Shown one piece after another: positions 1 to 64,000 of a DNA stretch of 64,000 nucleotides. Position 1 is the first letter of the stretch. The number at the start of each line of letters is the position of its first letter. This DNA comes from Maribacter flavus (lineage in GTDB: Bacteria > Bacteroidota > Bacteroidia > Flavobacteriales > Flavobacteriaceae): the NCBI RefSeq assembly GCF_008386635.1, contig NZ_VUOE01000001.1, positions 1,875,318 to 1,939,317 of the forward strand, read 5' to 3'. The notes below the pieces were generated by a model. It saw only the letters and a list, made by a program, of their open reading frames with translations, made no database searches and was not told the origin of the DNA. Both the position numbers and the translations under genes were made by a program.

Positions 1-1
1 T

Positions 2-1252
2 GCCTTTCCCACAGCATTACTTCAAATTATTTTCGGTCTATTGCTGTTAAGTCTTTATCATCCGTTTTTTATCGCCTACGGAATTCTATTGTTGGGTTTG
101 ATCTATGTGGTCTTTAAGTACACCATTACAAAGGGTCTTGAAACAAGTTTACTGGAATCCAAACAAAAGTACAAGGTGGCCCATTGGATTCAGGAAGTGG
201 CCAGGTGTATCGTAAGCTTTAAATTATCGGGGAAGACAAGTCACGCCCTTGAAAAGAACGACTATCTGACCGAAGGTTACCTAAAAGCAAGGGAAAACCA
301 CTTTAGAATTTTGGTGCTTCAGTTTATCCAAATGGTAGGTTTCAAAATTTTGGTTACTGGGGGACTATTGATCATTGGTGGACTTTTGGTACTCAATCAG
401 GAAATGAATATTGGCCAGTTCGTAGCTGCGGAAATTATAATCCTACTGGTTATTAGTTCCGTGGAAAAGTTAATCGTTGGTCTCGAGTCCTTTTATGATG
501 TGTTGACCGCTCTTGAAAAATTGGGGCAGGTGGTCGATATGGAAGTGGAACCCCAGCAGAAGGACCTTGAACTTCTGGACCAAGAGGATTTTAAAGTAGA
601 GCTCGATACTATTACCTACTCGGTACCGGACAGGCAAAAGCCCATTTTGGATGGTATTTCCCTTCAGATAAATTCAAAGGACAGAATATTGATAAGAGGT
701 ACGAATGGCGCCGGAAAATCCAGTGTCTTACATCTTGTTTCCGGACTCATAGAGCCAACTAAAGGCAATATTTTTGTAAATGGTGTACGACTAAAGGCAG
801 AAAACCTAAATCACTTTAGGTCAAAAGTGGGGCAATCCTTAAAGTTGGAGACTCCTTTTGAAGGTACACTGTTGAACAATATAACCTTTAATGACACTAC
901 CATACCTAAGGAGGATGTTTTGTGGGCCTTGGAGGTTACGGGACTTAGCCATATCGTTAGGGAAATGGACAATGGCCTGGATACCATGATTTTTCCCGAA
1001 GGCAAGCAAATTTCCTATACCGTTGCCAAGAAAATTGTGTTGGCCAGAAGTTTGGTCAAACGGCCCAAGCTACTGGTTCTTCGCGATCCCTTGGATCAAT
1101 TCGATGCTGAAGAGGCGGATCGCATCATGGATTATCTCACACATCCGGATAGGCCATGGAGTCTAATGGTCGTAAGTGATGACCCAAAATGGGTAACTAG
1201 GTGTGGCCGTATAATCAATTTGGCCGATGGTAAAATTATAAACAACGAATAG
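2..1252 (+). CDS. ABC transporter, permease-ATPase fusion (5' partial), degenerate ATPase domain
   Basis: The reading frame is open from base 2, so the true start lies upstream; 416 residues are visible. The first ~160 residues hold hydrophobic helices of a type-1 exporter membrane domain, followed by an ABC nucleotide-binding domain. Numbering from the first TTG (base 41), Walker A is intact (GTNGAGKSS, 220-228). The Q-loop glutamine, LSGGQ signature (ISYTV, 324-328), Walker B aspartate (LLVLRD, 344-349) and switch histidine (VVSDD near 380) are all replaced. It is followed after 4 bases by an HlyD adaptor and then a TolC protein, so it is the inner-membrane part of a tripartite secretion operon. 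Family membership is clear; whether it hydrolyses ATP is doubtful. Confidence 0.9.
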   Translation, partial: AFPTALLQIIFGLLLLSLYHPFFIAYGILLLGLIYVVFKYTITKGLETSLLESKQKYKVAHWIQEVARCIVSFKLSGKTSHALEKNDYLTEGYLKARENHFRILVLQFIQMVGFKILVTGGLLIIGGLLVLNQEMNIGQFVAAEIIILLVISSVEKLIVGLESFYDVLTALEKLGQVVDMEVEPQQKDLELLDQEDFKVELDTITYSVPDRQKPILDGISLQINSKDRILIRGTNGAGKSSVLHLVSGLIEPTKGNIFVNGVRLKAENLNHFRSKVGQSLKLETPFEGTLLNNITFNDTTIPKEDVLWALEVTGLSHIVREMDNGLDTMIFPEGKQISYTVAKKIVLARSLVKRPKLLVLRDPLDQFDAEEADRIMDYLTHPDRPWSLMVVSDDPKWVTRCGRIINLADGKIINNE

Positions 1253-1256
1253 CGCT

Positions 1257-2609
1257 ATGTTGAATATATCTAAAACCGTATTAAATAGAAGCGTGGACCT
1301 ATCGGGTTACAAAGCTGTGCAAAGGGTCAGCCAACACAAGTACAATAAACATTTCAACCGTTTTCTGATTGTGCTTGCGGTAATCTTTATTATCATGCTC
1401 TTTTTACCATGGACCCAGAACGTTCGCGGAAGGGGTTTTTTGACCACCCTAACACCCGATCAAAGGCCTCAGACCATACAATCACCAATTCCTGGGCGTA
1501 TAGAGAAGTGGTTTGTAAGAGAGGGCGACTTTGTGGAAAAAGGGGATACCATATTACATATATCCGAAGTAAAAAACGAATATTTTGATCCAAGGTTGGT
1601 GGAGCGAACTGGAATGCAGATCAAAGCAAAGGAAATGTCTGTCACCTCATATCAGGAAAAAGTGAAGGCACTAGAAACCCAGATAGGTGCCTTGAACAAG
1701 GAACTCTCCTTGAAATTGGAACAGGCACAGAACAAATTGCTTCAGGCAAGGTTGAAAGTACAGAGCGATAGTATTGACTTGGAAGCGGCAAAGACTAACA
1801 TCACCATTGCACAAAGACAATTTGACCGTACCACCCAATTGGAGTCTGAAGGTCTTAAGGCCGTAACCGATGTAGAGGAAAAAAGATTGAAGTTGCAGGA
1901 AACCCAAGCGAAACTGATCTCACAGGAAAATAAGTTGTTGGCCAGTAAAAACGAAGTTTTGAATGCCCAAGTGGAAATCACAAGGGTACAGGCAGAATAT
2001 GCTGATAAGATTGCAAAGGCCCGTAGCGATAAGTTTACTGCGCAGTCCAGTCAGTTCGATTCTGAGGCACAGGTGACCAAGTTAGAGAACGAGTTTACCA
2101 ATTATTCTATCCGCAACGACCTCTATTATATTAGGGCACCGCAAAGCGGATTTATAAACAAGGCCATTCAAGCTGGTATAGGAGAGACCTTTAAAGAAGG
2201 AGATCGTTTGGTAGGCATTATGCCGGCAAAATATGATATGGCGGTGGAAACCTTTATAGAGCCCATAGATTTGCCATTGATGCACCTAGGAGAGAAAGCA
2301 AGAATAGAATTTGACGGATGGCCCGTCATTATTTTCAGCGGATGGCCAAATGTATCCTACGGTACCTATGGAGGGGTTGTCGTTGCCATTGAAACGTTCA
2401 TCAGCGAAAATGGAAAATACAGAATTTTGTTGGCCCCAGATCCTGAGGACCATCCATGGCCGAAAGATCTTAGAGTGGGTTCAGGTGCCAATACTATAGC
2501 CTTGTTGGATGATGTTCCTATTTGGTTTGAACTATGGAGACAATTGAATGGCTTCCCTCCAAATTATTACCAACCGGAGGGGGCGAAAGCGGAACCGGTC
2601 AAAAAATAA
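1257..2609 (+). CDS. HlyD-family periplasmic adaptor protein
   Basis: This 450-residue membrane-fusion protein links the upstream ABC component to the downstream outer-membrane channel. One N-terminal membrane helix is visible (about 35-52), then the first half of a lipoyl/barrel-sandwich domain (about 76-103, with SPIPGRIEKWFVREGDFVEKG-type sequence), a long glutamine/lysine-rich coiled coil (about 115-285), the second lipoyl half and a C-terminal beta-barrel region. Length and domain order fit bacteriocin/type-1 secretion adaptors. The start ATG lies 4 bases after the ABC stop codon, and the gene ends 2 bases before the TolC start, so the three are surely one operon. Confidence 0.92.
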   Translation: MLNISKTVLNRSVDLSGYKAVQRVSQHKYNKHFNRFLIVLAVIFIIMLFLPWTQNVRGRGFLTTLTPDQRPQTIQSPIPGRIEKWFVREGDFVEKGDTILHISEVKNEYFDPRLVERTGMQIKAKEMSVTSYQEKVKALETQIGALNKELSLKLEQAQNKLLQARLKVQSDSIDLEAAKTNITIAQRQFDRTTQLESEGLKAVTDVEEKRLKLQETQAKLISQENKLLASKNEVLNAQVEITRVQAEYADKIAKARSDKFTAQSSQFDSEAQVTKLENEFTNYSIRNDLYYIRAPQSGFINKAIQAGIGETFKEGDRLVGIMPAKYDMAVETFIEPIDLPLMHLGEKARIEFDGWPVIIFSGWPNVSYGTYGGVVVAIETFISENGKYRILLAPDPEDHPWPKDLRVGSGANTIALLDDVPIWFELWRQLNGFPPNYYQPEGAKAEPVKK

Positions 2610-2611
2610 CT

Positions 2612-4018
2612 ATGAACAAGTATTTTTTCCTAATACTACTATTTTTCTGTAGTTTTTTGGTAAACGGGCAGCAAAACGATACGTTGGTCCTTAAGTTCAA
2701 CGAATATCTTGGATATGTCAAAAGATTTCATCCAATCGCCAAGCAGGCGGAACTTGCCTTAAGTACGGGTCAGGCAAACTTGTTAAAGGCAAGGGGCGGT
2801 TTTGACCCCAAGTTGGATGTGGACTACGAACGTAAGGATTTTAAGGGTACGGAGTATTATGACCGTTTAAACGCGACCTTCAAGATACCCACATGGTATG
2901 GTATAGAACTCAAGGGTAATTTTGAGCAGAATGAGGGCGAGTTTATAAACCCCGAGGAATCCGTACCGGAAAACGGACTGTATAGCGCTGGTATCTCCCT
3001 ATCACTTGGACGTGGTTCTTGGATAAACGAACGTATGGCAACCCTAAAACAAGCCAAGTTTTTCAGGGAACAAAGTAAAGCAGACCGGGATTTGCTCGTG
3101 AACCAAATATTGTTCGATGCTTCTTTGGCTTACTTTAAATGGTTACAGGCCTATAGGGATAGTCAAGTATATTCGAATTTTTTGGAAAATGCCCAAATCC
3201 GTTTTACTGGAATAAAAAAGAGTGCCCTTGCAGGTGATATCGCCGCCATTGATACGGTAGAAGCGAAAATTGCGGTACAGAATAGGGCCTTGGAACTGGA
3301 ACAGGCACGGGTTACTTTGTTGAACAAATCTATGGAACTTTCTAATTTCCTTTGGTTGGGCGATAATATCCCAGTGAATTTGCAGTCCAATGTAATCCCA
3401 GAGGACAATCTGGACTTGGAAATCGATGAAACTTTTGAAATTTTAGGCAAACCCTTGGACAGCTTTTCCTTGGAAAACCACCCAAAATTGAAAAGTCTGG
3501 GGTTTAAGGTCGATGGACTCATTGTGGACAAAAGATTGAAAACAAATAAACTCCTGCCTACCATTGATGTAGATTATAATCTGCTAACGGAAACTCCGGA
3601 ATTGGCGAATTCACTTCAGACTGATTATTACAAAGGAGGAGTAACCTTTCAGTTGCCTTTATTCCTTAGAAAGGAACGCGGCGATTTACGATTGGCGAAA
3701 ATCAAATTACAGGATGCACGGTTGGAATATGACAATGCAGAGGTGGCCATACAAAATAAGGTAATAGCCATCTATAATGAGTTGGATTCATTTGAAGATC
3801 AAAACCGTTTGATTTTGGATATTGTTACAAATTATCAAAGTCTATTGACGGCCGAAGAACGAAAGTTTAGTTTTGGTGAGAGCTCTCTTTTCCTAATAAA
3901 TTCAAGGGAAAGTAAACTTATCGATGCGGTACTGAAACAGAATGAAGTCCAGAATAAATATTATACGGCCAAGGCAAAGCTTTTCAACAGTTTGGCCGTG
4001 AACCCCGTGAATCTTTAA
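2612..4018 (+). CDS. TolC-family outer membrane efflux protein
   Basis: A 468-residue outer-membrane channel component completing the ABC-HlyD-TolC operon. I chose the ATG at 2612 because it starts a clean signal peptide (MNKYFFLILLFFCSFLVNGQ); an in-frame ATG at 2534 lies inside the adaptor gene and would add a non-signal leader. The body shows the two-fold long alpha-helical repeats of TolC proteins, with many QA/NKV/LE helices and a beta-rich stretch around PKLDVDYERKDF. The substrate is unknown. No peptidase or bacteriocin precursor gene is visible in the sequenced part of the operon. Confidence 0.9.
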   Translation: MNKYFFLILLFFCSFLVNGQQNDTLVLKFNEYLGYVKRFHPIAKQAELALSTGQANLLKARGGFDPKLDVDYERKDFKGTEYYDRLNATFKIPTWYGIELKGNFEQNEGEFINPEESVPENGLYSAGISLSLGRGSWINERMATLKQAKFFREQSKADRDLLVNQILFDASLAYFKWLQAYRDSQVYSNFLENAQIRFTGIKKSALAGDIAAIDTVEAKIAVQNRALELEQARVTLLNKSMELSNFLWLGDNIPVNLQSNVIPEDNLDLEIDETFEILGKPLDSFSLENHPKLKSLGFKVDGLIVDKRLKTNKLLPTIDVDYNLLTETPELANSLQTDYYKGGVTFQLPLFLRKERGDLRLAKIKLQDARLEYDNAEVAIQNKVIAIYNELDSFEDQNRLILDIVTNYQSLLTAEERKFSFGESSLFLINSRESKLIDAVLKQNEVQNKYYTAKAKLFNSLAVNPVNL

Positions 4019-4029
4019 TTTTCCCGTTT

Positions 4030-4911
4030 ATGGCAATATCAAATGTACATATAGGCCCAAATCTTAAGCAATTTGTCAAGGACGCCTTTTTTTTGTTGAG
4101 CGGAATTCTCGCTGCCGCATTTGGATTGGAAAGTTTCCTATTGCCAAATCAATTTATTGATGGTGGTGCAACGGGTATCTCCTTACTCTTGGCTGAGGTC
4201 TATGAAATACCTTTGTATGTACTGATCATTCTTGTTAATATACCTTTCATTTTTTTGGGATATAAGGTCATAGGAAGACAATTTACGATTAAGACCACCA
4301 TAGCCATTGTGGGATTAGCTTTTGTTTTGGTAACATTGGATTTCCCAGAAGTTACCCAAGACAAACTTTTGGTAGCCGTTTTCGGTGGTTTTTTTCTGGG
4401 TGCAGGTATAGGACTTTCCGTTCGGGGTGGTGGTGTATTGGATGGAACCGAAATCTTGGCCATCTACTTGAGTAGGAAGATGGGAACGACCATTGGGGAC
4501 ATCATCATACTCATCAATGTTTTGGTTTTTATGGCCGCAGCGTATTTGCTTTCAGTGGAGTCCGCCCTGTACTCCATGTTAACCTATTTGGCGGCATCCA
4601 AAACCTTGGACTTTGTAATAGAAGGTATCGAGGAATACACAGGGGTTACCATAATTTCAGATCATAGCGAACAGCTTCGAGATATGATCATCAATGTTTT
4701 GGGAAGGGGAGTGACTATTTATCCCGCAAAGGGAGGATATGGAAAGAATGGCGCTCATAACGAATACGATGTGCTTTTTACGGTAATTACGCGGTTGGAG
4801 ATTCGGAAATTGAATATTGAAATTTCCAAAATAGATCCAAAGGCCTTCGTAGTTATGAGCAAAATAAACGACACACGGGGTGGGATGATTAAAAAGAGAA
4901 ATATAAAATAA
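4030..4911 (+). CDS. YitT family membrane protein (DUF2179 C-terminal domain)
   Basis: A 293-residue integral membrane protein. The N-terminal two thirds form about five to six membrane helices with the YitT-type glycine-rich motifs (LPNQFIDGGATGISLL, RGGGVLDGTEILAIYLSRK). The last ~85 residues form the soluble DUF2179 domain (GRGVTIYPAKGGYG, ending in VVMSKINDTRGGMIKKR). The family's function is not settled. It starts 11 bases after tolC, so it may be co-transcribed, although it has no obvious link with secretion. Confidence 0.88.
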   Translation: MAISNVHIGPNLKQFVKDAFFLLSGILAAAFGLESFLLPNQFIDGGATGISLLLAEVYEIPLYVLIILVNIPFIFLGYKVIGRQFTIKTTIAIVGLAFVLVTLDFPEVTQDKLLVAVFGGFFLGAGIGLSVRGGGVLDGTEILAIYLSRKMGTTIGDIIILINVLVFMAAAYLLSVESALYSMLTYLAASKTLDFVIEGIEEYTGVTIISDHSEQLRDMIINVLGRGVTIYPAKGGYGKNGAHNEYDVLFTVITRLEIRKLNIEISKIDPKAFVVMSKINDTRGGMIKKRNIK

Positions 4912-4985
4912 TAGTAATACTATTAAAAAAGAAAGTTTAACACTCAATTAACATAGTATATATTTTAAATTCTTCTTGCTGTCAG

Positions 4986-4993
4986 TATCTTTG
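4986..4993 (+). promoter_or_regulatory. Bacteroidetes -7 promoter box for the small repeat protein
   Basis: TATCTTTG matches the Bacteroidetes -7 consensus TAnnTTTG exactly and lies 23 bases before the ATG at 5017. No clear -33 TTG is seen at the usual spacing. Confidence 0.55.
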
Positions 4994-5016
4994 CACAGTA
5001 TTAATTAATAATATAT

Positions 5017-5385
5017 ATGAAGAATAATTTTTATTTTTTGTTGATTTCGTTTTTAACTTTTTCAATGGTCCATGCCAAAGAGCTAGATCAAAACGTTGAA
5101 CCTATACATAGCAAGGTCTCCAAGGAATGCGAACTATTGGATTGTAGAGCCCTTAGCACCCCCAAGTTGTTAATAAATGAGGGGCCGTCATTAATAGAGG
5201 TGGACTATGAGGTAGACCTTGGTTTTGACCCCTACTTGTTTCTGTCCCCGGATTTCGACCCTTATTTTGGGATGGAATTGAACATCGATTCGTTAATACT
5301 TATGGAGGATGAGGATGAGGTAGACCTTGGTTTTGATACCTCACTTTATTTGCCGAAGAATTTTAATCCTTATTTGGGAATGTGA
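5017..5385 (+). CDS. Small secreted protein with two 22-residue repeats, function unknown
   Basis: A 122-residue protein with a signal peptide (MKNNFYFLLISFLTFSMVHA) and a Cys pair (CELLDC, 38-43). Two aligned repeats, residues 65-86 and 101-122, both begin EVDLGFD and end in (D/N)PY(F/L)GM; the protein stops at the end of the second repeat. Similar FD...LP..F(D/N)PY motifs occur in small flavobacterial exported proteins of unknown role (from memory, not searched). It has its own -7 box upstream and a strong terminator downstream, so it is a stand-alone gene. I do not assign a function. Confidence 0.75.
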   Translation: MKNNFYFLLISFLTFSMVHAKELDQNVEPIHSKVSKECELLDCRALSTPKLLINEGPSLIEVDYEVDLGFDPYLFLSPDFDPYFGMELNIDSLILMEDEDEVDLGFDTSLYLPKNFNPYLGM

Positions 5386-5408
5386 GTTTTGTTTGGTTTG
5401 GTTAGTTT

Positions 5409-5450
5409 GGGCCGGTCTTGTCTCTTCTTAAAAGACCGGCCCTTTCTTTT
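5409..5450 (+). terminator. Rho-independent terminator
   Basis: An 11-bp perfect GC-rich stem (GGGCCGGTCTT / AAGACCGGCCC) with a 12-base loop, followed by TTTCTTTT. It ends the small repeat-protein gene. Confidence 0.85.
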
Positions 5451-5514
5451 GTCCGTAATAAAATGTAAGGTTTGGTAAATATTCCCAACCAATCAATTTT
5501 GAATTGACGATACT

Positions 5515-6126
5515 ATGGAAGTATTTACAAAGACATCTTTGGCCAACGCACTTGAAGTCGCTTTTACATATAATCAATATTCGCACTTGGTGCAAAGCTT
5601 GGCTAACGAGGGAAAATCTACGGGAGAGGATGCTACAGAGGCTTATATAAACTATACCAAGTTGAACGCAAAGCGCATGCAGCGATGGGATAAGACCTTA
5701 AAATTTTCCGAGGAATCTGTGAGCCTCTTGAAATCCTTCCCAAATAAGGTAAATTGGTTGGTGTTTACGGAAAGTTGGTGCGGGGACGCATCGCCCGCAT
5801 TGCCCGTTATGAACAAGATTGCAAAAATCAATCCCAACATTTCCCTTAAAATCATTTTAAGGGACGAACATCCGCAGCTTATGCGGCAATTTTTGACCAA
5901 TAGTGCATGGTCCATTCCAAAACTCGTACAACTTGAACCTGAATCCAATAGGGTTCTTGGTACCTGGGGTCCCCGTTCGTCCAACGCGATCCAATTGGTA
6001 GAGGCCTTTAAAAAGGAGCATGGTACTTTGACCGCTGCCTTTAGGGAGCAGCTTCAGATATGGTACAATAAGGATAAGGGACAGAGTATACTGGAGGACC
6101 TTTTACTCCTACTTTCCTTGAAATAG
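5515..6126 (+). CDS. Thioredoxin-family protein with a single active-site cysteine
   Basis: A 203-residue cytoplasmic protein (no signal peptide). Residues ~80-175 are thioredoxin-like: strand WLVFTESWCGD with Cys89, and the cis-proline loop SIPKLV (133-138). The usual CxxC is WCGDASP, so the resolving cysteine is absent. The ESWCGD form is common in Bacteroidetes thioredoxin-like proteins of unknown role. The 3' end overlaps the convergent TonB-like gene by 18 bases. Function as an oxidoreductase is unproven. Confidence 0.8.
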   Translation: MEVFTKTSLANALEVAFTYNQYSHLVQSLANEGKSTGEDATEAYINYTKLNAKRMQRWDKTLKFSEESVSLLKSFPNKVNWLVFTESWCGDASPALPVMNKIAKINPNISLKIILRDEHPQLMRQFLTNSAWSIPKLVQLEPESNRVLGTWGPRSSNAIQLVEAFKKEHGTLTAAFREQLQIWYNKDKGQSILEDLLLLLSLK

Positions 6127-6834
6127 ATACGTGATCGTGCCTTTCTGACTTGGCTTATCGGAAACGCTAAATTGTGCCTTATAGGCATAGGCAATGGCAT
6201 TGTCTACCAAGCAGCCGTTTGAAGTGCCGGAGCTTTTTTCGTTAAAACTGGCATCGGTTACCTGACCCAGGTTATTGACTTCTATATTCACCACAACTTT
6301 TCCGCCTTCGATACACGTATAAATAGGGGGAGGTAAACGGTATCCGTTTCTATCGATCAAGGAAAAGGAAATGGAGGTACGCCTTTCCGCTAGGTAGTTG
6401 GTGTATTCCTCTTTTTTAGCCTCTTTTTCACCCAATAGTTGCTTTTTCTCTTCTCTTTTCTTTGCGAGTTCCTTAACACGTTCAACAAAATCGCCGTCAG
6501 ACATAAGGTTTTCGGCCAGTTCCCCATTATTTTCCATGGCCCTTTCCTCCATGAGTTCCTCTAGAGTTTGCAAAGGCTCCGGATTGCCAACACTCGGTTT
6601 GGCCGTTTCATTGAAGGCCATATGACTTTTTATGGCTTCGGTATTGGCAAGTTCTTCCAGCATTTTTTCCTCTTCCTCAGTAAGTTCTTCGGGTTCTTCC
6701 AATACCATCTCAACCACGTAGTCGTCATCGTCTTCCTCTTGGCCGCCCAAATGGATATTGTACAATGTCAAGACAACGATACCCATAGAAAACAGGGTAA
6801 TCAAAAAAGAGAGTTGTTGTCTGTTGAGATTCAT
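6109..6834 (-). CDS. TonB-like energy transducer family protein
   Basis: 241 residues from the ATG at 6834 (an in-frame TTG 24 bases upstream is less likely). One N-terminal membrane helix (about 8-26) is followed by a very acidic linker (GGQEEDDDD, then an E-rich run to about residue 60), a charged coiled-coil stretch (KKREEKKQLLGEKEAKKEE) and a C-terminal domain resembling TonB_C (VVNIEVNNLGQVTDASF ... ISYTF-like end ITYLFQGK). This architecture is common beside flavobacterial housekeeping genes. The acidic rather than proline-rich linker makes a canonical TonB role uncertain. Confidence 0.75.
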   Translation of the reverse strand: MNLNRQQLSFLITLFSMGIVVLTLYNIHLGGQEEDDDDYVVEMVLEEPEELTEEEEKMLEELANTEAIKSHMAFNETAKPSVGNPEPLQTLEELMEERAMENNGELAENLMSDGDFVERVKELAKKREEKKQLLGEKEAKKEEYTNYLAERRTSISFSLIDRNGYRLPPPIYTCIEGGKVVVNIEVNNLGQVTDASFNEKSSGTSNGCLVDNAIAYAYKAQFSVSDKPSQKGTITYLFQGK

Positions 6835-6914
6835 GTGTATATAACCGATTTTTCCCAAAAATATTTCAGTAAATCGATGAACGGGAATTTACTAAAAATT
6901 CATCGATATAACGA

Positions 6915-7613
6915 TTACTGCAAAATCCGTTCCGATAAATCCGATGGGTCCTGGGATATATCTACGTTAAAATCGCCTATTTTGGTTCTTCTCAACTCGG
7001 AGAGATGCCCGCCAGAGCCCAAGGCCTTGCCAAAATCATGCGCTATGGAACGGATATACGTTCCTTTACTGCAGTAGATTCTAAAGTCGACTTCGGGCAA
7101 CCTTATAGCCGTTATTTCAAAGGAATGGATGTGCACTTTTCTTTTGTTGATGGCAACATCTTTTCCTTCCCTCGCGTATTCATACAAGCGTTTCCCATCT
7201 TTTTTTATGGCCGAAAAAACAGGCGGGGCCTGCTCGATTTCCCCAATGAACCGTGAGGTTGTTTTTATGATTTGTTCTTCCGTAATATGGTCGATGGCAA
7301 ATTTTTCATCAATTTCCGTTTCCAGGTCATAGGACGGGGTCGTACTCCCTAGGGTTATCGTGCCCGTATATTCCTTGGGCTGTCCCTGATACTCCGGAAT
7401 TCTTTTGGTGAACTTTCCTGTACAGATAATAAGTAGTCCTGTGGCCAAGGGGTCCAGCGTACCGGCATGGCCAATTTTTATTTTTTTAAGCCCGAATTTC
7501 TTCCGGATCGCCCATTTTAACTTGTTCACCGCCTGGAAGGAGGACCAGCCCAAAGGCTTGTCTATAAGTAATAGCTGACCGTTCAAATAATCTTCCTTGG
7601 TCAAGGTCTCCAT
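6915..7613 (-). CDS. truB: tRNA pseudouridine(55) synthase TruB
   Basis: 232 residues. It converts U55 to pseudouridine in the T-loop of tRNAs. The catalytic motif GHAGTLDPLATGLL is present with Asp54, along with the N-terminal LLIDKPLGWSSFQAV and the C-terminal YIRSIAHDFG segment. I used the ATG at 7613: the longer frame to 7742 would extend into uppP with unrelated residues. It lacks a PUA extension, as usual in Bacteroidetes. It is the last gene of the ftsX-DUF3098-uppP-truB operon, 20 bases after uppP. Confidence 0.95.
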   Translation of the reverse strand: METLTKEDYLNGQLLLIDKPLGWSSFQAVNKLKWAIRKKFGLKKIKIGHAGTLDPLATGLLIICTGKFTKRIPEYQGQPKEYTGTITLGSTTPSYDLETEIDEKFAIDHITEEQIIKTTSRFIGEIEQAPPVFSAIKKDGKRLYEYAREGKDVAINKRKVHIHSFEITAIRLPEVDFRIYCSKGTYIRSIAHDFGKALGSGGHLSELRRTKIGDFNVDISQDPSDLSERILQ

Positions 7614-7633
7614 TAAAGTTTTGTATTTAAGGT

Positions 7634-8431
7634 CTACGGATTTGCAAGTCCGAAGATGATAGCAATTAGGCCCACGATTAGACAATAGATGGCAAAATAG
7701 GAAAGCTTGCTTTTTCTCACCAGTTGAATCATCCAGGTACAAGCGGCCAGTCCTGCAACAAAGGCGGCCAAGAATCCGGCTACCATGGCCATATTGTTTT
7801 CGCCGTTAAACGTAAGTTCGCCCCCCAACAGGTCCTTGGCGATTTTACCGAATATCAGGGGTACCACCATTAAAAAGGAAAACCTGGCAGATTTTGATTT
7901 GTCCACGCCCAAAAGTACCGATGTGGAAATGGTGGCCCCGCTCCTTGATATCCCGGGCAGCATGGCAATGGCCTGGGAAATTCCTATGACAAAGGCACTC
8001 CCAAAGCCTACCTTTTTATCCGTGTCCTTCGCCTTATCGGCAAAATAGAGCAATACGGCCGTAATCAACAACATAAAACCAACGAACATAACGTTACCCC
8101 CAAAAAAAGCCTCCAACTGTTCTTCAAAAAACAGGCCCACCAAAACTGCGGGAATCATGGAAACGATGATTTTCGCACTGAATTGGCTTTCCTCGTTATA
8201 TTTAAATTGAAATAGTCCCCTAATGATTTCCCCAATGTCCCTTCTAAACACCACAATGGTGCTCAAAGCCGTGGCAAAGTGCAGCACCACGGTAAACAGC
8301 AAACTTTCCTCGGGAACGGAATTGTCGCCCAAAATTGCCTTGCCCAATTCTAAATGTCCGCTAGAGGAAACTGGAAGAAACTCGGTCAAACCTTGAACGA
8401 TTCCGAGTATGATTGCATCTAAAATATCCAA
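7634..8431 (-). CDS. uppP: Undecaprenyl-diphosphatase UppP (BacA)
   Basis: 265 residues, polytopic membrane enzyme that dephosphorylates undecaprenyl pyrophosphate to recycle the lipid carrier for peptidoglycan and surface polysaccharides. Both signature regions are present: EFLPVSSSGHLELG near residues 17-30 (catalytic Glu and Ser/His region) and PGISRSGATIS in the second half. It starts one base after the DUF3098 stop, so translation is probably coupled. Confidence 0.95.
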   Translation of the reverse strand: MDILDAIILGIVQGLTEFLPVSSSGHLELGKAILGDNSVPEESLLFTVVLHFATALSTIVVFRRDIGEIIRGLFQFKYNEESQFSAKIIVSMIPAVLVGLFFEEQLEAFFGGNVMFVGFMLLITAVLLYFADKAKDTDKKVGFGSAFVIGISQAIAMLPGISRSGATISTSVLLGVDKSKSARFSFLMVVPLIFGKIAKDLLGGELTFNGENNMAMVAGFLAAFVAGLAACTWMIQLVRKSKLSYFAIYCLIVGLIAIIFGLANP

Positions 8432-8432
8432 C

Positions 8433-8696
8433 TTAGTCTTTCTTTTTGTGAGGATTCAATAATATGGCGTAGACCTCTATTCCCAAGCCAATCAAGACCA
8501 AGGTAGGTGCCAATCGGATTCTTCTAAAATTATAAATCTCCGGGTTAAAAACGTTTGGGTCATCACTACCACCGCCACTCATCAGTATAAATCCCAAGGC
8601 GATACACGCAACGCCAATGAACATGAAAAGGTAATTCTTTTTCTGAAAAATAAATTCCCGTCTAGGGTTCTGGTTTACTTTGTCCTTCTTACTCAT
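8433..8696 (-). CDS. DUF3098 domain-containing membrane protein
   Basis: 87 residues with two membrane helices (about 22-41 and 64-81) separated by a short loop containing GGGSDDPNVFNPEIYNFRR, the hallmark of DUF3098. It lies between ftsX (9-base gap) and uppP (1-base gap), a conserved flavobacterial arrangement, which suggests a cell-envelope role. No biochemical function is known to me. Confidence 0.88.
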   Translation of the reverse strand: MSKKDKVNQNPRREFIFQKKNYLFMFIGVACIALGFILMSGGGSDDPNVFNPEIYNFRRIRLAPTLVLIGLGIEVYAILLNPHKKKD

Positions 8697-8705
8697 TTGG
8701 CAAAT

Positions 8706-9584
8706 TTAGTAATATAATTCGTCTGTTCTGAGATTTAAGAAACGCTGGGTGGCAAAGTAGGTGCTGAGGAGGGAGATAACAATTCCCAAAAGAAACACAC
8801 CAACCAGGAGAATAACCAGGATGATAGGGTCTTCCAAAAGTCCCAAGTCCTGAAAATTGGTGTTCACGTAATAAATTACCCCTGCAATGGCCAAAAGCGC
8901 AAGGAGCGCCCCCAACATACCCAATTTGATGTTCTGCCATAGGAAGGGCTTTCGAATAAAGCTTTTTGTGGCCCCTACCATTTGCATGGTTTTGATAATG
9001 AACCTTTTGGAATAGATGGATAACCGTATGGAGCTGTTGATCAATAATACCGCGATTACGGTAAAAATGGCACTAGCCACCAAAATCCAAAATCCTATTT
9101 TTTCTACACTCTTGGCGACCATACTTACCAATACCCGATCGTAGCTTACCTCGTCCACATAACTTTTCTCTTCCAGGGTGGCGGCTATTTCCGCAACCTT
9201 TTCGGCCGTGACAAAATCGGCATTCAATTTAACGTCTATAGAATTCTTAAGCGGATTATAGCCTAAGTAATCCACAAAATCCTCCCCTATTTCCTTGCTG
9301 TGCTGGGCTGCAGCCTCTTCTTTGGATACATAGGTGGCCGACTTCGTATATTCAGACATTGCCAACGTTTTCTGCAATTGCTCCACCTCCATATCCTTGG
9401 CATCTTCCTTTAAAAAAATGGAAATGGTAATCTGCTCCTTGGATCGGTCCGCCATTTTTTTGGTATTTAGGACCAGCAATCCCAAAATGCCCAAAAGAAA
9501 CAACACCAAGGCAATACTCAATACGACCGAGAAATAGGACGAGATCAATTTCCTTCTTTGATATCTTTCAAATGCTTTGCTCAT
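8706..9584 (-). CDS. ftsX: Cell division protein FtsX (permease-like)
   Basis: 292 residues with the FtsX layout: one N-terminal membrane helix (~18-38), an extracytoplasmic domain (~45-165, with SIFLKEDAKD and a SYVDEVSYDRVL end), then three helices. With FtsE (not in this window) it activates peptidoglycan hydrolases at the septum. It is the first gene of the operon reading leftward into DUF3098, uppP and truB. Confidence 0.93.
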   Translation of the reverse strand: MSKAFERYQRRKLISSYFSVVLSIALVLFLLGILGLLVLNTKKMADRSKEQITISIFLKEDAKDMEVEQLQKTLAMSEYTKSATYVSKEEAAAQHSKEIGEDFVDYLGYNPLKNSIDVKLNADFVTAEKVAEIAATLEEKSYVDEVSYDRVLVSMVAKSVEKIGFWILVASAIFTVIAVLLINSSIRLSIYSKRFIIKTMQMVGATKSFIRKPFLWQNIKLGMLGALLALLAIAGVIYYVNTNFQDLGLLEDPIILVILLVGVFLLGIVISLLSTYFATQRFLNLRTDELYY

Positions 9585-9648
9585 AGTAACGTATCGGCAT
9601 GTAAAAATAGAAAAGTAATGTGAATTGAATCATAAAAAATAGGAACAC

Positions 9649-11526
9649 TCACCGCTTTAGGGTGAAATGCCCGGTACGGACCAAGGTGTCCAATTTTATC
9701 CGGTACCAATAATCCGATTCTGGCATGGGGGCGCCCAAGAAGTTTCCATCCCAAGAGGCATTTGTACCACTGCCAAATTTTAATAATTTCCCATACCGAT
9801 CATAGATGGAAAGCTCCACATTGTTAAAGGACTCAATGCCTTCCGGAATTAAAAAGTCATTGGAGGTATCGCCGTTCGGTGTAAAGAAATTGGGGACAAA
9901 AATATGGAGATAATCGGTCGTGACGATGCCACAGTTGGTCTTGTCCCTAATGGATATGGTATAAGGCCCTCCCGTAACGGCCTCAAAAATGGGGCTGTCC
10001 TGAAAACTGCTTCCATCCAAAGAGTATTCAAAATCCCCTGTATTTTGGGTCGTGATGATGATGGAGCGCCCTTCTGATTCAATCGTATCCAATTTTGGTG
10101 CATCAATTTGGTCCAATTTAATGGTTCGCGTACTGGAACATCCATTGCTATCAGTGACGGTCACGGTATACTCCCCGGGAGCGTTAACCGAAATGTCGCG
10201 TGTAGTCTCCCCAGTACTCCAGGTATAACTAACATTGTCAATTTCAGCGGATAACATGGCCGTATCCCCCTCGCAAAAAGTTTCAGTGCTGTCAAAAACT
10301 TGGGGTAAAGGATTAAAGGTCAGGGTGACTGCCGTTCTGGTAGCGGACGGACAATCGACTTCACTCGAATTCGCCTCCGCATAGAAGGTGCCTGCTTCGG
10401 TGGGGGAAAACTCCCTGTTGTTTTCCAAAAGTAGGTTTCCCCCAGTAGGGGCATCATACCAATTTACACTATAAATATCAGCACTATCCACGGTTAAAGT
10501 GGCGGTTTCATTCTCGCATACGGACACGTCGCCATTGCTTGTGGGCGGTGGGGGGATGGCCACGATATTGATTTCGAACACATCGGATAGCACATTACAA
10601 AGGTCATTGGATACGTTGATCGGGTCCTCCGCTACTTTTACGCGGTAAAAACGCGTCGAATTTATCAGTGGGGTGGTAAATGTGTTTGAGGTCTCACCAG
10701 GTACATCGGTCCAAACTTGATTATCCGTGCTTTCCTGCCATTGATAGGCATGGGTAGAAAAAATGGAATTATCAGGATTGGCCACAAGCGTTGCGCCAAC
10801 GACTCCTTGATTTTCACAGGTTACAATGAAATCCTCGGCTTGGTCTGTGGCTACGCTTACGCTATCGCCACAGGATTTAAAGACAATATCGTCAATGGCG
10901 AGATCGTTCCCGCACCCACCATTGCTATTGTTCCGCATTTTGAGGATGACGGAAGTCTGCCCAGGCAGGGTCTGGAATACCAAGGCAAATTGTTGCCAGG
11001 CTGCCGTGGTCATGGCCTGAATATTTCCAGTATCCCCTTGGGCCAAAAGATTGGTGTCGGTTTCGTCCCAGATCTGATAGCGAACGTTGATGGGAATATT
11101 GTTTCCGTCGCAACCACCCGTACTCTGCAGATTTATGAGCCAAGAGGAAAATTCATAGGTGGTATTTTCACACAGACCTGTTACGGCACGCTGATAAAAT
11201 TCTCCGGCCGTAAAACTGGCATTTACGATAAATGCCTTTCCGTTGGTGTCTCCGGGAGTGTGGTCCTGTACGTTCTGCCAATCAAAATAATTGGTAGTGC
11301 TGGAAATTGTATAGTCGCCATCGTTGGGCGTTCCCGTGGTAAAATTATAGGTAGTGGTCCCGGGAGGAAGTTCAGGTCCGTCCACCGTACCAGAACCAAA
11401 ATCCTCCGTAAAAATGGGGTCTCCAGAGCTGCCCGTACAAAAACCTAACTGCGCCCTTCCTTCCAGGGAGACCAAAACCAGGAGGGGGACAAAACAAAGA
11501 AAGTATTTGGGACTTGTGGTATTCAC
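9649..11526 (-). CDS. Secreted protein with T9SS type B (gliding-motility C-terminal) sorting domain
   Basis: 625 residues from a GTG at 11526, which puts a clean signal peptide at the N-terminus (core YFLCFVPLLVLVSLEGRAQ). A TTG at 11601 would add 25 residues and cannot be excluded. Next comes a jelly-roll-like domain with conserved cysteines (FSSWLINLQSTGGCDGN ... GGCGNDLAIDDI), Ig-like repeats (residues ~240-500; YQWQESTDNQVWTDVPG, YTWSTGETTRDISV), and a C-terminal CHU_C-type domain (FFTPNGDTSNDF ... YDRYGKLL ... YWYRIKLD..GHFTLKR) that targets proteins to the type IX system. Likely a cell-surface adhesin-like protein; ligand unknown. Confidence 0.88.
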   Translation of the reverse strand: MNTTSPKYFLCFVPLLVLVSLEGRAQLGFCTGSSGDPIFTEDFGSGTVDGPELPPGTTTYNFTTGTPNDGDYTISSTTNYFDWQNVQDHTPGDTNGKAFIVNASFTAGEFYQRAVTGLCENTTYEFSSWLINLQSTGGCDGNNIPINVRYQIWDETDTNLLAQGDTGNIQAMTTAAWQQFALVFQTLPGQTSVILKMRNNSNGGCGNDLAIDDIVFKSCGDSVSVATDQAEDFIVTCENQGVVGATLVANPDNSIFSTHAYQWQESTDNQVWTDVPGETSNTFTTPLINSTRFYRVKVAEDPINVSNDLCNVLSDVFEINIVAIPPPPTSNGDVSVCENETATLTVDSADIYSVNWYDAPTGGNLLLENNREFSPTEAGTFYAEANSSEVDCPSATRTAVTLTFNPLPQVFDSTETFCEGDTAMLSAEIDNVSYTWSTGETTRDISVNAPGEYTVTVTDSNGCSSTRTIKLDQIDAPKLDTIESEGRSIIITTQNTGDFEYSLDGSSFQDSPIFEAVTGGPYTISIRDKTNCGIVTTDYLHIFVPNFFTPNGDTSNDFLIPEGIESFNNVELSIYDRYGKLLKFGSGTNASWDGNFLGAPMPESDYWYRIKLDTLVRTGHFTLKR

Positions 11527-11629
11527 GGTACTAAAGATACGGTTTTGGTATAGAAAGTTGCTCTTTTTTGGTTCAATGGGTGACTGCGTGTAATTCGTCA
11601 ATATCTTTTCAACTTTCGTCGAATAGGCC

Positions 11630-11637
11630 TATTTTTG
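11630..11637 (+). promoter_or_regulatory. -7 promoter box for leuS
   Basis: TATTTTTG fits TAnnTTTG exactly and lies 76 bases before the leuS ATG, in the gap between the divergent T9SS gene and leuS. No good -33 element is visible. Confidence 0.45.
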
Positions 11638-11713
11638 TGGCCTAACAAAAGGTCTGGAATATGATAGTAATGTGGCTAAAATCTGGCTGGACCTCTGTAT
11701 TAGTATCGAAAGA

Positions 11714-14700
11714 ATGAATTACAATTTCAACGAAATTGAGGCCAAGTGGCAAAAATATTGGGCGGAAAACCAAACCTTCAAGGCCGAAAATGTATCGGAC
11801 AAGGAGAAGTTTTACGTGTTGGATATGTTCCCCTATCCTTCTGGGGCCGGACTGCATGTAGGACATCCGCTGGGGTATATTGCCAGTGATATCTATGCCC
11901 GTTATAAAAGACACAAGGGATTCAACGTGTTGCATCCGCAGGGCTATGACTCTTTTGGTCTGCCGGCGGAGCAATACGCTATTCAGACTGGGCAACATCC
12001 TGCCATTACAACGGAGACGAACATCAAGACCTACAGGAGGCAGTTGGACCAATTGGGCTTTTCGTTCGATTGGAGCCGAGAGGTGCGTACTTCGGACCCT
12101 AGCTATTACAAATGGACCCAGTGGATTTTCATTCAACTGTTCAATTCCTGGTATAATACGGATACCGATAAGGCAGAGGACATAGAAAGTTTGATCCAGA
12201 TTTTTGAAAAAGAAGGAAATACCACGGTGAATGCAATATGTGATGACGATACTCCTGATTTTACAGCGGAGTCATGGAATGCATTTTCATCCAAGGAAAA
12301 ACAGGCCTTACTTTTAAAATATAGACTTACGTATTTAGCCGATACCGAAGTCAACTGGTGCCCTGCCTTGGGTACGGTTTTGGCGAACGACGAAATTGTA
12401 AACGGAGTTTCAGAGCGTGGTGGCCATCCGGTCATCCGAAAAAAAATGACGCAATGGAGCATGCGCATCACTGCTTATGCCCAACGTTTGCTGGACGGGC
12501 TGGACAAAATCGATTGGCCGCAGCCTCTAAAGGATTCCCAGACCAATTGGATTGGTAGGAGTGAGGGAGCTTCTGTCACTTTCAAAGTTTTGAACAATAC
12601 GGTCACTGAGCGTAGCCGAAGTGACGAAAATGTGATTTCGACTCCGCTCAATCACCCATACGAAATAGAAGTCTTCACCACCCGTCCCGATACCATTTTC
12701 GGTGTATCATTCATGACCTTGGCACCGGAGCATGAACTGGTGTCCAAAATCACAACCCCTGAACAAAAGGATGTGGTTGAGGCCTACATCGAGGCCACGG
12801 CGAAACGTTCCGAACGTGATCGTATGGCGGATGTTAAGACCATCACCGGTGCCTTTACGGGCGCCTATGCGGAACACCCTTTTACCAAAGAGCGGGTGCC
12901 CATTTGGATCGGGGATTATGTGTTGGCGGGTTATGGAACGGGGGCGGTGATGTCCGTTCCCTGTGGTGATCAACGGGACTATGATTTTGCCAAGCATTTT
13001 GGAATTGATATTCCTAACATATTTAGCCCCCTAACCCCTGAAGAGGGAACTGAGGATGCCGATGCGCTGTTGGAAAATGGTGCCTATGCCGAAAAATCCG
13101 GGTTTGTATTGAAGAATTCTGGGTTTTTGAACGGATTGGGGTATAAGGAAGCTACCAAAAAGGCCATAGCCGAGTTGGAAAAAATAGGACAGGGAAAAGG
13201 TAAAGTGAACTACCGTTTGCGCGATGCCGTCTTTAGCCGCCAGCGCTATTGGGGCGAACCTTTTCCGGTCTATTATGATGCGGATGGTATGCCCCAGATG
13301 CTGGATGAAAAATTCCTGCCCTTGGAATTGCCCGAAGTAGACAAATACCTACCCACCGAAACAGGCGAACCACCCTTGGGAAATGCCAAAAAATGGCATT
13401 GGCTGCAATATGGGGATGAAGGAAAAGTAGTATCCAGAGAAGAGTTTGAGAAGGCCATTTCGGACACTGAGCGTAGTCGAAGTGGCAAAATTAAGGGAGG
13501 GGCTTTAGAACTGAACACCATGCCCGGTTGGGCCGGAAGTTCCCAGTATTTTAACCGCTACATGGACCCGCATAATGATGAGGAAATTTTTTCGCAAGAA
13601 GCCATCAACTATTGGCAGGATGTAGATCTATATATTGGCGGTAGCGAGCATGCTACTGGGCATTTATTGTATTCCCGCTTTTGGCAAAAATTTATGTTCG
13701 ATAAAGGATTGGTACCAAAGGATGAGTTTGCTAAAAAGTTGATCAACCAGGGGATGATTACGGGGACAAGTGCTTTTGCCATAAGACTTCAATTTATAAA
13801 GAATAACTATCCATTCTTTGTTTTTGTTGACTCGGATATGTTTGATTCATTTGAAAACCCCTCAAAAGATTCAAAATACGACTACGATGATAACCCTCTT
13901 TTCAATTTTGTTGAACAATATGGTTCTTTTGATGTTCAAAAACTTCATGTCGATGTTTCACTTGTAGACTCCTCAGATGAAATAGATATTTCTAAATATA
14001 AACAATGGAGAGAAGAATACTCTAATTCAGTATTTATCACAAAAAACTCAGGGTCTTTAAAGCTTACTCGCGAAATCGAAAAAATGTCCAAATCAAAATA
14101 CAATGTCGTCAATCCCGATGCCATCTGTGAAGAATATGGAGCGGACAGTCTACGGTTGTACGAAATGTTCCTGGGCCCCTTGGAGCAATCCAAGCCTTGG
14201 AATACGGCAGGGATTACAGGTGTGCATTCCTTCTTGAAAAAACTTTGGAGGCTTTATCACTCCGGTCCTAACGCAGAATTCTACGTGTCGGACACCCCTC
14301 CTTCAGAGGGGTCGGGGGAGGCTTTCAAGACCTTGCATAAGACCATCAAAAAAGTAGAGGAGGATATCGAGAACTTCAGTTTCAATACATCGGTATCCAC
14401 GTTTATGATCTGTGTGAACGAACTTTCCGCGCAAAAATGCAATTCCAGGGCCATCTTGGAACCTTTGGCCATTTTGGTGTCGCCCTATGCGCCACATATT
14501 GCGGAGGAACTTTGGGAGCAATTGGGCCACACGGAGTCCATTTCCAAAGCGCCTTTTCCAAAATTCGAGGAAAAGTACCTGGTAGAAAGCAGCAAGGAAT
14601 ACCCCATTTCTTTCAACGGGAAGATGCGGTTTACATTGGAACTGCCTATGGATATGACCAAGGAGGAAATTGAAGCTACCGTAATGGCCCATGAAAAAAC

Positions 14701-14776
14701 CCAACAACAATTACAGGGAAGAAAACCAAAGCAAGTTATTGTAGTTCCCGGTAGAATTGTAAACATTGTTGGTTAA
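11714..14776 (+). CDS. leuS: Leucine--tRNA ligase LeuRS
   Basis: 1020 residues from the ATG at 11714 (MNYNFNEIEAKWQKYW); the ATG at 11672 adds a non-homologous leader. It charges tRNA-Leu. The HIGH motif is HVGH (48-51) and KMSKS is at 790-794. The CP1 editing domain shows TTRPDTIFGV and GYGTGAVMSVP..DQRD. It is longer than most LeuRS because of Bacteroidetes-type insertions, and because three repeat elements are read in frame: 12602-12625 (giving TERSRS), 13465-13484 (giving TERSRS again) and 14292-14321 (DTPPSEGSGEAF). Bases ~13775-14080 are AT-rich with codon choice unlike the flanks. All catalytic motifs remain, so the enzyme is very probably active. Confidence 0.96.
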   Translation: MNYNFNEIEAKWQKYWAENQTFKAENVSDKEKFYVLDMFPYPSGAGLHVGHPLGYIASDIYARYKRHKGFNVLHPQGYDSFGLPAEQYAIQTGQHPAITTETNIKTYRRQLDQLGFSFDWSREVRTSDPSYYKWTQWIFIQLFNSWYNTDTDKAEDIESLIQIFEKEGNTTVNAICDDDTPDFTAESWNAFSSKEKQALLLKYRLTYLADTEVNWCPALGTVLANDEIVNGVSERGGHPVIRKKMTQWSMRITAYAQRLLDGLDKIDWPQPLKDSQTNWIGRSEGASVTFKVLNNTVTERSRSDENVISTPLNHPYEIEVFTTRPDTIFGVSFMTLAPEHELVSKITTPEQKDVVEAYIEATAKRSERDRMADVKTITGAFTGAYAEHPFTKERVPIWIGDYVLAGYGTGAVMSVPCGDQRDYDFAKHFGIDIPNIFSPLTPEEGTEDADALLENGAYAEKSGFVLKNSGFLNGLGYKEATKKAIAELEKIGQGKGKVNYRLRDAVFSRQRYWGEPFPVYYDADGMPQMLDEKFLPLELPEVDKYLPTETGEPPLGNAKKWHWLQYGDEGKVVSREEFEKAISDTERSRSGKIKGGALELNTMPGWAGSSQYFNRYMDPHNDEEIFSQEAINYWQDVDLYIGGSEHATGHLLYSRFWQKFMFDKGLVPKDEFAKKLINQGMITGTSAFAIRLQFIKNNYPFFVFVDSDMFDSFENPSKDSKYDYDDNPLFNFVEQYGSFDVQKLHVDVSLVDSSDEIDISKYKQWREEYSNSVFITKNSGSLKLTREIEKMSKSKYNVVNPDAICEEYGADSLRLYEMFLGPLEQSKPWNTAGITGVHSFLKKLWRLYHSGPNAEFYVSDTPPSEGSGEAFKTLHKTIKKVEEDIENFSFNTSVSTFMICVNELSAQKCNSRAILEPLAILVSPYAPHIAEELWEQLGHTESISKAPFPKFEEKYLVESSKEYPISFNGKMRFTLELPMDMTKEEIEATVMAHEKTQQQLQGRKPKQVIVVPGRIVNIVG
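12602..12625 (+). repeat. REP-like palindromic element inside leuS (copy 1)
   Basis: GTCACTGAGCGTAGCCGAAGTGAC: ends GTCACT/AGTGAC are inverted, with the core TGAGCGTAGCCGAAG. The element is read in frame as part of NTVTERSRSDENV between the conserved LeuRS segments SEGASVTFKV and YEIEVFTTRPDTIFG. Confidence 0.75.
13465..13484 (+). repeat. REP-like palindromic element inside leuS (copy 2)
   Basis: CACTGAGCGTAGTCGAAGTG: same core as the element 860 bases upstream, with CACT/AGTG inverted ends. Read in frame as DTERSRSGK just before ALELNTMPGWAGSS. Confidence 0.75.
14292..14321 (+). repeat. Second type of palindromic repeat inside leuS
   Basis: ACACCCCTCC TTCA GAGGGGTCGGGGGAGG: CCCCTC/GAGGGG inverted arms with trailing GTCGGGGGAGG, a form I recognise as dispersed in flavobacterial genomes. 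Read in frame as TPPSEGSGEA in the anticodon-binding part of LeuRS. Confidence 0.6.
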
Positions 14777-14827
14777 AAGGGTTTACCACTATGCCAAGTA
14801 CTTAAAGGCAAGTGGTAACATTATTCT

Positions 14828-14870
14828 CACCCTCCTTCTTTAGAGGTATACTAAAGAGGGAGGGTGTTTT
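14828..14870 (+). terminator. Terminator after leuS
   Basis: 16-base arms CACCCTCCTTCTTTAG / CTAAAGAGGGAGGGTG with one mismatch and a 7-base loop, followed by TTTTGTT. A weaker imperfect hairpin (GTTTACCACT... / ...AGTGGTAAC, 14781-14819) sits between it and the leuS stop codon. The rest of the gap to 15028 is AT-rich and shows nothing else I can name. Confidence 0.75.
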
Positions 14871-15028
14871 GTTAAATGTATATTTTATTTTGATATACCC
14901 CTATAAAACTAGGGGCATATAGTCAATAAACGTATTTAATTCGAATGAACCCCTCCTTTTATCGAATAATTGTTCTGTAAAAATTAAAATTATCGCACCT
15001 TTACCCCATAATTATAAAATAGACTAGT

Positions 15029-16129
15029 ATGATTGTGGGTATTCCAAAAGAGATTAAGAACAACGAAAGCAGGGTTGGGATGACACCGGCCGGCGTTTTT
15101 GAATTGGTAAAGAACAACCATACCGTGTATGTACAGTCCGGTGCAGGGAAAGGAAGCGGTTTTTTCAATAAGGACTATCAACAGGCAGGAGCCGTTATTT
15201 TGGATACCATTGGACAGGTATATGCCATGAGTGAAATGATCGTCAAGGTCAAGGAGCCCATAGAAGAAGAGTATGAACTGATTCAAGAGGGACAGATTTT
15301 GTTCACCTATTTCCATTTTGCATCGAGCGAAGCATTGACCAAGGCCATGATCCGTCAGAAAGCCATCTGCATCGCCTATGAAACCGTGGAGGACGAAGAT
15401 GGGACATTGCCGTTGTTGACCCCAATGTCTGAAGTGGCGGGTAGAATGGCCATTCAGCAAGGGGCAAAATATTTGGAAAAACCTGTTAAAGGTCGCGGTG
15501 TACTATTGGGGGGCGTTCCCGGTGTTGCTCCGGGTAGGGTATTGGTGCTAGGCGCGGGTGTCGTTGGGATACAAGCTGCTAAAATGGCAGCCGGTCTGGG
15601 CGCACACGTCACCATTTTGGATATCAATATGAAGCGTTTGCGTTACGTGAACGATGTGATGCCTCCGCATGTGGTCACCGAATTTTCAAACGAGTTTAAT
15701 ATCAGAAAGCATATAAAAACCCACGACTTAATTATTGGTGGGGTGCTATTAAAAGGAGCAAAAGCTCCGAACCTTATCACTAGGGACATGTTGAAAGACA
15801 TGCGACCCGGAACCGTAATAGTGGACGTGGCCGTAGACCAAGGCGGATGTGTAGAAACTACAAGACCTACCACTCATGAAAACCCAGTATACATCATAGA
15901 TGATGTGGTTCACTATTCCGTCGCGAATATGCCCGGTGCAGTTCCATATACCTCTACCATGGCATTGACCAATGTTACTTTGCCTTATGCGCTCAAACTC
16001 GCAAACTTGGGTTGGGTAGCCGCATGTAAAAAAGATGCTTCCTTGGCAAAGGGATTGAACATTGTGGCCGGTAAGGTGGTGTATGAAGAAATCATAGAGG
16101 CCTTTGGTTGGAAGGAGGCCTTTGCCTAA
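15029..16129 (+). CDS. ald: Alanine dehydrogenase
   Basis: 366 residues. It catalyses reversible NAD-dependent oxidative deamination of L-alanine to pyruvate and ammonia. Family features seen: N-terminal MIVGIPKEIKNNESRVGMTP, the conserved Lys75 (KVKEPI) and His96 (YFHFAS), the Rossmann motif VLGAGVVGIQAA, and MPGAVPYTSTMALTN near the C-terminus. Length matches the family (~370). It is monocistronic between two terminators. Confidence 0.96.
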   Translation: MIVGIPKEIKNNESRVGMTPAGVFELVKNNHTVYVQSGAGKGSGFFNKDYQQAGAVILDTIGQVYAMSEMIVKVKEPIEEEYELIQEGQILFTYFHFASSEALTKAMIRQKAICIAYETVEDEDGTLPLLTPMSEVAGRMAIQQGAKYLEKPVKGRGVLLGGVPGVAPGRVLVLGAGVVGIQAAKMAAGLGAHVTILDINMKRLRYVNDVMPPHVVTEFSNEFNIRKHIKTHDLIIGGVLLKGAKAPNLITRDMLKDMRPGTVIVDVAVDQGGCVETTRPTTHENPVYIIDDVVHYSVANMPGAVPYTSTMALTNVTLPYALKLANLGWVAACKKDASLAKGLNIVAGKVVYEEIIEAFGWKEAFA

Positions 16130-16155
16130 TCGTACAAATTGTCAGTTTTTGAAGA

Positions 16156-16201
16156 CCCCAACAGCCCGTACCGACTAATTTACGGGTTTGGCGGGGTTTT
16201 T
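16156..16201 (+). terminator. Terminator after ald
   Basis: Arms CCCCAACAGCCCGTA (16156-16170) and TACGGGTTTGGCGGGG (16181-16196) with one bulge/mismatch, followed by TTTTT. Confidence 0.8.
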
Positions 16202-16242
16202 GCTTTTCAGTATTCGATTCCCGTAAACAAAGGAATCTTATG

Positions 16243-16250
16243 TATATTTA
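16243..16250 (+). promoter_or_regulatory. Probable -7 box for the zinc peptidase gene
   Basis: TATATTTA differs from TAnnTTTG at the last base and lies 23 bases before the ATG at 16274, the normal distance here. Confidence 0.35.
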
Positions 16251-16273
16251 TTGAAACTAAAAATTGAAACGTT

Positions 16274-16969
16274 ATGATGGGATATTATATATTGATCGGT
16301 GCTATTGCCTTGGTAAGTTGGCTTGTAAGTAGCCGATTAAAAAGTAAGTTCAAACATTACTCTAAAGTCCATTTACAAAATGGCATGAGCGGTGCCGAGA
16401 TAGCCGAAAAAATGTTGGCGGATCATGGTATTCGCGATGTTAAGGTGGTTTCTACACCTGGGATGTTATCGGACCATTACAATCCAAAAAACAAAACGGT
16501 GAACTTGAGTGAAGGTGTGTATAATCAGCGAAATGCCGCAGCAGCGGCGGTTGCAGCGCATGAGGTAGGCCACGCTGTACAACATGCACAGGCCTACGAG
16601 TGGTTGACCATGCGCTCGAAACTGGTGCCAGTAGTCAGTGTAACATCAGGAATGTCCACATGGGTCGTTTTTGGCGGATTGGCCCTAGGTGCCGCTGCAG
16701 GAGTAGGATTTGGATATTGGGTTGCCGTGGCCGGATTGATCATGATGGGAATGGCGACTTTGTTCAGTTTTATCACCCTACCGGTAGAATATGATGCCAG
16801 TAACCGCGCTTTGGCATGGCTCAAGAATAGGAATATGGTGACTCAGTCAGAATATGCAGGTTCTGAAGATGCCCTAAAATGGGCCGCTAGGACCTATTTG
16901 GTTGCTGCCATCGGTTCCTTGGCCACCTTGGTATACTGGGGACTTCAGGTTTTTGGAGGAAGGGATTAA
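16274..16969 (+). CDS. YugP-type membrane zinc metallopeptidase
   Basis: 231 residues. A membrane helix at 4-20, a zinc site HEVGH (96-100) within AAHEVGHAVQHA, then two to three helices in a glycine/alanine-rich region and a further helix near the C-terminus. This is the arrangement of the YugP (neutral zinc metallopeptidase 2) family. Substrates are not known. It is flanked by terminators on both sides, so it is a single-gene unit. Confidence 0.9.
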   Translation: MMGYYILIGAIALVSWLVSSRLKSKFKHYSKVHLQNGMSGAEIAEKMLADHGIRDVKVVSTPGMLSDHYNPKNKTVNLSEGVYNQRNAAAAAVAAHEVGHAVQHAQAYEWLTMRSKLVPVVSVTSGMSTWVVFGGLALGAAAGVGFGYWVAVAGLIMMGMATLFSFITLPVEYDASNRALAWLKNRNMVTQSEYAGSEDALKWAARTYLVAAIGSLATLVYWGLQVFGGRD

Positions 16970-16989
16970 CTTCTCTCGATACAATTTTC

Positions 16990-17019
16990 AAAGCCTTTCC
17001 AAGATTGGGAAGGCTTTTT
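16990..17019 (+). terminator. Terminator after the YugP-type gene
   Basis: AAAGCCTTTCC / GGGAAGGCTTT arms (one mismatch) with a 6-base loop and a following T run. Confidence 0.8.
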
Positions 17020-17109
17020 GTTTGTTCAAATTTTGGCAGCCCTTCGAAATTACTGCATTGCCTTTGTGAAAGTATTTTGATTGCCAAGTCAAAAACCTTG
17101 ATGAGGGTT

Positions 17110-17580
17110 TTATATGGTAATCTGTCGGTCTATTTGCTGTGCCAACGATATGAAGGTTTCCGTTCTGGAAACCCCTTCTATTTGTTGGATTTCCTTGTTG
17201 AGGACATGCATCAAATGTTCGTTGTCCTTGCAAAGAATTTTGATTAGGATGGACCAGTTGCCCGTAGTATAATGACATTCCAAAACTTCGGGGATTTTTT
17301 CCAATTGTTTCACCGCAGCGGGATTGCTCATCGCCTTGTCCAAATAAATACCGATATAGGCCATCGTAGTATAGCCCATGGCCCTTGGGTTTATAATAAA
17401 CTTGGAGCCTTTCAATAATCCCGATGCTTCCAGCTTTCGCAATCGTTGATGAATAGCCGCCCCAGAGATACCGATGCTTCGTGCGATTTCCAACACCGGT
17501 TTCCGGGCATCCTCCATTAAAAAGCGCAATATTTTCTTATCAATACCGTCAATCTTGGTGTTTTTGTTATCGGACTTCAT
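17110..17580 (-). CDS. Lrp/AsnC family transcriptional regulator
   Basis: 156 residues. An N-terminal winged helix-turn-helix (IDKKILRFLMEDARKP ... IARSIGISGAAIHQRLRKLEASG) is followed by an RAM ligand-binding domain (~80-150, with the GNWSILIKILCKD strand). Such proteins respond to amino acids. It lies 54 bases downstream of a saccharopine-dehydrogenase-like gene on the same strand but has its own -7 box in that gap. A role in controlling the neighbouring lysine-type gene is a reasonable inference, not shown. Confidence 0.93.
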   Translation of the reverse strand: MKSDNKNTKIDGIDKKILRFLMEDARKPVLEIARSIGISGAAIHQRLRKLEASGLLKGSKFIINPRAMGYTTMAYIGIYLDKAMSNPAAVKQLEKIPEVLECHYTTGNWSILIKILCKDNEHLMHVLNKEIQQIEGVSRTETFISLAQQIDRQITI

Positions 17581-17602
17581 GATTACAATTTCATATTGAA
17601 AT

Positions 17603-17610
17603 CAAAACTA
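17603..17610 (-). promoter_or_regulatory. -7 promoter box for the Lrp-family gene
   Basis: On the minus strand this reads TAGTTTTG, an exact TAnnTTTG match, 22 bases before the ATG at 17580. Confidence 0.5.
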
Positions 17611-17634
17611 CGCATTTACCTTGAATGTGTGAGT

Positions 17635-19008
17635 TTAACTCGCTACGGAATCGGGATTATAGCCTAAATACGGAACATCGTATTCCTTGAAATTGATGCC
17701 CAAGGTCTCCAATTCCTTGAGAATAGGTTGATAGACTTCCTTGGAAATGGGCATTTGAACTCCGGGCGTGGTGATTTTTCCGTTCAGGATTTTCAAGGCG
17801 GCGATGGCTACGGGCAAGCCCACCGTTTTGGCCATGGCGGTATGCACCCGATCTTCACCAATCACGACCAGTTTGGAATCGATTTGTTTTTTTTCGCCGT
17901 TCAATTCGTAACCAAACTTATGGTACATGACGATCATATCCTTTTCGGTTTCGCCCAAGGTCCATTTGTCTTCCAAAATTTTCTGTAAGGCCTTTGCAGG
18001 AGTAGCATCGGGAATACCGATGGTCCTCTTTTTATCGAAAAGGTTCAGTTCCAAAAGCTTTTCCCAAGTACTGTCGTCCTGATCTATTTTTAAATAATGC
18101 CTCAGTTTCAGTTCCACGGAATCCGTTGGTGAGTAGGGAAGAAAGAGATTGATAAATTCCCGATAGGTCATATTTTCCGAATCCTCGATGGTATAGGTGT
18201 CGTCTGTGGCCCCCAGTTGCACAAAAATGTTCCATGCCTTTGAAAAGCCAACACGTCGCATTGTGCCCCTGTAAATGGTGAGCGCGTCCTGTAGACCGTA
18301 GGCTTCCCTATAATTTAGGGAGTCCCTGTTGGCATAGCCCTCAAACTTGCCGTATCCCTCCACTTCAAAAAATTCCGTACGCCTAAACAATTTATGGTAG
18401 GGAATGTATTTATACGTTCCCTCCTGTATGAACTTCGCCGTACCTCCTTGGCCGGCCAGCACCACGTTTCTGGGGTTCCACGTAAACTTGTAGTTCCATA
18501 GGTTGTTATCGAATTCGGGCGCGACAAGTCCACCGCAGAAAGATTCAAACAATAGGATTTTTCCGCCTTTGTCCCGTATACGGTCAATGACCTGCATGGC
18601 GCTCATGTGGTCAATACCAGGGTCTAGCCCTATTTCGTTCATGAAGACCAAATCGCTTTCGGTTACTTTTTCATTGAGTTTTTTAAGTTCTGGGCTAATG
18701 TAGGATGCCGTTACAAGATGCTTTTTGTATGTTAGACAGTCCTCCGCAATTTTGATGTGAAAGCGTGCCGGTAGCATGGAAATGACCAAATCCGACTCCT
18801 GTATGGCCAATGTTCTTTCATCTTCCTTGAAGATATCCAAGGTGCGAACCGAGCAATTGGGGTGCGATTTAATATGCTCTGGGATGGAAGCCGTATCCAG
18901 GTCGCCAATGGTCACTTTTAGATTTTCTGAATCCGATTTTTCCAATAAATAATCCAACAAAAAGGAAGTGGATTTGCCTGCCCCTATGATCAAAATTTTT
19001 CGCACCAT
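17635..19008 (-). CDS. Saccharopine dehydrogenase family protein
   Basis: 457 residues. An N-terminal Rossmann fold (IIGAGKSTSFLLDYLL) with VISMLPARFH, then the saccharopine-dehydrogenase C-terminal domain (NEIGLDPGIDHMSAM, FCGGLVAPE, MYHKFGYEL). It fits the glutamate-forming (lysine-degrading) branch that interconverts saccharopine with glutamate and aminoadipate semialdehyde; substrate direction cannot be read from sequence alone. The partner LKR domain is not fused. The Lrp-type gene follows. Confidence 0.9.
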   Translation of the reverse strand: MVRKILIIGAGKSTSFLLDYLLEKSDSENLKVTIGDLDTASIPEHIKSHPNCSVRTLDIFKEDERTLAIQESDLVISMLPARFHIKIAEDCLTYKKHLVTASYISPELKKLNEKVTESDLVFMNEIGLDPGIDHMSAMQVIDRIRDKGGKILLFESFCGGLVAPEFDNNLWNYKFTWNPRNVVLAGQGGTAKFIQEGTYKYIPYHKLFRRTEFFEVEGYGKFEGYANRDSLNYREAYGLQDALTIYRGTMRRVGFSKAWNIFVQLGATDDTYTIEDSENMTYREFINLFLPYSPTDSVELKLRHYLKIDQDDSTWEKLLELNLFDKKRTIGIPDATPAKALQKILEDKWTLGETEKDMIVMYHKFGYELNGEKKQIDSKLVVIGEDRVHTAMAKTVGLPVAIAALKILNGKITTPGVQMPISKEVYQPILKELETLGINFKEYDVPYLGYNPDSVAS

Positions 19009-19169
19009 GCTTATTGCGTACTTTTAAGTTTGAATGTTGCTACTAAGGTATCAATTTGTTACATATGTAAGAATATGTATCGATAAAGTTATATTATCAA
19101 CTTTGAATGACTGTCCAACAATTAAATAAACTATAACGTAAATCATGTATTTCCAGTAGATTTGGTGTT

Positions 19170-19559
19170 ATGAAGAAAACAATATTGATTACTGCATGTA
19201 TTTTTGGGTTTTTAGCGGTCGCCCTGGGCGCCTTTGGAGCCCACGGATTGGAGAAATTGGTTCCCCCGGATGCCGTGACTACTTTTGAAACAGGTGTCCG
19301 CTACCAAATGTACCATGCCTTTTTTCTGTTCATTTTAGGTGTATTGCCGGGAATACCCCCTAAGTCCCAACGACTAACATATTGGCTGATCCTTATTGGC
19401 GTTGTGTTCTTTTCCTTCTCCATCTATTTGTTGGCCATAAACAGTATTACGGCCTTCGATTTTACGACCATTGGATTTATTACGCCCATTGGCGGAACAC
19501 TTTTGTTGGCAGCTTGGGGATTTTTGGGATTTCAAATCTATACATCGACCCTAAAATGA
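19170..19559 (+). CDS. DUF423 domain-containing membrane protein
   Basis: 129 residues with four predicted membrane helices. The DUF423 hallmarks are present: FLAVALGAFGAHGLE at the N-terminus, VRYQMYHAFFLF in the middle and ITPIGGTLLLAAWGFLGF at the end. Function unknown. It precedes the symporter gene by 10 bases, so the two are probably co-transcribed. Confidence 0.92.
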   Translation: MKKTILITACIFGFLAVALGAFGAHGLEKLVPPDAVTTFETGVRYQMYHAFFLFILGVLPGIPPKSQRLTYWLILIGVVFFSFSIYLLAINSITAFDFTTIGFITPIGGTLLLAAWGFLGFQIYTSTLK

Positions 19560-19569
19560 CATATAGATT

Positions 19570-21039
19570 ATGAACAATACAAAGCTGTTGGGACTCATAT
19601 TAGGTCCCGTTTCGTTTATATTGATCCTTAGTTTTTTTCATCCGGAGGGATTGTCCAAGGAAGCGAACGCCGTTATGGCATCCACGGCCTGGATTGCCAT
19701 TTGGTGGATTACGGAGGCCATTCCCATTGCCATTACCGCACTTCTACCCATCGTGCTTTTCCCACTTTCTGGCGGCTTGGACCTTACCGCTACCTCAGGG
19801 TCTTTTGGGCATAAATACGTGTTTCTCTATATGGGCGGTTTCGTTATCGCCATTGCTATCGAAAAATGGAACCTGCACAAACGCATCGCCCTGAACATTA
19901 TTCATTTGATAGGTGCGGATATCCGTAAAATTATTTTGGGATTTATGGTGGCGACGGCCTTTTTATCCATGTGGATCTCCAATACGGCAACTTCGGTCAT
20001 GATGCTTCCCATTGGTCTGGCCATCATCAAACAATTAAAGGATAATCCGGCTACGGTGGAGGACGAGAATCTGTTATTTGGAAAATCCCTGATGCTCGCC
20101 ATTGCCTACAGTGCTTCCATTGGCGGTATGGCAACCTTGATAGGTACCCCGCCCAATCTGGTGTTGGCAGGGGTGGTATTGGATACTTACGGTTATGAAA
20201 TTACCTTCATGCAGTGGTTCATGTTCGGACTGCCAATTTCCGTAGTGCTGATTTTCATCTGTTGGAAATATTTGACGCGCTTTGCTTTTTCTTTCAAACA
20301 AGTCGAATTTCCCGGAGGAAGGGCAGAAATAAAAAGACTTAAGAATGGCCTGGGGAAAATCACGTATGAGGAAAAATTGATAGCACTAGTCTTTGGGGCC
20401 ACGGCCTTTTGTTGGATTACACGCTCCTTTCTGCTGCAGAAACTGTTACCGGGTCTGGACGATACCATCATCGCCATCTTTTTTGCCATTTTACTTTTCC
20501 TGATTCCGGCCAAAAAAAAGGGGGAACAGCTGCTAAATTGGGACGAGGCCGTTACGATGCCTTGGGGAATCATTTTGCTTTTTGGAGGTGGAATGGCACT
20601 GGCCAAGGGTTTTGACGAAAGTGGTTTGGCCGTTTGGATCGGTGGGCAGATGACCTCCTTGTCCGGCTTACCAATTTTCATTTTGGTGCTGGTATTGATC
20701 GCTGCGGTAAATTTTCTGACCGAGATTACCTCCAATTTGGCCACAACGGCCATGCTGTTGCCTGTTTTGGCGCCCATGGCCCTTTCCATAGATGTACATC
20801 CGTTCGTGTTAATGGTGGGTGCCGCCGTGGCAGCCTCCTGTGCCTTTATGTTGCCCGTTGCCACCCCGCCAAATGCGGTGGTTTTTGGTTCCGGTTACCT
20901 ACGGATTCCAGATATGGTCCGAAAAGGCTTTTTTATGAACATCATGTCCATCATAGTGCTGAGCCTTTTCGTTTATTTTTTATTGCCCCAACTGTGGGAC
21001 ATTGTTATTAATGGATTTCCGGAAAGTCTAAAAAAATGA
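19570..21039 (+). CDS. DASS/SLC13-family anion:sodium symporter
   Basis: 489 residues, about eleven to twelve membrane helices. Both SNT-type sodium/substrate motifs of the family are visible: SNTATSVMMLPIGLA (first repeat) and EITSNLATTAMLLPVLAPMA (second repeat), plus LIGTPPNLVLAG and MLPVATPPNAVVFG. Likely takes up dicarboxylates (succinate, malate) with sodium, though sulfate or phosphate transport exists in the family. Its TGA stop overlaps the ATG of a short candidate leader ORF (ATGA). Confidence 0.93.
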   Translation: MNNTKLLGLILGPVSFILILSFFHPEGLSKEANAVMASTAWIAIWWITEAIPIAITALLPIVLFPLSGGLDLTATSGSFGHKYVFLYMGGFVIAIAIEKWNLHKRIALNIIHLIGADIRKIILGFMVATAFLSMWISNTATSVMMLPIGLAIIKQLKDNPATVEDENLLFGKSLMLAIAYSASIGGMATLIGTPPNLVLAGVVLDTYGYEITFMQWFMFGLPISVVLIFICWKYLTRFAFSFKQVEFPGGRAEIKRLKNGLGKITYEEKLIALVFGATAFCWITRSFLLQKLLPGLDDTIIAIFFAILLFLIPAKKKGEQLLNWDEAVTMPWGIILLFGGGMALAKGFDESGLAVWIGGQMTSLSGLPIFILVLVLIAAVNFLTEITSNLATTAMLLPVLAPMALSIDVHPFVLMVGAAVAASCAFMLPVATPPNAVVFGSGYLRIPDMVRKGFFMNIMSIIVLSLFVYFLLPQLWDIVINGFPESLKK

Positions 21040-21129
21040 AACCCTCATCGAGGGATTTATCATGGCAAGTTTAATACCTCTATGAATATAAATATATAAT
21101 AATCAAATAGTTAACATGTATTTAAACGT
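21037..21129 (+). repeat. 93-bp shared leader element, copy 1 (upstream of glycerate kinase)
   Basis: This 93-base stretch aligns without gaps with 29929-30021 at about 70 of 93 positions; both copies end at the base before a start codon. Most conserved are the first 20 bases (including a CCCTC-ATC-GAGGG hairpin), ATGG(C/T)AAGTTTAAT(A/G)CCT (positions 26-43), and TTTAAACGT at the end. The ATG at 21036 opens a short frame MKPSSRDLSWQV. It could be a regulatory RNA leader, an attenuator with a leader peptide or a small mobile repeat. Confidence 0.8.
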
Positions 21130-22260
21130 ATGCGATTCCTGATTATCCCCGATAAATTTAAAGGTTCCATGACGAGCGAAGAGGTATACCGATCGTTCAG
21201 AACGGGAGTGGAGCAAGTCCTAAGCGATGCGTCCTTTCACTTTGTAAAGGCATCGGATGGGGGCGATGGTTTCTTGGACGCCATTTCAATGTACAAGGAC
21301 TGCAAAAGGGTAGCAATGAAAACTTTGGATCCCTTGGGTAGGGAAATTTCCTCGTACTATCTGTTGGATGCGAAATCAAAATCGGCCTACATAGAACTGG
21401 CCAATAGCTCTGGTATGGAACTTCTGGAACCTTCGGAGCGAAACGCCTCCTTGACCTCGACCTTTGGCAGCGGCCAACAAATTGCGGACACCATAAAAAA
21501 AGGTGCCAAAAAAATATATGTCGGTTTGGGGGGCAGTGCAACCAACGATGGGGGAATTGGCATTGCAAATGCCTTAGGATTTGAATTTTTGGATTCTAAT
21601 GGCAATCCGCTGGAACCCATTGGAAAGAATTTAAGTGAGGTTCAAAGGATTACCCAATCCTATAATTATATGGAAATCAAAGGGATACAATTCTTTGCCA
21701 TCAACGATGTCAAAAACCCGCTATTCGGAAAAGATGGGGCCGCATTTGTATACGCCGCCCAAAAAGGTGCCGATGCTGCCATGATATCGGAGTTGGACAA
21801 AGGATTGCGAAATTTATCGGAAGTCTATGTAAGACAATTTGGTTCCGATTTTTCCGAAGTACCAGGTTCAGGAGCTGCCGGGGGAACCGGATTTGGTCTC
21901 AAGGCCTTTTTTAAGGCCGATTTTCTCAGTGGAATCACTTTTATTTTGGAACTATCCGGTATAAAAGAAGTGTTGGATACCCAAAAATTCGATTACATCG
22001 TGACCGGTGAAGGCAAAATCGACGATCAGACCCTTCAGGGAAAATTGATTCAAGGGGTTATGGAACTTGCCAACAGTTACAATATTCCAGTGCTGGCCGT
22101 TTGTGGCAAATTGGACGTTCCCCTAGAAAGGCTTACTTCAAGTGGCGTTCAAGATGTTATTGAAATTGGGGACCCCAACAAATCGTTGGGATACAATATG
22201 CAAAATGCCAAGGACCTGCTTCAAAGAAGGGTATATGAGTATTTTAAATCCTTAATCTAG
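21130..22260 (+). CDS. glxK: Glycerate kinase
   Basis: 376 residues of the glycerate kinase type 1 (GlxK/GarK) family, which phosphorylates D-glycerate, usually at position 2. Motifs: IIPDKFKGSMTSEE at the N-terminus, ASDGGDGFLDA, GLGGSATNDGGIGIANALG and VTGEGKIDDQTLQGK. Length is typical. It is monocistronic behind the 93-bp leader element. No glyoxylate-pathway partners (gcl, garR) are adjacent. Confidence 0.93.
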   Translation: MRFLIIPDKFKGSMTSEEVYRSFRTGVEQVLSDASFHFVKASDGGDGFLDAISMYKDCKRVAMKTLDPLGREISSYYLLDAKSKSAYIELANSSGMELLEPSERNASLTSTFGSGQQIADTIKKGAKKIYVGLGGSATNDGGIGIANALGFEFLDSNGNPLEPIGKNLSEVQRITQSYNYMEIKGIQFFAINDVKNPLFGKDGAAFVYAAQKGADAAMISELDKGLRNLSEVYVRQFGSDFSEVPGSGAAGGTGFGLKAFFKADFLSGITFILELSGIKEVLDTQKFDYIVTGEGKIDDQTLQGKLIQGVMELANSYNIPVLAVCGKLDVPLERLTSSGVQDVIEIGDPNKSLGYNMQNAKDLLQRRVYEYFKSLI

Positions 22261-22492
22261 GTTCATACATTTTGGAAAGTCGCTCGTTTTTAATTATGTA
22301 ATCGGCAGTAAATCCATATTATTTTATCGATTTAATAGTTTAGCACCTAGTAATTTGCAATTTGTTTACTAAACAGTGTTTAAACCGATGTTTATTTGTT
22401 GAAAATCCAATCATTCATCGTAGATTTCATATTTCTTGCCGATAAATACATGAATACCTCTTGATTTCCAAGGGCTTCAAGGTTAAATTTAA

Positions 22493-22500
22493 TAGCTTTG
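22493..22500 (+). promoter_or_regulatory. -7 promoter box for pckA
   Basis: TAGCTTTG matches TAnnTTTG exactly, 55 bases before the chosen pckA ATG. Its position rules out the farther upstream in-frame start at 22461. The remainder of the 22261-22547 gap is AT-rich with no other feature I recognise. Confidence 0.5.
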
Positions 22501-22547
22501 GAGAAATAAAATTTCGAGTTATGCATAGTTCATCCTACCAATCGAAG

Positions 22548-24137
22548 ATGATATCTTTAAAGAATTATGGAATTGACCATGATAATTTTCATTATCAGGA
22601 ATCGCCTCAAGCACTACAGAAGGCTACGATCGACCTTGGCATGGGAGCGGAGACCAAAAATGGTACCCTTGCCGTCAATACGGGGGAATTTACGGGTAGG
22701 TCTCCACAAGACCGTTTTATCGTAAAAGATGCTATTACCAAGGATAGAATCTGGTGGGGTTCGGTAAACATTCCCTTTGAACCGGAAAAGTTTACGGCGT
22801 TGTATGACAAGGTTATTGCTTATTTGAACACAAAGGAACTTTTCGTGAGGGACTGCTATGCCTGTGCGGACCCGGAGTATAAACTCAATATCAGGGTCAT
22901 AAACGAATACCCTTGGTCCAACATGTTCGCCTATAATATGTTTTTACGGCCAACCGACGAGGAATTGGAGAATTTCAGTCCGGAATGGACGGTTATAAAC
23001 GCACCTGGCTTCATGGCCAATGCCGAAGAAGATGGAACAAGGCAACACAATTTCGCCATACTGAACTTTACTGAAAAAATCGCCCTAATTGGTGGCACAG
23101 GCTATACCGGCGAGATAAAAAAAGGAATTTTTTCGGCGCTCAATTTTATATTGCCTGTATTTAAGGAAACCTTGCCCATGCATTGTTCGTCCAATGTGGG
23201 GGAAGACGGGGATACCGCGATATTCTTCGGGTTGTCAGGGACCGGGAAGACAACCTTGTCCACAGACCCCAATAGGAAATTGATCGGCGATGATGAGCAC
23301 GGCTGGACCAGCAGAAATACAGTGTTCAATTTTGAGGGAGGGTGTTATGCCAAGGTCATCAACCTATCCCAAGAACAGGAACCCGAAATCTACAATGCCA
23401 TAAAACCTGGAGCTATTCTTGAAAATGTGATTTTGGACAAGGACGGCAATGTGGATTATGCGGATACCTCCATAACACAAAATACCCGGGTAAGTTATCC
23501 TATTTACCATATAGATAACATTCAGCAGCCTTCCATTGGGAAAAACGTAAAGAACATTTTCTTTTTAACGGCCGATGCCTTTGGGGTGTTGCCTCCAATT
23601 TCCAAGCTAACTCCTAGTCAGGCGGCCTATCATTTTATTTCGGGTTATACGGCCAAAGTTGCCGGAACCGAAGCCGGGGTCGTTGAGCCACAACCTTCCT
23701 TTTCGGCCTGTTTTGGTGCACCTTTTATGCCCTTGCATCCCACAAAATATGCGGAGATGTTGAGCAAAAAAATGAAGGAGACTGGCGTGGCCGTATGGTT
23801 GGTTAATACGGGGTGGACCGGCGGCCCTTATGGTGTTGGTACCCGTATGAAGTTAAAGTACACCCGTGCCATGATCAGTGCGGCGCTCAATGGCGATCTA
23901 GGTTTGTACTCCTATGATACCTACCACATTCATTCCGTTTTTGGGGTGGCGCAACCTAGGGAATGTCCCGGAGTGCCTACCAGTGTATTGAGTCCAAGGG
24001 CGACTTGGAACAATGACGAAAAATATTACACCACGGCCTTTAAGCTTTCCAATGCCTTTAGGGAAAACTTCAAAAAGTTCGAAAAATATGCCAATGAGGA
24101 AATTAGACGTGGTGGACCGCAACGGTACGCTTTTTAA
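22548..24137 (+). CDS. pckA: Phosphoenolpyruvate carboxykinase (ATP)
   Basis: 529 residues from ATG 22548 (MISLKNYGIDHDNF), the usual family length; starts at 22521 or 22461 would add unrelated residues. It converts oxaloacetate and ATP to PEP and CO2, the first committed gluconeogenic step. Visible motifs: TGEFTGRSPQDRFIV, HCSSNVGEDGDTAIFFG, the kinase P-loop GLSGTGKTTLS, LIGDDEHGW and NTGWTGGPYGVGTRM. A strong terminator follows. Confidence 0.96.
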   Translation: MISLKNYGIDHDNFHYQESPQALQKATIDLGMGAETKNGTLAVNTGEFTGRSPQDRFIVKDAITKDRIWWGSVNIPFEPEKFTALYDKVIAYLNTKELFVRDCYACADPEYKLNIRVINEYPWSNMFAYNMFLRPTDEELENFSPEWTVINAPGFMANAEEDGTRQHNFAILNFTEKIALIGGTGYTGEIKKGIFSALNFILPVFKETLPMHCSSNVGEDGDTAIFFGLSGTGKTTLSTDPNRKLIGDDEHGWTSRNTVFNFEGGCYAKVINLSQEQEPEIYNAIKPGAILENVILDKDGNVDYADTSITQNTRVSYPIYHIDNIQQPSIGKNVKNIFFLTADAFGVLPPISKLTPSQAAYHFISGYTAKVAGTEAGVVEPQPSFSACFGAPFMPLHPTKYAEMLSKKMKETGVAVWLVNTGWTGGPYGVGTRMKLKYTRAMISAALNGDLGLYSYDTYHIHSVFGVAQPRECPGVPTSVLSPRATWNNDEKYYTTAFKLSNAFRENFKKFEKYANEEIRRGGPQRYAF

Positions 24138-24154
24138 ATGCACCATTAAACATG

Positions 24155-24186
24155 AAAAAAGGCCCTGCATTTTGCAAGGCCTTTTT
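24155..24186. terminator. Bidirectional terminator between pckA and hemD
   Basis: AAAAAAGGCCCTGCA / TGCAAGGCCTTTTT stem with one mismatch; A-run on the left and T-run on the right serve both converging genes. Confidence 0.8.
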
Positions 24187-24208
24187 GTTATAGATTCAGA
24201 AGCAACTC

Positions 24209-24952
24209 TTATTTGTTTGCGTTCGTAATATATTTTTGGAGTGCCATGGTCATGGACGGTGTCTCTGGAGTGGGCGCCTTTATGTCAATTCTAAGTCCGG
24301 CACCGGTAGCAGCTTCTACAGTAGAATTACCAAAAACCGCTATTCTAGTATCGTTCTGCTTAAAATCCGGAAAGTTATGTAACAGGGATTCAATACCCGA
24401 TGGACTAAAGAATACCAAAATATCATAATATACATCCCTTAAATCGGATAGATCACTGATGACCGTTTTGTAGAAAATACCCCGTTTCCAGCTTATATCG
24501 AGCGCGTTTAAGGTCTCGGGAACCTCGGGTTTAAGAACATCAGAGGATGGTAACAGGAACTTTTCATCCTTGTATTTTTTGATCATCGGGGACAAATCGG
24601 AAAACAAGCGTTTACCCACATAAATCTTTCTTTTTCTATATACCACGTACTTCTGAAGATAGTATGCCACAGCCTCGGACTGACAAAAGTATTTCATCGT
24701 ATCCGGCACCTTGAAACGCATCTCCTCCGCAATTCGAAAGAAATGGTCCACCGCATTCCTGCTTGTAAGAATAATGGCGGTGAAATCCTTTAGGTCGATT
24801 TTCTGTTGACGGACACCTTTGGCATCTACTCCTTCCACATGAATAAAGGGTCTAAAATCGACCTTTACTTTTTCCTTGTCGATGAGCCTGGAATAGGGAG
24901 AATTTTCCATTTTTGGCTCGGGCTGAGAGACCAAAATTGTTTTTACTTTCAT
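24209..24952 (-). CDS. hemD: Uroporphyrinogen-III synthase family protein
   Basis: 247 residues. Cyclises hydroxymethylbilane to uroporphyrinogen III in haem/sirohaem synthesis. It shows the two-lobed HemD fold signature: an N-terminal ILVSQPEPK strand, AIILTSRNAVDHFF, and a C-terminal VFFSPSGIESLL ... IAVFGNSTVEAA segment. Sequence conservation in HemD is low, but this form next to DUF4271 is the standard flavobacterial one. It is 8 bases after DUF4271, third gene of a GT39-DUF4271-hemD run. Confidence 0.88.
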   Translation of the reverse strand: MKVKTILVSQPEPKMENSPYSRLIDKEKVKVDFRPFIHVEGVDAKGVRQQKIDLKDFTAIILTSRNAVDHFFRIAEEMRFKVPDTMKYFCQSEAVAYYLQKYVVYRKRKIYVGKRLFSDLSPMIKKYKDEKFLLPSSDVLKPEVPETLNALDISWKRGIFYKTVISDLSDLRDVYYDILVFFSPSGIESLLHNFPDFKQNDTRIAVFGNSTVEAATGAGLRIDIKAPTPETPSMTMALQKYITNANK

Positions 24953-24960
24953 AGGTTACA

Positions 24961-25614
24961 CTATTTTAGAAAGCTTCCCAATATGATTAGGGGTGCAATT
25001 TCGAGTGCGCAAAGGTACAAAATAAAATAGAAAAAGTAGGAACTAATGTATTTTTGATGAATCCTAATCACTGAAACCCAGCCTATAATATTAATTAGCA
25101 GAAAGAGCCCAAACGCTGCCAAAACAACGGTAATCGAGTTAATAAATACAAAAGTCAAAAAAATATTGGCCAGAAAAAGAACAATACTGCTGTAATTCAA
25201 ATAGGACGTTTTTTTGAACAGTAGTTCATTAATGGTAGCGTAGGATCCAAAAATGAAACCGTTCCCCAGTTGTAGGAACATCTTTATAAGCACAAAAAGA
25301 AAAAGGAATCCAATGATCGCCAAAAAAGTGACATTGGACACGGATATTTCCGGACTTGCATAACTTTTCCATGCTAGAAAGGCGAACAGCGAGGTATTGA
25401 TGATCTGGAAAACGGTGAGTAGTATATGGAACCAATTGAAAAGCTTCTCCTTTTTGTTGTACATGATGATGTACTTGTTGTTGAAGGGAAGAATGATAAA
25501 ATTCAAAAATCTGGCATAGAATATTTTTTTGGCAATAGCGACCAACAGGAGACTGCCAAACAAAATGAGGGTAATCCAGTCCAAGTTTTCGGTAAACCTG
25601 TTAATTGGCTCCAT
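24961..25614 (-). CDS. DUF4271 domain-containing membrane protein
   Basis: 217 residues with about six membrane helices; KLFNWFHILLTVFQIINTSL and LYLCALEIAPLIILGSFL-type segments mark DUF4271. Function unknown. Its ATG overlaps the stop of the GT39 gene by one base (TAATG), which indicates translational coupling, and it precedes hemD. Confidence 0.88.
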   Translation of the reverse strand: MEPINRFTENLDWITLILFGSLLLVAIAKKIFYARFLNFIILPFNNKYIIMYNKKEKLFNWFHILLTVFQIINTSLFAFLAWKSYASPEISVSNVTFLAIIGFLFLFVLIKMFLQLGNGFIFGSYATINELLFKKTSYLNYSSIVLFLANIFLTFVFINSITVVLAAFGLFLLINIIGWVSVIRIHQKYISSYFFYFILYLCALEIAPLIILGSFLK

Positions 25615-27284
25615 TAGTTTACGGGAATTGGTTTTGAATTCAAGCCCGGATACAATCCGTTTTCCGAAATCACGATTCTAATATAACCTACTTTTTCGGT
25701 ATCGTACTGAGGTATTTCCACTAAAAAATGGGTTGTGTCCTTTTTGGTTAGGAAGGGCAGGTTTTCCTCCACGGGCTTCGGGGCAATCCGTTTTAGGCCC
25801 AAGGTATTTTTATAGGGACTCAAATAGGCTACAGAAAATTTAAGTTTGGACAGTTCAATGTCAAAATTGTAGGGATTGAATACCTGTAGATGATAATCGG
25901 AACCACCCAAGGAAACAGTTTCCTCCTTCAGTGTGCATTCAAGTTTTCTGTAGGAGTCGAAATCCGAAATATACTTGCCTTTATAAACCCAGCCATCAGG
26001 CTTGGTGTAGGAAAAGGTGTTATCATTGATATATTTGGAAAGATAAGCCACTTTTTTCCCCCGTACCCGTTCTTCCGAGGTATCAATGGAATATTGGTTT
26101 TTCCGGTACATCACATTGTTCAGGGAGAAGGTAGGTATTCCTCCCGAATAAAATTCGTACATGGGTGCGTTACGATAAGAATTCTCAAAAACCACGGGAA
26201 TTTCCCCAACCTCCTCGCGAATTCCATCGACCCAGGTCTTGTTGCCATGACTTTCGTAATGGAAATCAAAAAGTAAAGGTTGGTAAATGAGTCCGGCTCG
26301 TAAATAAAGAATCAGGAAAGCGTTGATGATGCCCAAGCGAACCATCCATTTGAGGACCTGTTTATGTTCCAACATGAAATTATATACGATGACCACCAGG
26401 GGAATGCAGATAATAATGATCCATTGGGTCTGTACCCTTCTGTTGAAGCTGGAAATAAAGAAAAACAGGATTACGCCATATGTCAAGAACAAGAGCGCCC
26501 TATTGAACAAGTCCTTGCCCTTGGTTTTTAATAAGGCATAATAAATAAGCGGGAAAGTAAGCCCAAACAGTGCAATCAGGTTTACAAAGAAGCCCAGCGT
26601 ATATTTCTCGAACTGATAGGCATCGTTGGGTCGTTCATAAAGATGGTATTTGATACTGACAAAATCATTTTCATACAGCCAGTAAAAATGTGGGGCATAA
26701 CAGAGTAAGGCAACCAAAACGCTAAGCCAGGCATACTTGCTCTTAACAAGGTTTAGGTTGGATAGCAACACAAAAACGATGACCAGGACGGCGTGGTATT
26801 TACTGTACATCAAGGCCGCCATAAATATACCCAATAGGATAGCAGTAGAGTATTTCGGGTCTTTTAGGAAATGCTTATACGTAAGTAGAAAACAGGAGGT
26901 AAAAAACAGCAATGGAGTATCCGGAAGGGTAAAAAAACCATAGGCATTCAACAAGGTCATGGAAAACACCAGTATGAAAAAATGGGGGATAAATCGATTC
27001 TTTTCCGGTCTATCGATCAGCAGCCATAAAATCACAAGATTCAGTGCGGAAATTACACAGCTCATAAAGCGCACCCCAAGTTCCCCGTTAAAAAACAGAC
27101 TGCTAATTTTTATAAGCAGCGCAACCAAAGGGGGATGGTCAAAAAACCCCCAGGCCATATTCTGGCTATAGTACCAGTAATAGGCCTCATCAAAAATTAA
27201 TTCCGTAAACGCGGATTGTATAAGGTTGAGAACAAAAAATGCCGTAAGAAAATAATAGAATTGCCTTGGGATTTTTTCGGACAT
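25614..27284 (-). CDS. Glycosyltransferase family 39 (ArnT/PMT-like) membrane protein
   Basis: 556 residues. The N-terminal half has about ten membrane helices. The first extracytoplasmic loop carries the GT39 catalytic pair Asp32-Glu33 (LIFDEAYYWYYSQ) and WGFFDHPPLVALLI. The C-terminal ~200 residues are soluble and beta-rich. Such enzymes transfer a sugar from a polyprenyl-phosphate donor to lipid or protein on the outer face of the inner membrane. The divergent neighbouring gene encodes a polyprenol-phosphate mannose synthase, a plausible donor supplier. Acceptor unknown. Confidence 0.88.
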   Translation of the reverse strand: MSEKIPRQFYYFLTAFFVLNLIQSAFTELIFDEAYYWYYSQNMAWGFFDHPPLVALLIKISSLFFNGELGVRFMSCVISALNLVILWLLIDRPEKNRFIPHFFILVFSMTLLNAYGFFTLPDTPLLFFTSCFLLTYKHFLKDPKYSTAILLGIFMAALMYSKYHAVLVIVFVLLSNLNLVKSKYAWLSVLVALLCYAPHFYWLYENDFVSIKYHLYERPNDAYQFEKYTLGFFVNLIALFGLTFPLIYYALLKTKGKDLFNRALLFLTYGVILFFFISSFNRRVQTQWIIIICIPLVVIVYNFMLEHKQVLKWMVRLGIINAFLILYLRAGLIYQPLLFDFHYESHGNKTWVDGIREEVGEIPVVFENSYRNAPMYEFYSGGIPTFSLNNVMYRKNQYSIDTSEERVRGKKVAYLSKYINDNTFSYTKPDGWVYKGKYISDFDSYRKLECTLKEETVSLGGSDYHLQVFNPYNFDIELSKLKFSVAYLSPYKNTLGLKRIAPKPVEENLPFLTKKDTTHFLVEIPQYDTEKVGYIRIVISENGLYPGLNSKPIPVN

Positions 27285-27409
27285 GGGCGGTTTTTATGCC
27301 CGTAAAATTACAAATTCCGATGGTTTTCGTTTTTATTCTTTGATTTTAGTACAGGAGAAATAATTGGTCCAAAGATGTAAGATGTAGAAGGGCCTATTTT
27401 TAGGAATTA

Positions 27410-27441
27410 GACCTGACAGGTTTTCAAAACCTCCCAGGTGT
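27410..27441. repeat. Intergenic palindromic repeat (ACCTGACAGG type)
   Basis: ACCTGACAGGTTTT / AAAACCTCCCAGGT arms with two mismatches and almost no loop, a dispersed palindrome form I know from many Bacteroidetes genomes. It sits in the 360-bp gap (27285-27644) between the GT39 gene and the mannose synthase gene. The only other thing I see in that gap is the -7 box at 27617. Confidence 0.6.
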
Positions 27442-27616
27442 TTATAATCACTTCTTTTTGTTGAAATATATAACTCTTGTAACGTACACAACTCTTTGAT
27501 TTAAAACACTTCCGCTAGGTACTGAAGCTATATTGTTGATTTCCGCATCTGGGGAAATAACATTTCAAAGGAAATCACCTAGTCCAGCTTCCCAGAAATC
27601 TTTTGGATTAAAACAC

Positions 27617-27624
27617 TACTTTTG
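27617..27624 (+). promoter_or_regulatory. -7 promoter box for the PMT synthase-pyrC unit
   Basis: TACTTTTG, exact TAnnTTTG, 20 bases before the ATG at 27645. Confidence 0.55.
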
Positions 27625-27644
27625 TGCCCATATAGCATATACCG

Positions 27645-28373
27645 ATGTCCAACAGTGTTGTTATCATTCCTACTTACAATGAAATTGAGAATATTGACGC
27701 GATAATCAATGCTGTTTTTGAATTGCCAAAAGACTTCCATGTACTCATTGTGGACGACAATTCACCCGATGGTACGGCGCAGCGTGTACGTGATTTGCAA
27801 CAAAAGTTCAAGGACAACCTGTTTTTGGAAGTGAGGCAGGAGAAATCGGGGTTGGGCACCGCTTACATCCATGGATTTAAATGGGCCATCGGCAAAAAAT
27901 ATGATTATATATTTGAAATGGATGCTGATTTTTCCCACAACCCAACCGATCTTTTACGATTGCTCAAGGCCTGTGAAAAAGGTGCGGACGTATCCGTTGG
28001 CTCTCGGTATAAAAAAGGAGTGAACGTGGTCAACTGGCCCTTATATAGGGTGTTGTTGTCCTATGGGGCATCATTCTATGTGAAAATGATTACGGGTATG
28101 CGGGTGCATGATCCAACTGCCGGGTTTGTTTGCTATAAAAGGTATGTTTTGGAAAGTATCAATCTGGATTCCGTTCGATTTGTGGGGTATGCATTTCAGA
28201 TAGAAATGAAGTTCAGGGCCTACCTGAAGAATTATAAAATAGAGGAGGTTTCCATTATCTTTAAGGACAGGGTAAAGGGTAAGTCCAAAATGAGTTCCTC
28301 CATCATCAGCGAAGCTATCTGGGGTGTTTTTGTGATGAAACTTCGCAGCCTTTTCCAAAAAAATAGATTTTAG
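27645..28373 (+). CDS. Polyprenol monophosphomannose synthase (GT2)
   Basis: 242 residues, GT2 family. It transfers mannose (or a similar hexose) from GDP-mannose to a polyprenyl phosphate. Motifs: VVIIPTYNEIENI, the metal-binding VDDNSPDGTA (Asp37-Asp38), EMDADFSHNP, and VGSRYKKGVNV. It has no C-terminal membrane anchor, so it is the soluble/peripheral type. It overlaps nothing but is only one base from pyrC, so the two are co-transcribed. Confidence 0.92.
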   Translation: MSNSVVIIPTYNEIENIDAIINAVFELPKDFHVLIVDDNSPDGTAQRVRDLQQKFKDNLFLEVRQEKSGLGTAYIHGFKWAIGKKYDYIFEMDADFSHNPTDLLRLLKACEKGADVSVGSRYKKGVNVVNWPLYRVLLSYGASFYVKMITGMRVHDPTAGFVCYKRYVLESINLDSVRFVGYAFQIEMKFRAYLKNYKIEEVSIIFKDRVKGKSKMSSSIISEAIWGVFVMKLRSLFQKNRF

Positions 28374-28374
28374 A

Positions 28375-29709
28375 ATGGGTAAGACATTATTAAAAAACGC
28401 GAGGGTCGTAAATGAAGGTATCATTGAGGAACTAGACCTTCTTTTGGAGGGGGATTATATTTCCCGAATTTCCAAGGATATATCGGAAGCGGAAGCAACA
28501 GTCATCGATTTAAATGGGAAATATATACTACCGGGAATCATTGACGACCAAGTACATTTTAGGGAACCGGGCCTTACGCACAAAGGCACTATTGCATCGG
28601 AGAGCAGGGCGGCCGTGGCCGGGGGTATCACCACCTATATGGAGCAGCCCAACACCAACCCACAGACTACAACTATTGTCAAATTGGAGGAAAAGCATGC
28701 CATGGCAAGGGAAACTTCCTATGCCAATTATTCCTTTTTGTTTGGGGGAACCAACGATAATCTGGAAGAACTGAAACGTTTGGACAAAAATGCCTGTTCC
28801 GGAATCAAGTTGTTTTTGGGGTCATCTACCGGAAACATGTTGGTGGATGATGAGGCCGTAATCGAAGGTATTTTCAGTAATACGGAGATGGTCATTTCCG
28901 TCCATTGTGAGGATGAAACTACCATCCGTCGGAATTTGGAAGCATACAAGGAAAAATACGGTGAGGATATTCCAATTCAGTACCATCCTTTGATCAGAAG
29001 TGAGGAAGCCTGCTATCTATCCTCTTCAAAGGCGATTGCCCTGGCTAAAAAGACGGGAGCACGATTGCATGTTTTCCATCTTTCAACTGGGAAGGAAACG
29101 GATTTGTTCCAAAATGACATCCCTCTGGAAAAGAAGAAAATTACGGCGGAGGTCTGTATCCATCACCTTTGGTTTTCAGATGCCGATTATTTGGACAAGG
29201 GAACCTTGATCAAATGGAACCCGGCGGTAAAAACTGCGCAGGACCGGGATACACTTTGGAAAGCTTTGTTGGATGACAGGATCGATGTAATCGCAACAGA
29301 TCATGCCCCGCATTTACTGTCGGAAAAAGAAAATCCTTATACGAGTGCCCCCAGTGGTGGTCCTTTAGTGCAACATGCGTTGCCCGCCATATTGGAGAAA
29401 CATTTGGAAGGTGTTATCAGTTTGGAAAAAATCGTAGAAAAAATGTGCCACAATCCGGCCAAATTGTTCGATTTAGACAAAAGGGGCTATATCAAGGAAG
29501 GATATTTTGCCGATTTGGCCGTGGTTTCCCTAAACGACCCATGGCAGGTCTCCAAGGAGAATATCGTGTACAAATGTGGTTGGTCACCATTTGAAGGAAG
29601 TTCGTTCAAGGCCCGTGTTACCCATACGTTTGTAAACGGACATTTGGCGTATGAAAACGGAAAATTGTCGGATAAAAGAAATGCCAAAAGGCTCACTTTC
29701 AATAGATAA
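28375..29709 (+). CDS. pyrC: Dihydroorotase
   Basis: 444 residues. It cyclises carbamoyl aspartate to dihydroorotate in pyrimidine synthesis. The class-I amidohydrolase fold is evident: DDQVHFREPGLTHKG (57-71), GITTYMEQPNTNP, HCEDE, HVFHLST, and ATDHAPH. Note that the usual HxH metal motif is Gln59-Val-His61; I recall QVH as common in Bacteroidetes dihydroorotases, so activity is still likely. Follows the mannose synthase in an operon. Confidence 0.92.
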   Translation: MGKTLLKNARVVNEGIIEELDLLLEGDYISRISKDISEAEATVIDLNGKYILPGIIDDQVHFREPGLTHKGTIASESRAAVAGGITTYMEQPNTNPQTTTIVKLEEKHAMARETSYANYSFLFGGTNDNLEELKRLDKNACSGIKLFLGSSTGNMLVDDEAVIEGIFSNTEMVISVHCEDETTIRRNLEAYKEKYGEDIPIQYHPLIRSEEACYLSSSKAIALAKKTGARLHVFHLSTGKETDLFQNDIPLEKKKITAEVCIHHLWFSDADYLDKGTLIKWNPAVKTAQDRDTLWKALLDDRIDVIATDHAPHLLSEKENPYTSAPSGGPLVQHALPAILEKHLEGVISLEKIVEKMCHNPAKLFDLDKRGYIKEGYFADLAVVSLNDPWQVSKENIVYKCGWSPFEGSSFKARVTHTFVNGHLAYENGKLSDKRNAKRLTFNR

Positions 29710-29928
29710 AGGAGCAATTATAATTATTTACCCCATGAAATGAGCCATAACAAGTCTTAATACCCACCTTGATGGTTATTGGCGAAAACGAAGTTTCATG
29801 AATACCGCTGAAAAGCAAGTAGTAAATAATGAACTAAATCAAAGATTCATGAACACCTTTTGAAAATACAATAAACAGCGATGTGAATAATTGCATCTGA
29901 CCTTTTAATAATATTAAATATAAACAGA

Positions 29929-30021
29929 TGAAACCCTCATCGAGGGATTATTTATGGTAAGTTTAATGCCTATACAAAAGGAAATGATTAAGATTCAAAC
30001 TATTAACCTAATTTTAAACGT
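29929..30021 (+). repeat. 93-bp shared leader element, copy 2 (upstream of the DUF4296 lipoprotein)
   Basis: Ungapped match to 21037-21129 (about 70/93), again ending at the base before the start codon. The CCCTC-ATC-GAGGG hairpin is identical. The ATG at 29928 opens the short frame MKPSSRDYLW. This element fills the last third of the 312-bp gap 29710-30021. The first two thirds are AT-rich and hold only two loose direct repeats (TTTCATGAATACC..TGAAAA near 29794 and ATTCATGAACACC..TGAAAA near 29846). Confidence 0.8.
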
Positions 30022-30465
30022 GTGAAAAGTTTTAGGATTGCCATACTCGTAGTGTTATTTTTAGCTGCTTGTGGTGAAAAACTCATAGAAAAGCCGGAGA
30101 ACCTTATCCCAAAGGATAAGATGGTCCTGATTTTACAGGAGATGGCATTGATAAATGCCGCCAAGGGCGTGAATTTGGGTATTTTAAAGGATAACGGTGT
30201 GGAGCCTACCACCTATGTTTTTGAAAAGTTTGGGATAGATAGCGCACAATTTGTGATAAGTGACCGATACTATGCCTCCTTGCCAGCGGAGTATGAGACC
30301 ATCTACATCGAAGTGGAAGCTTCGTTGGAAGCCAAAAGAATCGCCCTGGAACAGGAAAAGAAAATAACCGATAGTCTGAAACTTCTTGAAAGCAAGCGAA
30401 ATAAGGAAGGGGTTCTGGACAGTTTGAAAACTAAACCCGCTACTGTCAAGGAGAGTCGTCCATAA
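30022..30465 (+). CDS. DUF4296 domain-containing lipoprotein
   Basis: 147 residues, GTG start. A lipoprotein signal ends at LAAC with Cys17. The DUF4296 core follows (IPKDKMVLILQEMALINAAKG ... YVFEKFGIDSAQFVISDRYYAS), then a charged coiled-coil tail (ALEQEKKITDSLKLLESKRNK). Function unknown; it is a conserved neighbour of pyrC and the epimerase in flavobacteria. The 3' end overlaps the convergent epimerase gene by 20 bases. Confidence 0.88.
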   Translation: MKSFRIAILVVLFLAACGEKLIEKPENLIPKDKMVLILQEMALINAAKGVNLGILKDNGVEPTTYVFEKFGIDSAQFVISDRYYASLPAEYETIYIEVEASLEAKRIALEQEKKITDSLKLLESKRNKEGVLDSLKTKPATVKESRP

Positions 30466-31453
30466 ATTTTTTGGAAGCAAATTCGATGGATTCTTTCAGA
30501 GGTTCAAATTCGAAGTGTAGCAACGTCCTTACTTTCTCGCTGGAATAACTTTCAGGATGTAAGAGGGAATAGATTTCGTTTTTGGTAATGGTCCTTGGTT
30601 TTCCGGTGAATAGGGTTTTGAGAAAATCAAAATACCTGCCAACCTCCAACTGCCATTTTTTAAGTTCTTTCCGGGGTGGCTTTTTGCCCAGGGCAGTGGC
30701 TATGGAGGTCATTATTTCCTTGTAGGTAGTATTTTCCGCAACAAGGATAAACCGTTCGTTTTTAATAGTGCTCGCCATGAGAAGTGTCATAACGGAAACG
30801 ACATCGGTTACCGACACAAACCCTGTTCCTCCCGGTGGGTAATAGGAATAGGCCTTGTTTACCGTTGTAAACAACTTGCCACTGCCGCTATTCCAAAATC
30901 CCGGACCTACAATCACCCCAGGATTTACGATTACCACGTTCAGGTTTTCTTGGGAACCCCGCCACACCTCCATTTCGGCCGAATATTTGGTAAGGGCGTA
31001 GACGTTCGTGTGCAATTCGTTCCAATCATTGCTTTCCGTCGCCTCTTTGCCAGCGGTACTTCTGCCAATGGTTCCAATGGTGCTTACATGACAGAGTTTT
31101 TTTATTTTGTGGTGGATGCACAGGTTGACCATGTTTGCCGTTCCTTCCACATTCACTTTGCGTAACTTTTTAAAATCCCTTGGGTCAAACGAAATAAGTG
31201 CCGCAGCGTGGTATACTTGTTCAATACCTAAAAAGGCAGCTTCCAATGAGGGTACATCCAGAATATTTCCCTGTACCCATTCTATTTGATTAAAAATGGT
31301 TTCTGGATTATTCTGATAATAGGCGAAGACTTTTTTAACGTCCTCCAGTTTTTCTTCGGACCTATAAATAGCGCGGACTTTTACCTTAGACAGGACCAAT
31401 CTTAAAAGTAAGTGACATCCCACCAAGCCTGTACCTCCGGTAACTAAAACCAT
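30446..31453 (-). CDS. NAD-dependent epimerase/dehydratase family protein
   Basis: 335 residues from the ATG at 31453, which places the Rossmann motif at the N-terminus (MVLVTGGTGLVGCHLL); the longer frame to 31498 adds 15 unlikely residues. Extended SDR: VYHAAALISFDPRD, active-site YALTKYSAE (YxxxK) and VVNPGVIVGPG. Related to dihydroflavonol-reductase-like SDRs; the substrate is unknown. Confidence 0.88.
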   Translation of the reverse strand: MVLVTGGTGLVGCHLLLRLVLSKVKVRAIYRSEEKLEDVKKVFAYYQNNPETIFNQIEWVQGNILDVPSLEAAFLGIEQVYHAAALISFDPRDFKKLRKVNVEGTANMVNLCIHHKIKKLCHVSTIGTIGRSTAGKEATESNDWNELHTNVYALTKYSAEMEVWRGSQENLNVVIVNPGVIVGPGFWNSGSGKLFTTVNKAYSYYPPGGTGFVSVTDVVSVMTLLMASTIKNERFILVAENTTYKEIMTSIATALGKKPPRKELKKWQLEVGRYFDFLKTLFTGKPRTITKNEIYSLLHPESYSSEKVRTLLHFEFEPLKESIEFASKKFMDDSP

Positions 31454-31618
31454 ATTCCATGTGTTTATAGCAATGTCAATCAGCTGATATTTAAACAATT
31501 AATTTTGTTTAGGCATCTTGGATTGTCCTGCCAAATCCCTCTATGACGTTTCAAATGTAGGAAATAGACTTGGATAAATTCCTCCCTAGATAGGTATGAT
31601 CAGCGGCGTATTTCCTTT

Positions 31619-31626
31619 TATATTTG
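31619..31626 (+). promoter_or_regulatory. -7 promoter box for tyrS
   Basis: TATATTTG, exact consensus. Transcription would start near 31633, which leaves too little leader for the ATG at 31639 and favours 31654. Confidence 0.55.
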
Positions 31627-31653
31627 CAATGAATTAAAATGAAACAGATTAAA

Positions 31654-32952
31654 ATGGCTTCAAACTTTGTAAAGGAGTTGGAATGGAGAGGCATGTTACA
31701 CGATGCAATGCCCGGAACCGAAGAATACCTTATGAAGGGAATGCAATCCGCCTATGTGGGCATTGACCCAACGGCAGACTCCTTGCACATTGGTCATTTG
31801 GTGGGGGTTATGATGTTAAGACACTTCCAATTGGCAGGACATAAACCCATTGCCTTGGTAGGTGGTGCAACCGGTATGATCGGAGATCCATCCGGTAAAT
31901 CGTCTGAGCGAAATCTCCTTGATGAAGCCACGCTCAGGCATAATCAAGAAGCCTTGAAAAACCAACTTTCCAGATTTCTTGATTTTGAAAGCGATGCCGA
32001 TAACGCCGCTGTCTTGGTGAATAATTACGACTGGATGAAGGGTTTTTCATTTTTGGATTTTATCCGGGACGTTGGTAAACACATTACGGTAAACTACATG
32101 ATGGCAAAGGACTCGGTTAAAAAGCGACTTTCCGCCGAAGCCAAAGAAGGAATGTCCTTTACGGAATTTACCTATCAACTTGTGCAGGGATACGATTTTC
32201 TCCATCTTTTTAGGACCCATAATTGCACCTTACAAATGGGCGGTAGCGATCAGTGGGGCAATATAACAACGGGCACGGAACTGATTCGTAGAATTGGCGG
32301 AGGCAAGGGCTATGCCCTTACCTGTCCTTTAATAACCAAGGCCGATGGCACCAAATTTGGAAAGACCGAAAGCGGAAACGTCTGGTTGGATGCAGAGCGG
32401 ACCTCCCCGTATAAATTTTATCAATACTGGCTCAATACCTCTGATGCCGATGCGGAAAAATACATCAAGATTTTCACCTTTCTTTCCAAGCAAGAAATTG
32501 AGCATCTAGTCGCGGAGCATTCGCAGGCCCCCCATCTAAGGTTGTTACAAAAGAAATTGGCCGAGGAAATAACTGAAATGGTACACTCAAAGGAAGAACT
32601 GGAGAATGCAATGAAGGCCAGTGAGATTCTTTTTGGTAAGTCCACATCCCAAGACCTCAAAGCGTTGAACGAAAAAACCTTTTTGGATATTTTTGAAGGG
32701 GTTCCACAGGCCCAGGTTCCCATGGCCTCTTTGGAAGGCGGTTTGGATATGATCGCGGCCCTATCCGCACAGACGGGGTTTTTAGGGTCGAATGGAGAGG
32801 CAAGGCGCGAATTGAAACAGAATTCCATTTCCGTAAACAAGGAAAAGGTGCAGGAGGACTATTTGATAGGAAGGGAAGATCTTATCAACGGAAAGTTTGT
32901 GCTGCTTCAGCGCGGCAAAAAGAATTATTTCGTACTTACGGTAACGGAATAG
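31654..32952 (+). CDS. tyrS: Tyrosine--tRNA ligase
   Basis: 432 residues from ATG 31654 ([13 protein letters not shown]); an ATG 15 bases upstream is also in frame. Class I synthetase: HIGH is exact (DSLHIGHL, 45-48), the KMSKS equivalent is KFGKT, and the tyrosine pocket shows [10 protein letters not shown]. The C-terminal S4-like RNA-binding segment (SISVNKEKV ... [12 protein letters not shown]) is present. Full family length. Confidence 0.96.
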
Positions 32953-32995
32953 GCAACCTTTGCAGCATTTTGACATCTACAGAAAAAATGGTTTT

Positions 32996-33385
32996 ATGAA
33001 ACGATTTTTAGGGCTGATGATGTTGGTTTATCTGATTTCCTGTGATTCGGACAATGACCCCGTTATACAGGACACCGGTTTGAACGGGGAATGGATATTA
33101 CAGGAAGTGAGCTGTTTCTGCGCGTTTGATGCCAATGTTGATTTTTCGGAAACAAGGCTGATTTTCGAAACCGATACAAATACCCTTACCGTCATTAATG
33201 AGGGTACCGATCGGTTTTTCAAGGAATCGGGGGTATACCGGTATGGCGGTCAGAACAATGTTCTAGATTTTACCGATAATACCAGCTATCAATTCGAAGT
33301 TGCCGAAAACCAATTGACTTTGGTCTACTTGGACAACCCTCAGATTGCGGATGATGAGGTGGTGTACTCTTTTAGACGGTCTTAA
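32996..33385 (+). CDS. Small lipoprotein, lipocalin-like, function unknown
   Basis: 129 residues from ATG 32996; a frame start at 32960 would spoil the signal. Lipobox LISC with Cys16 followed by DSDND. The body (GEWILQEVSCFC ... GVYRYGGQNNVLDF ... FRRS) resembles small lipocalin-like Bacteroidetes lipoproteins. It begins 43 bases after tyrS. No specific role can be assigned. Confidence 0.72.
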   Translation: MKRFLGLMMLVYLISCDSDNDPVIQDTGLNGEWILQEVSCFCAFDANVDFSETRLIFETDTNTLTVINEGTDRFFKESGVYRYGGQNNVLDFTDNTSYQFEVAENQLTLVYLDNPQIADDEVVYSFRRS

Positions 33386-33477
33386 ACAGGATAATTTTTA
33401 AATACTTCACATTCCCTTAACGGAACCCATTTTGATTTGTAGTATCTTAAGGTAGAATTAGTTAACCCCTGGTAGTT

Positions 33478-33930
33478 GTGCAAAACCGATTTTTGTTTTT
33501 AATTACGATTATCCTACTTTTTACGACAGGATGCACCAGCGATGATCTGGTGCTAAAGGGAAAGGATTTGCAATTTTCAAGTCAAAAATGGAGATTGGTT
33601 CAAATGACTGGGAGTTTTGTTAATTCAACAACTGTGGGCGAGGCTATGGATTGGCAGGAATACTATATTTTCAATCCAGATGGTTCATTTATTAAAAGCA
33701 GGGAGCGGGATGGAGCCGTTTTGGAAGCTACAGGAACCTTTGAGATGGTCGAGTACGATAATGATGATGCGGATTATTTGGAGCTACTTTTCGAGACAGG
33801 AGGTGAGTTGGCTGGCGGTTGTTATGGATTTGGCAGGGAAACCTTGCAATATGTTGCCGAGGATAGGCTTCAAAGTTCATGGATGGCATGTGACGGACCT
33901 GGTCTCTTCTATGAAAAGGAAGATGATTAA
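33478..33930 (+). CDS. Small lipoprotein, function unknown
   Basis: 150 residues, GTG start (a TTG two bases earlier is out of frame). Lipobox TTGC with Cys19 then TSDD. The rest (QKWRLVQMTGSF, YIFNPDGSFIKSRE, YEKEDD end) looks like a lipocalin-like fold, perhaps a distant relative of the previous lipoprotein. Overlaps the convergent LuxE-like gene by 4 bases. Confidence 0.7.
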   Translation: MQNRFLFLITIILLFTTGCTSDDLVLKGKDLQFSSQKWRLVQMTGSFVNSTTVGEAMDWQEYYIFNPDGSFIKSRERDGAVLEATGTFEMVEYDNDDADYLELLFETGGELAGGCYGFGRETLQYVAEDRLQSSWMACDGPGLFYEKEDD

Positions 33931-34904
33931 AGCGCCATCAAATTACACCCTCTGATATCCGAATGGTCAAAACGCCCCAGGACTTCAAATTTTCCGCTTT
34001 CATATAATTTCCCCAAATCCTGGGTTGCTATAAACGAACAGGAGTTCACATTGGCAAGATCGATTACATTGATGCCTCCAGTCTTTCCTATTGGTAGTAA
34101 GGATAAAGGGTCTTCTGTATCCCTTACTAAAATTTTCATCCACGGGGGACAATTAAATAGACTATCCCCTAGGGAGTAGGCTTGTGAAAGGAGTTCCGTC
34201 ATACCGTATTCGGAATGAATTTGTTTTACACCAAATCCCCGCTTTAGTTGTTCGTGCAGTTCCTTACGTATCAATTCCTTTCTACGTCCCTTCATACCGC
34301 CAGTCTCCATCACAATGGTATGTTCCAGTTCTAATTTGAACGTTTCGGCGAAATCCAATAGGGCAAAGGAAACACCAATTAAAAGGGTCTTTTGTTTTTG
34401 GGCTTCCAGTTCCCTAAGAACGGATTCCAATTTGGGTAGGTCATTGAGAAAAAATCCGCTAAAGGGATGTTTGCTCTTGTTGATTAAATCGTTCACCATG
34501 TAAATCAGGGAAGAACCATCGCGCTCCAAATAAGAGGGTAAAAGCGCTAAAACACAATAATTTTTAATAGGCCCGTAGCTACTTTCAAAGCCTTTGAGGT
34601 AACTTTGTTTGTATAGGCTTAGGTCCGTTACATAGTGTTTGCTCGCGACCGAGCCCGTGGTTCCACTACTGGTAAAAATGATTTCTTCTTCATCCAAAGT
34701 ACTAACAACCTTGTGTTCCTTGAAGAATTGAATGGGTAGAAATGGAATTTTGGTTAGGGTATCAATACGCTCCGGTTTTACATTTAAATAATCGCAGAAC
34801 CTTTGGTAAACCCCATTATTTTGATACTGAAACTGAAATATTTCCAAACATTTGGTTTCAAATTCAGTTTTGGATGAAATATCAAAAATACCTTTTGGGC
34901 CCAT
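33927..34904 (-). CDS. LuxE/acyl-protein-synthetase-like adenylating enzyme
   Basis: 325 residues. The adenylate-forming loop FTSSGTTGSVASKH (77-90), IPFLPIQFFKEH and the HSEYGMTELLSQAY motif mark the acyl-protein synthetase (LuxE) family, relatives of acyl-CoA synthetases without the C-terminal lid. It probably activates a fatty or other acyl group; no luciferase genes are near. In flavobacteria such enzymes sit beside surface-polymer or lipid genes. Specific substrate unknown. Confidence 0.85.
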   Translation of the reverse strand: MGPKGIFDISSKTEFETKCLEIFQFQYQNNGVYQRFCDYLNVKPERIDTLTKIPFLPIQFFKEHKVVSTLDEEEIIFTSSGTTGSVASKHYVTDLSLYKQSYLKGFESSYGPIKNYCVLALLPSYLERDGSSLIYMVNDLINKSKHPFSGFFLNDLPKLESVLRELEAQKQKTLLIGVSFALLDFAETFKLELEHTIVMETGGMKGRRKELIRKELHEQLKRGFGVKQIHSEYGMTELLSQAYSLGDSLFNCPPWMKILVRDTEDPLSLLPIGKTGGINVIDLANVNSCSFIATQDLGKLYESGKFEVLGRFDHSDIRGCNLMAL

Positions 34905-34984
34905 GGAATATTCAATTCCCCGTAAAGGTAAAGAACCCTATAGAATGTATCTTGAAAAGTAGGGTAAATCGAGTTCTAAAACGG

Positions 34985-35308
34985 TTACTTTACCACCAAT
35001 TTCCTATTGATCGTTTTTTTGTTTTCGGTTACTTGGATAACATAAACACCAGGTGAAAGTCTGGAGATGTCCAAGGTCTTGTTCGAGATACGATCGGTCA
35101 AAACCAACTCACCAAAGACATCATAGATTCGTATTTCCTTGGTGTCGTTGTTCTCCGTGGTCACATAAACCATGTCTGCCGTTGCAGGGTTGGGATATAG
35201 TTTAAAACCGGAGATTTCCTCATTTTTTAAATTTCGAAAATCAATGGAGTCCTGGCCATATACCATGAAGGAAAATCCCATTAAGAGGATAAAGTAGATT
35301 TTTTTCAT
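34985..35308 (-). CDS. Mini T9SS type A protein: signal peptide plus sorting domain only (copy 1)
   Basis: 107 residues from ATG 35308. A signal peptide (MKKIYFILLMGFSFMVYGQ) is followed by ~12 linker residues and then a complete T9SS type A C-terminal domain (FKLYPNPATADMVYV ... EIRIYDVFGELVL ... LSPGVYVIQVTENKKTINRKLVVK). There is no cargo domain. Paralogous to the next gene upstream. Confidence 0.85.
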   Translation of the reverse strand: MKKIYFILLMGFSFMVYGQDSIDFRNLKNEEISGFKLYPNPATADMVYVTTENNDTKEIRIYDVFGELVLTDRISNKTLDISRLSPGVYVIQVTENKKTINRKLVVK

Positions 35309-35334
35309 TGGGCATCGATTTGGGATCAACACCC

Positions 35335-35362
35335 TAAAGTTACTTCAATCCGCTATGTTCAA
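35335..35362 (-). promoter_or_regulatory. Candidate promoter for mini T9SS copy 1
   Basis: On the minus strand: TTG (35360-35362), 17-base spacer, TAACTTTA (one base off TAnnTTTG), 27 bases before the ATG. Confidence 0.4.
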
Positions 35363-35476
35363 TATAAAAATGTTGTAAACGATACTATTTTGTATGTCAA
35401 CAAGATAGCACTTGCAATACATCGGATTTTTCATACCGATTATCGACAAGAAATAAATAAGATATAAGAGTAAAAC

Positions 35477-35785
35477 TTACTTGACGATAAGCTTTCTGGT
35501 GGCCATTTTGTCCTTTTCAAATACGCGTAGAACATATACGCCGGCATCCATATCGTTTAGGGAGAGTTCCTTGCCTAGAATGGTCGTTTTTAGGATCAAT
35601 GTTCCAAAAACATCGTAAATAAAAATTTCCTTTGGACTATTGTTGGCCGTGGTAATATAGACCTTACCATTCGTAACCGGATTTGGATACATGCTAAAAC
35701 CTTCTATATCCCCTTGGTTTTTTGGACTTTGTCCAAAACCAACAGCACAAAAAAGAAAGAAAATAACAAGGTAAAGTTGCTTCAT
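35477..35785 (-). CDS. Mini T9SS type A protein: signal peptide plus sorting domain only (copy 2)
   Basis: 102 residues from ATG 35785; a perfect promoter at 35813-35844 rules out the longer frame. Signal peptide MKQLYLVIFFLFCAVGFGQ, a ~10-residue linker (SPKNQGDIEG), then the sorting domain (FSMYPNPVTNGKVYI ... EIFIYDVFGTLIL ... MDAGVYVLRVFEKDKMATRKLIVK). No cargo. The two copies share the YPNP, IYDVFG and GVYV..V landmarks at the same spacing. Confidence 0.85.
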   Translation of the reverse strand: MKQLYLVIFFLFCAVGFGQSPKNQGDIEGFSMYPNPVTNGKVYITTANNSPKEIFIYDVFGTLILKTTILGKELSLNDMDAGVYVLRVFEKDKMATRKLIVK

Positions 35786-35812
35786 ATATAGCAGGTTACA
35801 AATGCTATGCCA

Positions 35813-35844
35813 CAAATATAGGAATTATAGCCTCTGGACGTCAA
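35813..35844 (-). promoter_or_regulatory. Promoter of mini T9SS copy 2
   Basis: Minus strand TTGAC (TTG at 35842-35844), 21-base spacer, TATATTTG (35813-35820), an exact -7 box; the ATG is 27 bases downstream. One of the best promoter matches in the window. Confidence 0.65.
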
Positions 35845-35883
35845 TAGGATAGGACTCTTTCTTTAAATTTTTCGATGAAATGC

Positions 35884-35923
35884 AAAAAGCCCGTCCACGA
35901 ATGGTATCGGGACGGGCTTTTTT
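35884..35923 (-). terminator. Terminator after the TonB-dependent receptor gene
   Basis: AAAAAGCCCGTCC / GGACGGGCTTTTTT perfect arms around a 13-base loop; symmetrical A/T flanks could work on both strands. It separates the receptor gene from the mini T9SS genes. Confidence 0.82.
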
Positions 35924-35940
35924 AAATTCTCTAATCAATA

Positions 35941-38778
35941 TTAAAATTGATAGCTATATCCCAAGGAGATGGCCTGACCTGGATATCTAGATGAAAATAG
36001 CCTATCCGTAGCACCAAAGGATTGGTACACGCTTTCAATCTTGTCATTTAGCACGTTTTCAAAACGAAGGGTCAGTTTGCTGTTTTTCTCCTCGCCAAAC
36101 TCTTTGCTCAAATTGAATTTTAGATTGTGAAAGGGCAGGGTAAATACATCTGGAATATCCCCATTTCCTACAATTTCCAAGGTTTTCCCTTGAACATTAT
36201 AGACTAGGCCACCTTGCCATCCATTGTCATTGTTGTCATAGTTGAATCCAACGTTTAACAGAAAGGGTGATTGGCCTTGCAATGTTCTATAATCCTTAAA
36301 TTCCTCACCTTCCCTCAAGTTGTCCCTTCTTGCTTCCTCTTCATCTTCACTAAAGGATTGACGGGACTCGATTAAGGAAACATTGGCATTAAAGGAAAAA
36401 TCCTGCCAGCCAGGAATAAAGTCCATACTTCTTCTAAATTCCAGCTCACCACCAAAAACCACGGCATCTCCCAAGTTCAGGGGAATGAACTGACCTCGTG
36501 CCTCCCGGATGAAGGAAAGTTCAATGGGATCATCAAAGGTCTTTGCAAAGGCACTAACAGCAAAGAAGTTGGTCCTTTCGCCATAGGCTTCAAATCGTAA
36601 ATCAAAGTTATTTATATAGGTAGGCTGGATATTGATATTTCCAATAAAAAAGGTACTGGAAACAGGATCAAAAATCTGGGCATTGGAAGCTTCCTTGAAA
36701 GAAGGTCTTGCCGTGGTGCTGCTGAAGGAAGCCCTAAATTTCCTACTTGCCTCTTCGTTAAGGTCGTAGATAAGGTTGGCCGATGGAAAGAAATCCGCCT
36801 TGTCCAATAGGTTCACATTGTCAAAAACCTCCCCGTCCTGGTTAATGCCAGAATAATAAAGGTCGAACTTCTCAAAACGTACGCCCAGTATGGCGTTGAG
36901 TCTTTCCGATAGTTTAAATTCATCACCTACGTATCCGGCGGCAACGGACATTTCGGAGTCAAAGGAATCAGAAATATTGGAATCCCTTCGCACAAAGGTT
37001 CCTTCGCCAGTACTTGGATTATAGATATTTTCAGGGGCCAATACCTGGTCCGCATCGCCGCCAAAGCCCAAGCTGAAATTACCTTGTCTTGATTGTACGG
37101 GGTGTGAAAACTGATCCACTACAAATTCCCGTTGTTTTAAGGTGTAGGCTCCTCCAAACTTTAATTTCGCCTCCCTACCAAAAAATTGATGCCTTCTAGA
37201 AAAATCCAGTTTTCCTGCGAGATTGATTTCCTCTAAATCCCTCCAAATCCTGCTAGGTTCACCAGATTCACTGGGAGAGATGGAAAAGTTTCCAGTTTCT
37301 GTATTGAACCTAAACGGTGTTGTTCTTAGGTCTTTATCGTATATTTTTGAGAATGTTGGAGAAAGTTTCCATGAAACTTTCCAAGATCCATCCTCGTTGG
37401 AGTGCTCGCCATTTAATAATGCGTTGGTAATGGATCGTTGTGTATAGGTCAGCACATCCTTAAAAATCGTATTGGAATTTACACTGAAATTATCTTGCCT
37501 AATATAGCCAGCGCTTGATTCCCCATTCTGTATGTGTAAAACATTCAATTTGTATTTGGATGTCCTGCCTTTAAAGGAAACACCAGCTAAACCACTAATC
37601 AGTACATTATTGACACCCACGTCGCCGGACTGTGTTCTATCGTCAATCAATTCCAAAACGGAGGGGTCTTGATCTTGTTTGCGAAAGACTTGACCGTTGA
37701 CAATGTTTTCGTAAAACTCCGTATTGTTTCTATAGGATAGGGATGCCAAATAGCCAATTTTTTTGGTGCCATCCTCATTCGCATTGTATTGGTTTCCGGC
37801 CGTAAGGCCAAAACTGAAATCCATACCGCTTTGCTCCTGTAGGGCCTTTAAGTTGGAGTCGAACAATTGTGTGGTAATTCTTGCAACCTGTCCATTTTGT
37901 TGTGGCAATAGGGTTTCAAAATTTTGTGAAATGGGCAAATCCCGCTTTCCTCCATCATATCCCAAGGGGTCTGAAACACTGCCATCATAAGTCAAATAAT
38001 TGTCCTTAAAATGCATGGAAGAATTATACCCAAGACCTGCTGACACGCTGTACTCGGCCCTTGAAGGGAAATCTTTGGTCACAATATCCACAACACCTCC
38101 CGTAAAGTCGGCCGGTTGGTCAGCCGTTGCGGATTTTACCACAATAATGTTGTCCAAGATATTGGTAGGGAAGATATCCAATTGAAGAGTGTTCCTATCT
38201 GGATCCAATCCGGGTACGTCCACACCATTAAGAATGGACTTTGTATATCTGTCACCTAAACCCCTAACATAGACAAATTTTCCTCCCTGTACGGATACAC
38301 CGGGCACGGCCTTTATGGCACTGGCGATGTCTCCCGCACCTGATTTTTTAATACTTTGAATGGACAGACCATCCAGAAGGGCTACCGAGTTCTTTTGTAG
38401 ATTAAGTACGGAGGCCTCCGTGTTTTTGGAAACCGTAGTGGTTACCACCACTTCATCCAAAGCGTTTGGCAGTGGATTCAAGGTAACATCGATTATTTCC
38501 TCCGCACCTTGGGCGATGACTACCTCGGAGATTTCCTTGGTCTCATATCCTAAAAACGAAAATACTACGGTATACGTGCCGGGCTCTAGCTCCAAAGCGT
38601 ATTTTCCATCAAAATCCGAGGTCGTTCCTTTGGTAGTGCCTTTTATTGTAATATTCGCAAAAGGCAATACGTCATTAAATTCACCATCCATCACTGTTCC
38701 CGAAATAATGCCTTCTTGTGCAAGAATGGACTGTATGGAAAATGCGGCAAGTAAAACTAAAAGCGATTTAATTTTCAT
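35941..38778 (-). CDS. TonB-dependent receptor with carboxypeptidase-regulatory-like N-terminal domain
   Basis: 945 residues from ATG 38778. Signal peptide (MKIKSLLVLLAAFSIQSILA), a CarboxypepD_reg-like domain (~22-108; GTVMDGEFNDVLPFANI, KGTTKGTTSDFDGKYAL), a plug (GAGDIASAIKAVPGVSVQGGK, YVRGLGDRYTKSILNG), and a 22-strand barrel ending in SLGYSYQF. No SusD gene accompanies it. The upstream gene encodes a beta-helix lipoprotein, and PhoB/PhoR-like genes lie beyond. An outer-membrane importer or surface receptor; phosphate-related substrate is an inference from position only. Confidence 0.93.
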   Translation of the reverse strand: MKIKSLLVLLAAFSIQSILAQEGIISGTVMDGEFNDVLPFANITIKGTTKGTTSDFDGKYALELEPGTYTVVFSFLGYETKEISEVVIAQGAEEIIDVTLNPLPNALDEVVVTTTVSKNTEASVLNLQKNSVALLDGLSIQSIKKSGAGDIASAIKAVPGVSVQGGKFVYVRGLGDRYTKSILNGVDVPGLDPDRNTLQLDIFPTNILDNIIVVKSATADQPADFTGGVVDIVTKDFPSRAEYSVSAGLGYNSSMHFKDNYLTYDGSVSDPLGYDGGKRDLPISQNFETLLPQQNGQVARITTQLFDSNLKALQEQSGMDFSFGLTAGNQYNANEDGTKKIGYLASLSYRNNTEFYENIVNGQVFRKQDQDPSVLELIDDRTQSGDVGVNNVLISGLAGVSFKGRTSKYKLNVLHIQNGESSAGYIRQDNFSVNSNTIFKDVLTYTQRSITNALLNGEHSNEDGSWKVSWKLSPTFSKIYDKDLRTTPFRFNTETGNFSISPSESGEPSRIWRDLEEINLAGKLDFSRRHQFFGREAKLKFGGAYTLKQREFVVDQFSHPVQSRQGNFSLGFGGDADQVLAPENIYNPSTGEGTFVRRDSNISDSFDSEMSVAAGYVGDEFKLSERLNAILGVRFEKFDLYYSGINQDGEVFDNVNLLDKADFFPSANLIYDLNEEASRKFRASFSSTTARPSFKEASNAQIFDPVSSTFFIGNINIQPTYINNFDLRFEAYGERTNFFAVSAFAKTFDDPIELSFIREARGQFIPLNLGDAVVFGGELEFRRSMDFIPGWQDFSFNANVSLIESRQSFSEDEEEARRDNLREGEEFKDYRTLQGQSPFLLNVGFNYDNNDNGWQGGLVYNVQGKTLEIVGNGDIPDVFTLPFHNLKFNLSKEFGEEKNSKLTLRFENVLNDKIESVYQSFGATDRLFSSRYPGQAISLGYSYQF

Positions 38779-38816
38779 GTGAGTTGAGTTATAACAGGTA
38801 TTCATATAGAAATTAA

Positions 38817-38851
38817 GTTGCTCGCCTTACCAAAATCGTAAGACGAGCAAC
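38817..38851 (-). terminator. Hairpin between lipoprotein and TonB-dependent receptor genes
   Basis: GTTGCTCGCCTTAC / GTAAGACGAGCAAC, 14-bp stem (one G-U) with a 7-base loop, 41 bases after the lipoprotein stop on the minus strand. The T-tract is weak (TTAATTT). It may be a terminator, or an attenuator or mRNA-stabilising stem that sets a lipoprotein:receptor ratio. Confidence 0.6.
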
Positions 38852-38891
38852 TGTTTAATTTAAAGTATATATACTTGATTTTATGTATTTG

Positions 38892-40313
38892 TTAGAAGCC
38901 CAAGCTTGCTTTGGCATTGGAGTATGTCCAAGCAAAAGCAGAAGTATCCGCTCCGGTTGTACCTTCGGTAACAGCCGATGAGAATGTAGCGGCATCCGCT
39001 TCAAAAGTGGTACTATCCGTTGTATCATTGAAGATTTCAGCAGAGGTAGCTACGCCTGTTGGCAATACGATTTCCCAATTGGTGAAAACTAAAGTTCCTG
39101 CAGTGTAGTTGGCCGCAACACCCGCATTGTCCAATTCTACATCTGATAGCTGAAGGTCTGTACCTATTCCTGTAAAGCCTGTAACCAAGATGTTACTGTT
39201 AGTACCTTGTGCATTGGAACGGAAGTCGGCTATTTCTCCATTTTCAACATTGTTGGATAGACCCACCAAAGTGGCATTTGTTAATGTATAAGCTCCCTGT
39301 AGTGATCCTTCAGGACCATCAATTTCCAAGGCGTGATCGGAAATAGCTCCCTGAACGACCATGGCATTATCGATAGTACCGGAATAGGCTTGGTCAATAT
39401 CCAAACCGTCATCGCCTTGTGCCCAAACGAAAAGGTTAGTAGCGTTTACTGTACCACCAAAAAATTCGATGCCGTCATCCACATTACCTACAACTTCAAT
39501 ATTGTCAATAGTAGTTCCTGTACCAACGGCTCCCAAAGTAAGACCATTGATTTCATTTCCTTCCCCGATCAAGGCGCCGCCATGACGAATAGAGATATAT
39601 TGAAGCGTACCGGAATCATCGGCTGGATCAGTACCGCCATATAAACCTTTATCACCATCCGTATCTGTTGGCAACCCTTCAATTTGTGCTGCAACTGCAT
39701 CACCGTCAAAAGAGGCGGGAGCGTTACCTAAAACGATCAAACCTCCCCAAAGACCTCTATCATTTTCGGTTAAGTTAGTACCCGCAGTTTCGCCGTAAGC
39801 GATGTTGTCTGACGCAGATGTAAAAATAATTGGAGCGTTGGCAGTACCTACCGCCTCAATCTTACTTCCTCTTGTTACGATAAGCGCAGATGCGTTTACA
39901 CCGGAACCTGCGTTTGCTTTGATGATAACACCAGCTTCAATAGTTAAGGTAGCACCGTTGGTAACGAATACCCTACCATCCAAATTATAAAGATTATCAG
40001 CACTCCAGGTAGTGTCCTCAGTAATATCGCTATCTACTACAACAGTTTGTCCAACTGGGTCGGTAGCACCATTATCGGTTGGGTCACAAACGTCCCCAAT
40101 ACCATCACCATCCGAATCTGCTTGGTCAGCATTCGCGGTACCAGGACAGTTGTCGACATCGTCATTTATTCCGTCATTATCAAAGTCCTCATCTGTAATA
40201 ACAACAGGATCAACAGGACCATCATCGTCGCTACAGGCAACAAAGGCCAATGAAAAACATACAAGGGAAAGACCCAATAGCTTTTTCATAGAATTTACGT
40301 TTTTAATTTTCAT
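38892..40313 (-). CDS. Surface lipoprotein with thrombospondin type 3 calcium repeats and a parallel beta-helix
   Basis: 473 residues from ATG 40313 (a second ATG at 40289 starts directly at MKKLLGLSLVCFSLAFVAC). Lipobox FVAC followed by SDDDG, a typical flavobacterial surface-export signal rich in acidic residues. Residues ~30-75 have Asp-rich TSP3-type repeats (DNDGINDDVDNCPGT, DSDGDGIGDVCDP). The rest is repetitive beta-helix (TLTIEAGVIIKANAG, GLWGGLIVLGNAP, IDNIEVVGNVDDGIEFFGG). Expressed ahead of the TonB-dependent receptor, so probably its lipoprotein partner in place of SusD. Ligand unknown. Confidence 0.88.
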   Translation of the reverse strand: MKIKNVNSMKKLLGLSLVCFSLAFVACSDDDGPVDPVVITDEDFDNDGINDDVDNCPGTANADQADSDGDGIGDVCDPTDNGATDPVGQTVVVDSDITEDTTWSADNLYNLDGRVFVTNGATLTIEAGVIIKANAGSGVNASALIVTRGSKIEAVGTANAPIIFTSASDNIAYGETAGTNLTENDRGLWGGLIVLGNAPASFDGDAVAAQIEGLPTDTDGDKGLYGGTDPADDSGTLQYISIRHGGALIGEGNEINGLTLGAVGTGTTIDNIEVVGNVDDGIEFFGGTVNATNLFVWAQGDDGLDIDQAYSGTIDNAMVVQGAISDHALEIDGPEGSLQGAYTLTNATLVGLSNNVENGEIADFRSNAQGTNSNILVTGFTGIGTDLQLSDVELDNAGVAANYTAGTLVFTNWEIVLPTGVATSAEIFNDTTDSTTFEADAATFSSAVTEGTTGADTSAFAWTYSNAKASLGF

Positions 40314-40439
40314 AATAGTATTATTTGATTTACGCCGCAAAGAACGATAGGGGTTGTAAAAGTCGGGTTACGCGCATGTTAAATATGGATTGCAAAAAGG
40401 TTAACCTAATGTTACTATATTAAATCAACGTTAAGCGAT

Positions 40440-40469
40440 TTTGTCATACGGGTTTAATCTTTACTTTTG
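40440..40469 (+). promoter_or_regulatory. Promoter of the phoB-phoR-like operon
   Basis: TTTG (TTG at 40441-40443), 18-base spacer, TACTTTTG (40462-40469), an exact -7 box. The ATG is ~100 bases downstream, leaving a long leader. Confidence 0.6.
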
Positions 40470-40571
40470 AAACATAAATACGTCCAAAAATCGATTGGGG
40501 ATACTGCTAAACCATTGCTTTTTAATACTTTTAGTTGCCTCAAACCTAAAAAGACCAAACCATAGGAAAAG

Positions 40572-41258
40572 ATGAAGAAAAAGGATATTACCATACTTTT
40601 AGTGGATGACGAACCGGATATTTTGGAGATTTTGAGTTACAACCTTTCTTCCGAGGGGTATGAGATAATCACGGCCAAAAACGGTGCTGAGGGCGTTACC
40701 AAAGCAAAAAAGAAGCAGCCGGATCTTATTATTCTGGACGTTATGATGCCTGAAATGGACGGTATTGAGGCCTGTGAAATAATGCGGAAGACACCCGGAT
40801 TGGAAAATACCATAATTACCTTCTTGACCGCACGCGGAGAGGATTACTCCCAAGTGGCCGGTTTTGATGCCGGGGCCGATGACTACATTACCAAGCCCAT
40901 AAAGCCAAAGGTATTGGTGAGCAAAGTAAATGCGCTCTTAAGAAGGTTATCCAAAGAGGAGGGTCCCAGGGAGGATATTACAAAAGTTGGTGATATTGTA
41001 ATCAACAGGGAAGAATACAAGATTATAAATCAGGGCGAGGAAATAATACTCCCTCGGAAGGAGTTTGAACTTTTGGCCCTGCTCACTTCAAAACCCAATA
41101 AAGTATTCAAACGCGAGGTAATTCTGGATAAGGTCTGGGGCAATGAGGTGGTCGTTGGCGGAAGGACCATCGATGTACATATCCGTAAGCTACGGGAAAA
41201 AATAGGAGAAGATCACTTTAAGACCGTTAAAGGGGTAGGCTATAAGTTTGTATTATAA
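40572..41258 (+). CDS. PhoB/OmpR-family response regulator
   Basis: 228 residues. Receiver domain with acidic pocket Asp12-Asp13, phospho-acceptor Asp56 (LIILDVMMPEMDG) and conserved Lys in ITKPIKPK. OmpR-type winged helix ~135-228 (LPRKEFELLALL ... VGGRTIDVHIRKLREKIG ... GVGYKF). Its stop overlaps the kinase ATG by one base. PhoB-like by resemblance and pairing; the regulon is inferred. Confidence 0.93.
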   Translation: MKKKDITILLVDDEPDILEILSYNLSSEGYEIITAKNGAEGVTKAKKKQPDLIILDVMMPEMDGIEACEIMRKTPGLENTIITFLTARGEDYSQVAGFDAGADDYITKPIKPKVLVSKVNALLRRLSKEEGPREDITKVGDIVINREEYKIINQGEEIILPRKEFELLALLTSKPNKVFKREVILDKVWGNEVVVGGRTIDVHIRKLREKIGEDHFKTVKGVGYKFVL

Positions 41259-42325
41259 TGGCCATTCGATCCAAAAAGTCCTATAGGTTTGCCTTCAGGT
41301 CTGCTTTCTATATAGGCGTTATTTCCTTTTTTGTTATTGGGAGTCTGCTGTGGCTCTTCAACATAATGAACTGGATGTTTTTGGCCATTGCCTCCTTGCT
41401 AATTTTTATTTTTTCTTTCGGGGCCCTTCAGTTCAGAATTGAACGCTTCATATACCGCCGTATCAAGAAAATATATGACGATGTGGAACTGTTGGAGTCC
41501 ACGCCCTTGGCAACCAACCCCGTAACTACCGACATGCGCACCTTGACCGCGGAAATAGAGAAATTCGCCAAGGACAAGAAGATAGAAATCGATACGCTTA
41601 AGATCCGGGAAGAGTATCGTAAGGATTTTTTGGGCAATGTGTCGCACGAGCTAAAGACTCCATTGTTCACCGCACAGGGCTATCTGGAAACGCTTTTGGA
41701 CGGGGCCATAGAGGACAAAAATATCCGAAGAAAATATATTTCCAGGGCCAACAAGGCAGTGGAGCGGCTTATTTACATTGTACGGGACCTGGATTTGATC
41801 ACCAAACTAGAAGTGGGCGATCTGCGTTTGGAAAAGGAGAATTTCAATATTGTGGAGCTCATTCAAAATGTGTTCGACCTCTTGGAAATGAAGGCCAGCA
41901 AAAAGAAAATTGTCCTCACCTTTGATATGGTCTATCCCAACCCGATCATGGTATATGCCGATAAGGAAAAAATCCAGCAGGTATTGACCAATCTCTTAGT
42001 AAACTCCATTAAATATGGTAACGAGAACGGTACTACGGAGGTAAGTGTGGAGAATTTGGTCAAGAATAAAGTTATAGTTCGGGTAACCGATAACGGCGAG
42101 GGCATCCCGGCGAATCACCTGCCCAGATTGTTCGAACGTTTCTATAGGGTGGACCCTAGTGGAAGCAGAAAGGAAGGAGGAAGTGGCCTGGGTCTATCTA
42201 TCGTAAAGCATGTAATAGAGGCACACGGAGAAAAAATCTACGTGGAAAGTTCTGAGGATGTGGGCTCCGAATTTTCCTTCACCCTGGAGAAAAGTAAAAC
42301 CGAAAATACCAACTCCAAAAAATAG
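41258..42325 (+). CDS. PhoR-like sensor histidine kinase
   Basis: 355 residues. Two close N-terminal membrane helices (~14-36 and 39-57) with almost no periplasmic loop, a linker without PAS domain, HisKA with His130 (GNVSHELKTPLFT), and HATPase_c: QVLTNLLVNSIKYG, VTDNGEGIP, GSGLGLSIVKHV. The lack of a sensor domain outside the membrane suggests input through partner proteins, as for PhoR with the Pst system; no pst genes lie in the window. Confidence 0.93.
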   Translation: MAIRSKKSYRFAFRSAFYIGVISFFVIGSLLWLFNIMNWMFLAIASLLIFIFSFGALQFRIERFIYRRIKKIYDDVELLESTPLATNPVTTDMRTLTAEIEKFAKDKKIEIDTLKIREEYRKDFLGNVSHELKTPLFTAQGYLETLLDGAIEDKNIRRKYISRANKAVERLIYIVRDLDLITKLEVGDLRLEKENFNIVELIQNVFDLLEMKASKKKIVLTFDMVYPNPIMVYADKEKIQQVLTNLLVNSIKYGNENGTTEVSVENLVKNKVIVRVTDNGEGIPANHLPRLFERFYRVDPSGSRKEGGSGLGLSIVKHVIEAHGEKIYVESSEDVGSEFSFTLEKSKTENTNSKK

Positions 42326-42344
42326 TGACCGGAATCAATTTTAT

Positions 42345-42352
42345 TAGCTTTG
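42345..42352 (+). promoter_or_regulatory. -7 promoter box for trmB
   Basis: TAGCTTTG, exact TAnnTTTG, 19 bases before the GTG start; gives trmB and its followers a promoter separate from the two-component operon. Confidence 0.5.
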
Positions 42353-42371
42353 CCATTATAAAAGGAACCAA

Positions 42372-43040
42372 GTGGGCAGCAAGAACAAGCTAAAAAGATT
42401 CAAGGAGAACGAAACCTTTTCAAATGTGATACAGCCAACTCGGCAAGAAGTTACCGATGGTTTTGTACTGAAAGGAAATTGGAAGGAACACTTTAAAAAC
42501 AATAACCCAATTGTTTTGGAACTGGGCTGCGGTAAGGGCGAATATACGGTAGGACTGGCAAAAAAAAATCCCAATAAAAATTTCATAGGCCTCGATATCA
42601 AAGGTGCCCGATTTTGGAGGGGAGCCAAAACCGCCTTGGAGGAAGGTTTGCAAAACGTCGCTTTCTTACGGACTCAAATAGAACTGGTGGACCTTTTGTT
42701 CGGTAAGGAAGAGGTCTCGGAAATATGGATCACCTTTCCCGATCCCCAAATAAAGTACAAAAGGACCAAGCATAGGATGACCAACGCGGCCTTTTTGGAA
42801 AAGTACAAGCGTATTTTGGCCCCCAATGGATTGATGCATCTTAAGACTGATAGCGAATTCATGCACGGGTATACCTTGGGACTCCTGCATGGTTTGGGAC
42901 TGGAGGTTGTCTACGCCAATCACGATGTGTATAAAAATGAGGGTAGTCCCAAGGATGTTCTGGAAATTCAGACATTCTATGAAAATCAGTATCTTGAGAA
43001 AGGCAAACCCATAACCTATATCCAATTTAGGATACACTAA
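42372..43040 (+). CDS. trmB: tRNA (guanosine(46)-N7)-methyltransferase
   Basis: 222 residues, GTG start. SAM-dependent m7G46 methylation of tRNA. Motif I VLELGCGKGEYT, FIGLDIKGARFWRG, and the TrmB hallmark ITFPDPQIKYKRTKHRMT are present. Length typical. Followed after 4 bases by a LysE-type transporter. Confidence 0.94.
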   Translation: MGSKNKLKRFKENETFSNVIQPTRQEVTDGFVLKGNWKEHFKNNNPIVLELGCGKGEYTVGLAKKNPNKNFIGLDIKGARFWRGAKTALEEGLQNVAFLRTQIELVDLLFGKEEVSEIWITFPDPQIKYKRTKHRMTNAAFLEKYKRILAPNGLMHLKTDSEFMHGYTLGLLHGLGLEVVYANHDVYKNEGSPKDVLEIQTFYENQYLEKGKPITYIQFRIH

Positions 43041-43044
43041 GTAG

Positions 43045-43674
43045 ATGCAACATTTACTCATTCTTTTCTTCGCTACCTATTCGGCGGCCTTTATGGCCAC
43101 TGTACCACCCGGGCTTCTCAATTTAAATGCCGCCAAGACCAGTGTGGAAAAGGATAAATTGAACGGTGTTATCTTTAGTTTGGGCGTGTCCACCGTTATT
43201 ATGTTGCAGGCCACCATTGCGGTATTCATCTCTAAATTTTTGGATAGGAATCCTGAAGTTGTTTCCCGTCTTTTGGAAGTTGCCATTGCTGTCTTTGCAG
43301 CTTTGGCGGTCTATTTTTTTGTGGCGGCCAAACGAAATAAAAAAACGAAAATCAAGGCCATCAAAATCAGTAAGCGAAACAGCTACCTCAAGGGTATGTT
43401 TTTGGCAACCCTTAATTTTTTGACCATTCCCTACTACAGCGGACTCAACATTATGTGGAATGCATCGGGCTGGATCAAGTTCATGTTTTTGGATATTGCC
43501 ATTTTTGTTCTGGCGGCCGGTTTGGGCACGTTTTCGGTGCTGTACCTGTACGTTTTTTACTTTGACAAACTGGAGCACAAGACGAATCGGTTTGAAAAAA
43601 ATGCGAACTACATTCTTTCCTTTCTCATGGTACTTTTGTTGATCATCACCGTAGTAAGGGTGCTAAACAGGTAG
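43045..43674 (+). CDS. LysE-family transporter
   Basis: 209 residues with about six membrane helices. N-terminal AAFMATVPPGLLNLNAAKTS is the LysE/RhtB-type PPG motif. Probably exports amino acids; substrate unknown. It sits between trmB and the Atl gene with 4-base gaps on both sides, so all three are likely one transcript. Confidence 0.87.
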   Translation: MQHLLILFFATYSAAFMATVPPGLLNLNAAKTSVEKDKLNGVIFSLGVSTVIMLQATIAVFISKFLDRNPEVVSRLLEVAIAVFAALAVYFFVAAKRNKKTKIKAIKISKRNSYLKGMFLATLNFLTIPYYSGLNIMWNASGWIKFMFLDIAIFVLAAGLGTFSVLYLYVFYFDKLEHKTNRFEKNANYILSFLMVLLLIITVVRVLNR

Positions 43675-43678
43675 TGAT

Positions 43679-44020
43679 ATGGCAGATAACGATAATTTTT
43701 TTGAAAAGGTCTACGAGGTCGCCATGCAAATTCCGTATGGGAGGGTTACTTCCTATGGTGCCATTGCCAAATATCTAGGGGCCGCCCGAAGTGCCAGAAT
43801 GGTAGGGTGGGCCATGAACGCTTCCCATACCAGGGACGACATTCCCGCCCATAGGGTGGTCAACAAAGCGGGACTTTTAACGGGAAAGCACCATTTTGAG
43901 GGAACAAATCTCATGCAGCAATTGTTGGAAAGTGAAGGTGTTAAGGTCAAGGACAACCAGATACAGGATTTGGAAAAACATTTTTGGGATCCTTGGAAAG
44001 AATTGAGAGAAACCAATTAA
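43679..44020 (+). CDS. Alkyltransferase-like (Atl) protein, MGMT family without the acceptor cysteine
   Basis: 113 residues covering only the DNA-binding/active-site domain of O6-alkylguanine transferases (VYEVAMQIPYGRVTSYGAIAKY, arginine finger region). The PCHRV motif reads PAHRV (Ala57), so it cannot accept an alkyl group. Atl proteins bind alkylguanine and flag it for nucleotide excision repair. The 3' end overlaps the convergent kinase gene by 4 bases. Confidence 0.9.
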   Translation: MADNDNFFEKVYEVAMQIPYGRVTSYGAIAKYLGAARSARMVGWAMNASHTRDDIPAHRVVNKAGLLTGKHHFEGTNLMQQLLESEGVKVKDNQIQDLEKHFWDPWKELRETN

Positions 44021-45363
44021 TCAAAGATCAAGGTAAATACCGTGTTTTCATCTGAAAGCACCTGTATGCTTCCCCCGTGCAATCGCATGATTTGTTTGGA
44101 AAGACTTAGCCCGATACCTGTTCCGGAATTTTTTGTAGTGAAGAAGGGAACAAAAATTTCATTTAACAATTCAGGAGGGATTCCTACTCCATTATCCCAG
44201 ACCTGTATAAACTTCTTGTTCATTTCGTTGATACCACAAATGAATTTTATCCTTCCATTCTCCTGACCTTCCAAGGATTGTTTGGCATTCTTGCCCAGAT
44301 TTAGCAACACTTGCGATATTTGTTGGGAATCAATATATAGCTCCAGTTCTTTCGGGTGGACCCCAATTTCTATTTTCACCGGATTTTCATCCGTCTGTTC
44401 CTCTAACAAAAGCTTTACCCTTTCCAAAAGTTTTTTGGCGGAAACAAGCTCTTTTTCTGGCTCTGGTACACTAAGGAATTTACGGTAGGATTGAACAAAA
44501 CTCATAAGGTCATTCCCTTGGTCCTTGATTACCTCCAATCCTTTTGCCGTATTTTTTATTTGGTCTTTGCTAAATTCGGTAGGATGGGTATTGGAACTTC
44601 CCTTCTTGAAATACTTAAGGATGGATTCCGAAATTGAGGTGATAGGAGTAATGGTGTTCATGATTTCGTGGGTGAGAACCCGAATCAGTTTTACCCAAGA
44701 ATCCGTTTCCTTTTCGTCCAATTCCCGATGTATATCGTGCACCACAACCAATAATAAATCTTGTCCTTCAATGGTCAATGGGGTACATTTAATACTTAAA
44801 TCCTGTTTTCCCCGTTCATTTCCAAGTTGATAGATTCTATTTTCAAAGGGTTCTAATTTTTGAAAGAGCTGGTATAGCTCTTGGTCTACCTGGTTCAACT
44901 GTTTTATATGGTTCAATGGCCTGTAGTTGAGCAGCTCTTGCACCGTTGGGTTGGCAAAAAGGATATGCCCCTTTGGATTTATGGTGAAAATTCCAATATC
45001 CGCTTGCCTGAGTATTTCCTGATAGTATTGCTCTTGGGCCTGCTTCTTTAGATGGATATCCTGTATCATGTTATTGAGCATGTTCAAACTATGATTAAGC
45101 TCTTCCAGGGATTTTACGCTCAATTTCTCCGGAAACCTCAGTGTGAAATCTTCATTTTTGATGGCATCAAAGAAATAGGCTATTTTTCGATTGGTCTGGT
45201 TTACGTAATTGATCAAGGCCGAAGTTTGGGCTATTATAATCAAAATGCCAATACCGCAGCCTACATAACTCTCCTTGAAAAAGAGATATGTAGAGATTAC
45301 AACGGTAAGGACTATAAAGACAATCCTTAAAACCAACTGAAGATATATATTACGGCTGACCAT
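44017..45363 (-). CDS. Sensor histidine kinase of the NtrC-type pair
   Basis: 448 residues from ATG 45363, one base after the regulator's stop. Two N-terminal membrane helices (~9-48) with a very short loop, a HAMP-like/coiled segment, a PAS-like domain (~115-200; ADIGIFTINPKGHILFAN), an H-box LTHEIMNTITPI (the HExMN type), then HATPase_c: QVLLNLGKNAKQSL, VWDNGVGIPPE, FFTTKNSGTGIGLSLS. Cognate kinase of the sigma54 activator upstream; the signal may be sensed in the membrane or cytoplasm. Confidence 0.92.
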   Translation of the reverse strand: MVSRNIYLQLVLRIVFIVLTVVISTYLFFKESYVGCGIGILIIIAQTSALINYVNQTNRKIAYFFDAIKNEDFTLRFPEKLSVKSLEELNHSLNMLNNMIQDIHLKKQAQEQYYQEILRQADIGIFTINPKGHILFANPTVQELLNYRPLNHIKQLNQVDQELYQLFQKLEPFENRIYQLGNERGKQDLSIKCTPLTIEGQDLLLVVVHDIHRELDEKETDSWVKLIRVLTHEIMNTITPITSISESILKYFKKGSSNTHPTEFSKDQIKNTAKGLEVIKDQGNDLMSFVQSYRKFLSVPEPEKELVSAKKLLERVKLLLEEQTDENPVKIEIGVHPKELELYIDSQQISQVLLNLGKNAKQSLEGQENGRIKFICGINEMNKKFIQVWDNGVGIPPELLNEIFVPFFTTKNSGTGIGLSLSKQIMRLHGGSIQVLSDENTVFTLIFD

Positions 45364-45364
45364 T

Positions 45365-46729
45365 TTATTTGGAGGATTTTTTAAGCTTGTTATATAGCGT
45401 CTGCCTTGAAATTCCCAATTGTTCGGCTGCGGCACTATAATTACCATCATGCTTGTTCAAGGCGTTGGTAATCATGAGCAGTTCCATTTCCTCTAAAGTG
45501 CTGGGAACATTTTCCATGCTAATGGAATTTTTGGGTTCCAATAAAAAATCATCAGGCTTTAAAACATTACCTTCGCTCAAGATGACGGCCCTCTCCATGG
45601 TATGAAGCAATTCGCGTACATTTCCGGGCCAAGCATAGGACATCAATTTTTCTTGGGCCTGTTGGTTTATTCGCAGCCCCTGTTTTCCGTACTTGCTGAT
45701 GAATTTGTTCAAATAGAAATCGGCCAATACCAGTATATCGTTCTCTCGTTCCCTTAGAGGTGGTACTTCTACCCGAATAGTATTTATGCGGTACAGGAGA
45801 TCTTCGCGAAACAAGCCATCAGAAACCATTTTATCCAAATTACAATTGGTCGCACATATAAGCCTGATATCAATGGGAATGGGTTTGTTGGAACCGACTC
45901 TTACAATAACCCGGTTTTGTATGGCGGATAATAATTTGGCTTGCATTTGCAATGAAAGATTGCCTATTTCATCCAGGAATAAGGTCCCTCCATTGGCCGC
46001 TTCAAATTTTCCGGCCCTATCTTCCTTTGCATCTGTAAAAGAACCTTTAACGTGTCCAAATAATTCGCTTTCAAATAAGTTTTCCGAAATGGAACCCATG
46101 TCCACAGAAATAAAAACCTCATTTTGCCTTGCGGATAATTTATGCAACTCCCTTGCTATAAGCTCTTTACCGGTTCCATTTTCACCGGTAACCAATACGT
46201 TCACATCGGTTTTGGCTACCTTTCGTACCAGGGATAACACCCTGTTCAGGGCCTTGGAATTCCCAATGATGTAGTTGGAATTTTGGTTGATTACCTGTTT
46301 AAGGTTTGTTTCCTTCTCTTTAAGTTGTACTACTTCTTTTTGTGTTTTTCTAAGCTCATAGGCAGATTTTACGGTAGTCAATAACCGTTCATTGTTCCAA
46401 GGCTTTAGGATAAAGTCGGATGCCCCTTCCTTTAAAGCTTCTACGGCAAGGTTTATTGCGCCGTATGCGGTCATCATGATTACAGAAATGTGGGGGGCTT
46501 TTTTCTTTATTTCCCGAAGCCAGTAAAGTCCTTCATTTCCGGTATTTACACCAGCGGAAAAGTTCATGTCCAACAAAATGATGTCCAACGAATTGAAATT
46601 TGGAAAGGACGTGATTTGATTGGGGTTTGAGATGGTCTGCACGCTCTTATACTCGAATTGCAATAGTATTTCCAAAGCACTTAAAACACTCTTATTGTCA
46701 TCAATGACCAATATTTTTGCATCCACCAT
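45365..46729 (-). CDS. Sigma54-dependent NtrC-family response regulator
   Basis: 454 residues from ATG 46729. Receiver domain with Asp10-Asp11 and phospho-acceptor Asp54; AAA+ domain with Walker A GENGTGKE (182-189), an L1 loop reading GSFTDA (229-234) rather than GAFTGA, and Walker B FLDE (251-254); a Fis-type helix-turn-helix at the C-terminus (GNYSAAAEQLGISRQTLYNKLKK). It opens sigma54 promoters; the divergent export locus, with -24/-12-like sites and repeated TTTTACA boxes, is the obvious target. Confidence 0.94.
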   Translation of the reverse strand: MVDAKILVIDDNKSVLSALEILLQFEYKSVQTISNPNQITSFPNFNSLDIILLDMNFSAGVNTGNEGLYWLREIKKKAPHISVIMMTAYGAINLAVEALKEGASDFILKPWNNERLLTTVKSAYELRKTQKEVVQLKEKETNLKQVINQNSNYIIGNSKALNRVLSLVRKVAKTDVNVLVTGENGTGKELIARELHKLSARQNEVFISVDMGSISENLFESELFGHVKGSFTDAKEDRAGKFEAANGGTLFLDEIGNLSLQMQAKLLSAIQNRVIVRVGSNKPIPIDIRLICATNCNLDKMVSDGLFREDLLYRINTIRVEVPPLRERENDILVLADFYLNKFISKYGKQGLRINQQAQEKLMSYAWPGNVRELLHTMERAVILSEGNVLKPDDFLLEPKNSISMENVPSTLEEMELLMITNALNKHDGNYSAAAEQLGISRQTLYNKLKKSSK

Positions 46730-46795
46730 AATTGGGAATAATTTGTGGGTTGATACGGATAAAACTACAAATAGAGGAGATTGGTTTATAGTAAG

Positions 46796-46852
46796 TGTCA
46801 AAATATTTTACAATATCTGTACAACTATTTTACAGTACATTATTATTTTACA
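46796..46852 (+). promoter_or_regulatory. Candidate activator (enhancer) sites upstream of the export operon
   Basis: Three direct copies of TATTTTACA at 46804-46812, 46826-46834 and 46844-46852, spaced 22 and 18 bases. The first is in TGTCAAAATATTTTACA, which matches TGTCCAAATATTTTACA at 63804 in 16 of 17 bases; the second is in the palindrome-like CTGTACAACTATTTTACAG. Likely binding sites of the divergent NtrC-type regulator. Confidence 0.6.
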
Positions 46853-46897
46853 CCATACCAAAATTTTAATGTATTGAAAATCAATTTTTTGTATTTG

Positions 46898-46912
46898 TGG
46901 CATGTAAATAGT
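46898..46912 (+). promoter_or_regulatory. Sigma54-like -24/-12 promoter of the TolC-led operon
   Basis: TGGCATG-TAAA-TAGT: the -24 half fits TGGCAYG; the -12 half has TnG but T in place of the usual C. Transcription would start near 46923, about 16 bases before the ATG at 46939. Confidence 0.5.
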
Positions 46913-46938
46913 ATGTTTTTTGGCATAGCAAAAAAAGT

Positions 46939-48285
46939 ATGATACATTTTCTAAGATTATTACTAATTATCTTTTTATTATGGAGTACGTCCCTAATGGC
47001 GCAAAAGTCATGGACCTTGGATGAATGCATCTCCTATGCCTTGGAAAATAACTTACAATTGAACGATTTTGAATATACCAATCTTTCAAATAAGGAGACG
47101 TATCGACAGTCTGTACGTAACTTGTTGCCGGTTTTGAACGCCAATTCAGATTATACCATTAATTCAGGTAGGGCCGAAGACCCCAATACGGGTACCTTTG
47201 TGGTTCAGGATTTCTTTTCCAATAGCTATTCGTTGCAGTCCAACATCGATTTGTTCAGGGGTTTTCAAAAAATAAATTCCATTAAGGCGTCCAAGTTATT
47301 GTACAGTGCCACTAAAGAAGAGGTGTTGCAACAAAAGTATCTTTTGGCCTTTAGGGTAATGCAGGCATTTAACAACATCCAATTTTTTGAGGGCTTGGTA
47401 GCCATTGCCAATGAGCAAGTAGATGTTTCCAAAACCAATTATAAACTGGTGGAGAAGCAGATTGAACTGGGATTGATGGCGGGTGCCGATTTGTACGAGG
47501 CACAATCCCTTTTATTGGCCGATGAGCTAAACCTAACCCAGTCAGAAAACCAATTGGCTGCGGCCAAGTTAACCCTGATACAGGAAATGAACCTAGAGAA
47601 TACTTCAGACATTCAAATTATCACGGATATGGGCCACAAGGCAGAAGCCCAAGTTTTAGGGATCATGGAATCTGATTCCGTATACGAGAAGGCTAGGGAT
47701 TTTTTGCCTTTGATAAAGGCTCAGGAACTACGGGCACAAGCCGCTAAGAAACAGGTGGGCGTTGCCCGTGGAAACCTATATCCGTCGTTGAGCCTTTTCG
47801 CGGGTATTGGTACAGGTTACTTTGAAACCTTTCAGGATTCCCTGGGCAATACCTTCCCTTTTCGTCAACAGTTCAGGGACAATACGTCTAGGTTTTACGG
47901 TATCAGTCTTAGTGTTCCCATAAGTAATGGATGGTCTGCAAGATCAAGGGTGAAACAGGCCAAAATTGAAAGGTTACGTCAAGAAAACAATTTGGAAGTT
48001 CAGGAGCAAGTGCTTTTCCAGACCATTCAACAGTTGGTTCAGGAATACAATTCACTATTGGTGGAAAAGGAACAGAGTCGGCAAAATATGGAAGCACAGC
48101 GATTGTCCTTTACCATTGCCCAAAAACGGTACGAGAAAGGCATGATTAACGCCATAGAACTGTTCACCGCAAAAAACCTGTTCGCCAGTGCGCAAAATGA
48201 GAATTTGCAAGTAAGGCTAAGATCAGAAATCAATAAAAGCACTTTAGATTTTTATAGGGGACTTCCCGTATTTAACATTAACTAG
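46939..48285 (+). CDS. TolC-family outer membrane protein of the MacAB-like locus
   Basis: 448 residues with a signal peptide (MIHFLRLLLIIFLLWSTSLMA). The OEP repeats are typical: KSWTLDECISYALENNLQL at the start, EKQIELGLMAGADLYEAQSLLL in the first repeat and KRYEKGMINAIELFTAKNLF in the second. First gene of the divergent operon; 19 bases before the adaptor gene. Confidence 0.93.
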   Translation: MIHFLRLLLIIFLLWSTSLMAQKSWTLDECISYALENNLQLNDFEYTNLSNKETYRQSVRNLLPVLNANSDYTINSGRAEDPNTGTFVVQDFFSNSYSLQSNIDLFRGFQKINSIKASKLLYSATKEEVLQQKYLLAFRVMQAFNNIQFFEGLVAIANEQVDVSKTNYKLVEKQIELGLMAGADLYEAQSLLLADELNLTQSENQLAAAKLTLIQEMNLENTSDIQIITDMGHKAEAQVLGIMESDSVYEKARDFLPLIKAQELRAQAAKKQVGVARGNLYPSLSLFAGIGTGYFETFQDSLGNTFPFRQQFRDNTSRFYGISLSVPISNGWSARSRVKQAKIERLRQENNLEVQEQVLFQTIQQLVQEYNSLLVEKEQSRQNMEAQRLSFTIAQKRYEKGMINAIELFTAKNLFASAQNENLQVRLRSEINKSTLDFYRGLPVFNIN

Positions 48286-48304
48286 AATTAGATTAGAGAA
48301 TAGC

Positions 48305-49555
48305 ATGGATATTAAATTAGAAAAGAAAAAAGGATTGCGACCCAAACACTACGGGTATATAGCTTTGGGGTTATTGTTGTTATTTGTGGGGTATCAATTG
48401 CTTTTTGCCAGTTCTATTTCCACATTTAGAACAGAAAAGGATAAACTTTCCATTGCAGAAGTGTCCCAGGGCAAGTTTGATGATTACATCACTATAAACG
48501 GGAATGTAGCACCGATCACCACCATTTATATGGATGCTTATGAAGGTGGAAGGGTTACCGAAAAATTGATCGAGGAAGGTGCCATGGTCAAAAAGGGGGA
48601 CATTATCCTAAAACTGGAAAACATGAACCTGTACGAGCAGATTTTGGCCAGCGAAAGTAATTTGGCACTAAAACAAAATGACCTTCGTTCTACAAAACTG
48701 ACCTTTGATTCTCGCCAAGTGGAGGGTAGGCGGTCCTTGGCCACTGCGAGTACGGACCTTCAGCGCTTAAAGCGAAATTATGAACAGAATAAGGCCCTAT
48801 ATGACGAGGAACTTATTTCCCAGGAAGCCTACCTCACCTCAAAGGAGAACTATGAGCTGTCCCAAAAGCAATATGAAATAATCAAGCTTCAGACAGAGAA
48901 CGATGATGAGTTACGAGAAACGTCCCTGACGGGTTTGGATAATGATTTGGCAAGAATGCAGAAAACTTTGGGGATGGTCTACCAAAGATTGGACCACTTA
49001 AATGTTAGAGCCCCCGCAGATGGCCAATTGGGCTTTTTGGATGCCGAAATTGGGCAGAATATTTCCCAAGGACAACGAATAGGTCAAATAAATGTGCTAA
49101 CGGATTATAAGATTGAAGCGGATATAGACGAGCATTACATTGACCGTGTGAAAAGGGATTTGAACGCTGTACTTGAGCGTAACGGAAATGAATTTCCCTT
49201 ACGGGTTAGAAAAGTGTATCCTGAAGTCCGCAATGGAAGGTTTCGGGTAGATTTGGTCTTTACGGAAGAAAAACCGGAAACAATACGTACTGGTCAAAGC
49301 TACAACATACGATTACAATTGGGAGAATCCAATGACGCTTTGTTAATACCAAAAGGAAGCTTTTTCCAAAGTACAGGAGGACAATGGATTTTTGTAGTAG
49401 GTAAAAACGGGGAAGAAGCGTTAAAAAGGCCTATCAGAATTGGGAAACAAAACTCAAGATTCTATGAAGTGCTTGAAGGATTGGATGCAGGTGAAAAAGT
49501 AATCACCAGCAACTATGACAGTTTTGGGGAAGCAGAAAGAATCGTACTAAAATAA
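48305..49555 (+). CDS. Periplasmic adaptor (MacA/HlyD-like)
   Basis: 416 residues. A membrane helix at ~17-35, a barrel-sandwich half (YEGGRVTEKLIEEGAMVKKGD), a coiled coil (~108-225), the second lipoyl half (VRAPADGQLGFLDAEIGQNIS), a beta-barrel and a membrane-proximal domain (LIPKGSFFQSTGGQWIFVV, GLDAGEKVITSNYDSF). Connects the inner-membrane permeases to the TolC-type channel. A REP-like palindrome (GTGTCACATCAAGCGCAGTCGTGGTGTC) lies in the 65-base gap downstream. Confidence 0.93.
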   Translation: MDIKLEKKKGLRPKHYGYIALGLLLLFVGYQLLFASSISTFRTEKDKLSIAEVSQGKFDDYITINGNVAPITTIYMDAYEGGRVTEKLIEEGAMVKKGDIILKLENMNLYEQILASESNLALKQNDLRSTKLTFDSRQVEGRRSLATASTDLQRLKRNYEQNKALYDEELISQEAYLTSKENYELSQKQYEIIKLQTENDDELRETSLTGLDNDLARMQKTLGMVYQRLDHLNVRAPADGQLGFLDAEIGQNISQGQRIGQINVLTDYKIEADIDEHYIDRVKRDLNAVLERNGNEFPLRVRKVYPEVRNGRFRVDLVFTEEKPETIRTGQSYNIRLQLGESNDALLIPKGSFFQSTGGQWIFVVGKNGEEALKRPIRIGKQNSRFYEVLEGLDAGEKVITSNYDSFGEAERIVLK

Positions 49556-49565
49556 ATTAGAAAGT

Positions 49566-49593
49566 GTCACATCAAGCGCAGTCGTGGTGTCTT
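49566..49593. repeat. Degenerate REP-like palindrome between adaptor and ATPase genes
   Basis: GTGTCACATCAAGC GCAGTC GTGGTGTC: inverted ends with a core resembling TGAGCGTAGTCG. Seen only as similarity by eye to the leuS elements. Confidence 0.4.
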
Positions 49594-49620
49594 TATAACA
49601 ATCAATAAAATCAAAAAAAG

Positions 49621-50319
49621 ATGATGATAACTATTACGAATTTAAAAAAGAGCTTTCGTACCGAGGAAGTGGAAACCTTAGCATTGAATAACGTGAACCT
49701 TAAAGTAGAGGACGGCGAATTTGTTGCCATCATGGGGCCTTCGGGTTGCGGCAAATCCACCTTGTTGAACATTATAGGCATGTTGGACAACCCTACCGAT
49801 GGAAGTTACAATTTTGCGGGCCATGAAGTAGGTGGGCTAAAGGAAAGCCAGCGTACCCAATTGCGAAAAGGTAACCTTGGTTTTGTATTCCAAAGCTTTA
49901 ACCTGATCGATGAACTAACGGTTTATGAAAATGTGGAACTACCCCTCATCTATCTAAAAATGGGGAAGAGTGAACGTAAGGAAAAGGTAATGAAAGTGCT
50001 GGAGCGTATGAAAATTGCGCATCGTGAAAAACACTTTCCACAGCAATTGTCCGGTGGACAACAACAACGTGTGGCCATTTCCCGTGCCGTAGTAACCAAT
50101 CCAAAATTGATATTGGCGGATGAGCCCACAGGTAACTTGGATTCCAAAAACGGTATCGAGGTCATGAATTTGCTAACAGAGCTGAACCAAGAAGGAACGA
50201 CCATAGTCATGGTTACCCACTCGGACAGAGATTCCCATTATGCGCATAGGGTAGTTAACTTATTCGATGGACAAATCGTTACTGAAAGCCAGAACCGAGC
50301 AATTGGGGCCATGATTTAA
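49621..50319 (+). CDS. MacB/LolD-type ABC transporter ATP-binding protein
   Basis: 232 residues (ATGATG start). All ATPase motifs are intact: Walker A GPSGCGKST (39-47), signature LSGGQ (143-147), Walker B LILADEPTGNLDS (from 163), and switch His in MVTHSD. It is the only ATPase for the six or more permeases downstream. Drives mechanotransmission in MacB-like exporters. Confidence 0.95.
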   Translation: MMITITNLKKSFRTEEVETLALNNVNLKVEDGEFVAIMGPSGCGKSTLLNIIGMLDNPTDGSYNFAGHEVGGLKESQRTQLRKGNLGFVFQSFNLIDELTVYENVELPLIYLKMGKSERKEKVMKVLERMKIAHREKHFPQQLSGGQQQRVAISRAVVTNPKLILADEPTGNLDSKNGIEVMNLLTELNQEGTTIVMVTHSDRDSHYAHRVVNLFDGQIVTESQNRAIGAMI

Positions 50320-50340
50320 AAAGGAGTTTATTCACTAGCC

Positions 50341-50410
50341 CTGATCGAGCTTGTGCTGACCCAAGTCGAAGCAAAGGGTCAATCAAAAACAATCAAAAAC
50401 AATTAAAAAA
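50341..50410. repeat. REP-like sequence and short tandem repeat before the GIN-domain gene
   Basis: Contains a GTGCTGACCCAAGTCGAAGC segment with the GTCGAAG core of the dispersed repeat, followed by three near-identical 10-base units (AATCAAAAAC, AATCAAAAAC, AATTAAAAAA; 50381-50410). Confidence 0.45.
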
Positions 50411-50419
50411 CGAACGGTC

Positions 50420-51187
50420 ATGAAAATTTTCAAAAGTAAGATTCCATTTTTTAAAACAATCTCAGTTGCATTCACTTTTTTATTCGCAATTACATCGGTT
50501 TCTGCCCAGTTAGAAAAAGTAGTGGACCCTTTTGAAAAGGTGATCGTAAGCCCACATATTGAAGTGACCTTTGTAGAAGGTACTACTGAAATGGTGGAAG
50601 TACATGCTAGCACCCAACCGCTTTCAAAATTGAATATTGAAGTTATTGGCAAAACCCTTAGACTGTACCTAGATGGCGCCAAGACCTACACGGAAAGTAA
50701 AGACATAGAGGGAGATAATTATGATTACAAAGTTCCAATCTATAACGGCACAGTGGTCAAGGCCACGGTTACTTATAAAAACCTGGAAGAATTGTCTTTG
50801 CGTGGGGAGGAAAAATTCATTTGTAAAAGTACAATCGACCAAAATGATTTTACCCTTAAAATCTTTGGCGAATCTCAAGTGTATTTTAACGAAGTCAAAT
50901 TAGGTGATTTGTCCACGACCATTTATGGAGAAAGTTTTCTTGAACTTAAGGAAGGTAGTATTGACAGCCAAAAAATTACCGCATATGGAGAATCCAAGGT
51001 AAATACTTTGAATGTTCATTGCAACAAGGCAAAAATAACGGCCTATGGCGAAGGTAGTTATCGACTATCGGTAAAGGACAAGCTAAAAGTCACGGCATTT
51101 GGCGAAGCTACCATTTCCTATGAAGGTTCGCCCGAAGTTAAAAAGGGAATCGTTATTGGCGAGGCCACCATCCAAAAAATGAATTAG
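50420..51187 (+). CDS. GIN-domain (DUF2807) secreted protein
   Basis: 255 residues with a signal peptide ending near residue 29 (ITSVSAQ). The head GIN domain (VDPFEKVIVSPHIEVTFVEG) is followed by beta-helix-like turns marked by repeated xYGES/FGES/YGEG/FGEA/IGEA motifs about 20 residues apart. It lies between the ATPase and the first permease, only 3 bases from the latter, so it belongs to the export operon; perhaps a periplasmic or surface accessory. Function unknown. Confidence 0.88.
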   Translation: MKIFKSKIPFFKTISVAFTFLFAITSVSAQLEKVVDPFEKVIVSPHIEVTFVEGTTEMVEVHASTQPLSKLNIEVIGKTLRLYLDGAKTYTESKDIEGDNYDYKVPIYNGTVVKATVTYKNLEELSLRGEEKFICKSTIDQNDFTLKIFGESQVYFNEVKLGDLSTTIYGESFLELKEGSIDSQKITAYGESKVNTLNVHCNKAKITAYGEGSYRLSVKDKLKVTAFGEATISYEGSPEVKKGIVIGEATIQKMN

Positions 51188-51190
51188 ACC

Positions 51191-53539
51191 ATGTTTAAGA
51201 ACCATCTAAAAATCGCTTGGAGGAATCTTTGGAAAAAAAAGGATTATGGCCTACTTAATATTTTTGGGTTGTCCATTGGGATTACTTGTGCCTGTATCAT
51301 TTTGCTATGGGTAGAGGATGAACTCAACTATGACACCTATATAAGCAAACAGGATCAAATATATTACTTGCCTACAAATCAGAAATACGATGGGGAATGG
51401 CGAACGTTTTTCGAAGCTACACCTGGACCCTTGGCAGAGAATCTTAAAAACGAAGTTCCCGGTATCGTTCGTGCGGCCCGCACCAAATCGGACAATCTAT
51501 TGTTTCAGGTAGGGGACCACTCGTTCACAAAAAACGGCAGATACGTAGACCCCGATTTTCTGGAAATGTTCGATTTCCATTTTTTAGAAGGGGGTAAGGC
51601 TGTAGATTTTCATAGTACCGATATAATTTTGATTTCTGAAAGCCTGGCAAAAAACCTATTCGGTGAAAGTCAAGCGGCACACAATAAAACTGTAAGGATA
51701 AATAACCAATCAACTTATACCATAGCTGGGATATATAAAGACTTGCCCAAGAATGTAACTTACACATACGATTGGGTCGCTCCGTTTGAAATTTTTGCCC
51801 AGGGAAAAGCATGGATAAAGGAATATGGTTCCAACTTCGCTGACACTTTTGTAGAACTTTCTCCCCAAGCCAACTTTGATGAGGTCAATAGGAAGGTAAA
51901 GGAACTCCTACCTGCCAAAACCGAAGACGATGAAATCTACGCCTTTTTACATCCATTAAAGGATTGGCACTTAAGGTCAACTTTTGAAGGAGGTATAAAC
52001 GTTGGCGGGCAAATAGTATATGTAAAACTTTTTAGTCTAATTGCTTTGGTGATTTTACTGGTGGCCTGTATCAACTTCATGAATTTGGCAACTGCGCGAA
52101 GTGAAAAAAGAGCAGGTGAAGTGGGTGTAAGAAAGGTTTTGGGCTCCAGTAGGCAAGGATTATTGTCCCAATTTATGACCGAAGCTTTGCTGGCTTCTTT
52201 CTTTGCTTCCTTTTTGGGCATTTTGCTGATTAAGCTAGTTTTGCCCTATTTTAATACCATTATTGGAAAGTCCCTCACCATAAGTTTTTTCGACCCCAAA
52301 CATTGGATGGTTTTTCTGGCTATAGTCCTTATTTGTGGAATTGTGGCCGGATTGTATCCCGCTGTTTACCTGTCATCCTTCAAACCTGTTTCAGTCTTGA
52401 AGGGAACAATTAAGACCTCTGGAGGTGCAAAGGCAATCCGTAAGGGGTTGGTGGCTGCCCAGTTTGTGGTTTCCATTGTCTTTATCATAAGCACATTGAT
52501 TGTTTATCAGCAAGTACAACATGTAAAGTCTAGAAATCTTGGTTACGACAAAGACAATGTAGTAAGAATACCTGTGAATGGGGATATTATAAAAAATCTA
52601 AATCCTATAGAAGAAGATATGATTGCCACTGGCAATATTGAAAATATTGGGGTTAGTAACTCTACAATTTTATCAGGGGGAAATAATACCTCTGGGCTAT
52701 CCTGGCAAGGCGGTGTGAATACAGAGGGGGTTTTGGTCTCTATACGGCAAATAAGTACCAATTTTTTCAATACCATGGGAATGCAATTGGTGGAAGGAAG
52801 AGGATTTAGCGATAACCCAGCTCAAGATAGTACCAATATAATAGTTTCGGAGTCCTTTGCGAAACTCATGGGTCCCGGCAGTGCCATTGGAAAAACGGTG
52901 GAAAATGATTATCCGGTAATTGGGGTGGTAAAGGATTATTTATATGATGATATGTATGGTTCCGGTGACCCTGTAATTTTCTTTAACGACCCTTCTGAGG
53001 CTCGATATCTTTACGTTAAAACAAAAAATGGAGTGCCTACCGAGCGGGCACTTGCCTCTGTAGAAGGAGTTTTGAAAACACACAATCCTGCATTTCCTTT
53101 TGAATATGAATTTGTGGATGACGCCTATGAAGCCAAGTTTAATAAGGAAAGGCTTATTGGAAATCTTTCAAAGGTTTTTGCACTTATCGCAATTGCCATT
53201 TCATGTCTTGGTCTTTTTGGATTGTCCGCCTTTACTACGGATCAGCGTAGAAAGGAGATTGGTGTCAGAAAAGTATTGGGTTCAAGTATATCAGGGATTG
53301 TGGGCCTTTTATCAAAGGACTTTTTAAAGCTTGTGGTCTTAGCATTTATTCTAGCGGTACCCATCGCTTGGTATCTTATGAAGAATTGGCTGGAAGGCTT
53401 TGCATACAGAATATCAATAAATATATGGGTGTTTATAATTGCGGGATTTGCCGCTGTTACCATCGCACTTTTAACTATAAGTATTCAAGCATTTAATGCC
53501 GCTACGTCGAATCCCGTCAAAAGCCTACGAACGGAGTAG
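51191..53539 (+). CDS. FtsX/MacB-type ABC permease 1
   Basis: 782 residues. N-terminal MFKNHLKIAWRNLWKKK plus helix 1, a MacB periplasmic domain (~45-260), three helices with the coupling motif CINFMNLATARSEKRAGEVG..KVLGSS, a second periplasmic domain, and a second FtsX domain (ISCLGLFGLSAF..DQRRKEIGVRKVLGSS), ending NPVKSLRTE. This is the double-FtsX permease fold usual in Bacteroidetes arrays. Co-transcribed with the GIN-domain gene. Confidence 0.93.
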   Translation: MFKNHLKIAWRNLWKKKDYGLLNIFGLSIGITCACIILLWVEDELNYDTYISKQDQIYYLPTNQKYDGEWRTFFEATPGPLAENLKNEVPGIVRAARTKSDNLLFQVGDHSFTKNGRYVDPDFLEMFDFHFLEGGKAVDFHSTDIILISESLAKNLFGESQAAHNKTVRINNQSTYTIAGIYKDLPKNVTYTYDWVAPFEIFAQGKAWIKEYGSNFADTFVELSPQANFDEVNRKVKELLPAKTEDDEIYAFLHPLKDWHLRSTFEGGINVGGQIVYVKLFSLIALVILLVACINFMNLATARSEKRAGEVGVRKVLGSSRQGLLSQFMTEALLASFFASFLGILLIKLVLPYFNTIIGKSLTISFFDPKHWMVFLAIVLICGIVAGLYPAVYLSSFKPVSVLKGTIKTSGGAKAIRKGLVAAQFVVSIVFIISTLIVYQQVQHVKSRNLGYDKDNVVRIPVNGDIIKNLNPIEEDMIATGNIENIGVSNSTILSGGNNTSGLSWQGGVNTEGVLVSIRQISTNFFNTMGMQLVEGRGFSDNPAQDSTNIIVSESFAKLMGPGSAIGKTVENDYPVIGVVKDYLYDDMYGSGDPVIFFNDPSEARYLYVKTKNGVPTERALASVEGVLKTHNPAFPFEYEFVDDAYEAKFNKERLIGNLSKVFALIAIAISCLGLFGLSAFTTDQRRKEIGVRKVLGSSISGIVGLLSKDFLKLVVLAFILAVPIAWYLMKNWLEGFAYRISINIWVFIIAGFAAVTIALLTISIQAFNAATSNPVKSLRTE

Positions 53540-53612
53540 CACAATACAATATCGTTTTCCGATTTAAATGTATTGATTATAAATAGATAATAGTGCTTTT
53601 TTAAGAAGCTGC

Positions 53613-53655
53613 CTGTAAATAAACTGTACACTTTCTGTCAAAAAAATTTACACCC
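53613..53655 (+). promoter_or_regulatory. Candidate activator site upstream of permease 2
   Basis: A 43-base block aligning without gaps to 63781-63823 at about 32 positions; shared parts include TGTAAATA, TGTACA, TGTC and TTTACA. It is an inverted repeat (TGTAAAT ... TTTACA) centred ~72 bases before the -24 box, the same distance as at the second site. Confidence 0.6.
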
Positions 53656-53704
53656 TTAAAAAGAAAAATTATTCAAGTGCCTGTAAAACAAATGATTGTC
53701 TAAT

Positions 53705-53719
53705 TGGCACGGAATTGGA
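53705..53719 (+). promoter_or_regulatory. Sigma54-like -24/-12 promoter of permease 2
   Basis: TGGCACG-GAAT-TGGA: perfect -24 half, -12 half TnG without the C. Sits in the 252-bp gap between permeases 1 and 2. Confidence 0.45.
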
Positions 53720-53742
53720 CACAACATTATATGATCCATTAC

Positions 53743-53770
53743 GTCAACCTGTACCGAGGTAGTGGAAGCA
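53743..53770. repeat. Degenerate REP-like element before permease 2
   Basis: TCAACCTGTACCGAGGTAGTGGAAGCAT is a diverged version of the element at 61233-61261 (TCAACCTGTGCTGAGCGTAGTCGCAGCAT), at a similar distance before a permease start. Confidence 0.5.
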
Positions 53771-53791
53771 TCAATCAAAAAATCGTCGATC

Positions 53792-56227
53792 ATGTTTAAA
53801 AATCACATCAAAATCGCTTGGAGGAGTTTAAAAAAGCAACCATTTTTTACCTTCCTCAACACCTTCGGACTTGCCATTGGTATGGCAGGAGCCCTACTTA
53901 TTTCATTATATATCTATGATGAATTGACCTATGATACCATGTTTAAGGATGCAGACCGAATCTATAGGATTAATGCGGATATTAAATTTGGAGGCGATGC
54001 CCGAAAGTATGCCGTAAGTCCTGCACCAATGGCAGATGCCTTACAAAGTGATTTTTCTGAAATTGAAGTGGTTACCAGGTTTAGGACTCGGGGTAGTGCT
54101 TTGGTCAGGAAAGCAGATGCTGAAGCCAACGTCAAGGAGGAGCAAACTACTTTTGTGGATGCCACTTTTTTTGAAATGTTCGGGATTGAGCTGTTGGCTG
54201 GTGACCCAACTACGGCCTTAAAGAATCCAAACTCAATCGTAATGACAAGGACTGCTGCAGAAAAGCACTTTGGAGTGACCAATGCGGTGGGTCAAGATTT
54301 AATATTGAACAATGAAGAGCCATTTACGGTTACAGGGGTAATTGAAGATTTACCCAATAACTCTTTTCTTAGGGACTACAGTTTGTTCGAGGCTATGGCA
54401 GGCAACGAGGATGCTCAGACCGTAAATTGGGGAAGTAATAACTATCAAACCTTTTTCAAACTAATTCCCTCTGCAGATGTGGAGAGTATAAAAGAACCGT
54501 TGCAAGGATTCTTGGGTAAATATCTAATTCCATGGGCCCAAAGTTTTATGCCTGGTATTACCGAAGAACAATTTGCTGCTGCTGGAAACTATTTGAATTA
54601 CAGTACGATCCTTTTGACCGATATTCATTTAAGCTCCAATTTGGTTGCCGAAATGAGTTCTAACAATGATATGCAGAGTATTTATATTCTGTCCTTTATC
54701 GCTGTTTTTCTAGTGGTTTTGGCCTCTGTTAATTTCATGAATCTTTCCACGGCACAATCCTTGAAACGGGCCAAGGAGGTTGGTGTCCGTAAAACCTTAG
54801 GCTCCAATAAAAGGGATTTGGTAAGGCAGTTTCTGGTAGAGTCTGGTCTAATATCTTTTATATCGTTGCTTTTGGCACTGGTTTTGGCCGTATCGGCCCT
54901 ACCCTTTTTTAATGAGCTGGCGGACAAGGACATTTCACTTCCGTTTCTAAGTCCTTTCTTTTGGTTGATTCTTTTTGGAGGGGTTATTGTACTTGGATTA
55001 TTTTCAGGAAGTTACCCGGCATTTTTTATGTCAAGGTTTATTCCCGTGAACGTGTTAAAGGGAGGTGGACAAAGTAGTGTAGGGGGTGGAAAAATAAGGA
55101 ACTCTCTAGTGGTCTTTCAGTTTGCCATATCGGTGTTTTTGATTATCAGTACTTTGGTGGTGTATCAGCAATTGAAATATATACAGAGCAAAGATCTTGG
55201 GTTTTCTAAAGATCAGGTACTAGTAGTGAACGATGTCTACACTGCGGGTAGCAAGGCCAACTCGTTCAAGGAACAGGTAAAGCAATTAAGCTTTGTTAAA
55301 AACGCCACATTGAGTAGTTTTTTTCCAACGCCTTCCAGTCGGAGTGATAGTACTTTCGTTCCTGAAGAAGGGCTAACAGATCAGGAAAATGCGGTAAGTA
55401 TGCAAACTTGGGGCGTGGATTATGATTATGTGCCTACCATGGGATTCGAATTTGTTACTGGTCGTAATTTCGATGAAAATTTCGGCAATGATTCAACGGC
55501 GATCATAGTCAATGAAACTGCTGTAAAAGTAATGAAACTAACCCCCGAGACTGCCTTGGGGGAAAGATATTCACCTGACTTCAATGCTGAAAACCCCGAG
55601 TTCTTTACCATCATAGGAGTGGTTAAGGATTTCCACTTTGAAACCATGAAGGAGGAAATAGATGCATTAAGTCTAAGATTGGCGAACAACGCTTATGCCA
55701 TGGCTATCAAAATTGAAGCTGGAAACTTTGAAAATGCGGTTTCAAAAATCGAGAATGTATGGAACAATATTGTTCCGGGAGAACCCTTTAACTACTATTT
55801 CATGGACGACTCCTTCAACGACTCCTACCAGAGTGAGCGTAGATTGGGAAATATTTTTGTCATATTCACTGTACTGTCCATCTTCATTGCTTGTTTGGGA
55901 TTATTTGGATTAGCTGCCTTCAATGCCGAAAAGCGTGTTAAGGAAATAGGTGTACGCAAAGTGCTTGGAGCGAGTGTGATGCAAATTTCGGTAAAACTCA
56001 CCATGGATTTTTTAAAGTTGGTGGGCGTGGCCATTTTAATTTCTTTGCCACTAGGATGGTATGCCACGAACAAGTGGTTAGAGGATTTCTCCTATAAAAT
56101 TGATATTCCATGGTGGGTGTTCGCTCTAGCGGCCTTTTTGGCCATAACCGTTGCGGTCATTACCGTGAGCTATCAAAGTATCAAGGCTTCCATTGTGAAC
56201 CCAGTTAAGAGCTTAAGAACCGAATAG
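53792..56227 (+). CDS. FtsX/MacB-type ABC permease 2
   Basis: 811 residues from ATG 53792 (MFKNHIKIAWRSLKKQ); the in-frame GTG at 53762 lies within a repeat element. Same layout as permease 1: SVNFMNLSTAQSLKRAKEVGVRKTLGSN in the first FtsX domain, IACLGLFGLAAFNAEKRVKEIGVRKVLGAS in the second, and the terminal NPVKSLRTE. Its own upstream -24/-12-like site suggests separate activation. Confidence 0.92.
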   Translation: MFKNHIKIAWRSLKKQPFFTFLNTFGLAIGMAGALLISLYIYDELTYDTMFKDADRIYRINADIKFGGDARKYAVSPAPMADALQSDFSEIEVVTRFRTRGSALVRKADAEANVKEEQTTFVDATFFEMFGIELLAGDPTTALKNPNSIVMTRTAAEKHFGVTNAVGQDLILNNEEPFTVTGVIEDLPNNSFLRDYSLFEAMAGNEDAQTVNWGSNNYQTFFKLIPSADVESIKEPLQGFLGKYLIPWAQSFMPGITEEQFAAAGNYLNYSTILLTDIHLSSNLVAEMSSNNDMQSIYILSFIAVFLVVLASVNFMNLSTAQSLKRAKEVGVRKTLGSNKRDLVRQFLVESGLISFISLLLALVLAVSALPFFNELADKDISLPFLSPFFWLILFGGVIVLGLFSGSYPAFFMSRFIPVNVLKGGGQSSVGGGKIRNSLVVFQFAISVFLIISTLVVYQQLKYIQSKDLGFSKDQVLVVNDVYTAGSKANSFKEQVKQLSFVKNATLSSFFPTPSSRSDSTFVPEEGLTDQENAVSMQTWGVDYDYVPTMGFEFVTGRNFDENFGNDSTAIIVNETAVKVMKLTPETALGERYSPDFNAENPEFFTIIGVVKDFHFETMKEEIDALSLRLANNAYAMAIKIEAGNFENAVSKIENVWNNIVPGEPFNYYFMDDSFNDSYQSERRLGNIFVIFTVLSIFIACLGLFGLAAFNAEKRVKEIGVRKVLGASVMQISVKLTMDFLKLVGVAILISLPLGWYATNKWLEDFSYKIDIPWWVFALAAFLAITVAVITVSYQSIKASIVNPVKSLRTE

Positions 56228-56378
56228 GGCCTAACCCCTATGCGTATAGCTATCAGGACCACCGCAAGCAGAGGGTGCTTGGATACAACAGAATGTGAAA
56301 GGTTATTTCCAATCTATTCAAAGGATGGTGTGCGAAATCCAAAAGGAATGAAAAATAAAAATCTATCTTATTCAGCTG

Positions 56379-56398
56379 CCTTCCCCTTGGGGAGGGGC
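56379..56398. repeat. Palindromic repeat before permease 3
   Basis: GCCTTCCCCTTGGGGAGGGG, an inverted CCTTCCCC/GGGGAGGG unit in the 187-bp gap between permeases 2 and 3. No promoter is evident in that gap. Confidence 0.5.
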
Positions 56399-56414
56399 TA
56401 AAACGAATTAAATA

Positions 56415-58775
56415 ATGCTCAAGAACTATTTAAAAATAGCCTGGAGAAACTTAATTAGAAACACAAGTTTTTCTCTATTGAATATCCTTGGATTATCCAT
56501 TGGCCTGGCCATGACTACATTGATTGTTCTATGGATAAACTATGAGTTGGGGTTTGATAGATTTCATGAAAAAATAGATCGCATATACGAGGTGAACAAC
56601 CAATATATGGTAGATGGCGAAATCTGGACATGGAATTCTACCCCAAAAGCTATGGGACCTGCCATAAAGAACGACTATCCTGAAGTAGAGAAAGAAACCC
56701 GGTATTTTTATGACAATACCTTCCTGTTCGCTTGGAACGACCAAAAGATAAAGGCAACCGGAACCATGGTAGACCCGGATTTTTTGGATATGTTCTCATT
56801 TCCGTTGATTCAGGGTGATCTAAACACCGTTTTGAGCGATGTTAATTCGGTGCTTGTAACAGAGTCCTTGGCGAAAAAGATTTTTGGAAACCAGGACCCT
56901 ATGGGTAAAATGGTGAAAATTGATAACCGGGATACTTTTAAGGTGACTGGAATATTAAAGGATATACCGCCAAATACACAGTTTACATTTGAGTTTTTAA
57001 TTCCATGGTCCTATTTGACCCAAAAAGGCTGGGACGATGAAAACTGGGGGAATAATTCGGTAGCCACCTATGTTCTTTTAAAGGAAAATACAGATATCGA
57101 CACTTTTTCGGAGAAGATAGCTACGCTGCGGAAGAATTATGACAAGGATACCCCCGATATGAAAACACTGTTATACCCGTATTCCCGTATGTACCTATAT
57201 GGGGAATTTGAAAATGGTGTGGAAAAGGGAGGCAGGATTGATCTGATACGAATGTTCGGGCTTATTGCCATAATAATTTTGATTATTGCCTGCATCAATT
57301 TTATGAACCTTAGCACGGCACGTAGTGAAAAGAGATCCAAGGAAGTTGGTGTACGTAAGGTATTGGGTGCTCCTAGAAAGCTGTTGATTGGGCAATTTAT
57401 AGGAGAATCTGTACTTATTACCTTCATTTCCGCAACTTTTGCAGTCATTATCGTATTGTTATTGCTTCCCTCTTTTAACGATTTGGTGGAGAGGCCTCTT
57501 TCTTTAGATTTGACAAGTATCGGTTTTTGGATCTTGGCTACAGCGGTTACTATTTTCACGGGATTGTTGGCCGGTAGTTATCCGGCCCTATATCTATCGG
57601 GATTCAAACCATCATCGGTATTAAGGGGTACTTTTAAAAAAGTGGATGCGATGGTTACACCAAGAAAAGTGTTGGTCATTCTTCAATTTTCGGTAGCTAT
57701 AGTACTTATAACCGCTTCCCTGATAATTACTCAGCAGCTTCATAAAGTTCAAAATAGACAATTGGCATACGCTAAGAACAACCTGATCTATAGCTCTCTT
57801 GAAGGTGATATGGAGAAGAATTATGATTTGATAAAGACCGAATTACTTGAATCCGGGGCCTTTACAGCGGTAACCAAGACCAATTCACCTATTACTGAGA
57901 GTTGGAGCAATACTTGGGGTTTTGAGTGGGAGGGTAAAAATGAGCAGGATAAGACCATTGTTCATAGACTGATTTCAGATGATGATGTTGTAAATACGAT
58001 GGGACTCGAACTTATAGAAGGGAGGGATTTTGATCTTCAAAAATATCCAACAGATTCTACCGCAGCAATTTTAAATCAATCTGCCTTGGAATTAATGGGC
58101 TTTGAAGACCCTATTGGTAAGAAAATAAAGGACAATGGAATAGATTGGCATATTATAGGGGTGGTGAAGGACTTTGTTTACAATTCTCCCTTCCAAAAAA
58201 TAGAACCTATGGTTATAGAAGGTGCCAAAGGATGGTTCAATGTCATTCATATGAGAATGAACCCAGAGGTGAACACGGCCCAAAATTTGGCCGTGGCCGA
58301 ACGGATTTTTAATAAATACAATCCGGAATATCCCTTTAATTATGAATTTGTGGACGCCGCTTATGCCAAAAAGTTCAATGACCATCGCACCACTGGGAAA
58401 CTAGCCAATATATTTACGCTTTTGACCATTTTTATCTCCTGCCTGGGCTTGTTCGGTTTGGCAAGTTATGTTGCGGAAAATAGGATCAAGGAAATTGGGG
58501 TGCGAAAAGTCCTTGGTGCTTCCGTGAGAACCATTACAGGCCTACTTTCAAAGGATTTTTTGAAGTTGGTTTTTATTTCCATTCTTATTGCCATACCGGT
58601 TTCTTGGTATTTTATGAGCAATTGGCTGGAAGAATTTGCCTTCAGAATAGATATATCATGGTGGGTTTACCTCATATCCGGAGGGTTGACCCTGATAGTT
58701 GCCTTTGTTACCGTTAGTTTTCAAGCAATCAAAGCCGCAAGAGCAAATCCAATAAAAAGTTTACGAACAGAATAA
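56415..58775 (+). CDS. FtsX/MacB-type ABC permease 3
   Basis: 786 residues, MLKNYLKIAWRNLIRN start. First FtsX domain CINFMNLSTARSEKRSKEVG..KVLGAP, second ISCLGLFGLASYVAENRIKEIGVRKVLGAS, C-terminus NPIKSLRTE. The periplasmic domain (ENNQYMVDGEIWTWN..) differs strongly from those of its neighbours, consistent with different substrates or partners. Confidence 0.92.
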   Translation: MLKNYLKIAWRNLIRNTSFSLLNILGLSIGLAMTTLIVLWINYELGFDRFHEKIDRIYEVNNQYMVDGEIWTWNSTPKAMGPAIKNDYPEVEKETRYFYDNTFLFAWNDQKIKATGTMVDPDFLDMFSFPLIQGDLNTVLSDVNSVLVTESLAKKIFGNQDPMGKMVKIDNRDTFKVTGILKDIPPNTQFTFEFLIPWSYLTQKGWDDENWGNNSVATYVLLKENTDIDTFSEKIATLRKNYDKDTPDMKTLLYPYSRMYLYGEFENGVEKGGRIDLIRMFGLIAIIILIIACINFMNLSTARSEKRSKEVGVRKVLGAPRKLLIGQFIGESVLITFISATFAVIIVLLLLPSFNDLVERPLSLDLTSIGFWILATAVTIFTGLLAGSYPALYLSGFKPSSVLRGTFKKVDAMVTPRKVLVILQFSVAIVLITASLIITQQLHKVQNRQLAYAKNNLIYSSLEGDMEKNYDLIKTELLESGAFTAVTKTNSPITESWSNTWGFEWEGKNEQDKTIVHRLISDDDVVNTMGLELIEGRDFDLQKYPTDSTAAILNQSALELMGFEDPIGKKIKDNGIDWHIIGVVKDFVYNSPFQKIEPMVIEGAKGWFNVIHMRMNPEVNTAQNLAVAERIFNKYNPEYPFNYEFVDAAYAKKFNDHRTTGKLANIFTLLTIFISCLGLFGLASYVAENRIKEIGVRKVLGASVRTITGLLSKDFLKLVFISILIAIPVSWYFMSNWLEEFAFRIDISWWVYLISGGLTLIVAFVTVSFQAIKAARANPIKSLRTE

Positions 58776-58785
58776 AATTAAAACA

Positions 58786-61197
58786 ATGATACATACAAGC
58801 CTAAAGATAGCCCTTAGGGGATTTATCAGAAATAAATTTTTTACGGCAATTAATCTTTTTAGCTTGGTAGCAGGGTTGTTCGTTGTTTTTATCGCCATAA
58901 GCTATTTGGAATATGAGTATAGTTACGATAAGTATCACAAGAATTCCGAAAATATTTATAGGCTTGGGCGCACCACACGTTCCCAAGATTATAGTATTGT
59001 AGGGTTTGAAAGATGGAACGAGTCCACAGCTGACGAACAGTTAAATACCATTAAGGGTTTAAAAAATATTCCTGGCGTGAAAACAGCGGCCCAGTTTATT
59101 ACTTCGGAAAACTTGGAGTATATAGAAATGAATGAAAAGAGGATTCAGGAAAAAGGGTTTTTAACAACCAACACCCCATCAGAATTTGTTAACCTATTTT
59201 CGTGGAAAACTTTGGAAGGGAACTTGGATGACTTCGGCCAAAACCTGAACAAAGTTATTTTGACGGCTACTACGGCAAGAAAACTAGTTGGGGATAATTC
59301 AGACGATTTTTCTAAAATTATTGACCAAAACCTAAATATTATGGGAGACAATTATAGCGTTTCTGCCATAATTGAAGATGTTCCCAGCAACTCCCATTTT
59401 GATTTCTCCATAGCCATCAATAAACCGAGGATTGATTATTGGGGGAGTAGAATCTATTTGGGACTAGCTGAAAATGTAAATTATCTCGATATATCCGAAA
59501 AAATCAATGCTGCGGTGGGGACCTTTAATCCTACTTTGGTAAATGATCCCTATTATAAAAAACACTTTTTACAACCTATAGAGGATATTCATTTAAAATC
59601 GAATATTCTTTATGAATTAAAAACGCCGGGGAATTACTCGTTTATAACCTTGATTACCGGTTTTGCCCTGTTTATTCTTTTGATCACCTTGTTCAATTAT
59701 GCAAATTTTACTTTGGCGACGAAGTCAAAACAGGGAAAGTCTATCGGTATTAAAAAAGCCATGGGAGCCAAGAACAGTTCGGTCGCATTTCAATTTATGC
59801 TCGAGGGGGTTGTATTGGCATTAATATCCTTACCGCTTTTGGCGATTTTGATGCATTTAGTGGTTCCCTACTTTAACGATTTGATGGGTGTGGAGATCAG
59901 TGAAAATTTCTTAAACAACCCCGAAATCTTGGTGATGATGGTCGCCCTGGCCGTAATTTTAGGGCTATTGGCGAGTATTGCCCCTGCCATTTTGTTCTCC
60001 AACAAAAAGACGTTGAGCCTGTTCAAGGAAAATTTAAAGGACAATAGGTTCGAACATTTTTCAATTCGGAAGTATTTGGTCATAAGTCAGTTTGCCATTC
60101 TCATTATCATTATTTCTGTTTCTTATTTCGTGAACGGACAGATGAATTATATTCAAGACAAGGACCTGGGTTTCAACAGGGAGGGTATATTATATACCTA
60201 TTCCTCTGGGGAGAAACTAGACGCTTTCCAAGAAAAATTGCGTCAGATACCAGAGATAGAATATGTGGGTAATGGATCTAATCTAGGTATTGAAACCTAT
60301 AATCAGGGTACTTATCAATTACAAGGGGTAGATGTCATTTTTGATGATGCCAATCAATTGTATTTAGACTATGAGGCCGTTAAGGCCTATGGTATTGAAA
60401 CCACCCTGAACGTCGAAGCCCCATTAGAAAGAACTACGATTATAAATAGAACTGCGGCAGAAAAATTTGCCAAAGCTAAAAATGTTTCACCAGAGGAATT
60501 AATTGGGACCGTGGTCATTACGGAACCCGAATATATTTCGGAAGATGGCCAAGTGGGGTTTCCTTTCACCATTGGAGGTATATTTGAGGATATCAATCTC
60601 TTTTCTTTGAAAGAGGAAGTCACCCCTTATTTTATCACACTTTCCCCAGCGGTACGAATGAACGGTAGGAGCATTATATCTTTTGACCCAAAACAAAGAG
60701 CCGAAGTTGTAAGCAAGATCAACCAAGTATATGAAAGCCTGAACGAGCCTTTTCCTTTGGAAGTCAATTTCTTAAGTGATAATCTTGCCGGACTCTACAA
60801 ACAAGAACAACAGGCTCTTGAATTGATTTTCCATTTAAATATTTTGGCGATTCTTCTATCCGCTATAGGTATTGTAGGGATAACGATTTTCTTGGTTCTT
60901 GCTAGGAGAAGGGAAATTGGCATTCGTAAGGTTTTGGGTGCTTCAGACGGTCATATTATCAAAACAACGGTAAAGGAATACATTTTTTTTAGCGTGATTG
61001 CCTTGTTGATAGGATGGCCAATTGCCTACTACGGAAGTAATAAGTGGTTGGACGGATTTGCCTATAGGATCGAAATACGGCAGTATGTCTTTTTAATTGT
61101 TGGCTTGCTGGTTTTTGTTGGAACCTCAGTTCTTGTTGGAATAGTTGCTCTTAATGCTGCGCAAAAAAATCCTGTAAAAAGTTTACGCACGGAGTGA
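58786..61197 (+). CDS. FtsX/MacB-type ABC permease 4 (divergent)
   Basis: 803 residues, 10 bases after permease 3. The most divergent member: N-terminus MIHTSLKIALRGFIRNKFF, first coupling region YANFTLATKSKQGKSIGIKKAMGA in place of NFMNL(S/A)TA..KR..EVGVRK, second VLARRREIGIRKVLGAS, but the same NPVKSLRTE end. Probably a heterodimer partner or a permease with a different substrate. Confidence 0.9.
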   Translation: MIHTSLKIALRGFIRNKFFTAINLFSLVAGLFVVFIAISYLEYEYSYDKYHKNSENIYRLGRTTRSQDYSIVGFERWNESTADEQLNTIKGLKNIPGVKTAAQFITSENLEYIEMNEKRIQEKGFLTTNTPSEFVNLFSWKTLEGNLDDFGQNLNKVILTATTARKLVGDNSDDFSKIIDQNLNIMGDNYSVSAIIEDVPSNSHFDFSIAINKPRIDYWGSRIYLGLAENVNYLDISEKINAAVGTFNPTLVNDPYYKKHFLQPIEDIHLKSNILYELKTPGNYSFITLITGFALFILLITLFNYANFTLATKSKQGKSIGIKKAMGAKNSSVAFQFMLEGVVLALISLPLLAILMHLVVPYFNDLMGVEISENFLNNPEILVMMVALAVILGLLASIAPAILFSNKKTLSLFKENLKDNRFEHFSIRKYLVISQFAILIIIISVSYFVNGQMNYIQDKDLGFNREGILYTYSSGEKLDAFQEKLRQIPEIEYVGNGSNLGIETYNQGTYQLQGVDVIFDDANQLYLDYEAVKAYGIETTLNVEAPLERTTIINRTAAEKFAKAKNVSPEELIGTVVITEPEYISEDGQVGFPFTIGGIFEDINLFSLKEEVTPYFITLSPAVRMNGRSIISFDPKQRAEVVSKINQVYESLNEPFPLEVNFLSDNLAGLYKQEQQALELIFHLNILAILLSAIGIVGITIFLVLARRREIGIRKVLGASDGHIIKTTVKEYIFFSVIALLIGWPIAYYGSNKWLDGFAYRIEIRQYVFLIVGLLVFVGTSVLVGIVALNAAQKNPVKSLRTE

Positions 61198-61232
61198 CAC
61201 AATTATAAAAAAAGATAGTCTTTATTAAAACA

Positions 61233-61261
61233 TCAACCTGTGCTGAGCGTAGTCGCAGCAT
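61233..61261. repeat. REP-like element before permease 5
   Basis: TCAACCTGTGCTGAGCGTAG TCGCAGCAT carries the exact TGAGCGTAGTCG core of the element in leuS (13465). Confidence 0.6.
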
Positions 61262-61278
61262 CAAAAAATTCATCAATC

Positions 61279-63678
61279 ATGTTTAAAAACTATCTGAAAA
61301 TTGCTTGGAGAAACCTTCTAAAAAACAAAGGTTATACTTTAATCAATGTTGGTGGACTGGCATTGGGAATGGCCGTCACCTTGATTATTGGCCTTTGGAT
61401 ACAGGACGAACTTTCCTATAATAGCTATTTTAAGAATAAGGAAAAAATCGCGCAGATTTTTCAGTCCCAAACCTTCAATGGAGAAACTGGAACGGGGCCA
61501 GCTATACCTAGACCTCTTGAAAAGGCCCTGAGGGATGGTTATAGTGACAATTTTGAGCATTTGATCATGTGTTCATGGACCAATGACCATTACCTTAAAT
61601 ATGGGGAGAAGAGTATTTCCAGACCGGGCAATTATATGCAGCGTGTAGGTCCGGAACTTTTTAATCTGGAAATCATAAAAGGGGAAAGGGACGGATTAAG
61701 GGAAATCAATTCCATTATGTTATCGGAATCCACCGCCAATGCGCTTTTTGGCAGTGAAGACCCTATTGGAAAAACCATCAAAGTGAGCAACGAGCATGAT
61801 ATGAACGTTAGTGCCGTTTACAAGGATATTCCCTTTAACAACTCTTTCAACGATACCGAATTTATCATTCCTTGGGAAAAGTACTTGGCGAATAATGAAT
61901 GGATACGAAATGCGGAGGACCAATGGGGTAACAATTCTTTTCAAATGTTCGTACAAATTGTGGATAATACCACCATGGCGGGTGTTACAAATAAAATAAA
62001 GGATGTAAAAAAGACCTTGAATGAGAATAGCGCGGAGTTCAATCCACAAATTTTTCTATTTCCCATGGAGGATTGGCATCTTAGGGGCAGTTTTGAAAAT
62101 GGAAAACAAGTAGGAGGCCGCATCAAATATGTTTGGCTTTTTGGCATTATTGGGGCATTTGTATTACTATTGGCCTGCATCAACTTTATGAACCTGAGTA
62201 CCGCACGTTCTGAGAAAAGGGCCAAGGAGGTAGGTATTCGTAAATCCATCGGCTCTCAGAAGGGTCAGTTGGTCTATCAGTTTTTAAGTGAGTCTTTTTT
62301 GGTGGTCCTTTTCGCATTTGTTTTGGCTTTGGTCATGGTACTTCTTTCATTGAACGGTTTTAATGAACTGTCTAGAAAGGAAATCTCCTTTCCTTGGGCC
62401 AATGGCAAGTTTTGGCTGGTGTCTCTTGGGTTTATCTTGTTCACTTCCTTATTGGCGGGAAGTTATCCTGCGCTATATCTATCGTCCTTTAGACCTGTAG
62501 ATGTTCTAAAGGGTTCATTTAAGGCCGGCAAGTACGCAGGTCTTCCTAGAAAGATATTGGTGGTATTACAATTTACGGTTTCCGTGGCTTTTATCATTGG
62601 CACCGTTATCGTAATGCAGCAGATCAACTATGCAAAAAACCGACCGGTAGGCTATGATAAGGAAGGGCTTATCCAGATTCCAACGTTCAGTCAAGATTTT
62701 GAGGGAAAATATGATTTAATGCGAAGCGAGTTTATAGGTTCTGGAGCAGTGGTAGAAATGTCCACTTCCAGTAGTCCCACAACGCAGATTTGGTCCAATA
62801 GAAGTGGATTTACCTGGGAGGGAAAACCGGAAGGTTTTCAGGAAGATTTGGCCTGGACCGAGGTTTCACCGGAATATGCCAAGTCGCTCAACTTAAAAAT
62901 AGTGGAGGGCAGGGATTTTTCAAGGGAGTATGCCACGGATTCCTTGGGCGTACTCATCAATGAAACCGCCAAAAAGTATTTGGGCATGCCAGACCCCGTA
63001 GGGAAACTTCTAAAGGACGATGACGAGGAAGACCCGGGGCCTCCCTTGAAAATTATCGGCGTAGTACAGGACATGATTACCCAATCTCCTTACGAACCCG
63101 TGAAACAAGGTATTTATGTATATGATCGGTTCAATAATGGGAGTTATTATAACCTTAGATTGAACCCTGACCAAAGTGCTGGACAGAATTTAGCAGTAGT
63201 AGAAAGGGTGTTCAAAGAGCACTTCCCTGATATCCCTTTTGAATATGAGTTTGTGGACAGTCAGTATGGAGAAAAGTTTGCTTCGGAAGAACGCATAGGA
63301 ACCCTGTCCGGGGTCTTCACGGCTTTGGCCATCTTGATCAGTTGTCTTGGACTTTTTGGACTTACATCCTTCGTTGCGGAGCAGCGTAAGAAGGAAATTG
63401 GTGTTCGGAAGGTATTGGGAGCTTCTATATTCAATGTATGGAACATGCTTTCCAAAGACTTTTTAAAATTGGTCATCATTTCTTGTTTTATCGCTGTCCC
63501 CATTGCCTATTTCATTATGAACGGATGGCTTCAGGAATATCCGTATCGGGTAGTTTTAAAGTGGTGGATTTTTGCCTTGGCTATGTTGGGAGCACTCGGT
63601 GTAACCTTACTTACTGTAAGTTTTCAGGCGATTAAAGCCGCCAAGGCCAACCCTGTAAAAAGTTTACGAACGGAGTAA
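61279..63678 (+). CDS. FtsX/MacB-type ABC permease 5
   Basis: 799 residues from ATG 61279 (MFKNYLKIAWRNLLKNK); the in-frame TTG/CTG region upstream is a repeat element. First FtsX domain CINFMNLSTARSEKRAKEVGIRKSIGS, second ISCLGLFGLTSFVAEQRKKEIGVRKVLGAS, terminal NPVKSLRTE. Confidence 0.92.
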   Translation: MFKNYLKIAWRNLLKNKGYTLINVGGLALGMAVTLIIGLWIQDELSYNSYFKNKEKIAQIFQSQTFNGETGTGPAIPRPLEKALRDGYSDNFEHLIMCSWTNDHYLKYGEKSISRPGNYMQRVGPELFNLEIIKGERDGLREINSIMLSESTANALFGSEDPIGKTIKVSNEHDMNVSAVYKDIPFNNSFNDTEFIIPWEKYLANNEWIRNAEDQWGNNSFQMFVQIVDNTTMAGVTNKIKDVKKTLNENSAEFNPQIFLFPMEDWHLRGSFENGKQVGGRIKYVWLFGIIGAFVLLLACINFMNLSTARSEKRAKEVGIRKSIGSQKGQLVYQFLSESFLVVLFAFVLALVMVLLSLNGFNELSRKEISFPWANGKFWLVSLGFILFTSLLAGSYPALYLSSFRPVDVLKGSFKAGKYAGLPRKILVVLQFTVSVAFIIGTVIVMQQINYAKNRPVGYDKEGLIQIPTFSQDFEGKYDLMRSEFIGSGAVVEMSTSSSPTTQIWSNRSGFTWEGKPEGFQEDLAWTEVSPEYAKSLNLKIVEGRDFSREYATDSLGVLINETAKKYLGMPDPVGKLLKDDDEEDPGPPLKIIGVVQDMITQSPYEPVKQGIYVYDRFNNGSYYNLRLNPDQSAGQNLAVVERVFKEHFPDIPFEYEFVDSQYGEKFASEERIGTLSGVFTALAILISCLGLFGLTSFVAEQRKKEIGVRKVLGASIFNVWNMLSKDFLKLVIISCFIAVPIAYFIMNGWLQEYPYRVVLKWWIFALAMLGALGVTLLTVSFQAIKAAKANPVKSLRTE

Positions 63679-63780
63679 GCAACTCCAAACAACAAGTTTC
63701 ACGTAATTTCAAAACACACAGGAACACCCAAAATGTAACCAAAGCATAAATCCATAAATCTTTATCATACTAGTAAAAGG

Positions 63781-63823
63781 TTGTAAATATATTGTACATA
63801 TTTTGTCCAAATATTTTACAGTC
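63781..63823 (+). promoter_or_regulatory. Candidate activator site upstream of permease 6
   Basis: 43-base inverted-repeat block (TGTAAATA ... TATTTTACA with a central TGTACA) matching 53613-53655 at about 32 positions, and sharing TGTCCAAATATTTTACA with the site before the TolC-type gene. Centre ~73 bases before the -24 box. Confidence 0.6.
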
Positions 63824-63873
63824 TCTTGGTATTTATAAAACTTAAGTGTTTTAAAATCAGATGTTTATTGAAT

Positions 63874-63888
63874 TGGCATGAAATTAGT
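63874..63888 (+). promoter_or_regulatory. Sigma54-like -24/-12 promoter of permease 6
   Basis: TGGCATG-AAAT-TAGT, nearly the same as the site at 46898; transcription would start near 63899, 37 bases before the ATG. Confidence 0.48.
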
Positions 63889-63935
63889 TTTCCTAATCAC
63901 AACTAGGCTCATCATCTCATCAAGAAACGAATAGT

Positions 63936-64000
63936 ATGCTTAAAAACCACTTAAAAATCGCTTGGCGAAATATAAAAAAGGACAAACTCTTTACTATTAT
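63936..64000 (+). CDS. FtsX/MacB-type ABC permease 6 (3' partial, cut by window end)
   Basis: Only 21 codons are visible, but MLKNHLKIAWRNIKKDKLFT is the N-terminal signature shared by permeases 1, 2, 3 and 5. It shows that the array continues beyond the window. Confidence 0.85.
   Translation, partial: MLKNHLKIAWRNIKKDKLFTI

What the first reader, a model, noticed from the sequence alone, without database searches (positions are those of the whole stretch)
21036..21129. A 93-bp leader shared, without gaps, by two unrelated genes and ending exactly at both start codons
Bases 21037-21129 (before glycerate kinase) and 29929-30021 (before the DUF4296 lipoprotein) align over 93 positions with no gap and about 70 identities by my count. 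The first 20 bases are identical and form a CCCTC-ATC-GAGGG hairpin; ATGGyAAGTTTAATrCCT and the last TTTAAACGT are also kept. Identical length up to the start codon argues for a functional 5' leader (riboregulator, attenuator or translation-control element), because a randomly inserted repeat would not keep register with two different genes. Nothing in the protein families explains it.
Basis: seen in the sequence. Interest (0 to 1): 0.78.

Follow-up and report, generated by a model that had tools for sequence, protein, structure and literature searches.

The report
Mobile repeat inserted at start codons
The shared "leader" is a copy of a short repeated DNA element that has spread through a marine bacterium's genome by inserting exactly at genes' start codons and supplying a new start codon; sister species carry the same genes without it.

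Summary
In detail: 70 of 93 ungapped identities, both copies ending at start codons (next-best upstream pair in the window: 40 of 93). But it is not a two-gene riboregulator. It is family A of an interspersed repeat in Maribacter: 55 matches in this genome, 7 of 36 genus genomes, 0 of 396 other genomes in a family-level draw. Orthologues in relatives are empty with base-level precision: empty ..ATGA+gene, filled ..ATGA-[90 bp]-RTGA+gene. The element splits a start codon, leaves the old ATGA upstream and supplies a new start codon downstream. Two further families (B, D), different in most of their sequence, use the same site, resemble A at the right end (TGACC...AAAC-NN-ATGA) and also tend to stop at start codons. 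Of 62 A+B sites read, 47 open an ORF of 60 aa or more, against 44-49% of non-coding ATGA-type sites; A alone is not above that background. A, B and D can fold a left-end hairpin. No Y1 or Y2 HUH transposase was detected in this genome; the mobilising enzyme is unknown. My limited literature searches found no report of start-codon-targeting short repeats.

The parts
21036..21039 (+). left ATGA of copy 1 (old start-codon site; its TGA is also the stop codon of the upstream sodium:sulfate symporter-family ORF 19570-21039)
   Evidence: sequence; ATGA stop/start overlap seen in element-free G002, G012, G016
21040..21129 (+). family A element, copy 1 (90 bp between left ATGA and right ATG)
   Evidence: absent in relatives
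21042..21054 (+). left-end hairpin CCCTC-ATC-GAGGG
   Evidence: sequence; folds; pair counts
21130..21132 (+). new start codon (ATG) of glycerate kinase, ORF 21130-22260
   Evidence: right junction
29735..29738 (+). left ATGA of the family B element
   Evidence: sequence
29739..29927 (+). family B element, long form with an internal insert, stacked directly upstream of family A copy 2
29928..29931 (+). ATGA junction shared by B (right end) and A copy 2 (left end)
   Evidence: sequence
29932..30021 (+). family A element, copy 2
30022..30024 (+). new start codon (GTG) of the DUF4296 protein, ORF 30022-30465
31453..31556 (-). diverged family A copy (E 2.7e-6) before a 24-codon frame; same site occupied in G002

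Best explanation
The leader is a non-autonomous mobile repeat (family A, usually 94 bp from ATG to ATG) that inserts at an ATGA tetranucleotide, mostly with its right end reading into a gene. SHOWN: precise presence/absence against relatives; fixed orientation relative to the ATGA target; RTGA-type sequence on both sides of most copies; association with start codons; at least three sequence families (A, B, D) with the same kind of site, a resembling right end and a foldable left-end hairpin. INFERRED: insertion after ATGA splits the start codon; the element's right end (RTGA) rebuilds it, so the protein is unchanged and gains only a 94-nt 5' leader, while the old ATGA remains upstream and keeps any overlapping upstream stop codon (as in the symporter/glycerate kinase pair). 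Because insertion there is nearly harmless, such copies accumulate, whereas ATGA insertions inside coding sequence are lost. Mobilisation by an enzyme in trans that reads the left hairpin, the right-end motif and ATGA, perhaps as folded single-stranded DNA, is a guess; no such enzyme was found in this genome. The copies look like an old, star-like burst, probably inactive here now.
For: 55 family A matches in this genome; 7 of 36 genus genomes with 52, 14, 12, 6, 1, 1, 1 matches. Of 9 own A loci aligned to relatives, 8 have an element-free orthologue and 6 of them are exact at the junction in three relatives each (glxK, yaaA, mnmE, argB, bshA, fabG). Reciprocal: G002 copies L111 (empty in G007, G016, G022) and L118 (empty in this genome, G007, G012). 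B: of 5 loci aligned, L069 and L063 are exactly empty in five relatives each and L062 in one. Start association: among copies readable in fetched loci, A 29 of 50 and B 18 of 20 right ends open an ORF of 60 aa or more at the RTG; merging 8 stacked junctions gives 47 of 62 sites, binomial p 1.5e-5 against 0.49 (background). D: 10 of 16 hits over several genomes, some of them the same site. The RTG is the real N-terminus: QueA, RpiB, YaaA and BshA profiles match from residue 1. Left side is NTGA in 38 of 41 A copies. Star-like age: mean pairwise identity 75%, maximum 89%.
Against: No transposase identified: Y1 0, Y2 0, IS110 one match in this genome, and no A, B or D end in 28 fetched transposase loci. 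A alone at 29 of 50 is not above the 0.49 background (p 0.13), and two of the 29 (L030, L104 with TTG) are doubtful; the excess rests on B and on merging stacks. Three of 9 A loci are not base-exact (queA and cimA-like, where some relatives hold other inserts, and rpiB, diverged); two of 5 B loci likewise. Left and right tetranucleotides are both ATGA in 20 of 41 copies and differ or lie outside ATGA in 21, so whether the right RTGA is a target duplication or part of the element is undecided.
Confidence: 0.88

Rival explanations
1. A genuine cis-acting riboregulator or attenuator family, inherited with its genes, whose hairpin and A-rich right end control translation of each gene.
For: Fixed distance to start codons in many genes; hairpin and right end diverge less than the middle in 12 orthologous pairs; in A the left AUG is predicted paired more often than with a shuffled core (0.68 vs 0.54, p 4e-4); hairpin covariation above nearly all shuffles although small.
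Against: Precise element-free orthologues; unrelated genes; no Rfam match; 93.0% against 92.2% of hairpin cells paired, 4 cells with both sides changed; the frame from the left ATG is not a kept peptide; slower hairpin change also at non-start copies; no AUG pairing bias in B (left 0.67 vs shuffled 0.60, right 0.75).
Confidence: 0.08
2. Same mobile element, but inserted copies are kept because they are useful: the left hairpin hides the displaced AUG and the right end is a good initiation region, so the element was co-opted as a 5' leader.
For: Start sites exceed the ATGA background after merging stacks; both ends change less after insertion; RNAalifold pairs columns 3-7 (ATGAA) with 23-27 in A; the left AUG is paired in the best folds of the B consensus and of two of four D copies; for A.
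Against: No functional theme among the genes checked; the constraint is also present at non-start copies; copies were found by a model weighted to the hairpin; the left AUG is not paired in the best fold of the A consensus or of two D copies; B shows no AUG pairing bias; the base at -3 is C, not the favourable A reported for Flavobacterium johnsoniae (PMC6847099, passages).
Confidence: 0.3
3. The excess at start codons is only a by-product: the machinery needs ATGA, and non-coding ATGA sites are often start codons because insertions inside genes are purged.
For: 44-49% of non-coding ATGA, ATGAA or ATGAAA sites already open an ORF of 60 aa or more (43% for RTGAAA, 34% for NTGA); A copies not at starts also mostly have TGA on the left (38 of 41 copies overall).
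Against: B 18 of 20 (p 1.4e-4) and A+B 47 of 62 sites (p 1.5e-5) exceed it; the gene calling behind the background was crude.
Confidence: 0.45

Closest known systems
MITEs and other non-autonomous insertion-sequence derivatives
   Same: short, non-coding, dispersed copies with sharp ends and a repeated tetranucleotide at both ends
   Different: no terminal inverted repeats found, asymmetric ends, fixed orientation to a target that is often the start codon
REP/RAYT and IS200/IS605-derived palindromic elements (HUH Y1; family features recalled)
   Same: subterminal hairpin next to a short fixed sequence; target-specific, orientation-specific insertion
   Different: no Y1 transposase detected in the host genome; one clear hairpin, at the left; RTGA on both sides
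IS110/IS1111 (bridge RNA) elements (family features recalled)
   Same: site-specific insertion without inverted repeats, short core repeated at both ends
   Different: one IS110-type match here and none in G012, G016 or G023, which carry the repeat; no ends like A, B or D in the fetched loci
Pneumococcal BOX and RUP repeats
   Same: small bacterial interspersed repeats (PMC3049150, search listing and start of abstract only)
   Different: not known to me to sit at start codons; different phylum (recalled)

Membership tests
MITE / DDE-transposon derivative | terminal inverted repeats | tested here: not met
   no inverted pair of 10 or more bases in window 29600-30060, which holds copy 2; consensus ends do not match when reverse-complemented, by eye
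MITE / DDE-transposon derivative | target-site duplication | tested here: inconclusive
   RTGA on both sides, but left and right differ at base 1 in 8+3 of 41 copies with no GTGA/GTGA case
REP/RAYT, IS200/IS605 | Y1 (HUH) transposase in the genome | tested here: not met
   0 matches in G000; 10 of 36 genus genomes have one
REP/RAYT, IS200/IS605 | subterminal hairpin beside a short fixed target | tested here: met
   hairpin starts 2 bases after ATGA in A; folds of A, B, D
IS91 / Y2 HUH | Y2 transposase in the genome | tested here: not met
   0 in G000; 3 of 36 genus genomes have one
IS110 bridge-RNA element | DEDD transposase whose ends match the repeat | tested here: not met
   one match in G000; no A/B/D ends in the eight fetched IS110 loci, the own one included
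Rfam structured RNA (all families of release 15) | match to a family model | tested here: not met
   no match at gathering score in the window; at E up to 1 over five loci one hit, asX2, E 0.32, far below its cut-off
cis-regulatory RNA | covarying conserved structure | tested here: inconclusive
   93.0% vs 92.2% shuffled, 4 both-side changes vs 0.5, so small but above nearly all shuffles
cis-regulatory RNA | genes with a common function | tested here: not met
   ten genes checked fall into unrelated families

The most novel reading that the evidence does not exclude
A class of short mobile repeats, with at least three sequence families of common architecture, has evolved to use the bacterial start codon as its integration site: it carries its own start codon and initiation region at one end, and a hairpin at the other that can fold up the displaced start codon, so each insertion turns itself into the gene's new 5' leader without changing the protein. 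It would be a self-camouflaging, start-codon-homing element mobilised by an undescribed enzyme.
Probability: 0.35. Interest if true: 0.85.

Novelty: new variant of a known kind. Interest (0 to 1): 0.62.

Why it matters
It shows a way for mobile DNA to enter the most constrained point of a gene without harm, and a route by which many unrelated genes can acquire the same 5' leader. It warns that identical leaders at start codons are not by themselves evidence of a regulon, and it gives natural filled/empty pairs in sister species for asking how leaders affect translation in bacteria that lack Shine-Dalgarno sequences.

Tried and rejected
Riboswitch/Rfam: no match. Conserved leader peptide from the left ATG (commonest MKPSSRDLLW and MKPSSRDLL, 6 copies each of 70): rejected, other copies stop early (MKPS 4, MKP 2), run on, or lack ATG/GTG there (9). 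Phage, plasmid or viral origin: no match (one exact 20-base pattern and one consensus). RAYT/IS200, IS91, IS110 as mobiliser: see membership test. Autonomous longer version: two apparent partial copies, L020 and L029, are copies with other DNA nested inside; no coding version seen. More families by right-end motif in 400 kb plus the window: four B-type hits and six others that did not look like elements, against 1.8 per 400 kb in shuffles. An all-against-all comparison of non-coding DNA in the 400 kb gave one 10-member and one local 5-member cluster and seven pairs, not examined further. Left-arm/right-arm pairing in D: two script versions used a wrong offset or too narrow a pattern (no support); with arms read off by hand for 14 copies, 71 pairs against 60.6 shuffled, p 0.0009, but within the D2 subtype alone p 0.10. 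AUG hiding: supported in A, not in B.

Rows dropped or limits: A1 left out L020, L027, L029 and L030 of the 30 loci. A2 holds 70 of the 71 copies listed (L130 left out). Counts cover only loci fetched by then, not the whole genome: 50 A right ends against 55 matches, 20 B right ends against 46 partial B matches; they are mechanical (TTG allowed). One search used one hand-chosen pair per site, 12 in all, out of the groups; one group there (L019, L059, L070, L115, L323) was partly mis-joined through flanking B elements and only L115-L323 was kept. L008 (window copy 2) was in the joined query but gave no relative to align, so copy 2 itself has no empty-site test; L076 and L117 were queried but not aligned. 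One search left out D copies L272, L283 and L211 (same sites as listed ones) and the hybrid L284; L276 and L281 are one site in two genomes and both kept. L284 is counted under both B and D. The family-level search used strict filters and scored ten candidates per genome.

Full report
1. Observation. The two 93-mers are real, ungapped and end at start codons: 70 of 93 identities, first difference after 21 bases, while the next-best pair among 63 upstream regions in the window has 40. The downstream genes are glycerate kinase and a DUF4296 protein; the ORF upstream of copy 1 is a sodium:sulfate symporter family protein.

2. It is a dispersed repeat. A BLAST of copy 1 against this genome gave 36 matches; a model of 26 copies gave 55 at E up to 0.01. 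In the genus, 7 of 36 genomes have it at E up to 0.001, with 52, 14, 12, 6, 1, 1 and 1 matches. In a family-level draw of 397 genomes only this genome matched at E up to 1e-6, with stricter filters and ten candidates scored per genome; the draw included two congeners that also lacked it. An exact 22-base search of named genomes gave six stretches: one in Maribacter litopenaei, three in Maribacter sp. 4G9 and two in MAG contigs labelled Bacteroidales and Bacteroidia. Contig lengths (3864532; 78237, 42657, 73203) identify the first two as G012 and G016, so the window is from the genus Maribacter (Flavobacteriaceae).

3. Register with start codons. Of 50 distinct own copies of A with a readable right end in the fetched loci, 29 open an ORF of at least 60 codons at the right RTG; for family B it is 18 of 20. 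The count is mechanical; L030 (a terminator-like sequence follows the ATG) and L104 (TTG) are doubtful members of the 29. Eight other junctions are stacks in which one element runs directly into the next; the chains I followed end at such an ORF except L002, which ends at a 41-codon frame. Counting stacks once gives 47 of 62 sites. Background: in 400 kb of this genome, 44-49% of ATGA, ATGAA or ATGAAA sites outside ORF bodies open an ORF of 60 codons (43% for RTGAAA, 34% for NTGA; gene calling crude). The excess is significant for B (p 1.4e-4) and for A+B sites (p 1.5e-5), not for A alone unmerged (p 0.13). The profile matches of QueA, RpiB, YaaA and BshA begin at residue 1, so the element-borne ATG is the true start there. 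Ten genes checked are unrelated (QueA, RpiB, YaaA, MnmE, ArgB, BshA, FabG, a CimA/LeuA-like and a SerA-like enzyme, a metallo-hydrolase/rhodanese protein).

4. Empty sites. I joined the flanks of ten own A loci without the element and searched 36 genus genomes, then aligned 9 loci with fetched relatives. glxK, yaaA, mnmE, argB, bshA and fabG are empty with an exact junction in three relatives each; queA is empty in four relatives and carries other inserts in four; the cimA-like gene is empty in three and carries a family D element in two; rpiB flanks are too diverged. Example, yaaA: relatives read ..AAATGAAAATTG.., this genome reads ..AAATGAA-[ACCC...ACTT]-ATGAAGATAG... In glxK the relatives have the symporter stop and kinase start overlapping as ATGA; the element sits in that overlap, so the stop stays left and a new start stands right. 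Copy 2 (DUF4296) found no relative to compare. For B, 6 loci were queried and 5 aligned: two are exactly empty in five relatives each, one in one relative, two are diverged. For G002 copies of A, 5 were queried and 4 aligned: L111 is empty in G007, G016 and G022, L118 is empty in this genome, G007 and G012; L112 and L115 are empty in two relatives each, while this genome has another insert at the first and a copy at the second.

5. Anatomy. A: ATGA, 2 bases, hairpin CCCTC-ATC-GAGGG, about 70 bp..TGACCTAATTTTAAACGT, RTGA; the ATG-to-ATG distance is 94 in 27 of 41 copies. B: ATGA-AATGAGCCATAAC...GTTATTGGCGAATTGCATCTGACCTATTAAAAACAATAAAAATAAACAG-ATGA. D: ATGA-AAC...GTTACATGTGACC..AAAACAATAAAATAAACAC-ATGA; 10 of 16 hits in five genomes stand before an ORF of 60 codons, some hits being one site in two genomes. 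B and D share the right third; A resembles it only at TGACCTA and TAAAC-NN-ATGA, a resemblance by eye. Left/right tetranucleotides in A: ATGA/ATGA 20, ATGA/GTGA 8, GTGA/ATGA 3, GTGA/GTGA 0, other combinations 10, of 41; TGA on the left in 38. Since the orthologues of two genes with a right GTG (fabG, cimA-like) use ATG, I lean to the right RTGA being carried by the element, but a duplication with later change is not excluded.

6. Structure and constraint. The A and B consensus and three of four D copies fold better than shuffles (z -2.7 to -5.0; the fourth D copy z -0.2). In A the hairpin covariation is small though above nearly all shuffles. Across 12 orthologous copy pairs the hairpin changed at 12 of 228 positions, the middle at 99 of 706 and the right end at 6 of 132; the hairpin was slower in 11 of 12. 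The same trend is present in the 5 non-start pairs (7/95 vs 48/296), and the copies were found by a model that favours intact hairpins, so I treat post-insertion selection as suggested, not shown. Predicted pairing of the left AUG exceeds shuffled cores in 41 A copies (0.68 vs 0.54) but not significantly in 11 B copies (0.67 vs 0.60), where the right AUG is paired more (0.75).

7. Mobilisation. Own copies are on average 85% identical to the consensus, 75% to each other, at most 89% (41 rows): an old, star-like burst. Y1 and Y2 HUH transposases were not detected in this genome; one IS110-type match exists here while G012, G016 and G023, which carry the repeat, have none. No ends of A, B or D lie in the 28 fetched transposase loci. 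The enzyme is unknown.

8. Novelty. Library searches for repeats or insertion elements at start codons in Bacteroidetes or bacteria in general gave no such report in their listings (open-access full text only; searches failed). I read passages of one paper on initiation in Flavobacterium johnsoniae, where adenines at -3, -6, -12 and -13 favour initiation and AUGs near the start codon are under-represented (PMC6847099); the element ends offer A at -6 but C at -3. I file the finding as a new variant of short non-autonomous mobile repeats.

Noticed in passing
window 29735-29927; L058, L070, L019, L015: Elements stack at the same start codon (A then B, B then A, A then A), each junction sharing one RTGA-type site.
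   Followed up: partly
window 29790-29895; L077, L073, L055: Long forms of family B carry internal modules at GGCGAA/TTGCATC that recur in several copies: a further repeat nested in B.
   Followed up: no
L020 1490-1810: A family A copy interrupted by DNA with inverted arms TGTCAGTTCGAGTG / CACTCGAACTGACA, apparently another palindromic element.
   Followed up: no
L317 (own genome, C2 about 73850-74050): Upstream of a gene that carries A in G002, this genome has a different insert with a GC-rich hairpin.
   Followed up: no
L130, L131: Copies on contigs labelled Bacteroidales and Bacteroidia MAG; L131 has the same downstream flank as the G007/G023 copies and is probably a Maribacter contig; L130 is weaker and precedes a 238-codon frame that looks like a metallophosphatase (by eye).
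   Followed up: partly
L240, L243-L247 (G007): Eight equal-scoring matches to a Y2 (IS91-type) transposase, 442-aa frames, in one congener.
   Followed up: no
L099 and L127: Both end before a similar 19-codon frame (MKQKGKLSQLPLL..., MKQKGKLIQLPLL...), perhaps a small gene.
   Followed up: no
window 17014-17115 (- strand): A very weak family A match (E 0.006) that I did not count as an element.
   Followed up: no
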